DNA of 64,000 bases. It comes from Rhizobium binae. Its GTDB lineage: Bacteria; Pseudomonadota; Alphaproteobacteria; Rhizobiales; Rhizobiaceae. The notes beneath the pieces are model-generated. The model saw only the letters and a program-made list of their open reading frames with translations. It searched no databases and was not told where the DNA came from. The stretch covers positions 3,351,001-3,415,000 of the forward strand of contig NZ_CP071604.1 in the NCBI RefSeq assembly GCF_017357225.1, written 5' to 3'. The first letter of the stretch is position 1, and each line of letters starts with the position of its first letter. This document shows, piece after piece, positions 1 to 64,000 of the stretch. The position numbers and the translations under genes were made by a program.

Positions 1-459
1 GGCCAGCAGCTGCATTTCATCTCCTTCGAACTCCACCCGATGCGCGGCGAAGACATCGGCCGGGCGCTCTCGCACTGGCCAGAGATCGATGCCGAGCGCG
101 AAGCGCTGACAGTGGCCTGGCCGCAAACGCCAGATGGCATCGTCTCGCTCGACCTCGACGACCAGACGCGGCTCAGCGTCGTCTGCGGCCGGGCGCTTGA
201 CGGCGTCACCGCGGCAAAACCCGGCTTCGACGCCTGGTATCTCGATGGCTTCGCCCCGTCGCGCAACGGCGACATGTGGTCGGAAGAACTGATGCGTGAG
301 GTCAACAAAAGGACCGCCGCCGGCGGCACCTTCGCCACCTATGCCGCGGCCGGCTTCGTACGCCGCAATCTCATAGCGGCAGGCTTTGCCGTGGAACGCC
401 GCAAGGGTTTCGCCGGCAAGCGCGAGATGCTCTGCGGCGTCAAGGCGCCTGCCGGCTAA
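1..459 (+). CDS. mnmD: tRNA U34 5-methylaminomethyl-2-thiouridine methyltransferase (MnmD), 5'-truncated
   Basis: The frame is open from base 1, so the N-terminus lies outside the window and 152 residues remain. The visible start of the frame reads LHFISFELHP, which matches the MnmC2/MnmD methyltransferase core. Further on come DAWYLDGFAPSRN and GGTFATYAAAGFVRR, the two hallmark stretches of this family, and the gene ends right after the usual C-terminal GKREML segment. There is no oxidase domain downstream, so this is a stand-alone MnmD rather than the N-terminal half of a bifunctional MnmC, unless the oxidase is encoded elsewhere. The family methylates the aminomethyl group at the wobble uridine of tRNAs. 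It converges on the histidine kinase gene with a 26-base gap. Confidence 0.9.
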   Translation, partial: GQQLHFISFELHPMRGEDIGRALSHWPEIDAEREALTVAWPQTPDGIVSLDLDDQTRLSVVCGRALDGVTAAKPGFDAWYLDGFAPSRNGDMWSEELMREVNKRTAAGGTFATYAAAGFVRRNLIAAGFAVERRKGFAGKREMLCGVKAPAG

Positions 460-485
460 AGCTTATCGGCATTCGTCGCTGGAGA

Positions 486-3400
486 TCAGTAGCTCGTACG
501 TTCCGCCTGCCGGTCGTCCTTGCCGAGCCATTGCCGGATCTTCTCTTCCAGTAGCTCGGGGCTGATCGGCTTCGACATATAGTCGTCCATGCCGGCGTCG
601 AGGCAGAGCTCCCGGTCGCTTTCCAGCGCATGGGCGGTGACGCCAATGATCGGCACCCGATGGCCCTGCCCCTTTTCCCGTTCGCGGATCATCCGGGTCG
701 CCTCATGGCCGTTCATGACGGGCATCGAGACATCCATCATGATGATGCGTGGCGTGTGGCTCTCCCAGGCGGAAACAGCCTGCTGCCCGTTATTGACAAC
801 AAGGAAGGAAAGCCCCGTCGACTGCAGGATATGGGTGAAGACGATCTGGTTGACCTCGTTGTCTTCGGCGACAAGCACGTCGACGAATTCAGCCGCCCGC
901 TTCTGCGGTGCTGGCACAGGGGCCGGCGCCAGCATGGCCGTTTCGGTCTGCAGGCGGGTGATTTCGGCCCGCGAAGCCTGCTTCACGCGCCGGGCGCGAA
1001 CCACCTCGACAACGGTGTTGCGCAGCACGTTGGCGCGCGCCGGCTTCATCAGATGCGCCTGGCCGTTCAGCGCCGCGAACTCCTTTTCCGTGCCCGAGAT
1101 GTCCATTGAGGTCAGGAAGATGATCGGCAGCTCGACGAAGCGGGGATCGGCGCGCAGCCGGCGGGCGACATCGGCGCCGTTCATGTCGGGCATGTGATAG
1201 TCGAGTATGACGGCATCGACGGTGACGCCGAGATCGGCCGCCGCTTCCAGGATCGCAAGGCCGGTGCCGCCGCCCTCGGCGGCTACGCCGTCGAAGCCCC
1301 AGAGCGAAAGCTGCTCGGTGAGGATGCGCCTGTTCACCTCATTGTCATCGACGACGAGCATGCGCGCGCCCTGCACGTTGATCGGCAGCGGCTTCGGCTC
1401 CAGGCGGGCAGCCGCCACTGCAAAGGGCAGATTGACGGTGAAGACCGAGCCCTTGCCCCATTGGCTCTCGACTTTCATATATCCGCCGAAGAGGTCGACG
1501 AGCCCGGCCGTGATCGCCAGTCCGAGGCCTGTTCCCTCATGCCGCCGGGTCGAGGAAGCATCGACCTGCGAGAACTTGTCGAACACCGACTCCAGCTTTT
1601 CCTCAGGGATACCGATACCCGTATCCTCGATACGGACGCTCGCCATGATCTCACCGCCGGCGCCGGTCTCGAAGCCGACATCGACGAAGACATGGCCACG
1701 CTCGGTGAACTTGACCGCGTTGCCGACGAGATTGGTGACGATCTGGCGGAAACGGCCGGCATCGCCGATCACGGCGGCGGGCAGGTCGGGTGCGGCCCGC
1801 ACCAGAAGCTCGATGTTCTTCTCGGCGGCATGCGAGGAGAGAAGGGTCGCCACATCCTCCACCGCTTCAGTGATATCGAAAGCCGCTTTGCGCAGCTTCA
1901 TCTGCCCGGCATCGATCTTCGAGAAGTCGAGAATATCGTTGATGATCGTCAGCAGCGCGTTGCCCGATTTGACGATAATATCGATGAAGGTTTTCTGGCG
2001 CGTGTCGAGATTGGTCTTCGCCAGCAGCTCCGCCATGCCGAGCACGCCGTTCATCGGCGTGCGGATCTCATGGCTCATATTGGCGAGGAATTCGGACTTG
2101 GCGCGGTCGGCCGCTTCGGCGCGCGACAGCAGCTCACGCAATTCCTCCTCGCGGCTCTTGAGCTCGGTGACATCGGTAAACAGCGCCACCCAATGCTGTC
2201 CCGTGCTGACCGTCGCGTCCATATTCACCCAGCGCTCGCCGCCGACATGGAAGACGGTGGATATCGGCTGCCTCGCCGCGATACTGGCGCGCCACTCCTG
2301 CAGGATCTCGTCCGCCGCATCATGGAAATCGCCGCGCGCCGCGCAGAACTCGAACATGTCGAGCCAGCCTTGTCCGGCCTCGATATAATGCGGCGGGATC
2401 TGCAGGATATCGGCCATCGCCTCGTTGGACATCTTGATGATGCCGTCCTGAACGATGGCAAGTCCCTGCGACATGGCGTGCGTGGCATCGCGCATCATTT
2501 CACCGACCCGCTCCAGCGCGGCGCGGGTCTCGTGAATTTCCTTTTCCCGCTCGCGCACCGCCGAAATATCGGCATAGGTCAGCAGGATCCGGTCGTTGGA
2601 GATGCGGCGGCTGTCGAAGATAACCGATTTTCCACCGGTCCAGCCGACCTCGATCGGCTCCGGCTCGTCCGCTTCGAACAAGTGCTTGCGAAAGGCATAG
2701 AGCTCTTCCGGGGTTCGCGTCCCGTCATAGCGGCCAAGCTCATGGTTGCGGCGGATGACATCGATGAACGGGCGCCCGTCGAAACGATCCTCGCGCGGCA
2801 GCTCCCAGATGCTGTAGAATTCTTCGTTGACGTAGATGATCCGGTGGTCGTTATCGAGGATCAGCACGCCGATCGGCAGCGAACGCAGGATGCTCTCGAT
2901 ATCCCGATGAAGCACTTCTTCCTGCTTGCGCGAGTCGATCAGCGCCTTCTCGCGCTCCTTGAGCGGCGAGATGTCGGAAAAGGAGCCGACGACATAGGTT
3001 CGCCCATCCACCGTGACGACGCGGTTGACGCGCGAGATGACGGGATAGACGTGGCCGCCTGTGCTCGGCATCTCGCTCTCGAGCTCCACCGAGATGCCAT
3101 CTCTGAGCGCCAGCAGGTTTTCCTGGTAGATCGGCTCAGCAGCTTCCGGCCCGAACATCTCGTGTTCGGTCATTCCCAGATACTCGGCGCGGGCTCGGCC
3201 ACTGAAGGTCTCGTAATATTTGTTGGCATAGATCAGGCGATGCTTGTCGTCGCGTACGAAGACGGCAACCGGCAGATCCTCCAGCACGGTGCGCAGCGCG
3301 TCGAGTTCGCTGACGCTTTCACCCCAGGCCCAATCGCCGGCGGCCACAGTCGTCGCGCCGTTGCGATAGGCTGCGTTGACGACCAGCGGGCGTCCGTCCG

Positions 3401-3881
3401 GTGCAAAGATGCCGATCGGGTGACCGAGATTTTCCAGCGCGTCGCGCACCTGGGCGAGATCGGCGGCAATTCCGGAATCGTTTACAGCCTGAGAGCTGTC
3501 TGCGGCCTCCCTGCCGGCAACGACGCGACGCTCGCGGGCTTCAAAGATCCCGAGCACATAGACCCGCTCCGGCGACGGCGAGAAGCTTTCGACATGAATG
3601 CGCTCGTGGCCAAGACCCTCGGCATCGAAACAGATGGCGTTTTCCTCGGTGCCGAACACCAGCGCGCGGCGCTCCTTGTCCTCGCGATCCTCTTCTTCGG
3701 GCCGGTCGAACAGTTCGCGGCTGCGCCTGCCGATGAAGTCGGAAATCTCTCGGCCGAGGAACTTGGCATAGGCCTCGTTGACTGCGACATAGCGCAGCTC
3801 GCTGTTCTTGACATAGGCTGGGGTGTCCAGATCGGCGATCCGGCGGCAAGCCAACTCCAATATGTCCCCGGCTGATTTCAA
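486..3881 (-). CDS. Cytosolic multi-PAS hybrid sensor histidine kinase with two receiver domains
   Basis: The protein has 1131 residues and no signal peptide or membrane segment. The N-terminal half holds about four PAS-like modules (roughly 15-115, 200-320, 335-450 and 470-585), each containing the typical NxxY/VNEEF-type core and separated by charged helices. The kinase core follows with phospho-acceptor His604 in MSHEIRTPMNG, an N-box (NAVKFTERG) and G-boxes (DTGIGIPEE, GTGLGLAI). Two receiver domains end the protein, with phospho-acceptor Asp894 (ILDYHMPDMNG) and Asp1050 (MMDVSMPVMNG). No Hpt domain is present, so a separate phosphotransfer protein is expected. Signal and target are not shown by the context. 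It reads away from a 340-base spacer and is likely monocistronic. Confidence 0.93.
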   Translation of the reverse strand: MKSAGDILELACRRIADLDTPAYVKNSELRYVAVNEAYAKFLGREISDFIGRRSRELFDRPEEEDREDKERRALVFGTEENAICFDAEGLGHERIHVESFSPSPERVYVLGIFEARERRVVAGREAADSSQAVNDSGIAADLAQVRDALENLGHPIGIFAPDGRPLVVNAAYRNGATTVAAGDWAWGESVSELDALRTVLEDLPVAVFVRDDKHRLIYANKYYETFSGRARAEYLGMTEHEMFGPEAAEPIYQENLLALRDGISVELESEMPSTGGHVYPVISRVNRVVTVDGRTYVVGSFSDISPLKEREKALIDSRKQEEVLHRDIESILRSLPIGVLILDNDHRIIYVNEEFYSIWELPREDRFDGRPFIDVIRRNHELGRYDGTRTPEELYAFRKHLFEADEPEPIEVGWTGGKSVIFDSRRISNDRILLTYADISAVREREKEIHETRAALERVGEMMRDATHAMSQGLAIVQDGIIKMSNEAMADILQIPPHYIEAGQGWLDMFEFCAARGDFHDAADEILQEWRASIAARQPISTVFHVGGERWVNMDATVSTGQHWVALFTDVTELKSREEELRELLSRAEAADRAKSEFLANMSHEIRTPMNGVLGMAELLAKTNLDTRQKTFIDIIVKSGNALLTIINDILDFSKIDAGQMKLRKAAFDITEAVEDVATLLSSHAAEKNIELLVRAAPDLPAAVIGDAGRFRQIVTNLVGNAVKFTERGHVFVDVGFETGAGGEIMASVRIEDTGIGIPEEKLESVFDKFSQVDASSTRRHEGTGLGLAITAGLVDLFGGYMKVESQWGKGSVFTVNLPFAVAAARLEPKPLPINVQGARMLVVDDNEVNRRILTEQLSLWGFDGVAAEGGGTGLAILEAAADLGVTVDAVILDYHMPDMNGADVARRLRADPRFVELPIIFLTSMDISGTEKEFAALNGQAHLMKPARANVLRNTVVEVVRARRVKQASRAEITRLQTETAMLAPAPVPAPQKRAAEFVDVLVAEDNEVNQIVFTHILQSTGLSFLVVNNGQQAVSAWESHTPRIIMMDVSMPVMNGHEATRMIREREKGQGHRVPIIGVTAHALESDRELCLDAGMDDYMSKPISPELLEEKIRQWLGKDDRQAERTSY

Positions 3882-4223
3882 AAAATTGTCGCTCCCGCAA
3901 TGAATGAAATATCAACGACAAAGACTATAACGCCAAGGCTTTTAATAAGGTTTTAACCATAAATTTGCGCAGTGAAATTTTGCACGCCGGCTTGATGATC
4001 TGAAATAACTTCGATCGGCAGTCCGAGCTCGCCGGGGATTGAAAGGACTCAATCATCTGTGACGCATCGACAAGTCTCAATCAGCGCCTCGTTCACTCGG
4101 GATCCCTTCAAATCATGACGAAAATTTAATGCGGCAAGCGCTTGCGTTGCCATCGCGCCGCCGCGTTCCGGGGGGAGTCTGAGCATGGCTTTATGGAAGC
4201 CAATCCAAATCAAGGAAAATAGC
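3882..4223. other. Divergent intergenic region, no gene seen
   Basis: This stretch separates the kinase gene from the small exported protein and must hold both promoters. It is AT-richer than the neighbours near 3920-3980. I see no coding frame. A perfect 12-base palindrome at 4134-4145 is listed separately. Confidence 0.6.
4134..4145. promoter_or_regulatory. Perfect palindrome GCAAGCGCTTGC, possible operator
   Basis: A 12-base perfect inverted repeat with no spacer lies about 80 bases before the start of the small exported protein. The central CGCTTG-type symmetry resembles operators of LacI/GalR-type repressors, but no such regulator is nearby. Function is inference from symmetry and position only. 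Confidence 0.3.
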
Positions 4224-4532
4224 ATGTCCGTTCTTCATAAGACCATGGCGACGGGCCTGATCGCGCTGACCCTTGCCGGCGCCTCCCTCGCCACTGCCAC
4301 CACTGCCGATGCCCATCCACGCGATGCCTTCTGGGGCGGCCTTGCCGCCGGCGTCGTCGGCGGCGCTCTGTTGTCGGAGGCCGCCCGCCCCGCCTACCCC
4401 GTTTATCCGGCCTACCCCGTCTATCGCCCTTATCCCGTCTATGGGACCTATTACCGGCCGCACTATTGCCATATCGAATGGCGGCACGATCGCTGGGGCG
4501 AGCCCTATCGCGTCAAAGTATGCCCTGAATAG
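4224..4532 (+). CDS. Small exported protein, Gly-zipper and Pro/Tyr-rich
   Basis: The product has 102 residues. It opens with a clear signal peptide (basic MSVLHK, hydrophobic core GLIALTLAGASLATA, cleavage near ADA-HP). A short glycine-rich hydrophobic stretch (GGLAAGVVGGALL) follows, then repeats of PAYPVY/RPYPVY, and a C-terminal part with two cysteines that could form one disulfide. Proteins of this layout are common and uncharacterised in rhizobia. The start at 4224 has AAGGA seven bases upstream and begins directly at the signal peptide; an in-frame ATG at 4185, with its own G-rich upstream run, would add 13 residues. Location in periplasm or outer membrane is inferred. Confidence 0.75.
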   Translation: MSVLHKTMATGLIALTLAGASLATATTADAHPRDAFWGGLAAGVVGGALLSEAARPAYPVYPAYPVYRPYPVYGTYYRPHYCHIEWRHDRWGEPYRVKVCPE

Positions 4533-4604
4533 AGCTTCGGCATCCGGCGCCGCTTGACCTCCCGGCGGCGCCGGTCCAAACCTCCCCTCAGAGGGAGGAT
4601 CAGC

Positions 4605-5720
4605 ATGCCGGAGCCGCTCAAAAACCTGCTGCATGAGGCGCTGGTCGGCGACATAGCCGATCGCCTCGCCGCCCACGCGCCGTCCTTCGATAAGGCCCAT
4701 TTCGTGAAGCTCGCGACCGACGGCCTCGTGGCGCTGGAACTGATGGAACGCGCGGCGCTGATCCGCGACGCGCTGTTTGTGACGCTTCCCGAGGACTTTA
4801 GCGACGCAGCCGCCATCCTGAAGGCAAGCCTGCCTGCATCAGGCAAGCCCGGGCTGACCGGCTGGATGCTGCTGCCGATCAATCAGTTCATCGCTGCGCG
4901 CGGCCTCGATCATTTTGAACTCGGCCTCGACCTCCTCAAGGCGCTGACGCCGCATTTCACCGCCGAATTCGGTATTCGTCCCTTCATCCATCGCGACCAG
5001 CAGCGCTCGCTCGCCATTATTTCCGGCTGGGTCGATGATCCCGACCAGCATGTGCGCCGACTGGCGAGCGAGGGAACGCGGCCGCGCCTGCCTTGGGCCA
5101 TGCGCCTGACGCAGCTCGTCAGGAATCCGGCGCCGATCCTGCCGATCCTGAGCGCATTGATGGACGATCCGGAAGATTATGTGCGCCGCTCCGTCGCCAA
5201 CAGCCTGAACGATATTGCCAAGGATCATCCGGATATGGTTGCCGCCTTCATCGCCGGCCAGATCGAGGACGCTTCACCCGAGCGCCGCCGGCTGCTGAAA
5301 CATGCCTCGCGCACGCTCCTGAAGAACGGCCACGCACAGGCGCTCGCGAATTTCGGCTTCGGCTCCGCGGCCTCGCTCGCATGCGAACTGCGCCTCCTGA
5401 ACGGTGAGGTGGTGTTCGGCGAAGGGCTGGATTTCGCAATGCGGATGACCAATGGCGGCGAAGCCGCGCAATCGGTGATGATCGACTATGCCATCCACCA
5501 TGTGAAGGCTGACGGCTCGCTGTCGCCCAAGGTCTTCAAGTGCAAGACGATCACGCTGGCTCCCGGCCAGAGCCAGGCGATCGAGCGCCGCCACGCCATT
5601 CGACCGATCACGACCCGGCGCTATTATCCCGGCGAACATCGCATCGCCATCCTCGTCAACGGTGCCGAAAGCGCATCGGAAAGCTTCGTCCTCAGAATGC
5701 CGTCGATGGATGCCGGTTAA
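4605..5720 (+). CDS. AlkC/AlkD-type DNA alkylation repair protein
   Basis: The product has 371 residues. The main part is alpha-helical with HEAT-like repeats, seen in motifs such as DPEDYVRRSVANSLNDIAKDHP, which is the DNA-alkylation-repair fold used by glycosylases that excise N3- and N7-alkylpurines. The last ~100 residues switch to a beta-rich stretch (LLNGEVVFGEGLDF to GESASESFVL region) that resembles the Ig-like domain attached to the AlkC branch. I therefore favour AlkC over AlkD. The start at 4605 is preceded by GGGAGGA at good spacing; the frame is open further upstream but without a better site. It sits alone between the exported protein and the helicase. Confidence 0.8.
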   Translation: MPEPLKNLLHEALVGDIADRLAAHAPSFDKAHFVKLATDGLVALELMERAALIRDALFVTLPEDFSDAAAILKASLPASGKPGLTGWMLLPINQFIAARGLDHFELGLDLLKALTPHFTAEFGIRPFIHRDQQRSLAIISGWVDDPDQHVRRLASEGTRPRLPWAMRLTQLVRNPAPILPILSALMDDPEDYVRRSVANSLNDIAKDHPDMVAAFIAGQIEDASPERRRLLKHASRTLLKNGHAQALANFGFGSAASLACELRLLNGEVVFGEGLDFAMRMTNGGEAAQSVMIDYAIHHVKADGSLSPKVFKCKTITLAPGQSQAIERRHAIRPITTRRYYPGEHRIAILVNGAESASESFVLRMPSMDAG

Positions 5721-6014
5721 GGCTTTTTGTGCGCCGCACTTGACTTTGTGAGTGAATTAGCCCAAATGCGGCTCAGCTTTCACCCTTCCGGCCGCCGCGT
5801 GAGCGTGCCCCTGCTAAAAAATACGAAACGCAGGAAGAAGGGACAAAAGCGCATTTCGATAAAGCGCCGCACTCCCATCAGCGGCCAGAAGCGCTGGAAA
5901 GCTTTTTCCAACTTGCAAGTTCCCACTTCACGCGGGGTTCTTGACGCCAGAATGAAACCGGATCGCATGGTGCGTTCCGGCCATAGTCGTTGTGGCGCCC
6001 CGAAAGGTTATGCC
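5721..6014 (+). other. Long leader region ahead of the DEAD-box helicase gene
   Basis: This 294-base stretch lies between the AlkC-like gene and the TTG start of the helicase. The helicase frame stays open upstream as far as a GTG at 5727, but the predicted extension is basic, low in family similarity and lacks a good ribosome site, so I treat it as untranslated leader. Short dyads occur near 5895-5930 (GGAAAGCTTTTTCC and CTTGCAAG). Long leaders are usual for RNA helicase genes and can carry cold-response or autoregulatory elements; that role is inference here. Confidence 0.4.
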
Positions 6015-7655
6015 TTGACTAATTTTGAATCGCTTGGTGTCTCCAAGCCGATCGTCGCCACCTTGTTCCAGCTCGGCATCGAAACGCCGACGCCGATCCA
6101 GGAACAGGCCATCCCCCTTCTCCTCCAGGGCCGAGATCTGATTGGCCTTGCCCAGACCGGCACCGGCAAGACCGCCGCCTTCGGCCTGCCGCTCATCGAA
6201 AAGCTGCTTGCCGACGAGCGTCGCCCAGACAACCGCACGACGCGGACGCTTATCCTGGCGCCGACCCGCGAACTGGTGAACCAGATCGCCGACAACCTGA
6301 AGAAATTCATCCGCAAATCGCCGCTGCGCATCAACGTCGTCGTTGGCGGCGTCTCGATCAACAAACAGCAGCTTCAGCTGGAAAAAGGCACCGATGTTCT
6401 GGTCGCTACGCCCGGCCGCCTGCTTGATCTCGTCAATCGTCGCGCCATCACCCTGACCACGGTGCGCTATCTCGTGCTTGATGAAGCCGACCAGATGCTC
6501 GACCTCGGCTTCGTGCACGATCTGCGGAAGATCGCCAAGCTGGTGCCGAAGAAGCGCCAGACCATGCTGTTTTCGGCCACCATGCCGAAGGCTATCGCCG
6601 ATCTCGCCGGCGAATATCTCGTCGATCCTGTGAAGGTTGAAGTCACGCCTCCGGGCAAGGCTGCCGACAAGGTCGAGCAGTATGTCCATTTCGTCGCCGG
6701 CAAGAACGACAAGACGGAACTGTTGCGCAAGTCGCTGACCGAAAATCCCGACGGCCGCGCCATCGTCTTCCTGCGCACCAAGCATGGCGCGGAGAAGCTG
6801 ATGAAGCACCTCGACAATATCGGCTATTCCGTCGCCTCGATCCACGGCAATAAGAGCCAGGGCCAGCGCGAGCGGGCGCTGAAGGCCTTCCGTGACGGCA
6901 GCATCAAGACCCTGATCGCCACCGACGTTGCCGCCCGCGGCATCGATATCCCGGCCGTCAGCCACGTCTATAACTACGACCTGCCCGAGGTGCCCGACGC
7001 CTATGTCCATCGCATCGGCCGCACCGCGCGCGCCGGCCGCGACGGCATCGCGATTGCCTTCTGCGCCCCCGACGAAGCCAAGCTGCTGCGTGACATCGAG
7101 CGCCTGATGGGCATCGACATCGCAGTCGCAAGCGGCGAACCGCCGGCCAATATCAACAATAGCGGCCCCCGCCGCGGCAACGGCAATGGCAACAACCGCA
7201 ACCGCGGTGGCGGCCAAGGTCGCGAAGGCCAAGGTCGCGAAGGTCATGGCCGCAGCGAAGGCCGTGGCGACGCGAACCGCTCAGAGCATCGCGGCAGCCG
7301 TCAGGAACGCCGCCCGCGTCCCGAACGCACAAGCCGCAACGAGGATTTCCGCGGCCAGCGCCGCGGCGAGGCCACCCCGAATCTTGGCCCCGATAACGAT
7401 CTGGTCTCGACCTCCGACTTCCGCCCCTCGGCAAAGCCGCAGCGTCCTGCCCATCACGGCGCCCACGCCAATGGCGAACCGAGTGGGCATCACCGCGGCA
7501 ATAACCGCCACGCCGGTCGCCCGGCCCGAAAGCAAGGCGAAGACCGCGGCCCGCACCAGGCCCAGGGCGGCGAACCCCGCCGTGAGGGCAATGGTGGCAA
7601 CCGCCGCGGCGGCTCCGGCTCCCGCAATGGTGGCCAGCGCCGCGAACGCGCCTAA
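6015..7655 (+). CDS. DEAD-box ATP-dependent RNA helicase (RhlE/DeaD type)
   Basis: Starting at TTG 6015 the product has 546 residues. All helicase motifs are present: Q-motif region (FESLGVSKPI to PTPIQEQAIP), motif I AQTGTGKT (46-53), Ia APTREL, Ib TPGR, II DEAD (156-159), III SAT, V TDVAARGIDIP and VI HRIGRTARAGRDG. Residues after about 375 form a long Arg/Gly/Asn-rich tail (RGNGNGNN, repeated GREGQ), typical of RNA-binding tails. The TTG start has GAAAGG seven bases upstream and gives the usual MTNFESLG N-terminus of rhizobial homologues. The likely role is RNA remodelling in ribosome assembly or mRNA decay. A strong terminator follows at 7706. Confidence 0.9.
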   Translation: MTNFESLGVSKPIVATLFQLGIETPTPIQEQAIPLLLQGRDLIGLAQTGTGKTAAFGLPLIEKLLADERRPDNRTTRTLILAPTRELVNQIADNLKKFIRKSPLRINVVVGGVSINKQQLQLEKGTDVLVATPGRLLDLVNRRAITLTTVRYLVLDEADQMLDLGFVHDLRKIAKLVPKKRQTMLFSATMPKAIADLAGEYLVDPVKVEVTPPGKAADKVEQYVHFVAGKNDKTELLRKSLTENPDGRAIVFLRTKHGAEKLMKHLDNIGYSVASIHGNKSQGQRERALKAFRDGSIKTLIATDVAARGIDIPAVSHVYNYDLPEVPDAYVHRIGRTARAGRDGIAIAFCAPDEAKLLRDIERLMGIDIAVASGEPPANINNSGPRRGNGNGNNRNRGGGQGREGQGREGHGRSEGRGDANRSEHRGSRQERRPRPERTSRNEDFRGQRRGEATPNLGPDNDLVSTSDFRPSAKPQRPAHHGAHANGEPSGHHRGNNRHAGRPARKQGEDRGPHQAQGGEPRREGNGGNRRGGSGSRNGGQRRERA

Positions 7656-7705
7656 TCGCCGATTGATTTAACGAAGAAGGCCGATCCTTCGGCCATGAAT
7701 TTGGG

Positions 7706-7741
7706 GGCCGGAAGCATCGGATGAGATGCCCGGCCTTTCTC
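7706..7741 (+). terminator. Rho-independent terminator of the helicase gene
   Basis: GGCCGG (7706-7711) pairs with CCGGCC (7730-7735) and the stem continues inward as GCATC/GATGC around a six-base loop after a two-base bulge. TTTCTC follows directly. It lies about 50 bases after the helicase stop codon. Confidence 0.75.
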
Positions 7742-7919
7742 ATTGTGGTGACGGCAACACCGCAACGGCAGGGGTTGACGAATCGACTTCCTTCGCGCTT
7801 TGGCGGAAGCCTTGCGAAATCAATGCGCTGTGAAGCCGCTGTCGACGGACAGCGCGACGCCGCAAGGGACCGCGCTGTGACGGCTTGCATCCCGGATGCT
7901 TGAGACCTAACTTGGCTCC

Positions 7920-8909
7920 ATGCTTGACCATCCGTCCCGGCCGTTGTCGCCCTCAACAATCCCAATGGATGCCCTGAGCGAGGTCCTGCAGGACTTTCGC
8001 TTGAGTGGAGTCAACTATGGACGCTGCGAGCTCAGGCATCCATGGAGCATCACCTTTCCGCAACAACAACTGCTTCGTTTTCACTTCGTCAGCCAGGGTC
8101 CGTGCTGGATCCATACCGAGGTCCAAGGGTGGCAGGAGTTGAATGATGGCGATCTGGTGCTGCTGCCGCAAGGCGTCACACACCGATTGGCGAGCGCGCC
8201 GGACGTTGAGGGCGACTCGCTTAAAAGCTGTCAGATTACAAGATTGGGCAGCAACGTCTGCGACGTCTCTCGGGAAGGGACGGGTGCCGCCAGCACCCTC
8301 TTCTGCGGCTCCATGGCTTTGGGCGCCCATGCGCTTAACCCCTTGATCGCCCTGATGCCTCCAATCATCAAAGGCTGCGATGTGGCCGGTAATGACCCGA
8401 TCGTGGGCCCCCTGCTGGCCGCTATGTCAACGGAGGCGACACAGCCCCAGATGGGAAGCGCGACGGTCTTGTCACGTATGGCGGACTTGCTCGCAGCGCG
8501 GCTTATCCGCTGCTGGGTCAACTGCAGCGGAGCCTCGACCACCGGCTGGCTCGCCGCCATCCGCGATCCCAATATCGGTCGTGCGTTGGCGGCCATGCAC
8601 CGGGATCCCGGCCATAACTGGACCCTCGAAAGGCTCGCCGGCGTGGCAGGCCAGTCGCGCTCGATCTTCGCCGAGCGCTTCAGCGCTATCTTGGGAGAAG
8701 GCGCGGCACATTATCTCGCCCGCCTGCGTATGCAGCTTGCCCGCGATTTGTTGGCGCAAAACGGCATGTCGGTTGCCGAGGTTGCCTCCCGATTGGGCTA
8801 TGACTCCGAGGCGTCTTTCGCGCGGGCCTTCAAGCGTGTCACGAACGTCTCCCCCGGAATTGTGCGTCGCACAAGTTCCGGACGAACGGACATGGATTTC
8901 GGATTTTAA
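7920..8909 (+). CDS. AraC-family transcriptional regulator
   Basis: The product has up to 329 residues; an internal ATG at 7965 (MDALSEVLQDF) is also a fair start and would remove 15. The N-terminal half is a cupin-like sensor domain of the type seen in AraC regulators (FHFVSQGPCWIH, DGDLVLLPQGVTHRL). The C-terminal ~95 residues hold the two helix-turn-helix units: WTLERLAGVAGQSRSIFAERF and then MSVAEVASRLGYDSEASFARAFKR, followed by the PG motif. The MFS exporter gene starts 56 bases downstream on the same strand, so this regulator most likely controls that exporter. The inducer is unknown. Confidence 0.88.
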   Translation: MLDHPSRPLSPSTIPMDALSEVLQDFRLSGVNYGRCELRHPWSITFPQQQLLRFHFVSQGPCWIHTEVQGWQELNDGDLVLLPQGVTHRLASAPDVEGDSLKSCQITRLGSNVCDVSREGTGAASTLFCGSMALGAHALNPLIALMPPIIKGCDVAGNDPIVGPLLAAMSTEATQPQMGSATVLSRMADLLAARLIRCWVNCSGASTTGWLAAIRDPNIGRALAAMHRDPGHNWTLERLAGVAGQSRSIFAERFSAILGEGAAHYLARLRMQLARDLLAQNGMSVAEVASRLGYDSEASFARAFKRVTNVSPGIVRRTSSGRTDMDFGF

Positions 8910-8965
8910 GATACATATCATCCTGAAAACTTCGTCTATGAAATCTCCGAACAGGAGAGCCTTCA

Positions 8966-10174
8966 ATGACGGATACAACATCAGAGTTCGACGAGGCCGC
9001 AATTGGTCTGCAGACAGCTGAATCACCCGCCTGGAGTGGAGCCACTTGGTTTGCCGTCATTTCCATGGCGGCCGCCAGCTTTGCACTGGTGTCTGCTGAG
9101 TTCCTGCCCGCGGGCCTGTTGACGCCAATGGCGCGCGATCTCGGCATTTCCGAGGGAACGGCCGGACAGGTCGTCACCGCCACCGCTTCCGTCGGCGCTG
9201 TGACGGCCCTTTTGAGCAATGTTCTCATCGGCAGACTGAACCGCAAGGCGGTGCTGGTCAGTCTCAGTGCGTTGGCGATCGGCTCCAATATTCTCGCATC
9301 GTTGGCGACCGACTTTTGGCTGTTGCTGTTGGGCCGGGCTGGCTTGGGCATCGCGCTCAGCGGCTTTTGGGCGCTTTCAGTGGCCGTCGTGGCGAGGCTG
9401 GTCGGCGCCAATGCGACAGGTCGAGGCATGGCTATCGTCACCCTCGGCGTTTCGCTCGCCACGATAGCTGCACCATCAGCAGGTGCTTTGATCAGCGATT
9501 GGCTGGGATGGCGTAGCGCCATGGCGATGACAGCCGGGCTTGCCGCCCTTGCCATGCTGCTGCAGGTGCTCAGCTTGCCGACGCTCCCCGCAAGCACAAG
9601 CAACAGTCTCGCTGATGTTTTCCGGCTGACACGACGGGGCGGCGTTCAACTGGGAATGCTTGCCATCCTTTTGCTGATGACCGGGCATTTTGCCGGGTCG
9701 GTTTATGTGCGTCCGTTCCTCGAACAAGTGACACTCCTTGAAACCAGATCGATCGCCCTGGCACTGTTGGGCTTTGGCATCGCCTCGGTGATCGGCAATG
9801 TTGCCGGTGGGCGGATGGCCGATGCGAGCATCCGCATAGCGCTGGCCGTCACAGCGGCACTGATGGGGTTTGCCGCGCTCGCTCTGGTGCTTTGGGGCAC
9901 TCATATCGGCGTCGCGTTTGCGCTCGTCGCGCTTTGGGGCTTTGCCTTCGGCATGGCGCCCGTAGTGCTGCCGACTAATCTTTCCCGCGCGGCCCCCGAC
10001 GCTCTCGAGGCGGTGGGTAGCCTGATGGTCGTCTCTTTTCAGGTGGCCATTAGTATCGGCGCGGTTTTTGGCGGCTATATCGTCGACCACTATGGCGCTG
10101 TGGGACCCTCGACTCTTACCGCTCTGCTGGCAGCGTTAACAGTTGTCTTGGCGCTGCTGCAGCCCCGCAACTGA
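8966..10174 (+). CDS. MFS transporter, DHA1-type drug/sugar exporter
   Basis: The product has 402 residues with 12 predicted membrane helices. Helix 1 carries the ASFALVSAEFLPAGLL signature of the AraJ/SotB/NepI branch of drug-proton antiporters, and the loop between helices 2 and 3 has GRLNRKAVL, a form of the MFS loop motif. The start at 8966 has AGGAG upstream at normal spacing. Family members export sugars, purine nucleosides or drugs; the substrate cannot be read from the sequence. It follows the AraC regulator closely and probably shares its transcript. Confidence 0.85.
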   Translation: MTDTTSEFDEAAIGLQTAESPAWSGATWFAVISMAAASFALVSAEFLPAGLLTPMARDLGISEGTAGQVVTATASVGAVTALLSNVLIGRLNRKAVLVSLSALAIGSNILASLATDFWLLLLGRAGLGIALSGFWALSVAVVARLVGANATGRGMAIVTLGVSLATIAAPSAGALISDWLGWRSAMAMTAGLAALAMLLQVLSLPTLPASTSNSLADVFRLTRRGGVQLGMLAILLLMTGHFAGSVYVRPFLEQVTLLETRSIALALLGFGIASVIGNVAGGRMADASIRIALAVTAALMGFAALALVLWGTHIGVAFALVALWGFAFGMAPVVLPTNLSRAAPDALEAVGSLMVVSFQVAISIGAVFGGYIVDHYGAVGPSTLTALLAALTVVLALLQPRN

Positions 10175-10226
10175 TCTTCGCCTCCTGCTTGATGGGCCGA
10201 GTAGCGCTCTACGGCGCTCTGGATAT

Positions 10227-10254
10227 GAGGTCGTCGGCAATCGCCGGCGACCTC
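10227..10254. terminator. Hairpin between convergent genes
   Basis: GAGGTCGTCGGC (10227-10238) pairs with GCCGGCGACCTC (10243-10254) with one G-T pair and a four-base loop. It lies between the MFS exporter stop and the stop of the oppositely oriented EamA transporter. There is no clear T-run, so a terminator role is likely but not certain. Confidence 0.5.
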
Positions 10255-10299
10255 GGTCAATTGAGGTTCAGGCCATCCGTCCGACCTTGGCCCAGCCAT

Positions 10300-11199
10300 C
10301 TATCCGCTCGCCTGCGCCTGCTGAACGACCCTGCGGTTTGTCATATATACGCCCGTCACGACGATCACCGTGCCCACAATCAACGGCAGCGTCAGCCGCT
10401 CCCCGAAGGCGATGAGGGCTTCGAGCGCGACGGCCGGCGGCATCAGGTAGATCAGCGAGGCGGCACGCGAGACCTGCCCGCGGCGGATGAGGTAAAGCAG
10501 CAGCCCGACACCGCCCATCGACAGGCCGAAGACCGACCAGAGAAGCGCGCCATAGGCCTGCGCGGTGCCGTCGAAATGCTGGTGTTCGAAAATCAGCGAC
10601 AGCGGCAGAGTGAGGATGAGAGCGCCGACATATTGCAGCATCGCGATGGTCCTGAGGTCACCGGATTGCAGGTGTTTCTTCTGATAAAGCGTGCCGTAGG
10701 TGACGGAGCCCATGGCGATGAGGTTGATCGCCAGCGGCACGGTGGCATGCGCGAGATCGGCCGTCGCCGGATCGAAGAGCTTCGGCGAAATCGCGATGGC
10801 AATACCGATGAAGCCGAGAGCGAGACCGACCTGCTGGGTCTTCTGCAATCGCTCGCCGATGAGGAAGGGCGCCGCCATCGCCGTCAGCAGCGGCTGCAGT
10901 GCCGCGATGATGCCCGATATGCCGGCCGGCACGCCATTGGCAATCGCCCACCAGAGGCCGGCGAGATAGAAGCCATGCAGGAAAAAGCCGGAATAGATGG
11001 CCCGCAGCACCGTCACCCGACTCCTCGGCCATTGCGCCTCGGTCACCAGGCAAAAGGCCAGGAAGGCCAAGGCCGATAGTGCATAACGTATCGAAAGAAA
11101 GGTAAAGGGTTCGGAATGCAGCGCAGCAAATTTCGCCACGACCCAACCTGTGGACCAGAGAAAAACAAAAACGGCGGGGGCAAAGCGGTCGAGGGTCAT
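10300..11199 (-). CDS. EamA/DMT-family transporter (RhaT-like permease)
   Basis: The product has 299 residues and ten hydrophobic segments arranged as two repeated five-helix EamA halves, the normal drug/metabolite transporter layout. Recognisable stretches are FLWSTGWVVAKFAAL in helix 1 and GISGIIAALQPLLTA in the first half, with the equivalent AASLIYLMPPAVALEALIAFGE in the second. I place the start at 11199, giving MTLDRFAPAVF, because the longer upstream frame (to 11427) encodes a polar, non-family extension. Substrates of this family are metabolites or amino acids; none is indicated here. It converges with the MFS exporter. Confidence 0.85.
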   Translation of the reverse strand: MTLDRFAPAVFVFLWSTGWVVAKFAALHSEPFTFLSIRYALSALAFLAFCLVTEAQWPRSRVTVLRAIYSGFFLHGFYLAGLWWAIANGVPAGISGIIAALQPLLTAMAAPFLIGERLQKTQQVGLALGFIGIAIAISPKLFDPATADLAHATVPLAINLIAMGSVTYGTLYQKKHLQSGDLRTIAMLQYVGALILTLPLSLIFEHQHFDGTAQAYGALLWSVFGLSMGGVGLLLYLIRRGQVSRAASLIYLMPPAVALEALIAFGERLTLPLIVGTVIVVTGVYMTNRRVVQQAQASG

Positions 11200-11613
11200 G
11201 GGCCATCTCGGAAAGATAGAGAGTTGCCGTGCTGATAGCCGCACGCCGCAGCCGCAGTCAAAGGCGAAGCATTGATGCTTACTTGAAATTTTGCTGATGG
11301 TTGGCATGGAGAATGAGCGCGACCCGCGTTCCTGCGACGAGCGCAAAAACCGGGGTGCCACGGCACCTCCCCTCCTCGTCACAGGGATGAGAGAGCCTGC
11401 GGTTGTACCCGAATCTGCCCATCGCAACTGAACGAAAAAACATCACCTGCCCACATTTTGCGCAGCCGTTGCGGAACACCATCTGGCCCATCACCTCAAA
11501 CACCCGAAAATCGCCTCCTTTCCCGCAACGCAAATCTTTTCCCCGAACTGCGCATGGTTCTTGCATTGCAATTTGCGTTGTATTCAAATGAACAAAAAAG
11601 GGGAGCCGCACCT
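11200..11613. other. Divergent intergenic region, no gene seen
   Basis: This 414-base stretch separates the EamA transporter from the ATP-grasp operon and should hold both promoters. Frames remain open in several phases but none carries recognisable protein features. The last part, before 11598, is locally AT-rich (TTGCATTGCAATTTGCGTTG), as expected of a promoter region. Confidence 0.5.
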
Positions 11614-13023
11614 TTGGCATTTGATGAAATGATTACCGGGGACGAAAGTCCTCGCGCGCCTTATGAGAAATATTTCGAGTGGTACAACAGCCAAGACCGG
11701 TCGCATCTGATTGCCAAGTCCCGCGATGCGGAAAACATCTTCCGGAAGACCGGCATCACCTTCGCCGTCTACGGCCATGCCGACAGTTCCGAAAAGCTCA
11801 TCCCCTTCGACATCATTCCCCGCATCATCTCCGCTCGCGAATGGCGCAAGCTCGCCCAGGGCATCGAGCAGCGGGTGATCGCCCTCAACGCCTTCCTCGA
11901 TGACATCTACCATAAGCAGGAAATCATCCGTGCCGGCCGCGTTCCGCGCGAGCTGATCGAGAACAATGTCGCCTTTCTGGCCGAAATGATCGGCTTCCGC
12001 CCGCCCGGCGGCGTCTACACCCATATCGTCGGCACCGACATTGTGCGCACCGGCGAGGACCAGTTCTACGTGCTGGAGGACAATGCCCGCACGCCGTCCG
12101 GCGTCAGCTACATGCTGGAAAACCGGGAAACCATGATGCAGATGTTCCCGGAACTCTTCCACGAGAACAAGGTGCAGCGCGTCGAGGACTATCCCTACTT
12201 GCTTCGCCAGAGCCTTGCCTCGCTCGCCCCTCCCGGCTGCAGCGGCAAGCCGCGCGTCGCGGTGCTGACCCCCGGCATCTACAATTCGGCCTATTACGAG
12301 CATTCCTTCCTCGCCGACATGATGGGCGTCGAACTCGTCGAGGGCTCGGATCTGCGTGTCATCGACGGCAAGGTGAAAATGCGCACGACCCGCGGCTACG
12401 AGGCGATCGACGTGCTCTACCGCCGCGTCGACGACGACTTCTTGGATCCGCTGACCTTCCGGGCTGATTCGGCGCTCGGCATCCCTGGAATCATGGACGT
12501 CTACCGCTCCGGCAACATTACCATCGCCAACGCGCCCGGCACCGGCATCTGCGACGACAAGGCAATCTATTCCTACATGCCGGAGATCGTCGAATTCTAC
12601 ACCGGCAGCAAGGCGCTGCTCGAAAACGTGCCGACCTGGCGCTGCTCGGAGGCATCAAGCCTGAAATACGTGCTGGAGCACCTGGAAGAGCTGGTCGTCA
12701 AGGAAGTGCACGGCTCAGGCGGCTACGGCATGCTGGTGGGCCCGACGGCGTCGAAGAAGGAACGCGCCGATTTCGCCGAAAAGCTGAAGGCCAAGCCGAA
12801 CAACTACATCGCTCAGCCGACGCTGTCGCTCTCCACCGTGCCGATCCTCGTCAACAAGGGGATTGCACCGCGCCATGTCGATCTGCGCCCCTATGTGCTC
12901 GTGTCGGACAAGGTTCAGATCATTCCGGGCGGCCTCACCCGCGTCGCGCTGAAAGAAGGCTCGCTCGTGGTCAATTCCAGCCAGGGCGGCGGCACAAAAG
13001 ACACCTGGGTGCTGGAGGACTGA
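11614..13023 (+). CDS. Circularly permuted ATP-grasp protein
   Basis: The product has 469 residues from TTG 11614, which has AAGGGGAG eight bases upstream; ATG 11629 is a less well placed alternative. Family features include FYVLEDNARTPSGVSYMLENR, ITIANAPGTGICDDKAIYSYMP and VKEVHGSGGYGMLVGP, the phosphate and metal-binding segments of the circularly permuted ATP-grasp group. These enzymes are predicted peptide or amide ligases. The stop codon overlaps the start of the alpha-E gene and a transglutaminase follows. This three-gene set was described by comparative genomics as a peptide synthesis or modification system, but its product is not known. Confidence 0.88.
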   Translation: MAFDEMITGDESPRAPYEKYFEWYNSQDRSHLIAKSRDAENIFRKTGITFAVYGHADSSEKLIPFDIIPRIISAREWRKLAQGIEQRVIALNAFLDDIYHKQEIIRAGRVPRELIENNVAFLAEMIGFRPPGGVYTHIVGTDIVRTGEDQFYVLEDNARTPSGVSYMLENRETMMQMFPELFHENKVQRVEDYPYLLRQSLASLAPPGCSGKPRVAVLTPGIYNSAYYEHSFLADMMGVELVEGSDLRVIDGKVKMRTTRGYEAIDVLYRRVDDDFLDPLTFRADSALGIPGIMDVYRSGNITIANAPGTGICDDKAIYSYMPEIVEFYTGSKALLENVPTWRCSEASSLKYVLEHLEELVVKEVHGSGGYGMLVGPTASKKERADFAEKLKAKPNNYIAQPTLSLSTVPILVNKGIAPRHVDLRPYVLVSDKVQIIPGGLTRVALKEGSLVVNSSQGGGTKDTWVLED

Positions 13024-13964
13024 TGCTCGGAAGAACTGCAAATGGCCTCTACTGGATGTTTCGCTACATCGAGCGCGCCGAAAATATCGCCCGCCTTGTC
13101 GATGCCGGGCTGCGCATGTCGCTGACCCGCAGTAGCGCCGGCGACGACAACTGGGATGGCGTGCTGCAAAGTGCTGGGGTGCGCGAGGCTTATGACGAAG
13201 GTCACACGAAGCTGACGAACGCCGAAGCGATCGACTATCTGCTGCGCGATCGCGCCAACCCGTCGAGCGTGATGTCCTGCATCGAGTCCGGCCGCAACAA
13301 CGCCCGCATGGTGCGCACGGCGCTCACGCGGGAAACCTGGGAAGCCACCAACGAATGCTGGATCGACCTGAAGACGCTGCTCGAGAAGCGCGTGAAGGCC
13401 GCCGACCTGCCTGAAGTGATCGACGTCATCAAGCGCCGCGCCGGTCTCATCCGCGGAGCCTTCCATGGCTCGACACTGCGCAACGAGCTCTATAATTTCG
13501 CTCGAATCGGGACCTTCATCGAGCGGGCAGACAACACCAGCCGCATTCTCGACGTGAAATATTACGTGCTGCTGCCCTCCGTCTCGGCGGTCGGCTCATC
13601 GCTCGACAATGTGCAGTGGGAATCGATCCTGCGTTCGGTCTCCGCCCATCGTGCCTATAGCTGGGCCTATGACGGTGAATACCGGGCCATGAACATTGCC
13701 GACTTCCTGACGCTGAACGTCCAGATGCCGCGCTCACTTGCCTATTGTTACGAGAAGATCGTCAGCAATCTCAGTTATCTCGCCCAGGATTACGAGGCGC
13801 GACTGCCTGCCCACGATACGGCGGACGCGATCCGCACCACGCTGCAGACCAGAGCGATCCGCGACATCATGGATCAAGGCCTGCACGAATTCCTCGAGGA
13901 TTTCGTCTCGCGCAACAACCAGCTCGGCGCCGAGATTTCCGACGGCTACCGATTCTACGTTTAA
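13023..13964 (+). CDS. Alpha-E domain protein
   Basis: The product has 313 residues, predicted almost fully alpha-helical, and begins with the family-typical MLGRTANGLYWMFRYIERAENIARLVDAG. Other conserved points are ARTVREQIS-like SGRNNARMVR and FIERADNTSRILDVKYY. The alpha-E domain occurs beside circularly permuted ATP-grasp and transglutaminase genes across bacteria and probably supports the ligase. The ATG overlaps the TGA of the previous gene, so translation is likely coupled. The transglutaminase gene starts 12 bases after its stop. Confidence 0.88.
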   Translation: MLGRTANGLYWMFRYIERAENIARLVDAGLRMSLTRSSAGDDNWDGVLQSAGVREAYDEGHTKLTNAEAIDYLLRDRANPSSVMSCIESGRNNARMVRTALTRETWEATNECWIDLKTLLEKRVKAADLPEVIDVIKRRAGLIRGAFHGSTLRNELYNFARIGTFIERADNTSRILDVKYYVLLPSVSAVGSSLDNVQWESILRSVSAHRAYSWAYDGEYRAMNIADFLTLNVQMPRSLAYCYEKIVSNLSYLAQDYEARLPAHDTADAIRTTLQTRAIRDIMDQGLHEFLEDFVSRNNQLGAEISDGYRFYV

Positions 13965-13976
13965 GCGGATCAGACC

Positions 13977-14801
13977 ATGAGACTGAAAATCAGCCACCTC
14001 ACCGAATACCGCTATGACGAACCGGCGCAATTCTCGCTGCAGCGCCTCAGACTGACGCCGCCGACATCAGTCGTCCAGAAAGTGCTTGGCTGGTCGCTGA
14101 ACGTCGAGGGCGCGACCCCCGAAGTGGAATATGACGACCAGTATGGTAACCACGTCAACCTTGTCTCGCTGGAAGGCGAGCAGCACGTGACGCGCATTCT
14201 GGCCGAAGGCGAGGTCGAGACGGCGGACAATAGCGGCGTCACCGGCCCGCATACCGGCTTCTGCCCGCTCTGGCTCTTCCTGCGCGAAACGCCGCTGACC
14301 AAAAGCGGCAAGCTGGTCAAGGAACTGATCAAGGGCATCGGTGGCGACAACGAACTGGCCCGCATGCACGCGCTGATGGCGGCAATCCATGAGACGGTCG
14401 ACTATAAGCCCGGCACCAGCAACGCCGCGACGACGGCCGAACAGGCGCTGGAGAAGAAAAGCGGCGTCTGCCAGGACCACGCGCACATCTTCGTGTCTGC
14501 TGCCCGCGCCCTGCAGGTACCGGCCCGTTACGTCTCCGGCTATCTGATGATGGAGGAAAAGATCGAACAGGCGGCGACCCATGCCTGGGCCGAAGCCCAT
14601 ATTCGCGGTCTCGGCTGGGTCGGCTTTGATCCTGCTAACGAGATCTGCCCGGATGCCCGCTACGTCAGGGTCGCCTCCGGTCTTTGCTATCGCGACGCCG
14701 CGCCGATTTCAGGCATGCGCATCGGTACGCCGGGCGAAACGCTGTCCGTGACTGTCAAAGTCGAGAATGGCGGGCAAATGCAAAGCCAGAGCCAGAGCTG
14801 A
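13977..14801 (+). CDS. Transglutaminase-like cysteine protease family protein
   Basis: The product has 274 residues and starts MRLKISHLTEYRYDEPA, the usual bacterial transglutaminase N-terminal domain. The papain-like core is complete: Cys165 in GVCQDHAHIF, His202 in THAWAEAHI and Asp218 in GFDPANE form the expected triad. It lacks a signal peptide, so it is probably cytosolic. As the third gene of the ATP-grasp/alpha-E operon it may cleave or cross-link the peptide made by the ligase; this is inference from gene neighbourhood. A hairpin shared with the convergent dehydratase gene follows at 14852. Confidence 0.88.
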   Translation: MRLKISHLTEYRYDEPAQFSLQRLRLTPPTSVVQKVLGWSLNVEGATPEVEYDDQYGNHVNLVSLEGEQHVTRILAEGEVETADNSGVTGPHTGFCPLWLFLRETPLTKSGKLVKELIKGIGGDNELARMHALMAAIHETVDYKPGTSNAATTAEQALEKKSGVCQDHAHIFVSAARALQVPARYVSGYLMMEEKIEQAATHAWAEAHIRGLGWVGFDPANEICPDARYVRVASGLCYRDAAPISGMRIGTPGETLSVTVKVENGGQMQSQSQS

Positions 14802-14851
14802 ACGCAATCGCGGGTTCAGCGCTTCGACCTGAAGCCGTCTCATTCCAGCAG

Positions 14852-14878
14852 AAAGGCGGAGCAGAGCCCCGCCTTTTC
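14852..14878. terminator. Bidirectional terminator hairpin
   Basis: AAAGGCGG (14852-14859) pairs with CCGCCTTT (14869-14876) around a nine-base loop, with TTTTC on the plus side and a U-rich end when read on the minus strand. It lies between the convergent transglutaminase and arabinonate dehydratase genes and can serve both. Confidence 0.65.
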
Positions 14879-14905
14879 ATCGATGTCCAGGCGGACACGC
14901 AGTGC

Positions 14906-16645
14906 CTAGTGGCTGTCCTTGCCGACAGCGTTTCCGCGACATCCCTTGAGGAAGTCGAGGTCGGCGCCGGTATCGGCCCCTTCGACATGCTGCTGATGCA
15001 GGAAGGCGTAGCCTGATTTGGGCAGATCGTGGTTCGGCTGCCATTCGGCAAGCCGCCGCGCCAGTTCCTCGTCTGATATGTCGAGATGCAGGCGACGGTT
15101 CGGCACATCGAGTTCGATCATGTCGCCGTTTTTAACGACTGCCAGAGGCCCGCCGACCGCAGCTTCCGGCGACGTGTGCAGCACGACCGTGCCATAGGCC
15201 GTGCCTGACATGCGGGCGTCGGAAATGCGCACCATGTCGAGGATACCCTTCTTCAGCACCTTGGGCGGCAGCCCCATATTACCGACTTCGGCCATGCCGG
15301 GATAGCCCTTCGGGCCGCAGTTCTTCATGACCATGACGCAATTTTCGTCGATGTCGAGATTGTCGTCGTTGATCTTGGCCTTGTAGTCGTCGATGTCCTC
15401 GAACACGACTGCCCTGCCCTTGTGCACCAAGAGATGCGGCGAGGCGGCCGAGGGCTTCAAAACGGCGCCCTTCGGCGCGAGATTGCCGCGCAGCACCACG
15501 ATGCCGCCCGACGAGGTCAGTGCCTTCTCAGCGGGCAGGATGACATCTTCGTTCCAGTTGACGACATCCTTGACCTCGTCCCAGACCGTTTCGCCCGAGA
15601 CCGTCAGCGCGTCCTTGTGAAGGAGACCCGCCTCTCCGAGGCGCTTCAGCACGACAGGCAGGCCGCCGGCATAGAAGAACTCTTCCATCAGGTACTTGCC
15701 CGACGGCATCAGGTTGACGATCGTCGGAACGTCGCGGCCGCAACGGTCCCAATCGTCGAGCGAAAGATCGATGCCGACGCGGCCGGCGATCGCAAGCAGA
15801 TGGATGACGGCGTTGGTCGATCCGCCGATCGCCGCGTTGGTGCGGATGGCGTTCTCGAATGCCTGCTTCGTCATGATGTCGGACGGCTTCAGATCGTCCT
15901 TGACCATTTGCACGATGCGGCGGCCGGTGAGCTGCGCCATGACCTTGCGGCGCGAATCGACGCCCGGGATGGCGGCATTGCCGGACAGTGCCATGCCGAT
16001 CGCCTCGGCCATCGACGCCATGGTGGAAGCGGTGCCCATCGTGTTGCAGGTTCCCGACGAGCGGCTCATCGATGCTTCCGCCTCGAGGAACTCGGCCTGC
16101 GTCATCTCGCCCGCCTTCACCATTTCGGAGAACTTCCACAGATGGGTGCCGGAGCCGACGCGTTCACCGCGGAAATAGCCGTTCAGCATCGGCCCGCCCG
16201 TGACGACGATCGACGGCAGATCGCAGGAAGCGGCACCCATGAGAAGCGACGGCGTGGTCTTGTCGCAGCCGACCAGCAGCACGCAGCCGTCCATCGGCTG
16301 GCCGCGGATCGCCTCTTCGACCGCGAGAGCGGCGAGGTTGCGGTACATCATCGCGGTCGGGCGGAAGGTGTTTTCTGAGGCAGAGAACACCGGCACCTCG
16401 AGCGGGAAGCCGCCGGCCTCCCAGACACCCGCCTTCACCTTCTCGGCGAGCTCCCGGAGATGACCGTTGCAGGGAGTCATGTCCGACCAGGTGTTGAGGA
16501 TCCCAATCACCGGCCGGCCGTCGAACAGGTCGTGCGGGTACCCCTGGTTCTTAAGCCAGCCGCGGTGATAGATCACGTCGCGGCTCGTGCCGCCGTACCA
16601 TTCCTGCGACCTCAGCCTGCGCGGCCATTCCGCTTTCTTTTTCAT
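14906..16645 (-). CDS. L-arabinonate dehydratase (IlvD/EDD family)
   Basis: The product has 579 residues. The three iron-sulfur ligands of the family are at Cys59 (MTPCNGH), Cys127 (VGCDKT) and Cys200 (SGTCNTMG), Lys129 is the residue expected to be carbamylated and bind magnesium, and Ser480 (ARMSGT) is the catalytic base position. Length and all these positions agree with the characterised sugar-acid dehydratase from R. leguminosarum. The family reaction here is L-arabinonate to 2-keto-3-deoxy-L-arabinonate; activity on D-fuconate or D-galactonate is also known in the group. It is the last gene of the chvE operon, 63 bases after the aldehyde dehydrogenase. Confidence 0.88.
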   Translation of the reverse strand: MKKKAEWPRRLRSQEWYGGTSRDVIYHRGWLKNQGYPHDLFDGRPVIGILNTWSDMTPCNGHLRELAEKVKAGVWEAGGFPLEVPVFSASENTFRPTAMMYRNLAALAVEEAIRGQPMDGCVLLVGCDKTTPSLLMGAASCDLPSIVVTGGPMLNGYFRGERVGSGTHLWKFSEMVKAGEMTQAEFLEAEASMSRSSGTCNTMGTASTMASMAEAIGMALSGNAAIPGVDSRRKVMAQLTGRRIVQMVKDDLKPSDIMTKQAFENAIRTNAAIGGSTNAVIHLLAIAGRVGIDLSLDDWDRCGRDVPTIVNLMPSGKYLMEEFFYAGGLPVVLKRLGEAGLLHKDALTVSGETVWDEVKDVVNWNEDVILPAEKALTSSGGIVVLRGNLAPKGAVLKPSAASPHLLVHKGRAVVFEDIDDYKAKINDDNLDIDENCVMVMKNCGPKGYPGMAEVGNMGLPPKVLKKGILDMVRISDARMSGTAYGTVVLHTSPEAAVGGPLAVVKNGDMIELDVPNRRLHLDISDEELARRLAEWQPNHDLPKSGYAFLHQQHVEGADTGADLDFLKGCRGNAVGKDSH

Positions 16646-16708
16646 TTTCTCTGTCCTTCAGGGTGAATTGCCGGGCCGCCTCGTACGGCCCGGGTCATCG
16701 GATATGTC

Positions 16709-18142
16709 TTAAGCCAGCGTGTAGGCCGTCTTGACCACGGTAAAGAATTCGCTCGCATACTTGCCCTGCTCACGCGGACCGTAGGACGAACCCTTGCGGC
16801 CGCCGAACGGCACATGGAAGTCCACGCCTGCCGTCGGCAGATTGACCATGACCATGCCGGCCTCGGCATTGCGCTTGAAATGCGTCGCATGTTTCAGGCT
16901 GGTCGTGGCGATGCCGGCCGAAAGCCCGAACGGCGTGTCGTTGGCGGTCGCCAGCGCCTCGTCGTAGTCCTTGACCCTGATGACCGAGACGACGGGTCCG
17001 AAGATCTCTTCGCGCGAAATCCGCATCTGGTTGGTCGCTTCGGTAAACAGCGTCGGCTGCAGGTAGAAGCCGGGCGTCTCGCGGGAAATCACCTCGCCGC
17101 CGAAGGCGAGCTTGGCACCTTCGTTTTTGCCGATCTCGATATAGTCGGTGTCGGTCTTCAGCTGCCGTTCGTCGACGACCGGGCCGATATGGGTGCCGGC
17201 CTTCAGCGCGTTGTCGACGACTAGCGTCTTCAGCTTCTCGGTCAATGCGGCGACGAACTTGTCGTGAATGCCTTCGGTGACGATCAGACGCGAGGACGCA
17301 GTGCAGCGCTGGCCGGTGGAGAAGAAGCCGGAATTGGCGGCGGCTTCGACGGCGACTGAAAGATCGGCGTCGTCGAGCACGACCATCGGGTTCTTGCCGC
17401 CCATCTCCAACTGGAACTTGCGGTTATGCTCGATCGAGGCAGCGGCGACACGGCGGCCCGTGCCGGTGGAGCCGGTAAAGGTGATGCCGGCAACGTCGGG
17501 GCTTTCGAGCATTGCCTGACCGACGACCGAGCCCTTGCCCATGACGAGGTTGAGCACGCCCTTCGGCAGCCCTGCCCTGTTGAGGATGTCGACGATCGCC
17601 CAGGAGCAGGCCGGCACCAGTTCGGCCGGCTTGAAAACGACGGTGTTGCCGTAGCAGAGCGCCGGCGCGATCTTCCAGGCGGGAATGGCGATCGGGAAAT
17701 TCCACGGCGTGATGATGCCGATGACGCCGAGCGCCTCGCGGGTGATCTCAACGCCGATGTTCGGGCGCACCGACGGGATGACCTCGCCGGCCAGCCGCAG
17801 GGCTTCGCCTGCGAAGAATTCGAAGATCTGCGAAGCACGGATAACCTCGCCAGTCGCTTCCGGCAGGGTCTTGCCTTCTTCGCGGGCAAGCAGCGCGCCG
17901 AGCTCGTCCTTGCGCGCCATGATCTCGTCGCCGGTCTTCTTCAGGATGACGTGGCGTTCCCAGATGCCCGAGCGTGACCAAGCCGGAAAGGCGGCCTTGG
18001 CGGCGGCGATGGCGTTCTTGGTGTCTTCGGCGCTGCCATCGGCATAGAGGCCGACGACTTCGTTCGTGTCCGACGGATTGATGTTCTTCGTCGCGTTCGT
18101 GCCGACCCATTCGCCGGCGATCAGGTTTTGATAAATGGTCAT
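16709..18142 (-). CDS. Alpha-ketoglutarate semialdehyde dehydrogenase (aldehyde dehydrogenase family)
   Basis: The product has 477 residues and full aldehyde dehydrogenase architecture: NAD-binding part with ITPWNFPIAIP and the FTGSTGTGR loop, the general base Glu in LEMGGKNP, and catalytic Cys280 in GQRCTASSR. The sequence belongs with the semialdehyde dehydrogenases that oxidise 2,5-dioxopentanoate to 2-oxoglutarate. The substrate call leans on context, because the gene sits between gguC and L-arabinonate dehydratase, where the last step of the non-phosphorylating pentose route is needed. It starts 69 bases after gguC and is probably cotranscribed. Confidence 0.85.
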   Translation of the reverse strand: MTIYQNLIAGEWVGTNATKNINPSDTNEVVGLYADGSAEDTKNAIAAAKAAFPAWSRSGIWERHVILKKTGDEIMARKDELGALLAREEGKTLPEATGEVIRASQIFEFFAGEALRLAGEVIPSVRPNIGVEITREALGVIGIITPWNFPIAIPAWKIAPALCYGNTVVFKPAELVPACSWAIVDILNRAGLPKGVLNLVMGKGSVVGQAMLESPDVAGITFTGSTGTGRRVAAASIEHNRKFQLEMGGKNPMVVLDDADLSVAVEAAANSGFFSTGQRCTASSRLIVTEGIHDKFVAALTEKLKTLVVDNALKAGTHIGPVVDERQLKTDTDYIEIGKNEGAKLAFGGEVISRETPGFYLQPTLFTEATNQMRISREEIFGPVVSVIRVKDYDEALATANDTPFGLSAGIATTSLKHATHFKRNAEAGMVMVNLPTAGVDFHVPFGGRKGSSYGPREQGKYASEFFTVVKTAYTLA

Positions 18143-18211
18143 GGGCTGAACAAGCCTCCTTTACCGTTTACGAGCAACGATCCGGCCGCCGAGTGCGGCC
18201 AGGTCTTGAAA

Positions 18212-19207
18212 TCAGAGCTGCCTGACGGCGATCTCTTCTTCGGCGGCCACCTTCAGCGGATTCCGGAGTGGCAGGCCGAATTCGGCGACTTCGATCTCGA
18301 AGACGTCACCCTCTTCGGTCTTGACGCCCTCGGCAAAGGACAGGGTCGCCGTGCCGAACATATGGACATGCACATCGCCCGGAACACGGAACAGGCCGTA
18401 TTTGAAATGGTGATATTCCAGATTGGCGAAGGTGTGCGACATGTTCGCCTCGCCCGACAGGAAGGGCTTCTCGAAGATCACCTTGTCGCCGCGTTTGATG
18501 CGCGAGATGCCGCGAATATCCTCCGGTGCCGCGCCGACGCGGATCTCAGGGCCGAAGCTTGCAGGGCGCAGCTTCGAATGGGCGAGATAAAGATAATTCA
18601 TACGCTCGGTGACGTGATCGGAAAACTCGTTCGACAGCGCAAAGCCGATGCGGAACGGCGTTCCGTCCTTGGCGATGACGTAAATGCCGGCCATCTCGGG
18701 CTCTTCGCCGCCGTCAAGCGCGAAGGAGGGCGAGACGAGCGGCGCGCCGGGGGCAGCCGCGCCATAGCCGTTGCCCTTGTAGAACCACTCGGGCTGCACG
18801 CCCTTTTCGCCAGCTTTCGGCTTGCCGTTCTCAAGTCCCATCTTGAACATCTTCATCGAGTCGGTCAGCGTTTCCTCGGCCGCCTCGCTGGTCTTTTTAT
18901 GCATGCTATCGCGGGTAGCGGCGGAGCCGAGATGGGTGAGACCGGTGCCGGTCAGATGCACGTGGGCGGCATCGGGATGAGTAATCGGCGGCAGGAAACC
19001 GCCTTCCGCATAAGCCTTCTCAAGGTCAACGGCGTCGCCGTAACCATGGGCCTCGATAATAGCGGCAAGCGACTTGCCGCCGTCAGCGGCTTCCATCGCC
19101 AGCGCATAGACGCTGCCGGCATTCTTGACCGACCTTGCCGCGCCGCCCTGCTCGCGCACGGCGACGATGATCTCTCCGTTGGCACCCTTGATCTGGGAAA
19201 TAAGCAC
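18212..19207 (-). CDS. gguC: GguC / AraD1-type fumarylacetoacetate hydrolase-fold protein
   Basis: The product has 331 residues starting from GTG 19207, which has AGAAGGA eight bases upstream; the frame continues to 19285 but without a ribosome site. The sequence has the FAH-type metal-binding core (PEMAGIYVIAKDG, GFALSNEFSDHVTE) and matches GguC, the fourth gene of the Agrobacterium chvE-gguABC locus. FAH-fold enzymes include hydrolases and 2-keto-3-deoxy sugar-acid dehydratases. Since the operon also encodes arabinonate dehydratase and the semialdehyde dehydrogenase, the missing step in between is the dehydration of 2-keto-3-deoxyarabinonate, and GguC is the best local candidate. That assignment is inference. 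Confidence 0.85.
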   Translation of the reverse strand: MLISQIKGANGEIIVAVREQGGAARSVKNAGSVYALAMEAADGGKSLAAIIEAHGYGDAVDLEKAYAEGGFLPPITHPDAAHVHLTGTGLTHLGSAATRDSMHKKTSEAAEETLTDSMKMFKMGLENGKPKAGEKGVQPEWFYKGNGYGAAAPGAPLVSPSFALDGGEEPEMAGIYVIAKDGTPFRIGFALSNEFSDHVTERMNYLYLAHSKLRPASFGPEIRVGAAPEDIRGISRIKRGDKVIFEKPFLSGEANMSHTFANLEYHHFKYGLFRVPGDVHVHMFGTATLSFAEGVKTEEGDVFEIEVAEFGLPLRNPLKVAAEEEIAVRQL

Positions 19208-19322
19208 GACTTCGATCCTTCTCGTTCCGGCGAAGACAGAAAAAGCTCCGCCTGTCCGGCTCCCACGGGAGCCGGAATCCACCATTCATATGACTGCGAA
19301 TGCCTGGGCTGCGCTTAGGCGC

Positions 19323-20534
19323 TCAGCCCTTGTTCTTGTTGTAGACGTCGAAGAACACGGCGGCGAGAAGCACCGCACCCTTGACCATCTGCTGCGAGTC
19401 GGTGCCGAGACCGTGGATCGACATGCCGTTGTTCATGATGCCCATGATAAGCGCGCCGATCACCGCACCCGTCACCTTGCCGACGCCGCCTTGCGCCGAC
19501 GCCCCGCCGATGAAGCAGGCGGCGATGACGTCTAGCTCGAGACCGAAACCACCCTTGGCCGTCGCCGAGTTGAGGCGCAGAGCCACGATGAGGCCAGCCA
19601 GACCCGCAAGCAGGCCCATATTGGCGAATGTCAGGAAGGTCAGCCGCTCGGTATTGATACCGGAAAGCTTCGTCGCCTTCTCGTTGCCGCCCATGGCGTA
19701 GATGCGCCGGCCGATTGTGGTACGGCGGGTAATGAAGGCATAGGCAGCGACGAGGACGAGCATGACGACAAGCACGTTCGGGAAGCCGCGATAGATCGAC
19801 AGCTGGTAGCCGAGCCCCAGGATGGCAAGCGAGACTATGATGTTCTGGGCAAGGAAGAAGCCCATCGGTTCGACGTCATTGCCATGCTTTTCGTTCGACA
19901 GGCGCTTGCGCCAGGCCAGGTAGAAGAGAGTGACGGCGCCGACGACGGTCAGGATGATCGAGGTCGAATTGATGCCGCCCATATCGATGAGGTTGGGCAG
20001 GAAGCCGATGCTGATCAGCTGGAACTCCGGCGGGAACGGACCGATGCTGGTCCCGGTGCCCGATGCCGTCATCACGAACAGCGTCAGGCCGCGGAAAACC
20101 AGCATGCCGGCGAGCGTGACGATGAAGGACGGAATCTTGTGATAGGCGACGAAATAGCCCTGAACGCCGCCAACGACCGCGCCGAGAGCAAGACACACGA
20201 CACCCGCCAGGACATAATTGGTGTGCCACTGCACCGTCATCACGCCGGCGATGGCGCCGATGAAGCCGACGACCGAGCCGACGGAAAGGTCGATATGGCC
20301 GGCGACGATGACCAGCAGCATGCCGAGCGCCATGATGACGATGAAGGAGTTCTGCAGAATGATGTTGGTCAGATTGAGCGGCCTGAAGAGAACGCCACCG
20401 GTCGAGAACTGGAAGAACACCATGATCGCGATGAGTGCGATGAACATGCCGTATTCGCGGATGTTGCCGCGGATATAGTCTCCGATCGAGACGACACGCC
20501 CCTGCTCAGCGATGGGTTGATTGATCGGCGTCAT
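19323..20534 (-). CDS. gguB: Multiple-sugar ABC transporter permease GguB
   Basis: The product has 403 residues with about ten membrane helices and the permease features of CUT2 sugar transporters ([15 protein letters not shown] early, [13 protein letters not shown] and [25 protein letters not shown] late). Its start overlaps the end of gguA by four bases, so the two are translationally coupled. It forms the membrane channel for the GguA ATPase and the ChvE binding protein. The length of about 400 residues, larger than the usual 330, is normal for the MmsB/GguB group. Confidence 0.93.
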
Positions 20535-22075
20535 TGTTTCTTCTCCCCTGAGCGCATGATAGCGCGCATGATGGTTTCCTGGCTTGCTTCTCCCTTCGGC
20601 AATTCAGCGACGATGCGTCCCTCGTTCATCACGTAGATGCGGTCACAAGTGCCAAGCAGTTCCGGCATTTCCGACGAGATCATCAGAACGCCTTTCCCAT
20701 CGGCGGCAAGCTGGTTGATGATAGTATAGATTTCGTATTTTGCGCCGACATCGATGCCGCGCGTCGGCTCGTCCAGGATCAGGACATCGGGGCCGGAGAA
20801 CAGCCACTTCGACAGCACCACCTTCTGCTGGTTGCCGCCGGAGAGATTGACCGTCTCCTGGAAGATGCTCGAGGAACGGATACGCAGCTTCGACCGATAA
20901 TCGGTGGCAACCCGCGATTCCTTGACGCTGTCGATCACCGAGGCATTCGACACCGCCTTCAGATTGACGAGCGTCGTGTTGTGCAGGATCGTGTCGTTGA
21001 GCACCAGGCCGAGTTGCTTGCGGTCTTCGGTGACGTAGGCGAGACCGGCGTCGATCGCCTTGCGCACGGTGCTGACGTCGACCGGCCTGCCGTGCATCAG
21101 CGCCTCGCCGGAGACCTTGTGGCCATAGGACTTGCCGAACAGGCTCATGGCGAATTCGGTGCGCCCTGCCCCCATCAGCCCGGCGATACCGACAACTTCG
21201 CCCTTGCGAACGGTAACGTTGATATTGTGCAGGACCTGACGGTCGCGGTGCTGCTGGTGATAGGCGTTCCAGTTCTTCACTTCGAGAATGGTTTCGCCGA
21301 TCGGCACCGAACGCGGGGGATAGCGGTCTTCGAGATCGCGACCGACCATGTTGCGGATGATGATGTCTTCGCTGATCTCGTCGGCGTGACAGTCGAGCGT
21401 CTTGACGGTCATGCCGTCGCGCAGGACCGTGATCTGGTCGGCGACCTTGCGGATCTCGTTCAGCTTGTGGGAAATGATGATGGAGGTGATGCCCTGCTTG
21501 CGGAATTCCATCAGCAGGGTGAGCAGCGCATCGGAATCGCTTTCGTTGAGCGAAGCCGTCGGCTCATCGAGGATGAGCAGCTTGACGCTCTTCGACAGCG
21601 CCTTGGCGATCTCGACGAGTTGCTGCTTGCCGACACCGATGTCGGTCACCAGCGTGTTCGGAGATTCGGACAGGCCGACTTTCTTGAGCAGCTGCTTCGT
21701 GCGGTTGAAGGTCTCGTCCCAGCTGATGACGCCGCTCTTGGCATTCTCGTTACCGAGGAAGATATTTTCGCCGATCGACAGCAACGGCACGAGCGCCAGT
21801 TCCTGGTGGATGATGACGATGCCGATTTCTTCGGAGTCCCTCAGCGCCTTGAAGTGACGCGTCTCGCCTTCATAGACGATGTCGCCGTCATAGCTTCCGG
21901 TGGGGTAAACACCCGATAGCACTTTCATCAGGGTCGACTTGCCGGCCCCGTTTTCGCCTACCAATGCGTGAATTTCACCCTTGCGAACCTTCAGGTTCAC
22001 GTTCTCCAGCGCCTTGACGCCCGGGAACGTCTTGGTGATGCTCCGCATTTCGAGGATGGTATTGTCCATAGTCAA
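20531..22075 (-). CDS. gguA: Multiple-sugar ABC transporter ATP-binding protein GguA
   Basis: The product has 514 residues with two ABC domains in tandem, as is usual for CUT2 ATPases. The first has a full Walker A (GENGAGKS, 40-47) and Walker B ([11 protein letters not shown]). The second has the degenerate Walker A typical of this group ([10 protein letters not shown]) with an intact LSGGN signature and [12 protein letters not shown]. It energises uptake through GguB. The start [10 protein letters not shown] is 90 bases after the chvE stop, with an intercistronic hairpin between them that probably sets the ratio of binding protein to transporter. Confidence 0.93.
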
Positions 22076-22123
22076 AGTTCCAGCGTCCCCAGCCCGTCGA
22101 TGGATGGGTAATCATAAAATCGA

Positions 22124-22155
22124 AGGCCGGAACCCGCAAGCGCAGGCTCCGGCCT
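22124..22155 (-). other. Intercistronic hairpin between chvE and gguA
   Basis: On the minus strand AGGCCGGAGCC pairs with GGTTCCGGCCT (plus coordinates 22145-22155 and 22124-22134), one mismatch, followed by TTCGATTTTA. It may act as a partial terminator or a 3' stabiliser that leaves chvE message more abundant than the ggu genes, a common arrangement for binding-protein genes. Confidence 0.5.
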
Positions 22156-22165
22156 CCAGCTTAAC

Positions 22166-23230
22166 TTACTTCAGCTTGTCTTCGGTGTAGTAACCGCTGT
22201 CGACGAGGATCTGCTTATAGTTGGTCTTGTCGACGGCAACCGGCTTCAGCAGATAGGACGGAACGACCTTGACGCCGTTGTCGTAGGTCTTGGTGTCGTT
22301 GACCTCAGGCTCCTTGCCGGACATGACGGCATCGACCATGGCAACCGTCACCTTGGCGAGTTCGCGGGTGTCCTTGAAGATCGTCGAGTGCTGTTCGCCA
22401 GCGATGATCGACTTGACCGACGGGATCTCAGCGTCCTGACCGGTGACGATCGGGAGCGGCTGGGCAGCCGTACCGTAACCAACGCCCTTCAGCGAGGAGA
22501 TGATGCCGATCGAGAGGCCGTCATAGGGAGACAGGACGGCGTCGACCTTGGCGTCGGTGTAGTTTGCCGAGAGCAGGTTGTCCATGCGGGCCTGCGCCGT
22601 CGCCGGATCCCAACGCAGGGTGCCGACCTTGTCCATGCCGGTCTGGCCGGACTTCACGACGAGCTTGCCCGAGTCGATGTAGGGCTGCAGGACGGACATT
22701 GCGCCATCATAGAAGAAGAAGGCGTTGTTGTCGTCCGGCGAACCGCCGAAGAGTTCGATGTTGAACGGGCCCTTGCCATCCTTGAGGCCGAGGCCGTCAA
22801 CGATGGAATTTGCCTGGAGAACGCCGACCTGGAAGTTGTCGAAGGTGGCGTAGTAGTCGACGTTGCCCGAATCGCGGATCAGACGGTCATAAGCGATAAC
22901 CTTGATGCCGGCATCGTGAGCCTTCTGGAGAACGTCGGAAAGCGTGGTGCCGTCGATCGAAGCGATGACGAGAACCTTGACGCCCTTCGTAACCATGTTT
23001 TCGATCTGCGAAAGCTGGTTCGGAATGTCGTCGTCGCCATACTGCAGGTCCGTGCCGTAACCGGCAGCCTGGAGCTGCTTGACGATGTTGTTGCCGTCGT
23101 CGATCCAGCGGGCCGAAGCCTTGGTCGGCATAGCAATGCCGACGGTGCCCTTATCCGCGGCCATTGCCGGTGCAACGAACGAAGCGACGCCGAAGGCAGC
23201 CGCAGCCATCAATGAGATAATGGATTTCAT
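22166..23230 (-). CDS. chvE: ChvE periplasmic multiple-sugar-binding protein
   Basis: The product has 354 residues, the length of Agrobacterium ChvE. A signal peptide ends at APAMA-AD (after residue 24). The mature part has the two-lobe type I binding-protein signature, with [16 protein letters not shown] at the start, the [20 protein letters not shown] hinge stretch and [15 protein letters not shown] in the second lobe. ChvE binds arabinose, galactose, glucose, xylose and some sugar acids; in Agrobacterium it also partners with VirA, for which nothing is seen here. AAGGGAGAG precedes the ATG. It is the first gene of the operon and is divergent from gbpR. Confidence 0.95.
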
Positions 23231-23501
23231 TTCTCTCTCCCTTGTTAATAGAGCAGCGGACGGAAAACCGCCCGCCCCGAAACTGTGGCAGGTTCCGTAT
23301 TGGATAGTTACTTCAGATGGTGAGAAACGAAGTAGGTCTCCTCCACGATCTCACACGTGTTGAGTGCCAACCAGCACACGGCGGCAAACTGGTATGGATT
23401 CCTATAACTGTCAAATAGAATAAGTGGTAAAGTGCATAACAATTTTGGTATATCGTTAAAAAGTATTACTTTTAATGGAGCGCAGCGGGGAGGCTGCAAC
23501 C
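23231..23501. promoter_or_regulatory. Divergent promoter region chvE / gbpR
   Basis: The 271 bases between the two divergent genes are much richer in A and T than the surroundings, most of all at 23395-23475. It should carry both promoters and the binding sites of the LysR regulator encoded next to it. I could not single out one convincing LysR T-N11-A box by eye. Confidence 0.5.
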
Positions 23502-24506
23502 ATGACGATCGTTTCAGAGCCAATTTCGATGGATCACGTTGATATCCACAGCGACAGTTTCGGCGATGACAGCCTTTTACGGGCAGGACTTAAGCTGAAT
23601 CACCTCCGAATGATCGTCGCAATCGAAGATAGCGGACAGATTTCCGCGGCTGCGGAAGTCCTCAACATCTCGCAGCCCGCCGCATCGCGCATGCTGTCCG
23701 AAATGGAATCAATCACCAAGACACAGCTCTACGAGCGGGTGGCCCGCGGCGTGGTGCTGACGACCTTCGGCGCGGCGCTTGCGAGACGCGCGCGCAAAAT
23801 CCTTCTGGAGCTGCGCGAAGCGAGCCGCGAGATCGGTGAATTGAAGAGCGGCAAGGGCGGCTCGGTCTTCATCGGTGCAGTGACGGCGCCGGCCATGAGC
23901 CTCGTGGTGCCGGCGATCAACAAGGTGCGCAAAGCCTATCCCGGCATCGAGATCAATATCCAGGTGGAGACCAGCAACGTGCTCGCCCGCGAACTGCTCG
24001 CCGCCCGCCACGACTTCATCATCGGCCGCATTCCCGACGACCTCAACCCGCGCCTGTTCGAGGTGACCGAGATCGGCATCGAACGGGCCTGCCTGATTGT
24101 GCGCAAGAGCCATCCGCTGCTAAAGCAGAAGGTGAGCAGCCTTGCCGACGTCAGGGATTACGACTGGGTGTTTCAGCCGCCGGGTACGCTCTTGCGCCGG
24201 ACGATCGAGGACATTTTCCTGTCGCGCGGCGTAGCGCTGCCGGAAAATATCGTCAACACCTCCTCGCTGCTGCTGACCTGCGCCATCGTCTGCGAGACCG
24301 ATGCGATCGCCCCCGTCGCGATCGACGTCGCCCATTTCCTTGCCAGCCAAGGCGCCAAGGCCTCCGACGTGCGCGTCCTACCGATCGATTTCGAGATCAA
24401 CGTCAAGCCCTACAGCCTGATCACGGCCAGCGAACGGGCGCTGCCGCCGAGCGCAAGGCTGCTTTATGACATGATCCTGGAGGAAAGCCTGAAGCAGGCG
24501 GGATAG
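23502..24506 (+). CDS. gbpR: LysR-family regulator GbpR
   Basis: The product has 334 residues from ATG 23502, preceded by GGGGAGG. The helix-turn-helix lies at about residues 35-75 (ISAAAEVLNISQPAASRMLSE) after an unusually long N-terminal arm, and the rest is the periplasmic-binding-like effector domain. It is divergent from chvE exactly as gbpR is in Agrobacterium, where the regulator controls chvE in response to sugars such as arabinose, galactose and fucose. The assignment rests on this context and overall similarity. Confidence 0.88.
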   Translation: MTIVSEPISMDHVDIHSDSFGDDSLLRAGLKLNHLRMIVAIEDSGQISAAAEVLNISQPAASRMLSEMESITKTQLYERVARGVVLTTFGAALARRARKILLELREASREIGELKSGKGGSVFIGAVTAPAMSLVVPAINKVRKAYPGIEINIQVETSNVLARELLAARHDFIIGRIPDDLNPRLFEVTEIGIERACLIVRKSHPLLKQKVSSLADVRDYDWVFQPPGTLLRRTIEDIFLSRGVALPENIVNTSSLLLTCAIVCETDAIAPVAIDVAHFLASQGAKASDVRVLPIDFEINVKPYSLITASERALPPSARLLYDMILEESLKQAG

Positions 24507-24657
24507 GCCCGCAAGCCCGGCGCCATCTTGCCAGGTCCTAATGGGGCCGGAGCAATTCCGGCAAACTGCGCAGCGGTTTTTTGCGCCCGGAAATTGCGTG
24601 AAAAAATAGAGCACGTTGGCCGATCGCAGAAGCCGGAATGCTCTCCAGGGAAACGGG

Positions 24658-25128
24658 ATGCTGTTCGGACAATCGGTATTTCAATCAGTGCTCGAGCGCC
24701 TGAAGGCGGAGGACCAGACGGCAGAAGATGACGCCGAAGTGCCGGCCGCCCACCGAGTGGCGGGTCTCGGCACCGGCTTTGCCTTCGATGTCATGGAGGG
24801 TGTCTCGGTCGCCTCGCAGCGGATCGGCGAAGCCTATTTCGACAATCTGGACCTCGATGCCGCAGAGGGACCCGTGGAAAAACCGCGGCCTCTGCTTCCA
24901 CCCGAGCCTGTGATGCCGGATCACCTCACCCGCACGACCCCGCAAGAGGTTGCCGGCGAACTGGCGATCTCGGCTGCCGATACGCCGCTGACGCTCGGCG
25001 AGAAGCGCCGCGCGTTTGCCCGCGCCAACCACCCCGACGGCGTCGCCCTGCCCTTCCGCGACAATGCGACGAAGCGGATGATGCTCGCCAATCTCCTGAT
25101 CGACGAAGCGCTGCGGCGATTGCGCTGA
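24658..25128 (+). CDS. Protein with C-terminal J-domain-like segment
   Basis: The product has 156 residues from ATG 24658, with AGGGAAA upstream. The first ~100 residues are of low complexity and not recognised. The C-terminus has the second half of a J-domain: a basic helix (GEKRRAFARA), the HPD tripeptide at 125-127 that touches DnaK, and a closing helix (ATKRMMLANLLIDEALRRL). The J-domain helix I is not obvious, so co-chaperone function is possible but not shown. Its stop codon directly abuts the stop codon of the convergent membrane protein gene. Confidence 0.7.
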   Translation: MLFGQSVFQSVLERLKAEDQTAEDDAEVPAAHRVAGLGTGFAFDVMEGVSVASQRIGEAYFDNLDLDAAEGPVEKPRPLLPPEPVMPDHLTRTTPQEVAGELAISAADTPLTLGEKRRAFARANHPDGVALPFRDNATKRMMLANLLIDEALRRLR

Positions 25129-25413
25129 TTACTCCGCCTGCACGTCCTTCGACGGCTTTTCCGAGGTCGGCGCTGCTGGCTCTTCCTCGTCGTCGGCGTC
25201 GGGTGCGACCGCCGGCGCTACGGCCTCAGGCTGGGGATTGAAGGTCCAGAACAGCATATAGAATGCATAAGCGCCCGCGGCGGCCGAAAGCACCGCCCAG
25301 AAGGGATCGCCGCCGATGATCTCGATCGTGGCCCAGCCGAAGCAGACGGCAACGATGGCAATCCGCACCCAGAGGCGCCGGTATGCCGGATGGTTCGGAT
25401 CGATCAGTTGCAT
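25129..25413 (-). CDS. Small membrane protein of unknown function
   Basis: The product has 94 residues from ATG 25413; ATG 25443 upstream would add ten. Two hydrophobic helices (WVRIAIVAVCFGWATIEII and PFWAVLSAAAGAYAFYMLF) are followed by an acidic, Pro/Ala-rich tail (DADDEEEPAAP) that should face the cytoplasm. I do not recognise a function. It converges with the J-domain-like gene with zero bases between the two stop codons. Confidence 0.65.
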   Translation of the reverse strand: MQLIDPNHPAYRRLWVRIAIVAVCFGWATIEIIGGDPFWAVLSAAAGAYAFYMLFWTFNPQPEAVAPAVAPDADDEEEPAAPTSEKPSKDVQAE

Positions 25414-25611
25414 CTGTGCCCCGCGGTCGGTTATGTCACGCATGCCCCCGGCATGCGTCGCACAGCCCATGGCCTGTGTCGCGCTTGTCTTTAGTTTGAA
25501 TCTTGCAAATGTGAAAGAGCCGCGGGCTTGACGCGACGCAGAGAAGATGGAATGAAAATTCCAGTTTTTTGGTAATTCGGTTTATTTGTTCCGAATTCAA
25601 GGGAGGTTGAA

Positions 25612-26604
25612 ATGACAGTGAGATTCGGTCTTCTCGGCGCCGGCCGCATCGGCAAGGTTCACGCCAAGGCCGTCAGCGGCGACGCCAATGCGAAGCTGGT
25701 TGCGGTCGCGGACGCCTTTCCGCAGCCAGCTGAAGCGATCGCCTCGGCCTATGGCTGCGAAGTCCGCACCATCGAGGCGATCGAGGCCGCCAAGGATATC
25801 GACGCCGTCGTCATCTGCACGCCGACGGACACCCATGCCGACCTGATCGAGCGTTTCGCCCGCGCCGGCAAGGCGATTTTCTGCGAAAAGCCGATCGATC
25901 TCGACGTCGCCCGCGTCAAGGCCTGCATCAAGGTGGTGGAAGACACCGGTGCCAAGCTGATGGTCGGCTTCAACCGCCGATTCGATCCACATTTCATGGC
26001 GGTTCGCAAGGTCATCGATGACGGCAAGATCGGCGATGTCGAGATGGTGACAATCACCTCGCGCGATCCCGGCGCCCCGCCGGTCGATTACATCAAGCGC
26101 TCGGGCGGCATCTTCCGCGACATGACCATCCACGATTTCGACATGGCCCGCTTCCTGCTCGGCGAAGAGCCGGTCTCGGTGCTGGCGACCGCCGCCGTGC
26201 TTGTCGACAAGGCGATCGGCGAAGCCGGCGATTATGATAGCGTCTCGGTGATCCTGCAGACTGCCTCCGGCAAGCAGGCCGTCATCTCCAACTCCCGCCG
26301 CGCCACCTATGGCTACGACCAGCGCATCGAAGTGCATGGCGCAAAGGGCATGGCGGCAGCCGAAAACCAGCGCCCGGTTTCGATCGAGGTGGCCAACGGC
26401 GACGGCTACACCCGCCCGCCGCTGCATGATTTTTTCATGACCCGCTACACCGAAGCCTACGCCAACGAGATCGCCGCCTTCATCGCCGCGATCGAAAAGG
26501 GCTCGAAGATCTCACCGTCGGGCGCCGATGGTCTCGCTGCGCTGGCGCTCGCCGACGCGGCGGTGCAGTCGGTCAAGGAAGGCAAGCGGATCAAGGTTGG
26601 CTGA
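25612..26604 (+). CDS. iolG: myo-Inositol 2-dehydrogenase
   Basis: The product has 330 residues, the same length as the S. meliloti enzyme IdhA. The N-terminal Rossmann fold starts at FGLLGAGRIGKVHAKA, the catalytic lysine is in the FCEKPIDL motif, and the C-terminal GFO/IDH/MOCA domain holds GGIFRDMTIHDFDMARFL with the conserved Asp and His of the active site. The reaction is NAD-dependent oxidation of myo-inositol to 2-keto-myo-inositol, the first step of inositol use. AAGGGAGG precedes the ATG. It stands alone here; other iol genes are not in the window. Confidence 0.9.
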   Translation: MTVRFGLLGAGRIGKVHAKAVSGDANAKLVAVADAFPQPAEAIASAYGCEVRTIEAIEAAKDIDAVVICTPTDTHADLIERFARAGKAIFCEKPIDLDVARVKACIKVVEDTGAKLMVGFNRRFDPHFMAVRKVIDDGKIGDVEMVTITSRDPGAPPVDYIKRSGGIFRDMTIHDFDMARFLLGEEPVSVLATAAVLVDKAIGEAGDYDSVSVILQTASGKQAVISNSRRATYGYDQRIEVHGAKGMAAAENQRPVSIEVANGDGYTRPPLHDFFMTRYTEAYANEIAAFIAAIEKGSKISPSGADGLAALALADAAVQSVKEGKRIKVG

Positions 26605-27398
26605 CGGCCCTATCCCGAGCGGCCGCCACGATGAGATGGCCGGGCACACGCCCGGCCGTTTGCGTTTGGGCCTGGTAAAGGCGGCGAGAGCCATACCGTG
26701 CACCGGGTACCGCCCGCTCGAAACGCCAACAGCTCGTTTGGCGGCAACACGCCCCAACCTCCGTCATTCCAGGCCTTGAGCCTGTAATCCACAGCCCCCG
26801 CGCGTCCGCGCGATGAATTGAACCTATTCGCCCTCGAGGGAGTCTCCCGCGCCGAAGGACTTGGCGCTCAGATTCCTGCGGCGAGCCCAGGAATGAGGAA
26901 GCGAGAGAAGATTTGAACTGCCCATGGTCGCTGGAGGATGCGGTGTGGATTCTCGGATCAAGGCCATGCAGGACGGAGGGTGGCCGTGGATTCCAGGCTC
27001 AAGGCCTGGAGTGACGGAGAGTGAGGGTTGCGTTTGCGCCAAAGTTGCCGTCGGCGAGGCTAAGGCGTCCCGATTCCCGGTCAAAAGGCGGTGCTATGCC
27101 GGTGCCGAAAGCGCCGCCCACAGTCCGCAACATCGACGGCTCGTTTGGCGGCAAGACACCGCCGACCTCCGTCATTCGAGGCCTTGAGCTGGGAGCCAGG
27201 GCCGCGGCCAGTCGAGGCGGGCAGTTGTGCAGTGGTTCGGACCTTTGAACGACCCCGCCCCACAAGGAGAGAGGGCCTTATCCGCGGCAGCGCTTCGGCC
27301 TGACGCAGCTTCACACAGCATCGCTGGATTCAAAATGCGGCGAGTGCGACACGGTAGCCCCTCCCCTTGTGGCGAGGGGTTGGGGAGGTGTTTTGGCG
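26605..27398. repeat. Repeat-filled spacer with rhizobial intergenic repeats
   Basis: No gene is seen in these 794 bases. Two direct copies of a repeat occur at about 26733-26785 and 27140-27195, both reading CTCGTTTGGCGGCAA and then CCTCCGTCATTC and AGGCCTTGAGC. An inverted copy lies at 26988-27019 (GGATTCCAGGCTCAAGG, then CCTGGAGTGACGG) and a degenerate one at 26947-26978. The CCAGGC/GCCTGG arms can fold into a hairpin. A separate dyad is at 27360-27388 (CCTCCCC / GGGGAGG). Such elements are dispersed in rhizobial genomes and give spurious open frames ending in RHSRP. Confidence 0.7.
26638..26668 (+). terminator. Terminator after iolG/idhA
   Basis: GGCCGGGC (26638-26645) and GCCCGGCC (26650-26657) form a perfect eight-pair stem with loop ACAC, followed by GTTTGCGTTT. 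It begins 34 bases after the stop codon. Confidence 0.7.
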
Positions 27399-28622
27399 CT
27401 ACTCGCCACTCTGAACGCCCGAGACCATGATATCCTGGTCGATGACCGAGAGCGCCCGGTTGAGATGGCCTTCGAAGACGAGGATGGGTTCTTCGGGGAC
27501 GATGCGGATTTCGGGCATGCCTTCCATGCGCACGATATGCGACTGGCCGAGGCCCTCTTCGATGCCCTGGCGCAGCAGGTCGTAATAGCGGGTGCCGGGG
27601 CCGGTGATGGCGATGGGCATGCGTTCGGTGAGGCTGAGCACGCGCGACAGGCCGTTACCGAGCGCCAGGCCCGCCTGGCGAAAGGCGAAGGCGGAGGTTC
27701 GGTGGCCCTGGCGGGCCTTGGCGGCGATCTTGTCCAATTCGGCGACGGGGACGAATTTGGCGGGAATCGTATCGAGCGGCACTTCGAAGGCGCTGCGCAG
27801 GATGGCGTAGAAACCGGCATAGGCTTCGATGCAGCCGCGCGTGCCGCAGCGACAGAGGCCGCCACCTGCCATGTGCAGCATATGCCCGAAATTCGGCGCC
27901 GAAACCTCCTGCCCCGTCTGCCCTCCCCGCCGGACGATGCCGAGGCCGATGCTGTGGCCGAGCGAGAGGGCCGCGAGCGAGCGGAAGTTGGCGCCCTTGA
28001 CGATCTCCTCGCGCGCGCCGAGTGCTGCGGCGACCAGCAGGGTCTCGTTGTCGAGGATGACCTTGGCTTGCCAGTCGGGTCTCAGCGCCGATTCGAAATC
28101 GATCTGGTCGCTGCCGAAGATCGGTGACCAGAGCAGAACCGGCTCGGTGGAAGCGACCAGGCCCTTGCTGCTGATCGAGATCAGCAGCACTTTTTCCTGG
28201 GAAATGCGGGAGCGATCGAGAATGCGCGACAGGCCGGCGCGCACGCCTTCGATGAAGTGGGCCGCGCCCGAGGGATCATGCGAGCGCTCCTCGCTGAAGC
28301 GGTCGATCAGCTTGCCGGCATAATCCACCAGCGAGTATTGCACCGCATCGGATGAGATGATGACGACGATGAGATATCCGCAATCTCGCCGCTGGCGCAG
28401 AAGCACACGCGGCCGGCCGCGGCCGCTGGCCGCCTGCTGCTCGGACTTTTCGATGATCTGGGCGCGTTCCAGATCGGCTGTGATCGCCGAGATGGTGGCC
28501 GAGGAAAGGCCGGTGAAATCGGAAATTTCGGTATGGGCGAGCGCGCCGTGGCGGCGTAGCACGGACAGCACGAGCACGCTGTTTCTCTGCCGGACCAGCT
28601 CCGTGCTCGACTTGGTCAGCAT
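27399..28622 (-). CDS. ROK-family transcriptional repressor (XylR-like)
   Basis: The product has 407 residues from ATG 28622, preceded by AAGAGGG. An N-terminal winged helix-turn-helix (HTEISDFTGLSSATISAITADLER, about residues 30-60) is joined to a ROK sugar-kinase-like domain with the zinc motif CRCGTRGC. The gene diverges from xylF across a 227-base gap that contains a perfect palindrome, so it is very likely the xylose-responsive repressor of the xyl operon. Reverse or broader control cannot be excluded. Confidence 0.88.
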   Translation of the reverse strand: MLTKSSTELVRQRNSVLVLSVLRRHGALAHTEISDFTGLSSATISAITADLERAQIIEKSEQQAASGRGRPRVLLRQRRDCGYLIVVIISSDAVQYSLVDYAGKLIDRFSEERSHDPSGAAHFIEGVRAGLSRILDRSRISQEKVLLISISSKGLVASTEPVLLWSPIFGSDQIDFESALRPDWQAKVILDNETLLVAAALGAREEIVKGANFRSLAALSLGHSIGLGIVRRGGQTGQEVSAPNFGHMLHMAGGGLCRCGTRGCIEAYAGFYAILRSAFEVPLDTIPAKFVPVAELDKIAAKARQGHRTSAFAFRQAGLALGNGLSRVLSLTERMPIAITGPGTRYYDLLRQGIEEGLGQSHIVRMEGMPEIRIVPEEPILVFEGHLNRALSVIDQDIMVSGVQSGE

Positions 28623-28715
28623 GAATGCCGCCCTCTTCCCAATGCTTGTTCCGCCCTCGCTTCCACTGCATCGCCGGCCGTCGTTCCGCAAGGAAAATAA
28701 GCAGACTTCGCAGTG

Positions 28716-28721
28716 TTGACA
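28716..28721 (+). promoter_or_regulatory. Probable -35 element of the xylF promoter
   Basis: TTGACA is a perfect consensus -35 hexamer. A weak -10 would fall near 28739-28746. The operator palindrome starts at 28746, right at the downstream edge of this promoter, which fits repression. Confidence 0.45.
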
Positions 28722-28745
28722 GTTGAAAAAATCTCTGACATCAAA

Positions 28746-28764
28746 TTTCTCGACTGTCGAGAAA
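28746..28764. promoter_or_regulatory. 19-base palindromic operator, probable ROK repressor site
   Basis: TTTCTCGACTGTCGAGAAA is a perfect inverted repeat (nine bases each side of one central T). It sits between the divergent ROK regulator and xylF, just after a TTGACA element. A related half-site, TTTCCTCGACAGG, follows at about 28776-28788. ROK repressors bind such dyads, so this is the likely operator. Confidence 0.65.
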
Positions 28765-28849
28765 ATAATCCGAATTTCCTCGACAGGCGTATCGCCGTGG
28801 CCGGAGGAAGCATGGGCTGGGCCGGTCGCAACTCACTCGGGAGGACATG

Positions 28850-29890
28850 ATGAAGTCTATTTTGAAATTGATGGCAGGCGCCGCCATCCTCGTTTCCGTG
28901 CATACTGCTGCCATGGCTGCCGATCTCGTTGTCGGCGTTTCCTGGTCGAACTTCCAGGAAGAACGCTGGAAGACCGACGAAGCCGCCATCAAGAAGGCTC
29001 TGGAAGCCAAGGGCGCCAAGTATATTTCCGCTGACGCGCAGTCCTCGGCCGCCAAGCAGCTGACCGACGTCGAATCGCTGATCTCGCAGGGCGCCAACGC
29101 GCTGATTATCCTCGCCCAGGACTCCGACGCCATCGGCCCGGCGATCGAAAAGGCCGCTGCCGAAGGTATCCCGGTCGTCGGCTATGACCGCCTGATCGAA
29201 AACCCGGCTGCCTTCTACATCACCTTCGACAACAAGGAAGTCGGCCGCCTGCAGGCCGAGGGCGTCTTCAAGGCGAAGCCGGAAGGCAACTACGTCTTCA
29301 TCAAGGGCTCGTCCTCCGACCCGAACGCCGACTTCCTGTTCTCGGGCCAGCAGGAAGTGCTGAAGGCTGCGATCGACGCCGGCAAGATCAAGAATGTCGG
29401 CGAAGCCTACACCGACGGCTGGCTGCCGGAAAATGCTCAGCGCAACATGGAGCAGTTCCTGACCGCCAACAACAACAAGGTTGACGCCGTCGTCGCCTCC
29501 AACGACGGCACGGCCGGCGGCGCAATCGCAGCGCTCGACGCCCAGGGCCTCGCCGGCTCCGTTCCGGTTTCCGGCCAGGACGGCGACAAGGCGGCGCTGA
29601 ACCGCATCGCGCTCGGCACGCAGACGGTTTCCGTCTGGAAGGACAGCCGCGAACTCGGCAAGCGCGCCGCTGAAATCGCTCTCGACCTCGCCGGCGGCAA
29701 GGACATGAGCAAGATCGACGGCGCACAGGCATTCAAGGGCGGCCCGAAGGGTGTGGAAATGCAGTCTGTCTTCCTGAAGCCGCTGGCGATCACCAAGGAC
29801 AATCTGAACGTCGTCATCGACGCCGGCTGGATTTCCAAGGCTGAAGCCTGCCAGGGCGTCAAGGCCGGCACCGTCGCCGCCTGCAAGTAA
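28850..29890 (+). CDS. xylF: D-xylose periplasmic binding protein XylF
   Basis: The product has 346 residues. The second of two adjacent ATG codons (28850) is better spaced from GGGAGGA. The signal peptide ends at AAMA-AD. The mature protein has the XylF layout: [18 protein letters not shown] at the sugar site, [17 protein letters not shown] at the hinge, [20 protein letters not shown] and [13 protein letters not shown] in the second lobe. It delivers xylose to the XylGH transporter. It leads the xylF-xylH-xylG operon and is divergent from the ROK regulator. Confidence 0.92.
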
Positions 29891-29910
29891 GCAGCTCCTG
29901 CACTGAACTG

Positions 29911-29945
29911 CCGGCGCCGCAGCGGAAAGACCGCTGCGGCGCCGG
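29911..29945 (+). other. Perfect 15-pair intercistronic hairpin
   Basis: CCGGCGCCGCAGCGG (29911-29925) pairs exactly with CCGCTGCGGCGCCGG (29931-29945) around loop AAAGA. No T-run follows. It lies 20 bases after the xylF stop and 200 bases before xylH, and probably protects the 3' end of a short xylF message so that the binding protein is made in excess. Confidence 0.65.
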
Positions 29946-30151
29946 ATGCGGACGAGAACTCCAATGATGCAGTTCCTCCGCCTCGCCGCACCAGCGCGGA
30001 CTTATTCCCTGCCGGAAGGGTGTCGCGACGCCACGCGACCGGTTTCCGGAAGCACCGCGATGGTCAGTTGAAGAACAGATTGATGACGCCGAAGGCAGCC
30101 TTTCGCACGCCCGCGCATCCGTCGAAACAAGAATGGGGGAACGGCAAACCC

Positions 30152-31465
30152 ATGGCCGAAATGGTAAAATCCACAACATCAAGCGGGCCGCGAACGGCGG
30201 AAGCCAATGCGGTGACCCGCTTCTTCCGCGCCACCGAGATCGACACGCGCCTGCTCGGCATGATCGGCGCGCTCGTCATCATCTGGATCGGTTTCCACAT
30301 CATCACCGGCGGCCTGTTCCTGACCCCGCGCAATCTCTGGAACCTGTCGGTCCAGACGACCGATATCGCGATCATGACGACGGGCATGGTGCTGATCATC
30401 GTCACCCGCAACATCGATCTTTCGGTCGGTTCCGTGCTCGGCCTCTGCGGCATGATCATGGGCGTGACGCAGGCGAAAATCCTGCCGGAATATATCGGCT
30501 TCGACAGCCCCTTCACCTGGGTGATCACGCTGCTGATCGGCATCGTTGCCGGCGGGCTGATCGGCACCTTCCAGGGCATGATCATCGCCTTCCTCAACGT
30601 TCCCTCCTTCATTGTTACCCTCGGCGGCCTGCTGGTCTGGCGCGGCGCGACCTGGCTCGTCACCAGCGGCCAGACGGTTGCCCCGATGGACCAGACCTTC
30701 CGCATCATGGGCGGCGGCGCCGAGGGCTCGATCGGCGCCACCTGGAGCTGGGTCGTCGGCATCGCCGCCTGCCTCTTCGTCATCGCCAGCATCATCGGCT
30801 CGCGCCATCAGCGCCGCCGCTTCGGCTTTCCGCGCCGGCCGATCTGGGCGGAATATTTTCTCGCGACGCTCAGCTGCGTGCTGATCCTCGGAGCCGTCTC
30901 GATCGCCAACAGCTATTACTGGCCGATCAACATCGCCAAGAAATATGCCGAGACCAACAATATCCCCTGGCCGGAAACCGGCCTGGATATTCCCTACGGC
31001 ATCGCCGTGCCGGTGCTGATCGCCATCGTCGTCGGCATCATCATGACCTTCATCGCCACCCGCCTGCGCTTCGGCCGCTATGTCTTCGCGATCGGCGGCA
31101 ACCCGGAGGCCGCCGAGCTCGCCGGCATCAAGACCCGCTGGGTGACGGTGCGCATCTTCGCGCTGATGGGCGTGCTTGCCGCTATCGCGGCGGCGATTTC
31201 CACGGCCCGCCTCAACGCCGCGACCAACTCGCAGGGCACGCTCGATGAGCTCTACACCATCGCCGCCGCCGTCATCGGCGGGACGTCGCTGGCGGGTGGC
31301 ACCGGCACTATCGCCGGGGCCATGCTCGGCGCGCTCGTCATGCAGTCGCTGCAATCGGGCATGGTTCTCGCCCACGTCGACACGCCGCTGCAGAGCGTCG
31401 TCGTCGGCACCGTCCTCGTCGTCGCGGTCTGGCTCGACACCGTCTATCGCGCCCGTGCCAAGTGA
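30152..31465 (+). CDS. xylH: D-xylose ABC transporter permease XylH
   Basis: The product has 437 residues from ATG 30152, with GGGGGA upstream. There are ten or more membrane helices with the CUT2 permease signatures [15 protein letters not shown] and [15 protein letters not shown], and [16 protein letters not shown] near the end. The length above 400 and the extra polar loop ([16 protein letters not shown]) between middle helices are typical of XylH. It forms the channel with XylG. Confidence 0.92.
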
Positions 31466-31479
31466 GAGGAGCCTCAAAC

Positions 31480-32262
<783 letters not shown>

Positions 32263-32292
32263 GTGCTGCAAGGTCATCGAGAACAACACCCG

Positions 32293-32324
32293 CTCCGCCG
32301 CCCGCAAGGCCGGCGGAGTTTTTT
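32293..32324 (+). terminator. Rho-independent terminator of the xyl operon
   Basis: CTCCGCCG (32293-32300) pairs with CGGCGGAG (32311-32318), followed at once by six T. It lies 30 bases after the xylG stop codon. Confidence 0.9.
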
Positions 32325-32464
32325 GTGGCGCACTCCACAGCTCGACGGAAAAATACCCCGTAAACCGCAAGCATCGGTATTTCTGAGAATTTCACGATTG
32401 AAGCCGGCCGCAAGCTAGGCTAAGAACCACCCATCGGACAGGCGATTCAAACCGCCTCAGGCGT

Positions 32465-32541
32465 GCACCCGTAGCTCAGCTGGATAGAGTGTTGGATTCC
32501 GATTCCAAAGGTCACAGGTTCGAATCCTGTCGGGTGCGCCA
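32465..32541 (+). tRNA. tRNA-Arg (anticodon CCG)
   Basis: A complete 77-base cloverleaf: acceptor GCACCCG pairs with CGGGTGC, anticodon stem TTGGA/TCCAA encloses TTCCGAT, so the anticodon is CCG at 32499-32501, and the T arm is ACAGG-TTCGAAT-CCTGT. The discriminator G and CCA end are encoded. A T6 run follows directly. It decodes CGG. The genes to its right look accessory, and tRNA-Arg genes are common integration sites, but I found no second copy of its 3' end in the window. Confidence 0.95.
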
Positions 32542-32687
32542 TTTTTTGTAACGCTTGGCATCAGCGCGCACCTGCTTGCCATCAATGTGCACCCTGCCTG
32601 ATAACAGTGCATACCGATTTCGACTTCATTGCGCGTGCCGGCATAGTGGACTGGGCGGCCGAAGCCGCCGCCGCGCCAGAGTCTTCG

Positions 32688-34286
32688 TTATGCGGCTCCA
32701 GGCCGATTGATCGTCAGGAAGTGACGGACGACAGGTTTCTCGGGACCAACATGGTAGGCCAGCACCTTACCCTGCAGGTCGGCATCGGCATTGGAGACCC
32801 GCTTGTGCTGGCGAAGATGTTCAGCCCAGGATTCGACCATGAACCACTCTACGATCTTCTCCGGGGCGGCCGAGTCCTCGGTGACACCCCATCCGTAGGC
32901 ACCATCGCGGCGGCGCTCCTGGGAAAGATGGTCGAGGGCGTGCAGGAATGCGCTCCGGTGCTGCTTCTCTATCGTGTATTCGATCAGGATGAGAACCGGG
33001 CCACGGTCATGAGCAACGGGTTCGGCGACGAGAGGCTCGGGCCAGTGGTTCGACGGCACCAGGTCGGCATCGCCGGCCGGAAGCTTCACGCGATGCATGA
33101 TGAATCCGGCGATGAGCAGGCCGATGGCCCCGATGATCAAGGTGGACTTGATGCCGACAGCCTCGCCGATCGCACCCCAGCCAAGACTTCCGGCAGTCAT
33201 CGCACCGTTGAAGACGGTCAGGTAGACGGCAAGACCACGACCGCGCACCCAGTTGGGAAGGACGGACTGCGCCGTGCCGTTGAGCGTTGTCAGGGCGGTG
33301 ATCCATGCACCACCGAGGAAGAGAAGGACCACGATGGCGACCCACTTCGGTGGAGCGAGAGCAAGGGCTCCCATGACGGCGGCGGTGATCACCGCCGCGC
33401 CGAGAAGCAGGCCGTCGGAACTCAAGCGTTGGCGCAGCTTCGGCATCACCAAGGCTCCACCGATCGCGCCTGCGCCGACCGCACCGAGCAGGATACCGTA
33501 GAAGCTGGCATCACCACCGAGCAGTTGGCGGGCAAGGAGCGGAAGAAGAGCCCAGACGGCGCTGGCGAAGGCGAAGAAGATCGCGGCGCGCAGCAGGACG
33601 ACGTGCAGTGGCGTGCTCGAGCGGGTGTAGCGAAGTCCGGCTCGAAAGGCGCCAAAAAAGTTCTCTTGGAGAGCGTCATTGGCGTTCTGGGGGCGCGGCC
33701 ACCAGACGAGGGCTGCGATCACCACGAGGTAGCTGGCAACGTCCGCGCCATAGGTGATCCCCGCGCCAAAGGCTGCGAGAAGCAGGCCGCCCGCAGCAGG
33801 GCCGATGGAGCGAGCGATGTTGATACCGAGCGAGTTCAGCGCCACCGCGCTCTTTACGTCCTCGCGCTTCACCAATTCCGGAACGATCGCCTGCCAGGTC
33901 GGCCCCATTAGCGCTGCCCCAATACCGCCGAGGAAGGTCAACCCGATCAGAGCGCTGACCGAGAGCATGCCCGTCTGCGAGAGGAGCATCAGCGAAATGC
34001 TGACGGAGGCCAGTAGCACCTGGACAGCGATCAGGAACTTGCGGCGATCGAGGATGTCGGTGAGAACGCCTGCCGGGATGGCAAGCAGGAAAATCGGCAG
34101 GGTTCCGGCCGCCTGAACCATGGCGACTGCGGCGGGCGATGCGGACAGATCCGTCATCAGCCAGGAACTGGCGACGTCGCGCATGAAACTTCCGGTGTTG
34201 CCAAGGACGGTGGCGGTCCACAGAACAGCGAAGACTGGCTGTGCGAGGGGCGTGAAGGTTCCCCCGGATGATTTTGCGGCGCTCAT
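32688..34286 (-). CDS. MFS_3-type exporter with C-terminal dimeric alpha/beta-barrel-like domain
   Basis: The product has 532 residues from ATG 34286, preceded by AAGGGAG. Residues 1-420 hold about 12 membrane helices with the EntS/MFS_3 signatures (VASSWLMTDLSASPAAVAMVQAA, DILDRRKFLI). The last ~110 residues are soluble (VLILIEYTIEKQHRSAFLHAL to HLRQHKRV) and resemble the monooxygenase-like ferredoxin fold that is a standard C-terminal part of this family. It is cotranscribed with the DoxX gene four bases upstream. A detoxifying exporter role is inferred from family and neighbours. Confidence 0.87.
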   Translation of the reverse strand: MSAAKSSGGTFTPLAQPVFAVLWTATVLGNTGSFMRDVASSWLMTDLSASPAAVAMVQAAGTLPIFLLAIPAGVLTDILDRRKFLIAVQVLLASVSISLMLLSQTGMLSVSALIGLTFLGGIGAALMGPTWQAIVPELVKREDVKSAVALNSLGINIARSIGPAAGGLLLAAFGAGITYGADVASYLVVIAALVWWPRPQNANDALQENFFGAFRAGLRYTRSSTPLHVVLLRAAIFFAFASAVWALLPLLARQLLGGDASFYGILLGAVGAGAIGGALVMPKLRQRLSSDGLLLGAAVITAAVMGALALAPPKWVAIVVLLFLGGAWITALTTLNGTAQSVLPNWVRGRGLAVYLTVFNGAMTAGSLGWGAIGEAVGIKSTLIIGAIGLLIAGFIMHRVKLPAGDADLVPSNHWPEPLVAEPVAHDRGPVLILIEYTIEKQHRSAFLHALDHLSQERRRDGAYGWGVTEDSAAPEKIVEWFMVESWAEHLRQHKRVSNADADLQGKVLAYHVGPEKPVVRHFLTINRPGAA

Positions 34287-34290
34287 TTGC

Positions 34291-34728
34291 CTACTCCCTT
34301 GGTGAGGTCTCAAATGCTGCAACGAAGACGAATGCGCCTGCGAGGCCCAGGTGCTCGAAGAAGGCGTTGGTCGCCATCATGCGATCCATGCCCGGGGCCA
34401 TTTCCCAGAAGCGGAGAGCGATGAAGGTCGCGAGAAGTGTGAAGCCCGCCAGCGCCAGGGCGCCTGCCCAACGCAGGAAGCCCGAGACCACCATGGCTGA
34501 AGCCGCAAGTTCGAACGCGATGACGGCAACGGCGAAGAAGGCGGCTGGTTGGAGACCGAAGTGGTCCATTTCGGCCAGTGCGCTGTTGAAATCGAAGATC
34601 TTGGCGAGCGGGCCCTGGATGTAGGCGGCGCAGAGCGCAAGCAGCGACACAGTTCGCGTGACCGGAGAAGCAACGATGCGTGCCAGACTGCTCCGGACTG
34701 GATTCGACACATGGGATTGGTGGCTCAT
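34291..34728 (-). CDS. DoxX-family membrane protein
   Basis: The product has 145 residues with four membrane helices and the DoxX-like stretches AKIFDFNSALAEMDHFGL and FELAASAMVVSGFLRWAGALAL. AGGAGC precedes the ATG. DoxX proteins are small quinone-pool or redox-linked membrane proteins, often near genes for electrophile or aromatic stress. It leads a two-gene unit with the MFS exporter and has its own AT-rich upstream region carrying ATTGC repeats. Confidence 0.85.
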   Translation of the reverse strand: MSHQSHVSNPVRSSLARIVASPVTRTVSLLALCAAYIQGPLAKIFDFNSALAEMDHFGLQPAAFFAVAVIAFELAASAMVVSGFLRWAGALALAGFTLLATFIALRFWEMAPGMDRMMATNAFFEHLGLAGAFVFVAAFETSPRE

Positions 34729-34807
34729 ATCTGCTCCTGCATGTTCGCCGATCTGATCGAGCGGCTGCGTTTGATGGAGCGATATTGGCTAGCTACCGTC
34801 TTACCAA

Positions 34808-34838
34808 CAATTGCAGCAATTGTTTCGATTTAATTGCG
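34808..34838. promoter_or_regulatory. ATTGC-repeat region upstream of doxX-type gene, probable LysR site
   Basis: CAATTGCAGCAATTG at 34808-34822 is followed by TTAATTGCG at 34830-34838. The nine-base TTAATTGCG recurs at 38125-38133 upstream of the isochorismatase-like gene. Shared half-sites suggest one regulator for both promoters. Confidence 0.45.
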
Positions 34839-34861
34839 GTTCTTGAAATTATCCGCCAGGT

Positions 34862-34890
34862 CGCTCGGGCGGCGGCTGGCCGCCCGAGCG
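34862..34890 (-). terminator. Perfect 12-pair hairpin after the amidohydrolase gene
   Basis: CGCTCGGGCGGC (34862-34873) pairs exactly with GCCGCCCGAGCG (34879-34890) around loop GGCTG. It lies 11 bases past the amidohydrolase stop on the minus strand. No T-run is seen, but it probably marks the end of the three-gene unit that starts at 37927. Confidence 0.55.
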
Positions 34891-34901
34891 CAAAGCTGAG
34901 T

Positions 34902-36884
34902 TTAGACCGCCCAGCAGGAGCAGCCGAGAGCGCCGAAGAATCCTTTGAGGTCGGCGATCGGAAGCTTGGATGTCCAAGCTCCGGCATGGTCATGGCCATG
35001 CACGCCGCAATCGCTGGCACATCCGCATGTGGAGATCGCCGTGCGGCGCAATGAGCGAGCCCCTGCGCCTTTCGGTTCGCCCCAGGCTGCGTAACCGCCG
35101 AACTTGCGTACGGGAGACCAGTCGGGCATCGCGGGCGGGATGTCGTTCTCGTCGAGCGTCTTGAAGTCGCCTGCGCCATAGACGATCTTGCCGCCGACCA
35201 TGGTCAGTTCCGAGGTGAGGAACGAAATCTCGCCCTCGGCGCAGGAGAAGAAGTCCTTGTCCGGCACCACGAGGTCGGCAAACTGGCCCTTCTCGATATG
35301 ACCCTTCTTGCCCTCTTCGTTCGAGAACCATGTGACCTTTTCGGTCCACATGCGCAGCGCCGTCTCGCGATCGAGGCAGTTGGCTCGCGGATAGAGTTGC
35401 ATTCCGCCGACAGTCTTGCCGGTGACCATCCACGACAGCGAGACCCACGGATTGTAGGAGGCGACGCGCGTTGCATCGGTGCCTGCGGAGACATTCACAC
35501 CCTTGTCGAGCATGCGTTTGATCGGCGGCGTGGCCTCGGCCACGCCGTGACCGTATCGCTCGACGAAATATTCGCCCTGATAGGCCATGCGGTGCTGCGT
35601 GGCGATGCCGCCGCCGAGTGCGGCGATGCGGTCGATCGAGCGATCCGAGATGGTTTCGGCATGGTCGAAGAACCAGTTGAGTCCTTCGAGCGGAATATCC
35701 TTGTCGACCTTCTCGAATACATCGAGGGCGCGGGAGATGGTCTCGTCATAGGTGGCGTGGAGACGCCAGGGCCAGCGGTTTTCTGCCAGTACGCGGACGA
35801 CCTCTTCCAACTCGCCTTCCATTTCCGGAGCCATTTCCGGACGGGGCTGGCGGAAATCCTCAAAGTCGGCAGCCGAGAAGACGAGCATCTCACCGGCACC
35901 GTTGTGGCGGAAGTAGTCGTTACCCTGCTTGTATTTGACCGACTGCGTCCAGTTCAGGAAGTCCTGTTTCTCTTCCCTGGGCTTCTGGGTGAAGAGGTTG
36001 TAGGCGAGACGCACCGTCATCTGGTTCTCATCGGAGAGCTTCTGGATGACCTCGTAGTCGTCAGGATAGTTCTGGAACCCGCCACCCGCGTCGATCACGC
36101 CTGTCACGCCAAGGCGGTTCAGTTCGCGCATGAAGTGGCGGGTCGAGTTGACCTGGTAGTCCAGAGGAAGCTTCGGCCCCTTGGCGAGCGTCGAGTACAG
36201 AATGCCGGCATTCGGCTTCGCGAGCAGCATGCCAGTCGGGTTGCCGTTGGCATCGCGAGTGATTTCGCCGCCGGGAGGGTTCGGCGTATCGCGGGTGTAG
36301 CCGACGGCGCGCAGGGCCGCACCATTCAGGAGTGCCCGGTCGTAGAGATGTAACAGGAAGACCGGGGTATCGGGAGCGATCGCATTGATCTCCTCGATCG
36401 TCGGCAGGCGCTTTTCGGCGAACTGATGTTCAGTGAACCCCCCGACGACGCGCACCCATTGCGGCGCGGGCGTAATCGCCACCTGGCGCTTCAGCATGTC
36501 CATCGCATCGGCGAGCGACCGAACGCCGTCCCAGCGCAGTTCCATGTTGTAGTTCAGGCCGCCGCGCACAACGTGGGTGTGGTTGTCGATCAGACCCGGC
36601 AGGACGCGCTTGCCCCTGAGGTCGACGATCTTCGTGTTGGCACCAGCCAGCGCCATAATCTCACTGTCGGATCCGACTTCGAGAAAAAGGCCATCCTTGA
36701 TGGCGATCGCCGTGGCGTTCGGATTGGTCCGGTCGAGGGTCGTCACGCGGCCGTTGTGGAGGATCAGGTCGGCATGCATGGTGTCTACTCCGGTGTGGTT
36801 GGGATCGGCGGCTTTCGCCGGGGAGAAGAGGTTCGAGAACGCCAGGCTCGACGCGCCCCCAAGAAAGGATCGACGAGTCGCCAT
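34902..36884 (-). CDS. Tat-exported amidohydrolase (YtcJ-like) with Cys/His-rich tail
   Basis: The product has 660 residues. The N-terminus RRSFLGGASSLAF...AKA is a twin-arginine signal, so the enzyme should be periplasmic. The mature part is an amidohydrolase-3 protein: metal site GLIDNHTHVV, the conserved WRLHATYDETI and FDHAE stretches, and the terminal SAGTDA metal aspartate. The last ~45 residues are unusual, with CGCASDC, HGHDH and a final GCSCW, which could bind a metal. Substrate is unknown; relatives act on amides and N-formyl compounds. The ATG overlaps the stop of the XapX gene. Confidence 0.85.
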   Translation of the reverse strand: MATRRSFLGGASSLAFSNLFSPAKAADPNHTGVDTMHADLILHNGRVTTLDRTNPNATAIAIKDGLFLEVGSDSEIMALAGANTKIVDLRGKRVLPGLIDNHTHVVRGGLNYNMELRWDGVRSLADAMDMLKRQVAITPAPQWVRVVGGFTEHQFAEKRLPTIEEINAIAPDTPVFLLHLYDRALLNGAALRAVGYTRDTPNPPGGEITRDANGNPTGMLLAKPNAGILYSTLAKGPKLPLDYQVNSTRHFMRELNRLGVTGVIDAGGGFQNYPDDYEVIQKLSDENQMTVRLAYNLFTQKPREEKQDFLNWTQSVKYKQGNDYFRHNGAGEMLVFSAADFEDFRQPRPEMAPEMEGELEEVVRVLAENRWPWRLHATYDETISRALDVFEKVDKDIPLEGLNWFFDHAETISDRSIDRIAALGGGIATQHRMAYQGEYFVERYGHGVAEATPPIKRMLDKGVNVSAGTDATRVASYNPWVSLSWMVTGKTVGGMQLYPRANCLDRETALRMWTEKVTWFSNEEGKKGHIEKGQFADLVVPDKDFFSCAEGEISFLTSELTMVGGKIVYGAGDFKTLDENDIPPAMPDWSPVRKFGGYAAWGEPKGAGARSLRRTAISTCGCASDCGVHGHDHAGAWTSKLPIADLKGFFGALGCSCWAV

Positions 36885-37171
36885 CAGCTCCGCTCCTCCG
36901 CTTTCGCCTCCGCCTGATGGGCGAGGTCGATAAGATCGCCGCCCTTAGGCAGGTGGCCGAACATGTGCGGCTTGATCTGATGAAGCCATGAAACGGCTGC
37001 TGGCTCCCTGCTCCACAAGGTCTTTGCGAAAGGGATGATCTGTTCACCGACGAGAATGCCGAGAAGGCCGACCAGGGCGATGACAGGCGGAGCCGGCGAG
37101 CGGACGTTCAGGAGGCTGTAGACGATGCCCACAAGCAGACCTGCACCGAGAGAAAGAAGATAGATTTTCAC
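36884..37171 (-). CDS. XapX-domain membrane protein
   Basis: The product has 95 residues. It begins with the family pattern MKIYLLSLGAGLLVGIVYSL and NVRSPAPPVIALVGLLGILVGEQ, giving two membrane helices, then a short polar C-terminus. XapX proteins (formerly DUF1427) have no known function but recur beside isochorismatase-like hydrolases and amidohydrolases, as here. The stop overlaps the amidohydrolase start by one base; the isochorismatase-like gene ends 66 bases upstream. Confidence 0.85.
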   Translation of the reverse strand: MKIYLLSLGAGLLVGIVYSLLNVRSPAPPVIALVGLLGILVGEQIIPFAKTLWSREPAAVSWLHQIKPHMFGHLPKGGDLIDLAHQAEAKAEERS

Positions 37172-37237
37172 GGGATGCCCTCCACGGTTAGAGAAAGGCC
37201 ACTCCGACGGGGTTATCGGAGCGGCCTGATCAGGCCC

Positions 37238-37927
37238 TTACTTGGCGGGGTTCGGGCCGATGCGCTTGCCGTGCTTGACGCGTTCCTCTGCGCCGTGAAC
37301 CATCGTGTAGGCGTAGTCGACGCCCATGCCGTATGCGCCGGAATGCTCCTTCACGAGGGTGATGACAGCATCGTAGGTTTCCCTGCGAGCCCAGTCGCGC
37401 TGCCACTCGAGCAGGACCTGCTGCCAGGTGACCGGGATCACGCCTGCCTGCACCATCCGGTCCATCGCGTATTTGTGTGCGTCGGAGGACGTGCCGCCGG
37501 AAGCATCCGCAACCATGTAGATCTCATAATCTGGAACATCATGCAGGGCCGAGAGTGCGAAGGTGGTGTTGCAGACCTCGGTCCAGAGACCGGAGACGAC
37601 GATCTTCTTGCGGCCTTCGGCGGCGTTCTTCGCCAGCGCGTCACGGACGTTCTGGTCGTCCCAGGAGTTCATCGAGGTGCGCTCGAGAATGTCGTTCTCC
37701 GGGAATACGGCGAGCAGTTCCGGATAGGTGTTGCCAGAGAAGGATTGCGTCTCGACCGTAGTGATCGTGGTCGGAATATTGAAGATCTTGGCGGCCTTGG
37801 CGAGGCCGACGACATTGTTCTTCAGCGTCTGGCGGTCGATCGATTGGACACCAAAGGCCATCTGCGGCTGCTGATCAATGAAGATGAGCTGGCTGTTGGC
37901 GGGAGTGAGAACTTCGAGCTTGGACAT
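37238..37927 (-). CDS. Isochorismatase-like hydrolase (YcaC type)
   Basis: The product has 229 residues. The cysteine hydrolase triad is visible: Asp18 (IFIDQQPQM), a basic residue near 83 (ERTSMNSW) and Cys119 (GLWTEVCN). The sequence follows the YcaC branch, whose true substrate is not known. It is the first gene of a unit with XapX and the amidohydrolase, with a 384-base regulatory region upstream that carries an AATTGCAATATTAATTG motif. Confidence 0.87.
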   Translation of the reverse strand: MSKLEVLTPANSQLIFIDQQPQMAFGVQSIDRQTLKNNVVGLAKAAKIFNIPTTITTVETQSFSGNTYPELLAVFPENDILERTSMNSWDDQNVRDALAKNAAEGRKKIVVSGLWTEVCNTTFALSALHDVPDYEIYMVADASGGTSSDAHKYAMDRMVQAGVIPVTWQQVLLEWQRDWARRETYDAVITLVKEHSGAYGMGVDYAYTMVHGAEERVKHGKRIGPNPAK

Positions 37928-38311
37928 GAGATTTTCCTCTTCGGTTGTTTGGACCGCGAATGCGGCGGGTTAATAAACTGGGCAGGGCCTGTCGGACGGA
38001 CACCATGTCCTGGAACACGGCTCATAAGGGCCCGAGTAGGTCGAAACCGATGCTTTCATTCACTCGTTGCCTCGGTTGCTGAAAGGGAACGTAGTGTGAT
38101 TTGCGCTTGTGCAAAATTGCAATATTAATTGCGAATGACTTGCATTCATCGCAATAATTACACTTCACGGCACACTCCCATAAAGGGCCATCGCCCACTC
38201 CGCGCTCGATATCCGACGATGGATCAAATCAGCCGGGGCAAATATCCTCAAAGGAGAGATGGGAGAAGCCCGTCGTAGTGGAGTAACCATCCATGGATAT
38301 GGACAAAGCCG
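37928..38311. other. Regulatory region upstream of the isochorismatase-like gene
   Basis: No gene is seen. The part at 38095-38165 is AT-rich and dense in TTGC/GCAA half-sites, in contrast to the GC-rich flanks. It contains the motif listed at 38115. The first 130 bases next to the hydrolase start are GC-rich leader. Confidence 0.55.
38115..38131. promoter_or_regulatory. AATTGCAATATTAATTG motif, probable LysR operator
   Basis: This 17-base element matches 40389-40405 at 16 of 17 positions. Right after it a longer dyad follows: ATTGCGAATG at 38128-38137 and CATTCATCGCAAT at 38143-38155. It sits about 190 bases before the isochorismatase-like start. The LysR regulator encoded at 40436 is the likely binder. 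Confidence 0.55.
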
Positions 38312-39229
38312 CTAGGGTGCGCCGGCATCATGGTCGTAGTTAGAAAACACGCCCGCAACCCAATCTGCAAAGACCTGATATTTAAGGCTCGGAAACCGGC
38401 CCGCTGGCCTTACTATGTGAACAGGATGACGTGGTGGCGCCCAGTCGTTCATGATTGGGACCAGGGCGCCACGAGCGATATGGGGCCGTGCCAAGAATTC
38501 AAATGTCTGCCCGATACCCAGTCCTGCTAATACTCCATGCAAATGCGCCGTCGCATCACTGGTGGAGAGCTTGATGGGGCTGTAGATCTCTATTTTCTCA
38601 TCGCCTTTAATCAGTCGGACGGGTGCAGCTTTCAGACTACGTGCATCAAAGTACTGCACGAAAATATGATCACGCTGCAGATCCGATGGCGAAGCTGGCA
38701 CGCCGTGTTTTTCGAGGTACCCCGGGGTTGCGCAGGTCACTATCTCAACGCTGCATAACTTCCTCGCAACAAGAGATGCGCTGGGCAGATCGCCGGCACG
38801 AATGACGCAGTCTATGCCCTCTTCGACGATGTCGGCCTGACGTTCTGTTACACCAAGATGCAACTCGATCTCTGGAAAGAGCGCGTAAAACTCTGGCAAC
38901 CGAGGGATCAGAATCGCATTCGCGAAGGTCCCTCCTACGTCAACCCGAAGTTTTCCCCTGGTGGCGAGGCGCCCACGGGTCGCCTCATTGTTCATCTCGT
39001 CGAAATCGGCGATCAGACGAATGGCGCGCTCGTAATAAGCGACTCCCTCAGGTGTCACGGAGACTGAACGTGTCGTGCGTTCGAGCAGTTTGAGGCTCAA
39101 GCTTGCCTCGAGATCCTGAACAAGCTTACTCACGGTCGACCGAGGCGCACGCATCGTGTCTGCAGCCTTTGCAAAGGATCCGGCCTCGACGACGCGAACA
39201 AAGGCTCTGATCGCTCCCAATTGATCCAT
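38312..39229 (-). CDS. LysR-family transcriptional regulator
   Basis: The product has 305 residues from the ATG at 39229 (MDQLGAIRAFVRVVEAGSF), chosen because GGAG lies six bases upstream; an ATG two codons earlier is too close to it. The helix-turn-helix (SFAKAADTMRAPRSTVSKLVQDLEA) is at 18-42 and the effector domain fills the rest. Base composition is less GC-rich than in neighbours, which suggests separate ancestry. It faces the same way as the hydrolase unit and may regulate it, but nothing shows which gene it controls. Confidence 0.85.
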   Translation of the reverse strand: MDQLGAIRAFVRVVEAGSFAKAADTMRAPRSTVSKLVQDLEASLSLKLLERTTRSVSVTPEGVAYYERAIRLIADFDEMNNEATRGRLATRGKLRVDVGGTFANAILIPRLPEFYALFPEIELHLGVTERQADIVEEGIDCVIRAGDLPSASLVARKLCSVEIVTCATPGYLEKHGVPASPSDLQRDHIFVQYFDARSLKAAPVRLIKGDEKIEIYSPIKLSTSDATAHLHGVLAGLGIGQTFEFLARPHIARGALVPIMNDWAPPRHPVHIVRPAGRFPSLKYQVFADWVAGVFSNYDHDAGAP

Positions 39230-39387
39230 TGTCATCTCTCCAGCGAATGTGTGCGAATGCCTGGGGTTCAGTTATCGACCAGTGGCAAAGGGCATCAAGT
39301 CGAATGTTTGAAGATCTTCCCTGCAAAAACCAGGGCGCCGCCGGGCAGATGCGGCGTCCAAAATTCGAAATTCCATCAGTGGTATTG

Positions 39388-40320
39388 TCAGGCAGCCAAT
39401 GGCTCGAGATTTGCCTGGATCTGATCGCGGAAAGCTTCATATCGGCCCGGTAGCTTGAGTGCTTCCCCAAGGTGAGCCGTGTCCTCGTCACGGTTGAAGC
39501 CAGGCTCGTTGGTGGCAACCTCGAACAGGATACCGCCCGGCGTGCGGAAGTAGATGGCCCAGAAGTAGTCGCGGTCGATGACGGGTGTGACTTGATAGCC
39601 CGTGTCCATCAGCGCTTTGCGCACATCGAGCTGCTTCTCGCGGTTATCGACGGCAAAAGCGATGTGGTGAACCGACCCTGCCCCCTGACGCGCAAATGGC
39701 GTTTTCGGCAGGGATGCAAGATCAATCGTGTCAGCTCCGTTTCCGTTTGGAATGATGAAGCGAGTCAAGTTGCCCTCCTTTTCGGCGCGCTGGTACCCCA
39801 TGAAGCCGAGCAGCTCTTCCGTCGCAGCCGTATCATGCAGGCTGAAGCGAGCGCCGGCGAAACCGCGGATGGCCGCATCGTCGGGGATTCCATCCGCCAG
39901 CCATGGCGCGCGGTTGTCGTCGGCGGACTCGATCAGCGCAAGACCGTCGCCATCCGGGCCCATGAAGCGAAGACGGTTGGCACCGAAGACAGTATCCGTT
40001 TCCAGACCGTCGACACCGTGAGCCGCGAAGCGATCCTGCCAGAACTTCAGCGAGCCCTTTGGAACAGAGAACTGCGTCTCACCGACCTCACCCACGCCCG
40101 GACGACCAAGCATCATGTTCGGGAATGGGAAGTAGGTCATCACCGTGCCTGCGGAACCATTCTCGTTGCCGTAGTACAGGTGGTAGACGCTCGGATCGTC
40201 GAAGTTGACAGTCTGCTTGACGCGGCGCAGGCCCAGCGTGTCGGTGAAGAAGCGATTGTTCTGCCGCGCGTCGGATGCCATCGAAGTCACGTGGTGAAGT
40301 CCCTTGATGTCCTTGATCAT
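39388..40320 (-). CDS. Ring-cleaving dioxygenase of the VOC/glyoxalase superfamily (MhqO-like)
   Basis: The product has 310 residues from ATG 40320, preceded by GAAAGGC. It consists of two VOC modules: the first begins IKGLHHVTSMASDARQN with the metal His10, the second has GSVHHIAFAVDN and ends with the metal Glu in GGILFEVATNEPGF. Close relatives are the MhqA/MhqO hydroquinone-type dioxygenases that act on quinones and aromatics. It diverges from the LysR gene at 40436 across a 115-base gap that carries a probable LysR operator, so that regulator most likely controls it. Confidence 0.87.
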   Translation of the reverse strand: MIKDIKGLHHVTSMASDARQNNRFFTDTLGLRRVKQTVNFDDPSVYHLYYGNENGSAGTVMTYFPFPNMMLGRPGVGEVGETQFSVPKGSLKFWQDRFAAHGVDGLETDTVFGANRLRFMGPDGDGLALIESADDNRAPWLADGIPDDAAIRGFAGARFSLHDTAATEELLGFMGYQRAEKEGNLTRFIIPNGNGADTIDLASLPKTPFARQGAGSVHHIAFAVDNREKQLDVRKALMDTGYQVTPVIDRDYFWAIYFRTPGGILFEVATNEPGFNRDEDTAHLGEALKLPGRYEAFRDQIQANLEPLAA

Positions 40321-40388
40321 GTCTGTGCCTTTCAATCAGCTGGTGTTCAAGTGTTGATATGAATGTAGGTCCGTTGATCACAGCGCGG

Positions 40389-40419
40389 AATTGCAATATT
40401 CATTGTGATTGAATTGCAA
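40389..40419. promoter_or_regulatory. LysR operator candidate between dioxygenase and lysR genes
   Basis: AATTGCAATATTCATTG (40389-40405) nearly repeats the element at 38115. Together with ATTGCAA at 40413-40419 it forms an inverted repeat TTGCAAT-N15-ATTGCAA. It lies between two divergent starts, the usual place for a LysR binding site. Confidence 0.6.
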
Positions 40420-40435
40420 AATTTGAAACAATGAA

Positions 40436-41335
40436 ATGAACGATTATAAAGCCCTTCGAACTTTCCTGCTTGCCGCCGAGAAGCGGAACTTCGCCCAGGT
40501 AGCCCGCGAACTGGACATGACACCCGCAGCCGTAACGCGTGCCATCGCCGCGCTCGAGGCAGAACTCGGCGTACAGCTCTTTGTGCGCACCACGAGGCAG
40601 GTTTCTTTGACGACCGATGGCGCGATCTTTGCCGCGCAGATCCAGCCCGCGGTCAAGACTCTGGAGGACGCTCGGCGCGAAGTGATGAACTCACATAAGG
40701 CGGACGAGGGTCGGCTGCGTATCAGTGCGCCGACATGGTTCGGCAAGACGGTGCTGCCGCCGATCCTGTCTGGGTTCAAGCAACGCTATCCGAAGATGAG
40801 CTTCGAGATCTCGCTGTCTGATGGATTGGTGAACATCGTCGACGACGACTACGATCTGGCGATCCGCATCTCGTCACAGCCTTCGGACAAGTTCACGATC
40901 TGGAGAAAGATTCGCGTGGTGCCGCGCATTCTGGTCGCCGCTCCCGGAAGTAGATTCTCCCACATGCAGCACCCGAACGAACTGAAGCCCGATGACTGCC
41001 TCGCGTACAGCGGCGAAAGCCGACGTGAGAACTGGGTGCTGTCGGACGGTGGGTCAAGCATTACGATTTCCGCAGGTCGAGCCTTCAGCGCAAACAGCGG
41101 AGAGGTTCTGGCGGACATGGCCGCCGACGGTGCCGGTGTCGCGCTGCTTCCAGGATTCAACATCGCCGATCACATCAGCAGCGGTCGCCTCGTCCACGTC
41201 TTCAAGGGATGGGCGCCGCCGGACCTGTGGCTGACGCTGTTCTACCCGCCCTACCAAGCACTCCCGCCAAGGATTGCGTCATTCTCCAAGTTCTTCGAGG
41301 ATCAGGTCGCGGCAAAGATGGTCATGCTGGACTGA
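40436..41335 (+). CDS. LysR-family transcriptional regulator, probable regulator of the dioxygenase
   Basis: The product has 299 residues. The helix-turn-helix (NFAQVARELDMTPAAVTRAIAALEAELG) is at about 18-45, followed by a PBP2-type effector domain (DDDYDLAIRISSQPSD, GAGVALLPGFNIADHI). No strong ribosome site is visible before the ATG. It is divergent from the ring-cleaving dioxygenase, and copies of the shared AATTGCAATATT motif place it as candidate master regulator for three promoters of this block. It converges on the ChaC gene. Confidence 0.88.
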   Translation: MNDYKALRTFLLAAEKRNFAQVARELDMTPAAVTRAIAALEAELGVQLFVRTTRQVSLTTDGAIFAAQIQPAVKTLEDARREVMNSHKADEGRLRISAPTWFGKTVLPPILSGFKQRYPKMSFEISLSDGLVNIVDDDYDLAIRISSQPSDKFTIWRKIRVVPRILVAAPGSRFSHMQHPNELKPDDCLAYSGESRRENWVLSDGGSSITISAGRAFSANSGEVLADMAADGAGVALLPGFNIADHISSGRLVHVFKGWAPPDLWLTLFYPPYQALPPRIASFSKFFEDQVAAKMVMLD

Positions 41336-41375
41336 GGCACGAAAATGCCCGTCACCATGATCTGGCACACCCAAT

Positions 41376-42104
41376 TCAGATTCGATCAAGCTGATGGAGT
41401 GCACGAAGTCTAGCCGCAACCAGTTGCTGCAGCCGCCACAGGTTTCGATCATAGATTTTGCGATCCGCCAGATCTGAAACCGTCCGATGCAGGTATTCCG
41501 CGCAAGATCCGGCGGGTCCACATGCCTGGGCGATCAACCCTGCCGCCTCTTCGAGGGGGATCTTCTCCGTGAGCGGAGACTGCCTGCCGCTCGCCCAGAA
41601 CGTGAGCGCCCGCCGCACACCCGTCGGTGTCTTGACCGCAACCCAACGAACCATGTCGCACACTTCGGCATACCGAATCTCTCGCGCCAGAAGAGTACGC
41701 AGACTCTCCCTCTTGGTGGTGCACGGAAGCTTGAGGACAAGCCCCGAACAGCTTCCTCCTGGCCGAAGCGCGAGCATGAGACCGGGCGCGTCGGAGGTGG
41801 CCCTGAGCCGCTCAATCCTCAACGAGAACGCACGGTGCCAGCCGTGAGCGACCGCCTCTTCGCTGGCGGCCACCTCGAAACCCGGGTTCCACATCAAGGA
41901 TCCGTACGCGAACACCCATATCTCCTCGTCACCAGCCTCTTCCTCAATTCTGCTGACGAGGTCGTCGAGCTGCTTGGGCGAGATCGGATTCCAATTGGGC
42001 TCCGGCCCCTCGTCCTCGACAATTCTGATGGTCGTGACGACCAGGTCGGGGGTGAGTTCCATGGTAGCAGGTGCGGGGGCCTTGGCGGCCGGTGTCTTTG
42101 GCAT
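41376..42104 (-). CDS. ChaC-like gamma-glutamylcyclotransferase
   Basis: The product has 242 residues. The family signature VFAYGSLMWNPGF lies near residue 65, after an Ala/Pro-rich N-terminal stretch, and GWHRAFSLR follows, as in ChaC proteins that split glutathione into 5-oxoproline and Cys-Gly. An internal ATG at 42062 is another possible start. Its place after RidA and an alpha/beta hydrolase in one direction suggests a role in thiol or electrophile metabolism. Confidence 0.85.
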   Translation of the reverse strand: MPKTPAAKAPAPATMELTPDLVVTTIRIVEDEGPEPNWNPISPKQLDDLVSRIEEEAGDEEIWVFAYGSLMWNPGFEVAASEEAVAHGWHRAFSLRIERLRATSDAPGLMLALRPGGSCSGLVLKLPCTTKRESLRTLLAREIRYAEVCDMVRWVAVKTPTGVRRALTFWASGRQSPLTEKIPLEEAAGLIAQACGPAGSCAEYLHRTVSDLADRKIYDRNLWRLQQLVAARLRALHQLDRI

Positions 42105-42178
42105 CGTGTGACCCGTTCAACGAGTTTGCCGCCGGAGGCCCATCATCGACGGCGGTTCATGGAATAGCTGCCGCCTGA

Positions 42179-42680
42179 TCAATCAGCGGAACGGTTGATG
42201 ATTGCCCGGAACGTGATTTCGACGATCCGCGGGGGAAAGCCAGCGCCGAAACCCCGATATTAGATTGCTGGCGCACTGAGGCACATCTGTGCCGTACATT
42301 TCCTTGCGGACCTTGTACCCGGCCGCAAACGCGCTGGGAACATCAAGCACGTACAGTGTCTCTTCAACGACATCGTCGAGGGTCGCACCATATCTAGCGA
42401 GCAGAGTCTTTGCGTTGACGTATGTCTGGCGGATCTGGCTCTCCATCTGCGAGAAGTCCGCACGCCGCTTATCCTCATCGAGTTCCGCCGGGGCGACAAG
42501 ATTGCCGTTGTCATCGTGGCTCAACTGGCCCGAGACATAGATCGTGTCCTTGACCTGCACGGCCTGAACGTGTCCGAAGGCGCGCTCCCAAGCGACGCCA
42601 TGATTCTCTGCTTTCTTGGACGGGTTGCTGTTCGCGATGATAGGTTCCTTCCATTGAATGATGGCGTGCCGAGGAAGCAC
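42179..42680 (-). pseudogene. RidA-family (YjgF/Rid) gene with damaged ends
   Basis: The open frame (42680-42183, GTG start) gives 165 residues. Residues 16-130 are a clear Rid protein (HVQAVQVKDTIYVSGQLSHDD, VVEETLYVLDVP, QCASNLI). After CASNLI the frame turns into unrelated Arg-rich sequence, while the expected continuation GVSALAFP is in a second frame and RIVEITFRAIINRSAD plus a stop at 42179 is in a third. Two shifts are thus needed, the second at a run of five C. Also, an ATC (42636-42638) stands where homologues start with ATGGCGAACAGC and it has AAGGAA upstream. Loss of the C-terminal strand should abolish the Rid active site. Sequencing error is the alternative. Confidence 0.65.
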
Positions 42681-42735
42681 TCGTGGTTCATGGAGGCGAC
42701 GGATGCGTGGGAGGCCGCATCCGCCGCCGGACCGA

Positions 42736-43572
42736 TCAGGCCTTCACGAAGGCCAGAAGATCGGCGTTCAGCACGTCGGCATTGACTGTGAGCATGCCGT
42801 GCGAGAAATCAGCATAGGTCTTCAGCGAGCCGTTCTTCAGAAGCTTGGCCGACTTCAACGCCGAGTCCGCGATCGGAACGATCTGGTCGTCTTCACCGTG
42901 CAGGACAAGCGTCGGAACCGTGATCGCCTTCAGGTCTTCCGTCTGGTCGGTTTCGGAGAAGGCCTTGATGCCGTCGTAATGGGCCTTGGCACCGCCCATC
43001 ATGCCTTGACGCCACCAGTTCTGGATCACGCCTTCCTGAACCGCCGCGCCGTCGCGGTTGAAGCCGTAGAAGGGACCGGCCGGAACGTCGCGGAAGAACT
43101 GTGCGCGGTTGGCGGTGAGCGCCGAACGGAAACCATCGAAGACTTCCATCGGCAGGCCTTCGGGATTCGCTTCGGTCTTGAGCATCAGCGGAGGAACGGC
43201 GGAAACGAGAACCGCCTTGGCAACGCGACCGCTCGGCTGGCCGTGCTTGGCGACATAGCGGGCGACCTCGCCACCACCCGTCGAGTGTCCGATGTGGACG
43301 GCATTCTTAAGGTCGAGCGCTTCGACGACGGCAAAGGCGTCCGCGGCGTAGTGATCCATGTCATGACCATCGGAGACCTGGGCGGAACGGCCATGTCCAC
43401 GGCGATCATGGGCAACGACGCGATATCCTTTCGACAGGAAGAACAGCATCTGTGCGTCCCAGTCGTCCGACGACAGTGGCCAGCCGTGGTGGAAGACAAT
43501 CGGCTGACCGTCCTTCGGACCCCAGTCCTTGTAGAAGATTTCGACGCCGTCCTTGGTGGTTACATATGCCAT
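42736..43572 (-). CDS. Alpha/beta hydrolase, non-heme chloroperoxidase/arylesterase type
   Basis: The product has 278 residues. The triad is Ser97 (GHSTGG), Asp229 (HGEDDQIVP) and His258 (FSHGML), with the oxyanion stretch [12 protein letters not shown]. These enzymes are esterases with promiscuous perhydrolase activity. ATG 43572 has AAGGAACC at good spacing. Upstream lies a frameshifted export leader (43573-43715), so the present protein should be cytosolic although its ancestor probably was not. It heads a run with the RidA and ChaC genes. Confidence 0.88.
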
Positions 43573-43715
43573 TGTCTTGGTTCCTTCGGTTGAGCTGGAT
43601 GCTGATGCAGCCTCGGCTGCGAGCTTGAGAAATGGTGAGATCGCATGGCTGCGACGGCGGCGCCTGCGGAAAGAAGTGCGCCCCTGAGTGTTATGGAAGA
43701 AAGGTTCTGGGTCAT
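43573..43715 (-). pseudogene. Frameshifted export leader of the alpha/beta hydrolase
   Basis: An ATG at 43715 opens [23 protein letters not shown], which looks like a Tat-type leader with the RR pair changed to LR. Near 43640-43650 the reading phase is lost. In the phase of the hydrolase the next stretch reads [24 protein letters not shown] and runs straight into MAYVTTKDG. One base gained or lost would join them. Related hydrolases with such leaders are known to me in rhizobia; this is from memory, not a search. Confidence 0.5.
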
Positions 43716-44058
43716 CCCGCGTGCTGCGATTTCGTCATTAACAACTTCAGGCGACGCTGTGTTCGTCTGACGGATGGATAGTGCGGCGGGATCCAAAAAC
43801 CAACAATTGTGATAATAGTTTTTACTTTATTATCAATTATGCAACAATGCGCGTGGCCTTATCGTGGGCTCTTGCGTGTGACCAGAGGTGTGCTGGCATT
43901 GGGCGCGCTCTGGCAGCTACCTGCGTAGCGCGTGAGGAAACATGGAGCCAGCATTGCGTTCGGCAAGTTGCGCCGGATGTCGGCCATGGGCTGTGCTCGC
44001 TCGGCGGATACCAACGGCGACTGTTGCAAAACACGCTTCCTCTGCCTGAAAGGCCTGG
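43716..44058. other. AT-rich intergenic stretch, no gene seen
   Basis: The stretch 43795-43855 is strongly AT-rich and has an imperfect inverted repeat (AATTGTGATAATA at 43804 and TTATCAATT at 43829). It may hold the promoter of the hydrolase unit; ATTGTGAT also occurs at 40402 next to the LysR operator. The remainder up to 44058 shows only short frames in all phases. Confidence 0.4.
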
Positions 44059-44283
44059 TCAGGAGCTCGCTGACCGTTTGCGCTTTATGCTCTCGTCCAG
44101 CTCAACGAGGAGCGCGTCTGACTCTAGGCACCCACAACAGATGCCACACCCGTCTTCGTCGAAGTCGCTCACGCTTCTTGCCCGGCGGCAACAGTCGCAG
44201 ACGATGGTGCCGCGACCGGAACGGGTCGGTGCCAGTATCTCAAGTGACAGATTTTCGACAGCGTGCACGGCAGGTCCGGACAT
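44059..44283 (-). CDS. Small cysteine-rich protein of unknown function
   Basis: The product would have 74 residues. Support comes from an excellent ribosome site, AGGGAGG five bases before ATG 44283, and from clustered cysteines (CDCCRR and CGICCGC) that could bind a metal. I do not recognise a family. It lies in a decaying region directly beside an IS3-family remnant, so it may itself be a fragment. Confidence 0.4.
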   Translation of the reverse strand: MSGPAVHAVENLSLEILAPTRSGRGTIVCDCCRRARSVSDFDEDGCGICCGCLESDALLVELDESIKRKRSASS

Positions 44284-44304
44284 CGCAACCTCCCTAAATT
44301 GGTG

Positions 44305-44540
44305 ATCTTAAAGGAGATGGTAGCGGCGGCGAAGGTTTTCCAGATGGCGTTGCGGGAAGATGCGATGCTCGACCCAGCGGCTTTGAAAGATCCTGGAAAA
44401 GAAGTGGTTACTCCCGCAGCAAAGCGGAAAGCTGTCGCGCATCTGATGGATCACCACCAGATGAGCGAACGGCGGTCGTATAAAGCCATGGGCCTTTGCC
44501 GAATGACGATCCGCTACGAAACCAGGCGCCGCGAAGCCGG
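44305..44540 (+). pseudogene. IS3-family transposase remnant (OrfA end / OrfB start)
   Basis: About 76 codons match the junction of IS3-type transposases: LREDAMLDPAALKD, then KEVVTPAAKRKAVAHLMDHHQMSERR and MGLCRMTIRYETRR. A residue appears lost at ALKD-PGKE, where intact relatives read ALKDLLGKE. The catalytic DDE part is missing and no terminal inverted repeats are seen. It marks past insertion and decay between the defence block and the DUF882 gene. Confidence 0.65.
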
Positions 44541-44753
44541 TCGCCAGCGCCAACTGCGCGCAGCCTTCCACAAGACGCGCGGCTCTCTCCTCAGCTCGAA
44601 GCACAGGCCGTCATTACGCCCCAGATGACCCGCATCCCAAATCACCGACTTTCCGCATCCGCCCGTTAGCAATTTGTTGACCATAAGCTGGCTTTAATGA
44701 GCCTGATGGATGGGGAGTTTCCCGCCGTCGTCAGATGTTTGGTGTAGGACGGG

Positions 44754-46133
44754 TTGTTGGTGTTGAAGTATTCAGTGCAAGCATTGTCCGGCGGAGCCTC
44801 GGGCGGAATTGCCGCGCTCCTGTCGCGTGCAAAATGCTTCGCAACGCAGACCATTCTGCCGGCTCTGTTTGCGCTTCCGGCGCTTGTCGGCTCTGCATCG
44901 TTAGCCTCGGCGGAAGATCGGGCCCTGAAGCTGTTCTTTACCCACACGGGTGAGAAGGCCACGATCACCTACAAACGGGATGGAAAGTTCGATCCCAAAG
45001 GCCTTGCCCAGATCAATCGGTTCCTGCGCGACTGGCGACGGAACGAGCCGACCCGGATGGATCCCCGGCTGCTCGACCTGGTCTGGGAGGTGTACAAACG
45101 CAGCGGCGGCAAAGATTACATCCATGTCGTTTCCGCCTATCGCTCGCCTGCGACCAACAACATGCTCCGCAACCGTTCGCGCAGCACGGGTGTCGCCAAG
45201 AAGAGCCAGCACATGCTGGGCAAGGCGATGGATTTCTACGTGCCCGGCGTGAAGCTTGCGACGCTGCGCGCACTTGCCATGCAGATGCAGGTCGGCGGTG
45301 TCGGATATTATCCGACCTCCGGTTCGCCCTTCGTGCATCTCGACGCCGGCAATGTCAGGGCCTGGCCCCGCATGTCACGGCAGGAGCTCGCCCGGATATT
45401 CCCGAATGGAAAGACGATGCATCTTCCGGCCGATGGTCGGCCGCTGCCGGGATATGATCAGGCGGTTGCGAACTACAGGAAGCGCGTCAGCTCCACCTCG
45501 ATCGAGATCGCCAGCACCGCTGGCGACGACGAAGACGCAGGAGCATCGACCACGCCGGGCGGCGACGCCACCAACGGCAAGCTTGTGACGGCGCTTCTGC
45601 CGACGCCGAAAAGCCGGGCATTGAGTGCGCTTGCGTCGCTGCAGTCCGGCGCGGGCGAGCGGGATGACAAAGGCGCCGCTCCGGATGTTTCATCCTTGCC
45701 GATTCCAATACCGGCGATGCGACCACCCGCCCTTGCGCATGACGCGAGCGCGGACGACCAACTCAAGACTGCCTCGATCGGCCCGATTGTCAGACTTCCG
45801 GAGAGACAAACCTCAGCATTGCCGGATCACACCCGCTTCCACCCCCGCATCGCGGCAAACGAGGCCTCCAAGCCGGGCGCTGCCATGATCGCCTCCCTGC
45901 CCATGACCGCTTCCTGGGAAGAAGCAAACTTCCTCGGATCGACGTCCGAGGCGGCGCTGATGAAATGGGCGCTGCATTCTCCCGGCGAGCCGATAGTATT
46001 GAGCACGCCGCGAGTCTCGCCCCGCACCGTGCATCGTCAGGCTGATGTCGCGACGTCGAGCGAGGATGTCGCCCCGTTCTCAGCTAGAGGTCCGTTCGAT
46101 GCCAGCCGGTTTACATCGCCCCCGGAGGGTTGA
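44754..46133 (+). CDS. DUF882 / peptidase M15-like exported protein
   Basis: The product has up to 459 residues; the first possible start is TTG 44754 and the exact start is unclear. A long N-terminal region ends in a signal-type helix (ILPALFALPALVGSASLASA). The YcbK/DUF882 domain covers about 60-210, with the zinc ligands in SQHMLGKAMDFYV and FVHLDAGNVRAWPR and the SAYRSPATNNMLR stretch. These proteins are predicted murein peptidases. The remaining ~240 residues are Pro/Ala/Ser-rich and likely disordered. It is isolated between an IS remnant and small genes. Confidence 0.82.
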   Translation: MLVLKYSVQALSGGASGGIAALLSRAKCFATQTILPALFALPALVGSASLASAEDRALKLFFTHTGEKATITYKRDGKFDPKGLAQINRFLRDWRRNEPTRMDPRLLDLVWEVYKRSGGKDYIHVVSAYRSPATNNMLRNRSRSTGVAKKSQHMLGKAMDFYVPGVKLATLRALAMQMQVGGVGYYPTSGSPFVHLDAGNVRAWPRMSRQELARIFPNGKTMHLPADGRPLPGYDQAVANYRKRVSSTSIEIASTAGDDEDAGASTTPGGDATNGKLVTALLPTPKSRALSALASLQSGAGERDDKGAAPDVSSLPIPIPAMRPPALAHDASADDQLKTASIGPIVRLPERQTSALPDHTRFHPRIAANEASKPGAAMIASLPMTASWEEANFLGSTSEAALMKWALHSPGEPIVLSTPRVSPRTVHRQADVATSSEDVAPFSARGPFDASRFTSPPEG

Positions 46134-46624
46134 CCGCATTCGTCCGGTTGATGCTGTGCGCCCGTGACAAAACGTTCGAATGTCTCCCTCTCCCCAGCCG
46201 GTAGGCAGTAAGCTTTCGAGGGAGATGGCGGCGGGCGGCCAGTTTTGTTCGGAGTGAAACGAAACGGCGCAACATTCGATAGGCCATAAATTGTTGTGAC
46301 TATACGACGCAACATAGCTATCTCCGGTTGATCTCCATTACCTGGCTTAATGGGCCGGCGCCGCTGCTGCTGGGTTTCGAACGGCGGAGAGAATGATCGC
46401 CTGCTGGCGACGCCGGGGAGCCAACTTTATGATTGCCGTGCCTTTTTCCGTGCTGGCAACCTTTTGTTGCCCCCGGAGGAGACCAAGTGGCGCCACCGCG
46501 TTAGCACCGTGTTAGCCCGAGTGATCTACTGTCGCGACGCCAGGGGAAAACCCGGTTATCCATTGCTACCGGGGCAAGCAGAGCGGCGACGAGCCCTGAA
46601 ACGTCGACAGCTGACGGAGGTTAC
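46134..46624. other. Intergenic stretch with a decayed gene fragment
   Basis: No intact gene is seen in 491 bases. A weak dyad (TCTCCCTC 46183-46190, GAGGGAGA 46218-46225) follows the DUF882 gene. The stretch 46393-46470 is a diverged copy of 47387-47466 and is listed separately. The last 15 bases form the ribosome site of the next gene. Confidence 0.5.
46393..46470 (+). pseudogene. Diverged fragment of the small membrane protein gene at 47218
   Basis: The sequence follows 47387-47466 with several substitutions and small gaps (ATGATCGCC, TGGCGACGCCG, TTTTCCGTGCTGGCAACC shared). It encodes DRLLATPGSQ and, in another phase, MIAVPFSVLATF, matching DRQLATPKAK and IAMPF-VLATSF of the other copy. 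Here the T-run has five T, and PFSVLA is in phase. Confidence 0.55.
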
Positions 46625-46948
46625 ATGAAACTGGTTCCAGGCAGCGTGATATTGTCGTGTGCAATACTGCTGTCCAGCGTGTCGGGATTCGCCGGCTCTG
46701 GCGGATGGCAGTCGGATGGCCAAGGCACGAGATACTGGCACGTCACTCCACGGCTCGGGCAATGCAACGTAAGCCAGGCAAAAAACCTGGCGCTTCGGGC
46801 CGGCATCTATCGTAGCGAGATAATACAGCAGGATGACAATGTCATCGTGCTCAGAGGTCTGGATCAATCGGGCGACCGGCGCGTGATCGGCTTCGCCAAC
46901 ATCAGAGGGTGCCCAGAGTTGGAAGGCTATGAGGATGGGCGCCCCTGA
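46625..46948 (+). CDS. Small exported protein of unknown function
   Basis: The product has 107 residues. ATG 46625 has GGAGG at good spacing and a signal peptide follows (MKLVPGSVILSCAILLSSVSGFA). The mature part of ~85 residues has two cysteines (GQCNVS and RGCPEL) that could pair, and an alternating beta-type pattern (DDNVIVLRGLDQSGDRRVIGF). No family is recognised. It is flanked by decayed sequence but looks intact itself. Confidence 0.65.
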   Translation: MKLVPGSVILSCAILLSSVSGFAGSGGWQSDGQGTRYWHVTPRLGQCNVSQAKNLALRAGIYRSEIIQQDDNVIVLRGLDQSGDRRVIGFANIRGCPELEGYEDGRP

Positions 46949-47093
46949 GGGCATGGTCAGAGTTTGATCAACGAAAGCTGCGACTGGATATGCTGCAGTC
47001 CACCCGGCCGCGATATGCCAGCTTGCGCCCGACATCTCCGTGACATGCCCGCAGAGAACAATGCAGGATGTGATCGATGGCATCGCCGCCGCC

Positions 47094-47200
47094 CGCTCTG
47101 CCTCAAATTTCGTATCCGATCGAACAGCACCGCCAGCACCATCGCTCCGCCGATAAACGTCCACTGCCAGCAGGCGTTGATGCCGAGCAGGCCGAGGCTG
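47094..47200 (-). repeat. 107-base duplicate of the 3' end of the sugar permease gene
   Basis: These bases match 48034-48140 without gaps at a constant offset of 940, with nine mismatches counted by eye. The minus strand encodes LGLLGINACWQWTFIGG and MVLAVLFDRIRNLRQS, against INAFWQGTFIGG and IVLAVLFDRIRNLRQSE in the intact gene. Only the last ~35 codons are present, so this is a remnant. Confidence 0.85.
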
Positions 47201-47217
47201 ATGTTCGGGGAATACCA

Positions 47218-47525
47218 ATGGTTACCGACGAGTGGGTTGAACTGTGGATCATATTCGGCGTGGCAGGCGGCGTTTGCGCCTACAGCTGGTATTGGTGCAT
47301 CCGGTCGATCATTTTCTACCGCAAAAACGGTTATGATTTCAGTCAGGATGTCGGCTCGAAAATATATTGGTCCGCACGTGGGGGGGATGATCGCCAGTTG
47401 GCGACGCCGAAAGCGAAGTTGCTGATCGCTATGCCTTTTCCGTGCTGGCAACCTCTTTCATGCTGCTCTTCACAGTTCTGGCCCTGGCGGGGATTATCAA
47501 GCCTTGTCTCGGTTGCCGCCCATAG
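47218..47525 (+). pseudogene. Small membrane protein gene with a frameshift at a T-run
   Basis: ATG 47218 (CGGGGAA upstream) opens MVTDEWVELWIIFGVAGG, one membrane helix, then SIIFYRKNGYDFSQDVGSKIYWSARG and DRQLATPKAKLLIAMPF. At the run of four T (47436-47439) the phase breaks. In the next phase the expected second helix VLATSFMLLFTVLALAGIIK continues to a stop at 47523-47525. The fragment at 46393 has five T at the same place and keeps phase, which supports loss of one T here. Without the shift the frame runs on to 47559 with unrelated sequence. Confidence 0.65.
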
Positions 47526-47629
47526 CGCTTGGCTGATCATTCGAAAGGCAAGCCAATAAGCCCATCGAATGACTGGCATTCCTTTCGGCTTGAGCGTTTA
47601 CTGGATCGATCTGGCGGAGGAGGCAAACC

Positions 47630-47956
47630 ATGGCCATGTATCTCACGCGCTTCAGCTACACGCCCGAGACCTGGGCGCGCATGATCGAAAACCCCGAGGA
47701 TCGCCGGGAGGCGGCACGGAGCTACATTGAATCCGTGGGCGGGAAGCTCCACGGGTTCTGGTACGCCTTCGGCGAGTATGACGGGTGGAATTTGTGGGAG
47801 GCGCCGGACAATGTATCGATGGCGGCTGTCGCGCTTGCGATCGGTGCGGGAGGCGCGCTCAGCTCTGTTGAGACCACCGTTCTCCTCGACGTCGAGGACA
47901 CCATCCGAGCCTTGGAGAAGGCGAAGTCGATCCGGTATCGCCCGCCGGCAGCGTAG
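47630..47956 (+). CDS. GYD-domain protein
   Basis: The product has 108 residues with GGAGGAGG before the ATG. It matches the GYD family (YLTRFSYTPETWARMI early, FGEYDGWNLWEAPDNVSMAAVALAIGAGGAL in the middle), a small ferredoxin-like fold of unknown function. It converges with the sugar permease gene 73 bases away and lies between the intact permease end and its duplicated fragment. Confidence 0.85.
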   Translation: MAMYLTRFSYTPETWARMIENPEDRREAARSYIESVGGKLHGFWYAFGEYDGWNLWEAPDNVSMAAVALAIGAGGALSSVETTVLLDVEDTIRALEKAKSIRYRPPAA

Positions 47957-48028
47957 GCAGGCGCCGCGCTCGCCGACGGCCGGCTTCGCTTCTGTAACGC
48001 AACCGTCTGATCGGGGGCGCGCCGTCGC

Positions 48029-49027
48029 CTACTCGCTCTGCCTCAAATTTCGTATCCGGTCGAACAGCACCGCCAGCACGATCGCGCCACCGATAAAGGT
48101 GCCCTGCCAGAAGGCGTTGATGCCGAGCAGCCCGAGGCTGTTGCGGATCACTTCGATCAGCGCTGCGCCGACCAGGGCGCCGAAGGCCGTTCCGACGCCG
48201 CCGGCCAAATTGGCGCCGCCGATGACAGCGGCGGCAATGACCTGGAGCTCCATGCCGGCGCCGATATTGGTGGTGACGGCGCCGAGCCAGCCGGTCTGGA
48301 CAATGCCGGCAATGCCGGCCGAGAGCGCCGAGATCATGTAGACGGCGACCTTGATGCTGCGCACGGGAACGCCGGTGAGCGTGGCGGCATGCTCATTGCC
48401 GCCGATCGCGAAAATATAGCGGCCGAAGCGCGTCCAGCGCAGCACGAAGCCGGTCAAGAGCGCCAGGATGACCATGTAGAGAACCGGGTTGGCGATGCCG
48501 AGAAACCAGGCACCGCCGCCGAGCGCCAAGAGCTTGTCGTGATCGGGGCCGAACTGGAAGACGACAGTGTTGTTGGAGGCGACCATGGCAAGGCTGCGGG
48601 CCACCGACAGCATGCCGAGCGTCACCACGAAAGGCGGAAAATCGAGATAGGCGATCAACACGCCGTTGAAGGCGCCGACCAGAAGGGCCGTGCCGATCGC
48701 CGCCGCTATGCCGATTTCGATGCCGTAGCCGGCATGCATGGTGACCGCGAGTACCATACTACAGAGGCAAAGCACCGAGCCGACCGACAGATCGATGCCG
48801 CCGGTGATGATGACGAGCGTCATGCCGAGCGCGATGATGGCGACGAAGGTGACGTTGCGGGTGATATTGTAGAGGTTCTTAGCCGTCGCGAAAGAATCGG
48901 TGGCGACGGAGAGGAAGAGGCAGGCGAGAATGACGGCGATCAGCACCCAGAAGGTCTGGCTGCCGACGAACTCCGACAGTCGGCTTCGCTCTCTCTGTGC
49001 AATCGTCTGGTCGAGGGTGGCTGCCAT
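48029..49027 (-). CDS. Sugar ABC transporter permease (CUT2 family)
   Basis: The product has 332 residues from ATG 49027, which has AGAAGGTC upstream. Ten or so membrane helices carry the CUT2 signatures [31 protein letters not shown] and AVIGGANLAGGVGTAFGALVGA. It follows the ATPase gene by 40 bases in the same direction. The binding protein is encoded on the opposite strand at 51092. Its 3' end is duplicated at 47094-47200. The sugar is unknown. Confidence 0.9.
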   Translation of the reverse strand: MAATLDQTIAQRERSRLSEFVGSQTFWVLIAVILACLFLSVATDSFATAKNLYNITRNVTFVAIIALGMTLVIITGGIDLSVGSVLCLCSMVLAVTMHAGYGIEIGIAAAIGTALLVGAFNGVLIAYLDFPPFVVTLGMLSVARSLAMVASNNTVVFQFGPDHDKLLALGGGAWFLGIANPVLYMVILALLTGFVLRWTRFGRYIFAIGGNEHAATLTGVPVRSIKVAVYMISALSAGIAGIVQTGWLGAVTTNIGAGMELQVIAAAVIGGANLAGGVGTAFGALVGAALIEVIRNSLGLLGINAFWQGTFIGGAIVLAVLFDRIRNLRQSE

Positions 49028-49067
49028 CGTTGACCTTCTTTTCTGCCCGTGAACCAAGCTGCGCCGA

Positions 49068-49841
49068 TCAGACCTGTTCGATGGCGCCAGTGATAAGACC
49101 CGTCACTTCCTCCGGCGAACTCGCCGCGATCGCTTTGTCGGCGACCTTCCGGCCGCGGCGCATGACGATGACGCGGTCGGCGACGGTGAAGACGTCGGGC
49201 ATGCGATGGCTGATGAGGACGACCGCAATGCCGCGGTCGCGCAGCTCGCGGATCAGGTTGAGGACTTCGGCGACCTGGCGGACCGATATGGCCGCAGTCG
49301 GCTCGTCCATCAGGACGATCTTTGCCTCCGACAGCATCGTGCGGGCGATCGCCACCGCCTGGCGCTGGCCGCCCGACATCTGCTTGACGAGATCGCGCGG
49401 GCGGGTTTCCGATTTCAGCTCCTTGAAGATCTCGCCGGCGCGGCGGTACATCGTCTTGTAATCGAGGATCTTAAAGGGGCCGATGCCGCGCCTGAGCTCG
49501 CGGCCAAGGAAGACGTTGGCCGCCGCCGTCAGATTGTCGCAGAGCGCCAGATCCTGGTGGACGATCTCGATACCATGCTGGCGCGCCTCGACCGGGCGGT
49601 GCATGACGATCTCCTTGCCCTCCAGCCGCATCGTGCCTTCGCTCGGGCGGAAATTGCCGGCGATCATCTTGACCAGCGTACTTTTTCCCGCGCCGTTATC
49701 GCCCATCAGGCCGACCACCTGGCCGGCTTCGAGCGCGAACGACACGTCATTCACCGCCTGGATGGCGCCGAAATGTTTCGAGATGTTGGTGAGTTCGAGA
49801 ACCGCGACCAGCCGACTACCCTCCCCGGAACCCGCAGGCAT
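49068..49841 (-). CDS. Sugar ABC transporter ATP-binding protein, single domain
   Basis: The product has 257 residues if ATG 49841 is used; the frame is open to 49991, but the extra part is not family-like. The ABC domain starts at AVLELTNISKHFG, about ten residues in. Walker A is GDNGAGKS, the signature MSGGQRQAV and Walker B IVLMDEPTAAI. Single-domain ATPases of this kind go with CUT2 permeases in rhizobia, for example the fructose FrcBCA system. It is first in a two-gene unit with the permease. Confidence 0.85.
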   Translation of the reverse strand: MPAGSGEGSRLVAVLELTNISKHFGAIQAVNDVSFALEAGQVVGLMGDNGAGKSTLVKMIAGNFRPSEGTMRLEGKEIVMHRPVEARQHGIEIVHQDLALCDNLTAAANVFLGRELRRGIGPFKILDYKTMYRRAGEIFKELKSETRPRDLVKQMSGGQRQAVAIARTMLSEAKIVLMDEPTAAISVRQVAEVLNLIRELRDRGIAVVLISHRMPDVFTVADRVIVMRRGRKVADKAIAASSPEEVTGLITGAIEQV

Positions 49842-50067
49842 GCCTTCGCCGCCGGCTGCTGATACCCGGCCGCCAGTTAGACGCCTGCGATCTCGCTTTG
49901 CCGATCTCCTCCCGGAAAAGCGATTATGTTCATTAATGCAAAAGCACCAGGAATCGTCAATCAAATGTCCGCTAAAACGACCCCTCATCACAAAAAACTA
50001 TTTTGTACGATAAATACAGATTGACGCCGGAAACGCGCGGATATTAGCTGTTACTGGGGAGAGAGGT
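49842..50067. promoter_or_regulatory. Divergent promoter region of the split sugar transporter locus
   Basis: The 226 bases separate the leftward ATPase-permease unit from the rightward epimerase-binding protein unit. The part 49925-50045 is AT-rich (TTTTGTACGATAAATACAG). One control region probably drives both units. No clear operator is picked out. Confidence 0.5.
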
Positions 50068-51048
50068 ATGCTGATCCTTGTCACCGGGGCTACGGGCAAG
50101 GTCGGGCGGCGCTTCATTACTGGGCTGCTTGACGAGCCGCAATTTTCCAAAGCACGCATTCGCGCGCTTTGTCATAATCGTGTGCTCGACGAAACCGACC
50201 GCATCAGTGTGGTGAAGGGCTCGATCGCCGACAGCGACGTCGTGGCCGCGGCCATGGACGGCGCCACCCATGTCGTGCACCTCGCCACCTGCAAGGAAAC
50301 CCCGGCCGATGTGATGGATATCACCGTCAAGGGCTTGTTCTGGCTGCTCGAGGCGTTTCGCGCCAGCCCGACGGCAAAGCAGTTCATCCTGATCGGCGGC
50401 GACGCCGGCATCGGGCATTTCTTCTATCGCCATGACGGGCCGGTGACGGAAAAGACGCCGCATCGCGCTTATCCCGGCTGCTACGCGCTCTCCAAGGTGC
50501 TGGAAGAGGTGATGCTCGAGCAGTTCGCCATCCAGTACGGCATCAACACCTGCTGCCTGCGGGCTCCCTGGATCATGGAGAAGGACGATTTCAAATATAC
50601 GCTGTCCTTCGGCGACGATGTCTTCGGCGGGCCGGACTGGAAAACACTGGTGCCGGCGGCCGATGCCGAACATTACGCGCAGGACGGCACGGTGCCGCTG
50701 CTGCGCGATGCCGACGGGCGGCCGCTGAAGCGCAATTTCGTGCATGTCGAAGATCTGGTCGCGGCAATCCTTGCGGCAATCGACAATCCGCGCGCCAAAG
50801 GCGAGCTTTTTAACATCTCGATGGATCGACCCGTCGACTATGGGGAAGTCGCCGCCTATCTCACCCGCACGCGCGGGCTCGCCTCCATCGACATCGCGAG
50901 CCAGTTTCACTCCAACTGGATGGACAACAGCAAGGCGAAATACCTGCTGGACTGGCGCCCCGTCTACGATTTGGAAAAGCTCATCGATTCAGCCTGGGAA
51001 TATCGGCGTTCAGGGGAGGAGCCTCGTATCGTCTGGTATCCCGGTTGA
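50068..51048 (+). CDS. NAD-dependent epimerase/dehydratase family protein
   Basis: The product has 326 residues with GGGGAGAGAGG ahead of the ATG. It is an extended SDR: TGATGKVGRRF at the N-terminus binds the cofactor and YALSK carries the catalytic Tyr and Lys. The substrate part (FNISMDRPVDYGEVAAYL) fits sugar epimerases or dehydratases. Since it is cotranscribed with a sugar-binding protein it may act on the imported sugar, rather than on a nucleotide sugar for polysaccharide synthesis; this is inference. Confidence 0.85.
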   Translation: MLILVTGATGKVGRRFITGLLDEPQFSKARIRALCHNRVLDETDRISVVKGSIADSDVVAAAMDGATHVVHLATCKETPADVMDITVKGLFWLLEAFRASPTAKQFILIGGDAGIGHFFYRHDGPVTEKTPHRAYPGCYALSKVLEEVMLEQFAIQYGINTCCLRAPWIMEKDDFKYTLSFGDDVFGGPDWKTLVPAADAEHYAQDGTVPLLRDADGRPLKRNFVHVEDLVAAILAAIDNPRAKGELFNISMDRPVDYGEVAAYLTRTRGLASIDIASQFHSNWMDNSKAKYLLDWRPVYDLEKLIDSAWEYRRSGEEPRIVWYPG

Positions 51049-51091
51049 TTACGCGGCGGGCAATCGTGCCCGCATTCAAAGGGAGGAAGCT

Positions 51092-52084
51092 ATGAGGAAG
51101 GCATTATTGCTTGCAGCTGCGGCAGCGCTGGCGCTTACGGCCGGCGAGGCCATGGCCGCCAAGAAGCAGCTCGTCATTGTCGTCAAGGGCCTCGACAACC
51201 CGTTCTTCGAGGCGATCAACCAGGGTTGCCAGAAGTGGAACAAGGAAAACGCATCCGCCGAATATGAATGCTTCTACACCGGCCCGGCATCGACCTCCGA
51301 TGAAGCCGGCGAGGCGCAGATCGTCCAGGATATGCTCGGCAAGGCCGATACGGCGGCGATCGCCATCTCGCCCTCTAATGCCAAGCTGATCGCCCAGACG
51401 CTGAAGACGGCCAATCCGAGCGTTCCCGTCATGACGCTCGACGCCGACCTCGCTGCCGAGGATTCCGCCCTGCGCAAGACCTATCTCGGCACCGATAACT
51501 ATCTGATGGGCGCCAAGATCGGTGAATATATCAAGAAGGCCAAGCCGAAGGGCGGCAAGATCTGCACCATCGAAGGCAATCCCGGCGCCGACAATATTCT
51601 GCGCCGAGCTCAGGGCATGCGCGATACGCTGAGCGGCAAGAAGGGGCTCGATGCCCTGAAGGGCGAAGGCGGTTGGACGGAGGTGGCCGGCTGCCCGGTC
51701 TTTACCAATGACGATGGCGCCAAGGGCGTGCAGGCGATGACCGATATCCTCGCCGCCAACCCCGATCTCGACGCCTTCGGCATCATGGGCGGCTGGCCGC
51801 TGTTCGGCGCCCCACAGCCCTATCGCGACCTGTTCAAGCCGATGGCCGACAAGATCGCCAAGAACGATTTCGTCATCGGCGCCGCCGATACGATCGGTGA
51901 CGAAGTGGCGATCGCCAAGGAAGGTCTGGTGACCGCGCTGGTCGGCCAGCGGCCGTTCGAAATGGGCTACAAGGCGCCGACCGTGATGATGGACCTGATC
52001 GCGGGAAAGAAGGTAGACGATCCTGTCTTCACTGGGCTTGACGAGTGCACCAAGGATACGGTGGATACCTGCATTCAAAAATGA
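51092..52084 (+). CDS. Periplasmic sugar-binding protein of an ABC transporter
   Basis: The product has 330 residues from ATG 51092, preceded by GGGAGGAA. The signal peptide ends at GEAMA-AK. The mature protein is a type I binding protein of the ribose/fructose group (VIVVKGLDNPFFEAINQG, GTDNYLMGAKIGEYI, AADTIGDEVAIAKEGLVTALVGQRP). It follows the epimerase gene by 43 bases and belongs with the permease and ATPase encoded on the other strand. Two cysteines near the C-terminus (DECTKDTVDTC) may form a disulfide. Confidence 0.9.
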   Translation: MRKALLLAAAAALALTAGEAMAAKKQLVIVVKGLDNPFFEAINQGCQKWNKENASAEYECFYTGPASTSDEAGEAQIVQDMLGKADTAAIAISPSNAKLIAQTLKTANPSVPVMTLDADLAAEDSALRKTYLGTDNYLMGAKIGEYIKKAKPKGGKICTIEGNPGADNILRRAQGMRDTLSGKKGLDALKGEGGWTEVAGCPVFTNDDGAKGVQAMTDILAANPDLDAFGIMGGWPLFGAPQPYRDLFKPMADKIAKNDFVIGAADTIGDEVAIAKEGLVTALVGQRPFEMGYKAPTVMMDLIAGKKVDDPVFTGLDECTKDTVDTCIQK

Positions 52085-52085
52085 T

Positions 52086-52115
52086 GCGGCCCGGCGCGCC
52101 CGCTCCGCGGGCCGC
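52086..52115. terminator. Hairpin between convergent genes
   Basis: GCGGCCCG (52086-52093) pairs with CGGGCCGC (52108-52115). It begins just after the binding protein stop and just before the stop of the convergent LysR gene, so it may end both transcripts. No T-run is present. Confidence 0.5.
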
Positions 52116-52121
52116 CGGACA

Positions 52122-52991
52122 TCACGCTTGCGCAAAGACCCAATCGGAAAAGGCGCGCATGGCCGGGGTGACCGGCCGTGACTGCAGGCGTGTCAGCCAG
52201 TAGCTTCCGAGTGATATGGTGGCGGCAAAGGGCTGAACGATCGCACCTGACGAGAGCAGCCTGGAGAACATCGAAGGCGGCGCCATCGCGACGCCGAGTC
52301 CCTGCAGGGCGGCCTCCATCATGGCGATGGAGGAATCGAAGACGATGCCGGCATTGACCTGCGCCGCCGGCGCTACGCCGACGGCGGCAAACCAGGTGCT
52401 CCATTCATCCGCGCGGTAGCTGCGCAGCAGCGTGGCGCCGGCGAGATCGGCAGGCGACCGCAAATCCTCGGCCAGTTCGGAAATGCAGAGGGCCGAGAGC
52501 GGCGCCTCGAACAGGCGCTGCGCCTCGGTGCCGTGCCAGGAGCCGCTGCCGAAGCGGATGGCAAAGTCGAGTCCCTCGGCGGCGGGATCGACGCGGTTGT
52601 TATTGGTGGAAACCCGGACGTCGATGAAGGGGTGCCGGCGCTGGAAATCCGCAAGGCGCGGCAAGAGCCAGCCGACCGCGAAGGTGCCGACGACGCCGAG
52701 GAACAGCAATTCGCGCACCTGGCCGGCCTCGATCCGATCGAGCGTTGTCGCCATCTGGTCGAAGGAGGCGCTTACCGTCGGCAGCAGCGCCTCGCCTTCC
52801 GCGGTGATTTTCAGCCCGCGCGGCAGACGCTGGAATAGCGCGACGCCCAGCCGCTTTTCCAGCGCCTTGACCTGTTGGCTGACGGCCGCCTGGGTGACGC
52901 AGAGCTCGATTGCGGCGCGGGTAAAGCTCAGATGTCGTGCCGAGGCCTCGAAGGCCCGCAGGCCGTTCAGCGGGAGGAAGGGGCGAACCAT
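52122..52991 (-). CDS. ampR: LysR-family regulator, AmpR-type
   Basis: The product has 289 residues, the usual AmpR length. It begins MVRPFLPLNGLRAFEASARHLSFTRAAIEL, the AmpR/GcvA N-terminus, with the helix-turn-helix CVTQAAVSQQVKALEKRLG. It is divergent from a class C beta-lactamase gene across 131 bases, the classical ampR-ampC arrangement. AmpR represses or activates ampC according to the level of muropeptides. The GcvA branch is very similar, so the name rests partly on the neighbour. Confidence 0.8.
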   Translation of the reverse strand: MVRPFLPLNGLRAFEASARHLSFTRAAIELCVTQAAVSQQVKALEKRLGVALFQRLPRGLKITAEGEALLPTVSASFDQMATTLDRIEAGQVRELLFLGVVGTFAVGWLLPRLADFQRRHPFIDVRVSTNNNRVDPAAEGLDFAIRFGSGSWHGTEAQRLFEAPLSALCISELAEDLRSPADLAGATLLRSYRADEWSTWFAAVGVAPAAQVNAGIVFDSSIAMMEAALQGLGVAMAPPSMFSRLLSSGAIVQPFAATISLGSYWLTRLQSRPVTPAMRAFSDWVFAQA

Positions 52992-53122
52992 CGCGCGTTT
53001 CTTAAGCCCTAGAAATTCTTGCAGCTGCTGCGAGATATCATCATTTGCCGTTGGAAAACAACGCCGCTAAACGCCTATTCGGCTGCATTTTGAGCTCATG
53101 CGGCTCCCTGGCGATCTGGAGG

Positions 53123-54283
53123 ATGACTTTGAAAAACCTTGGCATAAAAATTTTGTCGGCTGCTTTGCTCTCGGCATACACTTCAGCAAACAGTTTTGCC
53201 GCCGGCGAGGCGGAAGTACGAGCGATCGCGGATGCGGCGATCAAGCCGATCATGGAAAAATACGCCATTCCGGGGGTGGCCGTCGGCATCACCGTCGGCG
53301 GCCGCGATCACATCTTCACCTATGGCGTCGAATCCAAGGAGACGGGCAGACCGGTGGCGGCGACCACGCTCTTCGAACTGGGCTCGATCAGCAAGACCTT
53401 CACCGCGACGCTGGCCTCCTACGCCGAAGCGACGGGAGACCTCTCTTTGTCCGACCTGGTGGCCAAACATCTTCCCGCGGTGAAGGGAAGGCCGTTCGGT
53501 GATGTCGCGCTGATCGGTCTCGGCACCCATACGGCCGGCGGTTTTCCGCTACAGGTGCCCGATAACCTCAAAAACGAAGGCCAACTGATGGATTATCTTG
53601 CCGCCTGGCGCCCTTCCTACGCGGCGGGAACCCACCGCAGCTATGCCAATCCGAGCATCGGCATGCTCGGCTTCATCACGGCGAAAGCTATGCGCGGCGA
53701 TTTCGCGGATCTGATGGAAGGCAGGCTGTTTCCCGGGCTCGGATTGAGCAGCACCTTCATCAACGTGCCGAAGGCGCGACGGGGCGATTACGCCCAGGGC
53801 TATAAGCGCAGCGGCGAGCCGGCAAGGCTGACGCCGGCCCTGCTTTCCGCCGAGGCTTATGGCGTAAGGTCTACCGCCGGCGACATGATCCGCTTCGTCG
53901 ACGCCAATATGGGCATGGCGAAGCTCGACGGAAAACTGCAGCACGCGATCGACAAGACCCACACCGGTTATTTCAGCGTAGGGGCGATGACCCAGGACCT
54001 GATCTGGGAGCAATATGCCTATCCCGTCCCACTGCAGAGCCTGCTTGACGGCAATTCGGTGGCGATGCTGAAGACCTCCCCGGTCGCGGCGCTGCAGCCG
54101 CCGATGACGCCGCGTGGCGATGTCTGGATCAACAAGACCGGCTCGACCAACGGCTTCGGCGCCTATGTCGCCTTCATTCCCATCAAGCGCGTCGGCATCG
54201 TCATCCTGGCCAACAAAAACTACCCCAACGAGGATCGGGTTGCCGCGGCCTATCGGGTATTGACAGCGCTTGCGGCCGATTGA
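53123..54283 (+). CDS. ampC: Class C beta-lactamase (AmpC)
   Basis: The product has 386 residues. The class C active-site set is complete: SISK at 88-91 with nucleophile Ser88, YAN at 174-176 and KTG at 338-340. The signal peptide is IKILSAALLSAYTSANSFA-AG. The ATG at 53123 touches the GGAGG ribosome site, so the TTG at 53129, six bases further from it, may be the true start. It hydrolyses cephalosporins in the periplasm. Divergent ampR suggests inducible expression. Confidence 0.9.
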   Translation: MTLKNLGIKILSAALLSAYTSANSFAAGEAEVRAIADAAIKPIMEKYAIPGVAVGITVGGRDHIFTYGVESKETGRPVAATTLFELGSISKTFTATLASYAEATGDLSLSDLVAKHLPAVKGRPFGDVALIGLGTHTAGGFPLQVPDNLKNEGQLMDYLAAWRPSYAAGTHRSYANPSIGMLGFITAKAMRGDFADLMEGRLFPGLGLSSTFINVPKARRGDYAQGYKRSGEPARLTPALLSAEAYGVRSTAGDMIRFVDANMGMAKLDGKLQHAIDKTHTGYFSVGAMTQDLIWEQYAYPVPLQSLLDGNSVAMLKTSPVAALQPPMTPRGDVWINKTGSTNGFGAYVAFIPIKRVGIVILANKNYPNEDRVAAAYRVLTALAAD

Positions 54284-54645
54284 TCGATAGAGCGCCACGG
54301 ACCTGCGGGCCGTCTGCCGGCTCCTGCATCCAACCGAGCCGATGCGCTGTCCTGCCGAGAGTCGGACCTTAGCCCGATGCGCAGCTAGGCCCGTGTGATA
54401 GAGAATTTCGCGGTGAGAAATATGCTGCGAGGCAACAGGGCCACAATCTTGCGAAATACGCTGCGAAAATCGAGGGGCGCGGCAGCTGCCTTGTCCCCGA
54501 TAGGGTCCATACCACTCAGGGTAATACGAATTAACAATTAATATTAATAAGTGAGTATTTTTTGAAATTCTTCGAGGTAATTGCCAGTCCTTACAGGTGA
54601 TGCTAATGAATAATCACCGTTCTTCAAGTCAAGAGGCGCAATCCA
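54284..54645. other. AT-rich region upstream of the glycan operon, no gene seen
   Basis: The first 200 bases are GC-rich and without features I recognise. The part 54525-54600 is strongly AT-rich (TTAACAATTAATATTAAT) and probably holds the promoter of the operon that starts at 54646. Confidence 0.5.
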
Positions 54646-55599
54646 GTGAAAAGCGTATTGATATCTGGCGGAGCAGGATTCATCGGTTCGCATCTATGCG
54701 ACCGGCTTTTGCTTAGGAATGACGTTCACAAGCTCGTCGTTGTTGACAATCTCTGGACAGGACTTTTCGAGAATATTTCGCACATCAGGGATCCCCGCTT
54801 TCACTTCGTGAAATCGGACGTCGAGACCCTGCAGACGTCGGAAAAATTCGACGAGATCTATCATCTCGCCTCCCCGGCATCACCGCCCTGGTACATGAAG
54901 GAACCGAAGCGGACGATTTCGGCGAACCTGCTTGGCGCCTTCCGGCTTCTCGACCTGCTGAAGAAGGGCGGGCGCTTCGGTTACACCTCCTCCTCGGAAA
55001 TCTACGGAGACCCTCTGGTATCGCCGCAGCCGGAAACCTACAAGGGCCAGGTCGACTGTACCGGGCCGCGCTCCTCCTATGACGAGAGCAAGAGATGCAC
55101 GGAAGCGCTGCTGTTCGAGATGCAGCGCACCAAGGGGCTGAACGTCAAGGTTATCCGCCCCTTCAATATCTACGGTCCCCGCACCCGGCCCGATGACGGC
55201 CGCGCCGTCTCCAACTTCGTCACCCAGGCGCTTTCGGGCCGCCCGATCACCGTGTTCGGCGATGGCAAGCAGTCGCGCAGCTGGGGCTATGTCGACGACA
55301 TCGTCGACGGTTTTGCGCGTTATTTCTGGATCAACGAGACCGACTACAAGGGGCCCCTGAACATCGGCAACGACCGAGAGATCACCGTTCTCGAAGTCGC
55401 GAAATACGTTTCGAAGCTGATCGGCGGCGTGCCGATCGTCTTCGAGCCATCGCCGCCGCAGGATCCCACCAACAGGCGGCCGGACCTGACGAGAGCCTAC
55501 GCCGTCATGCCCGAGTGGTCGTGCAAGGTCAGCTACGAACAGGGCGTGGCGATGACGCTCGACTGGTTCAGAGAAAAGATAAAGGTGGGGGCGGCCTGA
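54646..55599 (+). CDS. UDP-glucuronate decarboxylase-like SDR (UDP-xylose synthase type)
   Basis: The product has 317 residues from GTG 54646, with AGAGG upstream. It is an extended SDR with GGAGFIGSH (8-16), the catalytic Tyr145 and Lys149 in YDESK, and the UXS-type stretches SSSEIYGDP and FNIYGPRTRPDDGRAVSNF. The expected reaction is UDP-glucuronate to UDP-xylose. As the first gene of the operon it would supply a pentose donor to the glycosyltransferases that follow. dTDP-glucose dehydratase-like activity is less likely from these motifs. Confidence 0.85.
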   Translation: MKSVLISGGAGFIGSHLCDRLLLRNDVHKLVVVDNLWTGLFENISHIRDPRFHFVKSDVETLQTSEKFDEIYHLASPASPPWYMKEPKRTISANLLGAFRLLDLLKKGGRFGYTSSSEIYGDPLVSPQPETYKGQVDCTGPRSSYDESKRCTEALLFEMQRTKGLNVKVIRPFNIYGPRTRPDDGRAVSNFVTQALSGRPITVFGDGKQSRSWGYVDDIVDGFARYFWINETDYKGPLNIGNDREITVLEVAKYVSKLIGGVPIVFEPSPPQDPTNRRPDLTRAYAVMPEWSCKVSYEQGVAMTLDWFREKIKVGAA

Positions 55600-55678
55600 T
55601 AACCGCCGGCGTTTATGGCCCTTCCCGCATTCCGCGCTTTATGCCGGCCTGTGCTCGTGGTGCGTTGAGAGAGTAGCG

Positions 55679-56854
55679 ATGCAGGAAATCATTCCGTCCG
55701 ATCTGGCGACTGTCAATTTTCCCGTACCGATACTGTATCTCGATCTCGCATCGCATCAGGACGCCGGCGCCGCGCCGATCTCGGCCGGGCTCGTGGTCTT
55801 TCTCGCCGACGGCCTCCCCGTTGGACAGGCCTATGTCGACAGGCCCGAGGCCGCCGCCGAGCTTGCCGGACGTGTCGTGCGACCGGATACGCTTGCGCAT
55901 GCACGCCAGATCGCCCAGGCGCCTCTTCAAAATCGCGACGTCAGCATTCTGATCTGCACCAAGGATCGGCCGGAAGAGCTGCGCCGGTGCCTCGCCTCGA
56001 TCCCCGAGCAATCGCTGAAGCCGGTCGAGATCATCGTGGTCGACAATGCGTCTTCAGGCGATGCGACCCGCCGGGTCGTCGAAGACGCGGGCGCCACCTA
56101 TGTCCGAGAAGATCGGGTCGGGCTGGATTTTGCCCGCAATGCCGCCATTCGCGCGGCGAAAACCGAATTCGTCGCCTTTACCGATGACGACGTCGTTCTC
56201 CACGAGCGATGGCTGGAGGACCTGATGAAGGCGTTTGACCGGCCGGAGATCGGCTGCGTCACGGGGCTGATCCTGCCCGGTGAGCTCGCAACGCCGGCGC
56301 AATTCATCTTCGAAAAGCACTGGGGTTTCGGCCGCGGTTACATCAGGCAGGATTTCGGTCGGGATTTCTACGACAGCCACAGGCGCTACGGCGCGCCGGT
56401 CTGGACAATCGGCGCCGGCGCAAGCCAGGCCTTCCGCCGCAAGGTATTCGACGAAATCGGCCTGTTCGACGTCCGCCTCGACATGGGTGCGGCCGGCTGC
56501 TCGGGCGACTCTGAATATTGGAACCGGCTCCTGCATCACGGCCACGTCTGCCGCTACGAGCCGACCGCGGTTTCCTGGCACTTTCATCGCAAGGATATGC
56601 AGGGGCTGGCCAGGCAGATCCAGCAATATATGAGCGGCCATATCGCCGCGCTGCTGGTGCAGTATCAGAACACTGGCAACGGCGGCAACCTTCGGCGCAT
56701 CCTCATCTCCTTCCCGAAATATTTTGCCGGCCGGTTGCGTAAACGCCTGCGCAAGGGCGCCACTTCGCACGATTTCTTCCTGAAACAGGAGATGCTCGGC
56801 AGCGTCAACGGCGCACTCTACGTTCTGCGTCGCTGGAAGATGCGCGCATGGTGA
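55679..56854 (+). CDS. GT2 glycosyltransferase with extra N-terminal domain
   Basis: The product has 391 residues. The GT2 catalytic domain begins near residue 88 (DVSILICTKDRPEELRRCLASI) and has the metal-binding acidic triplet at 169-171 (FTDDDV). The GCSGDSEYWNRLLHHGH stretch lies in the acceptor side. The first ~85 residues (VPILYLDLASHQDAG, ISAGLVVFLADGLPVG) form a compact domain I do not recognise. A basic C-terminal segment (FAGRLRKRLRKG) may contact the membrane. Its stop overlaps the start of the 999-residue fusion gene by seven bases. Confidence 0.85.
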   Translation: MQEIIPSDLATVNFPVPILYLDLASHQDAGAAPISAGLVVFLADGLPVGQAYVDRPEAAAELAGRVVRPDTLAHARQIAQAPLQNRDVSILICTKDRPEELRRCLASIPEQSLKPVEIIVVDNASSGDATRRVVEDAGATYVREDRVGLDFARNAAIRAAKTEFVAFTDDDVVLHERWLEDLMKAFDRPEIGCVTGLILPGELATPAQFIFEKHWGFGRGYIRQDFGRDFYDSHRRYGAPVWTIGAGASQAFRRKVFDEIGLFDVRLDMGAAGCSGDSEYWNRLLHHGHVCRYEPTAVSWHFHRKDMQGLARQIQQYMSGHIAALLVQYQNTGNGGNLRRILISFPKYFAGRLRKRLRKGATSHDFFLKQEMLGSVNGALYVLRRWKMRAW

Positions 56855-59847
56855 CAGCTGTGGCGCCCGAAATTTCCTTCCTCATTCCTGCCTACGATGC
56901 AGAGGACACGCTTGCCGAAGCGATTGCCAGCCTGCAGCGGCAGACGAAATCGAACTGGCAGGCAGTGGTGGTCGACGACGGTTCGAGCGACCGAACCTGG
57001 GAGCGGCTTGAGGCGATTGCCGCAGCCGACAGCCGCATTGTCGCCGCCCGCCAGACCAATGCCGGTGCTGCGGCGGCCAGAAACCATGCCGCCCGCCTGG
57101 CCGCAGCCCGCCTGCTCTGCATGCTCGATGCCGACGACTGGCTGCACCCGACCTTCATCGAAACCATGCTGCCAGTGGCCGAGGATAGATCACCGCCCAC
57201 CATCGCTTATTGCTCCTACCGCCGGGTCGCCCCGGACGGCCGGCTGATGCCGGTGGAGCAGGCGCCGGTGCTTGCCGGCGATGCCGCCAGGCGCGAATTC
57301 TCGTCCTTTTGCGCGCTCGCCATTCACACGGTGGTTTTTCCCAAAAGCCTTTTCGAGCAGGTCGGCGGCATGGATGAGAGCCTGCAGACTTGCGAGGAAT
57401 GGGATCTCTGGCTGCGCATGGCCTTTGCAGGCGCAGAATTTCGCCGTGTCGACGCCTGCCTGGCTTTCTATCGCGTGAAGTCGGGCTCGCTTTCCGGCGA
57501 TCCGACGAAACTGGTGCGTGACGCCATTTGCGTGACAACGAAAGCCGAGGCGCTGCGCCGGCAGCACGGCTTGCCGGCCGAGGGGCCGGAAACCGGCTGG
57601 ATCACACCCGCCGTCAGCCGATTGCGCATGCTCGTCTGGGTCGTCGCCGCTAAGCACGATCCGAACCTGGATATACAAGCCCTTGCCGCCCTGCTGCCCG
57701 ACATGCCGGATGCAGCAGGCTATGAGAGCTTTTTTGCCGACGTGATACTGCACGGCCTGCAGACCGGCCTCCTGCGCGACCGGGCCGACGATCTCATCGA
57801 TGCGCCCGAGCAGTGGTGGCCGACTATCCATCCACTCGTCCAGCTGATCGAGCGTCATTCCCTGCCCGGCACCGGCCGCAAGATCCTCGAAGCCGCCGCC
57901 TGGCAGCTCTCCGCCGGCAACCTTCGGCGATCCTTCACCCTCGGCGCGATCCAGGTGGTGAGCGTCGAGCTCGGCGCCCTTTCCAGGATCGCCCGGGCCG
58001 AGCAGGCCGATACGCTGATCATGCACGGCTTTTCCGGCGACGAGCATATCGGCACCTTCGTAGGGCCACTCTGGGGTGACCTCTCGATCCGGGCGCAAAT
58101 CCGGCTGATCATGCAGGAGATGCAGGCGGGAGACCATCTCGAGCAACCGCGCACGCTCACCTATGCCGCTGCCTGGACAAGGGAGGCGCTGCGCGGCTAC
58201 CGAACCTTCGGCGGCCTCATCCTCCGCAGCGGCCGGCGGCGCGGGCGCCTCGAAAAACTTCTGGTGCGGACCGGCCGCAATGCCGTGCTTGCCGGAGCGC
58301 CCGGCGACCGACAGGATAATGACGCCCGGCTCTCCGCTCTCCTGCGCAATCTCGAAGGAGGCCTGCCGCCGGTGCGACATGCAGCCGCCGCGGCGCCGGC
58401 GAAGGAAGAGCGGGCTCCCCAGCCTCAGTCGGCAGAAGACTATTGGGAGCAAATTTTCGAACGGCCGGACCCGTGGAACTACCTCTCGATCTACGAGCAG
58501 GTCAAATATGCGCAGACATTGAGCCTGATCCCGCAGGGGACCGAAACGGCCCTGGAACTTGCCTGCGCCGAGGGGATATTCACCGAGAAGCTGGCGCGCC
58601 AGGTCAGCCGGGTGACGGCCACCGATATTTCGCAGCGGGCGATCAACAGGGCGGCCACACGTTGCCGCGATCTCTCCAGTGTCGAATTCCGGGTTCTCGA
58701 CTTCGTCAGACAACAGCTCCCACCCGATCAGGATCTCATCCTCTGCTGCGAAGTGCTTTATTACATGAAGGATGAGGAGATGCTTGCGGGTGTTTGCCGC
58801 AAGATGGCGACGGCGCTGAAGCCGGGGGGCTGCCTGATCACCGCGCATGCGCATCTGCGTTGCGACGAGCCCGACCGAACAGGTTTCGATTGGGGCCATC
58901 CTTTCGGGGTCGGGACGATCAGACGGGTTCTGGCCGAACAGGCGGGGCTTGTCCTCGAAGAGACGATCGATACCGCGCTTTACGCCATCCACCGCTTCCG
59001 CAAAGCCACTGTGGCCGCTCCCGTCCTGCGGGTCGAGACGCATGGGACGCCGATGGACGTCGATGTGGCAAAGCACATCATCTCAGGACCGACGGGCATC
59101 GCGCGGGAGGCGGCATGGGCAACCGAGGTGACGACCTCGATCCCTATCCTGATGTATCACCGGATCGCCGAGGACGGCCCCGCCGCGCTGCGGCGTTTCC
59201 GCACGCTGCCGGAGACGTTCCGCAAGCAGATGCAATTCCTGCGCCGGCACGGCTATTACGCCGTGACGGCGCCGACACTCGCCAATCTCTTGCGGGGCGG
59301 CAAGCCGATTCAGGGCCGGCCGGTCATGTTGACCTTCGACGACGCCTACCTGGATTTCCGCACCAACGCCTTCCCGATCCTGGCCGAGAATGATTTCAGC
59401 GCTGACGTCTTCGTCGTCACCGACAAGGTCGGCGGCCGCTCGGACTGGGATTGCGCCTATGGCGAGCCGGCAGCGCTGATGGCGTGGCCGGATATTCAGG
59501 AACTGCAGCAGAAGGGCATCAGCTTCGGCTCCCATCTCGCCTCCCACACGCCGGCGAGCGCGATGGCAAACGATGCCTTGCTCGCTGAAGCCCTGCGGTC
59601 GCGCCATGCCCTGGAAAGCCGGCTAGGCGCCCCCGTGGTTTCGATCGCACTGCCCTACGGCGCCACCGACTTCAGAGTGCCGGGCATTCTTTCCCTTGCC
59701 GGCTACACGACCGGCTTCACCACACGCGCCGCGACAGCCACCTTTTCCGACAAAGCCTTCAGCCTGCCGCGCCTCGAAGTCCGCGGCGACAGTCCGCTTG
59801 AAGCCTTCCCCGCATTGATGGGCCTGCCCGGAGCCTTTATCGGATGA
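56848..59847 (+). CDS. Trifunctional fusion: GT2 glycosyltransferase, NodS-like methyltransferase, NodB-like polysaccharide deacetylase
   Basis: The product has 999 residues with three catalytic modules. Residues 1-240: GT2 domain (ISFLIPAYDAEDTLAEAI, DDGSSD, DADDW at 94-98). Residues 250-515: helical region of unknown role ending in an Ala/Pro linker. Residues 532-725: SAM methyltransferase of NodS type (WEQIFERPDPWNYLSIYEQ, LELACAEGIF for cofactor, CCEVLYYM). Residues 765-999: polysaccharide deacetylase with ILMYHRI, TFDDAY (Asp831 and Asp832) and the metal histidines His896 and His900 in SHLASH. All key residues are present, so each module looks active. Overlaps with both neighbours show translational coupling. 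The likely role is to add a sugar and then N-methylate and deacetylate an amino sugar; this is inference. Confidence 0.9.
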   Translation: MVTAVAPEISFLIPAYDAEDTLAEAIASLQRQTKSNWQAVVVDDGSSDRTWERLEAIAAADSRIVAARQTNAGAAAARNHAARLAAARLLCMLDADDWLHPTFIETMLPVAEDRSPPTIAYCSYRRVAPDGRLMPVEQAPVLAGDAARREFSSFCALAIHTVVFPKSLFEQVGGMDESLQTCEEWDLWLRMAFAGAEFRRVDACLAFYRVKSGSLSGDPTKLVRDAICVTTKAEALRRQHGLPAEGPETGWITPAVSRLRMLVWVVAAKHDPNLDIQALAALLPDMPDAAGYESFFADVILHGLQTGLLRDRADDLIDAPEQWWPTIHPLVQLIERHSLPGTGRKILEAAAWQLSAGNLRRSFTLGAIQVVSVELGALSRIARAEQADTLIMHGFSGDEHIGTFVGPLWGDLSIRAQIRLIMQEMQAGDHLEQPRTLTYAAAWTREALRGYRTFGGLILRSGRRRGRLEKLLVRTGRNAVLAGAPGDRQDNDARLSALLRNLEGGLPPVRHAAAAAPAKEERAPQPQSAEDYWEQIFERPDPWNYLSIYEQVKYAQTLSLIPQGTETALELACAEGIFTEKLARQVSRVTATDISQRAINRAATRCRDLSSVEFRVLDFVRQQLPPDQDLILCCEVLYYMKDEEMLAGVCRKMATALKPGGCLITAHAHLRCDEPDRTGFDWGHPFGVGTIRRVLAEQAGLVLEETIDTALYAIHRFRKATVAAPVLRVETHGTPMDVDVAKHIISGPTGIAREAAWATEVTTSIPILMYHRIAEDGPAALRRFRTLPETFRKQMQFLRRHGYYAVTAPTLANLLRGGKPIQGRPVMLTFDDAYLDFRTNAFPILAENDFSADVFVVTDKVGGRSDWDCAYGEPAALMAWPDIQELQQKGISFGSHLASHTPASAMANDALLAEALRSRHALESRLGAPVVSIALPYGATDFRVPGILSLAGYTTGFTTRAATATFSDKAFSLPRLEVRGDSPLEAFPALMGLPGAFIG

Positions 59848-60926
59848 CAATCGTCGGCACCGCAGCGACCCCACTGATCACCGTCGTCATCCCGGCCTAC
59901 AACGCCGAAAAGACGCTTCTCGAAACGTTGCAAAGCGTCTCGAACCAAACCTACGAAAAGCTCGAAATCCTTGTGGTCGATGACGGATCGCGGGACGGCA
60001 CCTTCGCGCTTGCGAGCGATTATAGCCTCACCGACCGCCGTGTCCGGGTCCTCCGGCAAGCCAATGGCGGCGTTGCCCGTGCCCGCAATCACGGCATCGG
60101 CGAGGCACGGGGCGTCTATGTGGCGCCTGTCGACGCCGACGACATATGGCATCCCGAGAAGATCGAGCGTCAACTGCAGTCGCTGCGAAAATTTCCCGGC
60201 GGCCATGGCGTCGCCTATAACTGGTATGCGGCCATCGACGAAAACGGCGTCGTTTTCGGCCATTCACGTCCGGTGCTGCATGAAGGCAACGTCTTCGAAC
60301 CGCTGCTGCGGGAAAACTTCATCGGCAATGGCAGCACGCCGCTGATGCCGCGCACCGAGGTTCTGCGCTGCGGCGGCTACGACGCCGGCCTGCGCGACAG
60401 CGGCGCCGAGGGCTGCGAGGATCTGAAGCTCTATCTCGCCTTGGCCGAGAGCCTGCCCTTTGCGCTGGTTCCCGATTTCCTCACCGGTTATCGCTTCACC
60501 CGGGGGAACATGTCGAGCAACGCCTATCGGATGCTGAAATCCCATGCCCTGGTGATGGCGCCGCTCATCGAGCGCTACCCGCATCTGAGACGCGATATCC
60601 AGACCGCCAAGTTCAACACGACGCACTGGTATTTCAACAAAGCCCTTGCAAACCGCGATTATGCCCAGGTCAAAAAGCTGGCGCCGATGATGGCGATGCA
60701 ATATGGCCCGCAGTTGATCGTCCATGGCCTGCGGCAGAGCCTTCGTCTGGCAAAACGCTATGGCGTGCGGCTTGCCAGACAGCTCCTGCGAAAGTCTTCG
60801 GACCGATCGAAGACCCGCTTTGCGGGTGCCCTCGTTCCGCAAGCCGGCACGCCCTACAGCGATCGTTTCATGCGGCTCGGAAGCGTGCTCAGCCCGACAT
60901 CATCGCGGATGGCCGACAATGAATAG
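59844..60926 (+). CDS. GT2 glycosyltransferase
   Basis: The product has 360 residues. The GT2 domain covers about 10-230: ITVVIPAYNAEKTLLETLQSV, VVDDGSRDGT, DADD at 97-100, and GCEDLKLYLAL as the acceptor-binding ED motif. The C-terminal ~100 residues are basic and helical. The ATG overlaps the stop of the fusion gene by four bases. Donor and acceptor are not known. It resembles the GT2 encoded at 62667, so the two may be paralogues that act in sequence. Confidence 0.9.
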   Translation: MTIVGTAATPLITVVIPAYNAEKTLLETLQSVSNQTYEKLEILVVDDGSRDGTFALASDYSLTDRRVRVLRQANGGVARARNHGIGEARGVYVAPVDADDIWHPEKIERQLQSLRKFPGGHGVAYNWYAAIDENGVVFGHSRPVLHEGNVFEPLLRENFIGNGSTPLMPRTEVLRCGGYDAGLRDSGAEGCEDLKLYLALAESLPFALVPDFLTGYRFTRGNMSSNAYRMLKSHALVMAPLIERYPHLRRDIQTAKFNTTHWYFNKALANRDYAQVKKLAPMMAMQYGPQLIVHGLRQSLRLAKRYGVRLARQLLRKSSDRSKTRFAGALVPQAGTPYSDRFMRLGSVLSPTSSRMADNE

Positions 60927-62670
60927 GTTTCGGAAATCTGCCTCCCGGCCGGCCGGCGCCTTCAACATGGTGATTGCGGCCCGCTACCGCGATCTTCTGC
61001 AGCTCGTGCCGGCGCTGCGGTTGAAGATGGCGGTGATGATCATCCTCGGCATTCTCACCGGGTTTTCGGAGATGGTCGGCATCACCTTTCTGGTGAGCCT
61101 CGTTTTTGTTCTCGGGCAGCAGGGCCCGGGTTCCCCCTCCACCGTTGCCGGGCTTCCGGCGATTTTCGGCGGCATCGACCTCAGTCTTTCCAAACCGGTG
61201 CTGATCGGTATCCTCATCGCCTCCATCCTGCTGCGCATCCTTCTCGGATTCGTCAACTCGCTGATCACAAGCACGATCAACCACAAGATCAGCGATCGCA
61301 TGCGCGACCGCCTCTACGCCAAGATCCTGACCATCCCGTTCCAGCGCTTTCAGCACTATGAGCGCAGCGATCTGATGAATGTGATCGCCACCGAAGCCTA
61401 TGCGGTATCCTCGGCACATGCGAGCCTCGTGCGTCTAGGTGTCAATTTCGGCACGATCGTCATCTTCGGTATCGGCATGCTTGTCATGGCCTGGCCGATC
61501 GCCTTGCTGGGCCTTGTCTTCGGCTTTGTCCACAACTTCGCCTTGGGGTCCTTTGCCGGCGCCTATCGGCGCCTTGGCGCTTCGGCGCTGGCCGCCGTCG
61601 AAGCCTTGACGCAGCTGAGCTGGACCACGCTGCAGACATTGAAAGCGGTCAAAAGCTTCGGCCTCGAGCAGCGCCACCAGCAGCTCTTCGCAACACTTTC
61701 CAGCGAAGTTGGCCGGACCTGGCGCCACTCGGACTGGATGGGCGCGGCGACCTCGCTGTTGAGCGAGATCCTGACGTTCGGGATCATCCTGACGATCATC
61801 CTGTCCTCGGAATTCCTGCCGGTGGATTTCAAGGCAGCACTTTCGGCGACCATCCTTCTTTATAGGCTTCAACCGCATATCAAGGGATTCGACTCCCAGA
61901 TCCTGCGCCTTTACGAGATGGAAGCGTCGCTGCAGAACGTGCTGGCTCTGCTTTCCGAAAAGGACGACGCCAAGCAGGCCGCGCAAGGCGTGCCGGTCGC
62001 CCGCCTGGCTGAAGCCATCGTCTTCCACGACGTCTCCTTCACCTATGAACAGGCGAACGCGCCGGCCGTTCAAAACCTCAACTTCTCGATCAAGGCAGGC
62101 GAAACGACGGCTCTGACCGGGCCAAGCGGCTCCGGCAAGACGACAATCCTGAACATGATCCTCGATCTCACCCGGCCGACGCGAGGTCGGATCACGATCG
62201 ACGGCAAGGATCTCGCCGATGTCGACCGCGCGAGCTGGCTGCACCTGCTGTCGGTGTCGGGCCAGGATGTCGAACTGATGGAGGGCACGGTCTTCGACAA
62301 CATCCGCTTCCGTCGCGATATCTCCGACGAGGACGTCAGGTGGGCCGCCGATGTCGCCTGCGCGACCGAATTCATCGAAAATCTGCCGGAAGGCTTCGAC
62401 GAATGGCTGGGCGACGAAGCGGTGCGGCTTTCAGGCGGACAGCGCCAGCGCATCGGTCTGGCGCGCGCGCTGGCCGGCCGGCCGCAGATCCTGCTCCTGG
62501 ACGAGGCCACCAGCGCGCTCGATGAAAACACCGAAATGCGCGTGTTTTCGGCAATCAAGGAAGATGCCGGCCGAACGCTGATCGTCGTCAGCCATCGCCC
62601 TGCGGTCGCCAGATTGATGAAGAACCAGATCGATCTTCGCCCGCCAACGCTCGCATCCAAACTCGGGTGA
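60919..62670 (+). CDS. ABC exporter, fused membrane and ATPase domains (MsbA/lipid or glycan type)
   Basis: The product has 583 residues from ATG 60919, which overlaps the previous gene by eight bases. Six membrane helices lie within about 30-330, followed by an ATPase with Walker A GPSGSGKT (401-408), signature LSGGQ (504-508), Walker B LLLDEATSALD (525-535) and the switch His in VSHRPA. Half-transporters of this kind work as homodimers and flip lipid-linked glycans or export polysaccharide precursors. Its place inside a glycosyltransferase operon suggests export of the glycan made there. Confidence 0.9.
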   Translation: MNRFRKSASRPAGAFNMVIAARYRDLLQLVPALRLKMAVMIILGILTGFSEMVGITFLVSLVFVLGQQGPGSPSTVAGLPAIFGGIDLSLSKPVLIGILIASILLRILLGFVNSLITSTINHKISDRMRDRLYAKILTIPFQRFQHYERSDLMNVIATEAYAVSSAHASLVRLGVNFGTIVIFGIGMLVMAWPIALLGLVFGFVHNFALGSFAGAYRRLGASALAAVEALTQLSWTTLQTLKAVKSFGLEQRHQQLFATLSSEVGRTWRHSDWMGAATSLLSEILTFGIILTIILSSEFLPVDFKAALSATILLYRLQPHIKGFDSQILRLYEMEASLQNVLALLSEKDDAKQAAQGVPVARLAEAIVFHDVSFTYEQANAPAVQNLNFSIKAGETTALTGPSGSGKTTILNMILDLTRPTRGRITIDGKDLADVDRASWLHLLSVSGQDVELMEGTVFDNIRFRRDISDEDVRWAADVACATEFIENLPEGFDEWLGDEAVRLSGGQRQRIGLARALAGRPQILLLDEATSALDENTEMRVFSAIKEDAGRTLIVVSHRPAVARLMKNQIDLRPPTLASKLG

Positions 62671-63782
62671 CGGCGATGGAGAGGTCGAGCACGTCGGAGA
62701 TTCTGGTGGCGGTGGTGATCCCCGCCTACAATGCCAGCGACTATATTGCCCAGACGTTTCGCTCCGTCATCGATCAGACCCACAAGGCGTTGGAGATCAT
62801 TGTCGTCGACGATGGCTCGACCGACGAGACGGCTTCCATCTGCCGCCGCTTCGCCGCCGCCGACCCGAGGATCCAGCTTCTGTCGACGGAAAACCACGGC
62901 GTCGCCGCGGCGCGTAATATCGGGATCGCAGCGTCGAAGGCCAGCTATCTCGCCTTCCTGGATGCGGACGATCTCTGGCATACGACGTATATCGAAAGAA
63001 TGCTGTCGGCGCTCCACCCGCTGCCCGAGGCCTGGGGTGCGGTCTATGCCCTTCACCGTTTCGTCGATTCCGAGGGATATTGCACGCGGTCCGGCTCGTC
63101 GCTCAGCGCCCGGGAATCCATTCTCATTCGCCATCTCGTCTTCCGCTTCGTCGGCAATGGCAGCGGCTTCATGGTCCGCCGGACCGTCATAGACAAGATC
63201 GGCGGCTACGATCCGACCTATGCCAATCAGGGTATCGGCGGATGCGAAGACTTCGACTTCGAACTCCGCACAGCCGAGCATTTCAAGATCGAGGCGGTGC
63301 CACTCGGCCTGGTGGGCTATCGCGTTCATGCCGCGGCCATGTCTGCCGACAGATCCCGAATGGCGCAATCGCTTCTGGCTGTCTATGAGCGATGCGTCGC
63401 CCGCAATCCGCAGCTTCCCGCTTTCGTCGTCAGCTGCGCCCGCGCCTCGGCCCACCTCTATGCATTCTCAAAATTTGCGGCTTCGAAAGATTGGCGCAGC
63501 GCCGCGGTCTCGCTCAAACACGTCTATCGTCATAGTCCATGGCTTGCTGCCAGCGTCATAACCAAACTGATCTTTTCAAAAGCCGCCAGAGCCGCAAACA
63601 GGGCGTTGTCCAAAGCCCGGCCGTCCAGGCGGCAGCGGACAGATTTCAAGAAATTCGAGGAAATAGATCCTGTTACGCCGCTGGTTGGCGGATGGTCCCG
63701 TTTCCGAACCAAGGCCTTGTTCCGCCGCTTGTCGGAGATTGACCGTTGTGACGCAGATTGCGCTGCGCTCTCGAAGAGATAG
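62667..63782 (+). CDS. GT2 glycosyltransferase
   Basis: The product has 371 residues from GTG 62667, which overlaps the TGA of the exporter gene; ATG 62676 is an alternative three codons later. The GT2 domain shows AVVIPAYNASDYIAQTFRSV, VVDDGSTDET, DADD at 99-102 and GCEDFDFELR. The C-terminal third is basic (RAANRALSKARPSRRQR). It is the last gene seen in the operon. No polymerase or flippase of the Wzy/Wzx kind is found up to the window end. Confidence 0.9.
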   Translation: MTAMERSSTSEILVAVVIPAYNASDYIAQTFRSVIDQTHKALEIIVVDDGSTDETASICRRFAAADPRIQLLSTENHGVAAARNIGIAASKASYLAFLDADDLWHTTYIERMLSALHPLPEAWGAVYALHRFVDSEGYCTRSGSSLSARESILIRHLVFRFVGNGSGFMVRRTVIDKIGGYDPTYANQGIGGCEDFDFELRTAEHFKIEAVPLGLVGYRVHAAAMSADRSRMAQSLLAVYERCVARNPQLPAFVVSCARASAHLYAFSKFAASKDWRSAAVSLKHVYRHSPWLAASVITKLIFSKAARAANRALSKARPSRRQRTDFKKFEEIDPVTPLVGGWSRFRTKALFRRLSEIDRCDADCAALSKR

Positions 63783-64000
63783 GTTCTGAAGGCCGGCACC
63801 TCCGTGCCATTGGCAACCATTTACTAATTATTCAGTACAAATCGAACATGGCGTAAAATATTTGCCTTCGTGAGACCGACAAAACTGTGGGAAACTATAA
63901 TTCTCCGATAATAAGCTGTGACAATATCAAGATTAAGCGCAATAATAGCTACGCACTGTGTAAAAATCCTACCAGAGGACCCGTCAACCACCCCGGCGGG
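63783..64000. other. AT-rich region after the glycan operon, no gene seen
   Basis: A small hairpin (GGCAC 63795-63799, GTGCC 63804-63808) lies shortly after the last stop codon but lacks a T-run. The rest is AT-rich and has no open frame of note; it may hold a promoter for a gene beyond the window. Confidence 0.4.

Follow-up and report, generated by a model that had tools for sequence, protein, structure and literature searches.

Several steps of glycan synthesis can be combined in one polypeptide, as in KfoC, which carries two glycosyltransferases (GTs) in one chain and is not known to contain a deacetylase or methyltransferase (MT). Among deacetylases with the CE4 fold, PgaB and IcaB are exported enzymes; NodB is cytosolic and performs, in principle, the same step as that proposed below for the protein described here. 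The accessible part of PMC6275314 describes the N-methylation of Nod factors as encoded by nodS, and, according to the accessible part of a review (PMC4153317), N-methyl-6-deoxysugars occur commonly in the O-antigens of Rhizobiaceae. The literature that we searched for the N-methylated deoxysugars of rhizobial O-antigens yielded no enzyme for them. Proteins that unite a GT, an MT and a deacetylase are already known to NCBI under the name 'trifunctional glycosyltransferase/class I SAM-dependent methyltransferase/polysaccharide deacetylase', and they are not rare. In the open-access literature searched we found neither a characterised member nor an experimental study of it, and a search by locus tag for the R. 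leguminosarum region found no study of the fusion gene in the accessible parts of the texts.

The window analysed here, a stretch of 64,000 nucleotides from Rhizobium binae, contains such a gene on the + strand. An ORF with an ATG start codon (56848..59847) encodes a trifunctional protein of 999 amino acids, in the order GT2 glycosyltransferase, middle region, NodS-type MT and CE4 deacetylase. As the sequence-only reading had described, the motifs DADDW (residue 94), DPWNY (541) and LELACAEG (569) are in place, D831/D832 lie inside TFDDAY (from 829) and H896/H900 inside SHLASH (from 895). The Pfam domains Glycos_transf_2 (10-134), NodS (531-698) and Polysacc_deac_1 (822-955) all score above cut-off. 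Profiles derived from the alignment matched the GT, MT and deacetylase regions in 120/120 and the middle region in 119/120 homologues (the best 120 of 238), and the ORF is confirmed as real and conserved, not a product of chance. P0002, which bears the NCBI trifunctional name, is 99% identical to the window protein over its whole length, and P0005 (90%) and P0011 (79%) resemble it over full length with the same module order; on this sequence evidence the protein can be placed among the NCBI trifunctional proteins. The module order, earlier thought unusual, is typical of the fusion's own family, which also occurs in cyanobacteria and Sulfitobacter.

In an alignment of the window protein with 62 relatives at 32-90% identity, D94, D97, E183, E570, G576, D593, D831, D832, H896 and H900 are invariant in 63/63 sequences, D43 is kept in 59/63, and D44 and D96 are each kept in 62/63. 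The complete set of deacetylase metal residues claimed earlier is thus unchanged throughout. These data bear on the possibility that the deacetylase or the MT is a relic, its fold being kept for structure or binding, and that the GT alone is active. Natural variants do lose parts of the protein: P0064 from S. numidicum is without the first half of the MT (as read by eye), and at a Nitrospinae locus, L044, a GT-middle ORF and a deacetylase ORF are present with no MT match. The metal and SAM-site residues are, however, the same in all 63 sequences, and far relatives conserve the MT (mean identity 48.5%) and the deacetylase (45.9%) better than the GT (39.1%); we regard a relic module as very improbable. 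In our overall assessment the two variants without a whole MT were counted against the function proposed below.

The GT2 module (residues 1-240, 56848..57567, +) scores 96 bits with PF00535, and its best NCBIfam model is TuaG (94.8 bits, cut-off 400). Because it reaches only 28.5 bits with the NodC model TIGR04242 (equivalog cut-off 550), because the window protein has no membrane span (top 19-residue hydropathy 1.37), and because QxxRW, found in the first 300 residues of 1/63 aligned sequences, is absent from the other 62/63, the module is not a NodC-like processive synthase. Among solved structures, chondroitin synthase KfoC is its nearest relative, a relationship that does not fix the donor of the putative transfer. 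KfoC-type multi-domain enzymes and the fusion are alike in combining several glycan steps per chain, whereas of the two only the fusion is known to have a deacetylase and an MT. The stretch between GT and MT, for which 280 residues had been given, is about 290 residues long (241-530, 57568..58437, +). In the window protein it has no Pfam match at E<=0.1 and no PDB match at E<=1. It is the fastest-evolving part of the chain, with 16% mean identity against 39-49% for the other modules in 47 far relatives, and contains one invariant residue, W264. A relationship to the N-terminal prefix of the neighbouring GT_A was considered and dropped, because profile comparison gave it a probability of only 0.2-0.4%.

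The deacetylase module (residues 760-999, 59125..59844, +) scores 64.7 bits with PF01522, above the cut-off, has the complete D-D-H-H set, made up of the metal residues D, H and H and a base D, and belongs to the PgaB/IcaB branch. PgaB and IcaB are its best NCBIfam models, with scores below the equivalog level (72 bits against 321.9 for TIGR03938 and 46.2 against 248.35 for TIGR03933), and the best PDB entries are 6dq3 (72.9 bits) and PgaB (54.2). The module has the CE4 fold and D-D-H-H residues in common with PgaB/IcaB and with the solved deacetylase 6dq3; it differs from PgaB/IcaB in that the window protein has no membrane span and carries the deacetylase in one chain with cytosolic-type enzymes. 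With NodB the module also shares the CE4 fold, yet it gives no match at E<=1 to the NodB model TIGR04243 (cut-off 240 bits), on which the same genome's own NodB scores 344.6 bits. Conversely, this true NodB gives 22 bits against a profile of the fusion's deacetylase domain.

The MT module (residues 531-745, 58438..59082, +) is the part of the protein for which the likeness to the Nod enzymes holds. That it is a methyltransferase is borne out by profile searches, NodS being its top match in Pfam (PF05401, NodS superfamily, 83 bits against a gathering cut-off of 24), in NCBIfam and in the PDB (NodS 3ofj, 74 bits; next entry 36.6). It has the DPW...E, the E-C-A-G SAM loop and the EVLYY in common with NodS (3ofj/3ofk), but is only 32-34% identical to it, is fused to a GT and a deacetylase, and lies outside a nod cluster. 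On the NodS equivalog model NF041650 it scores 87.9 bits, below the cut-off of 300, compared with 342 for R. etli NodS. That the MT and the deacetylase stay short of the equivalog level for NodS and PgaB, respectively, was counted against the proposed function. When 249 genomes were searched strictly with PF05401 (E<=1e-20), 12 places in 9 genomes were found; five are NodS-sized ORFs (210-240 aa, >250 bits, one of them interrupted by an inner stop) and seven are fusion-type ORFs of 753-1218 aa. In the tree the fusion MTs (FUS 88/98) and NodS (100/99) form separate groups, which lends no support to an origin of NodS inside the fusion group, with the reservation that the deep splits are weakly supported and that long branches come together.

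The sequence-only reading had compared the three modules with NodC, NodS and NodB, and these labels fit one module of three: the MT has its nearest relative in NodS, the deacetylase resembles PgaB/IcaB and has no match to the NodB model, and the GT2 is not NodC-like. Its interpretation stood in part, as addition, deacetylation and N-methylation of a sugar is still the best-supported reading and gains further evidence from the genome context. Could the fusion stand in for NodC, NodS and NodB in Nod-factor synthesis? The MT is NodS-like, the host genome has nodB, and it has no second NodS-type MT at E<=1e-10. The NodC and NodB models are nevertheless not matched at membership level, the fusion lies on a 4.5-Mb contig (C1) and nodB on a 0.3-Mb contig (C5), and the protein is present in cyanobacteria and Sulfitobacter. 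Nor is the gene part of a nod operon; it is surrounded by genes for further GTs, for a UDP-xylose synthase and for an ABC exporter. We rejected Nod-factor synthesis on the membership tests and the context; it is close to refuted.

The gene context of free-standing relatives of the MT links this family to N-deacetylases. A deacetylase ORF was found within about 5 kb on either side in 17/23 loci, and none was seen over this distance at the other 6/23. Thirteen of the 17 are PIG-L and four are CE4 enzymes; PIG-L has a fold unrelated to CE4, so that the NodS-type MT family has ties to N-deacetylases with either fold. Two of the four CE4 cases are NodB beside NodS, both over cut-off, and in the two non-nod cases, L151 and L152, the deacetylase is on the opposite strand from the MT. 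In 12/13 PIG-L cases the MT ORF is immediately preceded on its own strand by the PIG-L ORF, and the two ORFs overlap as called. The PIG-L-MT pairs form one group in the tree and are largely one conserved operon type, and are therefore not 13 independent events. In these operons (for example L113, L134 and L137) a deacetylase adjoins a NodS-family MT as in the fusion, but the deacetylase is of another family (PF02585), the genes are separate, and the MTs form their own tree group. Control loci with PF08241 MTs from the same 22 genomes (the best place per genome, plus the second-best in 18 genomes), which are probably often housekeeping enzymes and not from glycan clusters, had a deacetylase in 0/40. 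The difference is significant by Fisher's test (1e-10; 8e-10 without the two nod loci, 15/21), with the reservation that L162 and L019, whose contigs are equally long, may be the same record, so that the locus counts are not all independent. It must be added that the PIG-L test was chosen after one such pair had been seen in L113, which is outside the 23 loci. The PIG-L and PDA profiles were built in this analysis; the former was trained on case hits, and a single-sequence first pass had already found 12/23. The PDA profile detects NodB-type deacetylases weakly (E about 1e-6 to 1e-8), thus both cases and controls could include deacetylases that escaped it.

These data also bear on the site of methylation. 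The deacetylase could free an amine on one sugar and so give the glycan a positive charge, while the MT would O-methylate a hydroxyl, perhaps to cap the chain and stop its growth; work on a common glycan would then be the sole reason for their fusion. According to the accessible part of PMC4153317, methylated hexoses are frequent in the O-antigens of rhizobia, and many class I methyltransferases with weaker similarity to the module, such as those behind the BioC and UbiG matches, are O-methyltransferases. Moreover, one enzyme labelled NodS-like, MMAR_2193, performs O-methylation, its best PDB relative being 4NEC and not NodS (accessible part of PMC8730385). The MT of the fusion is, however, far nearer to NodS (87.9 bits) than to any O-methyltransferase model (37 bits), and N-deacetylases of two unrelated folds accompany its wider family; we consider O-methylation rather unlikely.

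The fusion gene is embedded in a set of closely spaced genes on the + strand. A gene for a UDP-glucuronate decarboxylase-like enzyme (UDP-xylose supply; 54646..55599) probably forms the start of the set; its product is closest to UXS1 structures (259-262 bits; next entry 130), the 262-bit match covering residues 2-313 of 317. It lies 79 bases upstream of the GT2 gene GT_A (55679..56854), which overlaps the fusion gene by 7 bases. A second GT2 gene, GT_B (59844..60926), overlaps the fusion gene by 4 bases and is followed by an ABC exporter with membrane and ATPase parts in one chain of 583 aa (60919..62670; start reset to the ATG at 60919 by comparison with L031) and by a third GT2 gene, GT_C (62667..63782), which overlaps the ABC gene by 4 bases. 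HepA (top in NCBIfam) and MsbA are the best models for the exporter, both below their cut-offs; a link to heterocyst polysaccharide, prompted by the HepA match, found nothing useful in the literature searched. The copy in R. leguminosarum 3841 probably lies in the island RL3627-RL3670, judging from a tRNA-Arg at L031:4592 and from the accessible parts of PMC1557990 and PMC3333776.

The combination of GT_A, fusion, GT_B and ABC exporter is found repeatedly, in Rhizobium, Bradyrhizobium and Calothrix. Counted as presence within the fetched stretch and not as strict adjacency, GT_A (>=250 bits) is found at 48/57 fusion loci, GT_B (>=150) at 50/57 and the exporter (>=150) at 51/57, and all three are present in 5/5 Calothrix/Dulcicalothrix loci. 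At L105, L157, L158 and L159 none of the three was detected at E<=1e-10, therefore the fusion protein can occur without this set. Twelve homologues longer than 1030 aa were found among those listed. Six of them (P0071, P0072, P0073, P0074, P0078 and P0093) have GT_B at the C-terminus (235-263 bits) and one, P0076, has GT_A at the N-terminus (414.5 bits). The recurring set and the colinear fusion of either flanking GT to this protein suggest an assembly line that builds one exported glycan.

MT-deacetylase chains without a GT also exist. A 741-aa ORF at L159 comprises the middle, MT and deacetylase regions, and none of the ORFs in its 15-kb stretch matches the GT profile; L159 is the one locus at which the surroundings were checked for a GT. 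The search for such chains used the best 120 of 200 entries and admitted 0.55-1.75 times the query length (about 261-831 aa), thus full-length fusions could not appear in it, and 33/115 new entries are without an initial Met and are probably fragments. The deacetylase and MT might act on a residue delivered by GT_A or by an initiating enzyme, the GT2 module adding a non-acetylated sugar, e.g. xylose. A UDP-xylose synthase heads the gene set, the GT2 sequence does not tell the donor, and the chain at L159 manages without a GT. Against this variant, though weakly, speaks the lasting fusion of the GT with the MT-deacetylase, which suggests that their targets are one residue or neighbouring ones. 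We consider this variant possible though unlikely; it may hold together with N-methylation, so its odds overlap those of the reading that we prefer.

In the preferred reading, to which we give a probability of about 0.6 from the modules and their context, the fusion would add an N-acetylated sugar, remove the acetyl group and N-methylate the amine, and the glycan would then be exported. The fusion may be a cytosolic glycan-building enzyme, a location suggested by the lack of a visible membrane span. Its GT2 module would extend a growing oligosaccharide, probably lipid-linked, by a single sugar that most likely carries an N-acetyl group. From the nitrogen of this sugar the CE4 module would then strip the acetyl group, and the NodS-type module would methylate the freed amine with SAM. 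GT_A would add the preceding and GT_B the following sugar, the UDP-xylose synthase would feed the same gene set, and the ABC exporter would carry the product across the inner membrane.

New in this work are the fusions to the flanking GTs, the gene link between the MT and N-deacetylases, and the MT-deacetylase chains without a GT. The gene-neighbourhood evidence suggests a cell-surface glycan into which the fusion introduces an N-methylated amino sugar. More tentatively, and with somewhat less than even odds, the protein may be the orphan enzyme for the N-methyl amino sugars of rhizobial surface polysaccharides and the centre of an assembly line for an exported glycan that some cyanobacteria also possess; NodS would be one branch of a wider MT family whose members, each paired with an N-deacetylase (CE4 or PIG-L), convert N-acetyl sugars to N-methyl sugars. 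NodS would thereby gain a plausible wider family, and the simple rule of a methyltransferase together with an N-deacetylase would predict the chemistry of many unannotated gene pairs. With a single gene in a strain such as R. johnstonii 3841 (locus L031), the poorly explained N-methyl surface sugars would become testable.

The 999-residue fusion protein (56848-59847, + strand) contains three domains that Pfam recognizes over the cut-off, a GT2 glycosyltransferase domain (GT, residues 10-134), a NodS methyltransferase domain (MT, PF05401, residues 531-698) and a polysaccharide deacetylase domain (residues 822-955). The observation of a three-module fusion, made in the sequence-only reading, is thus confirmed, and the motif positions given there proved correct when checked on the sequence. 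A protein search found 238 relatives, from the best 120 of which 62 were picked and aligned with the window protein (63 sequences, 32-90% identity). D94, D97, E183, E570, G576, D593, D831, D832, H896 and H900 were invariant in 63/63 aligned sequences. Among 47 far relatives the mean identity was 39% for the GT, 49% for the MT, 46% for the deacetylase and 16% for the middle region (residues 241-530), which in the window protein had no match in Pfam or PDB searches. The longest hydrophobic stretch of the fusion is weaker than a membrane span requires, thus the protein is probably cytosolic. Many relatives among the matches listed bear the NCBI name 'trifunctional glycosyltransferase/class I SAM-dependent methyltransferase/polysaccharide deacetylase', so the architecture is already known to databases.

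The fusion had been read as a combination of NodC-, NodS- and NodB-like activities. For the MT this likeness was borne out: the module scored 74 bits against 3ofj (NodS; next PDB entry 36.6 bits), and the NodS model was its best match, with 87.9 bits at a cut-off of 300 (next-best model 37). The deacetylase was closest to 6dq3 and PgaB, and did not match the NodB model at E<=1. The closest model of the GT was TuaG (94.8 of 400 bits), the NodC model gave 28.5 of 550 bits, and 62 of the 63 aligned sequences had no QxxRW within their first 300 residues. Since the deacetylase and the GT are closest to other families, the Nod comparison is merited by the MT only. The window occupies positions 3351001-3415000 of a 4.5-Mb contig of the 7.06-Mb genome, whose own nodB (L101; 344.6 bits, cut-off 240) is on a different contig; a search of this genome for a second NodS-type MT found none at E<=1e-10.

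When 397 genomes of the phylum were searched with the MT (E<=1e-10), 33 genomes had matches, at 39 places. Eleven of these were large fusion-type ORFs and five were NodS-type ORFs (genomes G023, G035, G171, which had two, and G281). Around the remaining 23 places about 5 kb was fetched on each side (the L154 stretch was shorter), and 17 of these loci contained a deacetylase ORF, 13 of the PIG-L and four of the CE4 family. Two of the CE4 cases were NodB beside NodS, both over the cut-off; L151 and L152, the remaining two, have the deacetylase and the MT on opposite strands. Of the 13 PIG-L ORFs, 12 lay immediately upstream of the MT ORF on its strand and overlapped it, the MT ORF being taken in its longest frame. 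None of 40 control loci with PF08241 methyltransferases from the same 22 genomes had a PIG-L or CE4 deacetylase (Fisher's test, 17/23 vs 0/40, 1e-10; without the nod loci, 15/21, 8e-10). In a tree of 57 MT rows the fusions (88/98), NodS (100/99) and the PIG-L partners (80/81) formed separate groups, the last including six unlabelled rows as well; the deep forks were weak. It follows from this grouping that the PIG-L cases largely go back to a single old operon type, so that counting them as 13 overstates their independence. That one MT family pairs with two unrelated deacetylase families favours action of the MT on the freed amine.

The PIG-L deacetylase and the NodS-family MT are in themselves a recurring gene pair in this phylum (13/23 sampled loci, within L133-L155). 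The same pair occurs at L113:701-2040, with an acyl-CoA dehydrogenase and a GT alongside. A Calothrix NodS-type MT (L099:6191-7432) has 229 N-terminal residues that by eye resemble a HAD-type phosphatase.

The genes for GT_A (55679..56854), the fusion, GT_B (59844..60926), an ABC exporter (60919..62670) and GT_C (62667..63782), all on the + strand, overlap successively by 4-8 bases, which suggests a single operon. Directly upstream of GT_A is a gene similar to UDP-glucuronate decarboxylase (262 bits to UXS1), a similarity that points to probable use of UDP-xylose. Fifty-eight loci were examined and 57 counted as having the fusion; L044, which is without the MT, was left out. GT_A (at least 250 bits) was present in 48/57, GT_B (at least 150 bits) in 50/57 and the ABC gene (at least 150 bits) in 51/57 loci, which, having been gathered by similarity to the window protein, are biased to Rhizobium and may in part repeat one record. 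All three were found in 5/5 Calothrix/Dulcicalothrix loci; in Bradyrhizobium the figures were 5/6, 6/6 and 6/6, respectively. At least one was missing in L037, L103, L104, L105, L157-159, L161 and L163. Among the matches listed, twelve homologues are longer than 1030 residues. Of these, proteins P0071-P0074, P0078 and P0093 have GT_B at the C-terminal end (235-263 bits) and P0076 has GT_A at the start (414.5 bits, residues 37-411); the order of modules corresponds to the gene order GT_A, fusion, GT_B. That relatives carry the neighbours in the same chain argues strongly for action of the three proteins on a single product.

Shorter chains were also found. A length-limited search gave 115 new proteins among the matches listed, 75 with MT and deacetylase, 36 with the middle region in addition and four with the GT too; 33 of the 115 start with a residue other than Met and are probably fragments. 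L159, a 15-kb stretch from one of the sampled genomes, has an ORF of 741 residues with middle region, MT and deacetylase, and the GT profile matched no ORF of that stretch. These GT-less chains mean that the MT-deacetylase pair can exist without the GT. The converse also occurs: P0064 and L044 retain a GT and a deacetylase but no complete MT. P0064, a natural variant of 693 aa from Sinorhizobium numidicum, lacks by eye the N-terminal half of the MT and some of the middle region. In L044 (9719-12800, Nitrospinae) a GT-middle ORF is separate from the deacetylase ORF, with no MT match between them; this locus may be a form of the system that lacks the MT. Two short, unjoined ORFs with partial deacetylase-domain matches (L100:4654-5444, genome G136) are apparently a broken second copy.

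The fusion profile matched 9/297 genomes sampled from the order at E<=1e-60, one of them the genome of the window, and 2/292 sampled from the cyanobacterial phylum at E<=1e-80, one of them the Calothrix centre. It also matched 6/72,556 plasmid records (E<=1e-60), from Rhizobium (2), Sinorhizobium, Mesorhizobium, Gloeothece and Sulfitobacter. Such patchy spread suggests lateral transfer. There is a tRNA-Arg (CCG) at window position 32465, and in R. johnstonii 3841 (L031) a tRNA-Arg with the same anticodon precedes the fusion gene by 5.3 kb. According to the 3841 genome paper (PMC1557990) the island RL3627-3670 abuts a tRNA, and from this we infer that the fusion region of 3841 lies in that island. 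In three Rhizobium loci (L019-L021) the flanking decarboxylase is 88-90% identical to that of the window, and the inner genes are far less window-like (fusion 60-61%, GT_A 72-76%, GT_B 62-68%, ABC 70-73%), as if a cassette had been exchanged.

In L106 (21171-25191) the glycan gene set is followed by genes with the annotations TfuA-like, YcaO-like and peptide antibiotic resistance protein; downstream of the window (L081:13522-17522) and in many Rhizobium loci there are ORFs in equivalent places, to which these names were transferred by position. At window 52122-54283 a gene for a class C beta-lactamase (above the NF033085 cut-off with 541.8 bits) is faced by a LysR-type regulator in an ampR-ampC-like arrangement.

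Searches of the open-access literature yielded no experimental study of the fusion or its relatives. N-methyl-6-deoxysugars are common in Rhizobiaceae O-antigens according to a review (PMC4153317); a limited open-access search found no enzyme assigned to them. It must be noted that N-methylation is what we infer rather than observe, partly because the NodS-like label is also attached to an O-methyltransferase (PMC8730385). Of the sequence-only interpretation, the Nod comparison has to be given up for the GT and the deacetylase, and the proposed scheme of adding a sugar, deacetylating it and N-methylating the amine is retained as the likeliest: with a probability of roughly 0.6, the fusion transfers, de-N-acetylates and N-methylates an amino sugar that becomes part of an exported glycan.
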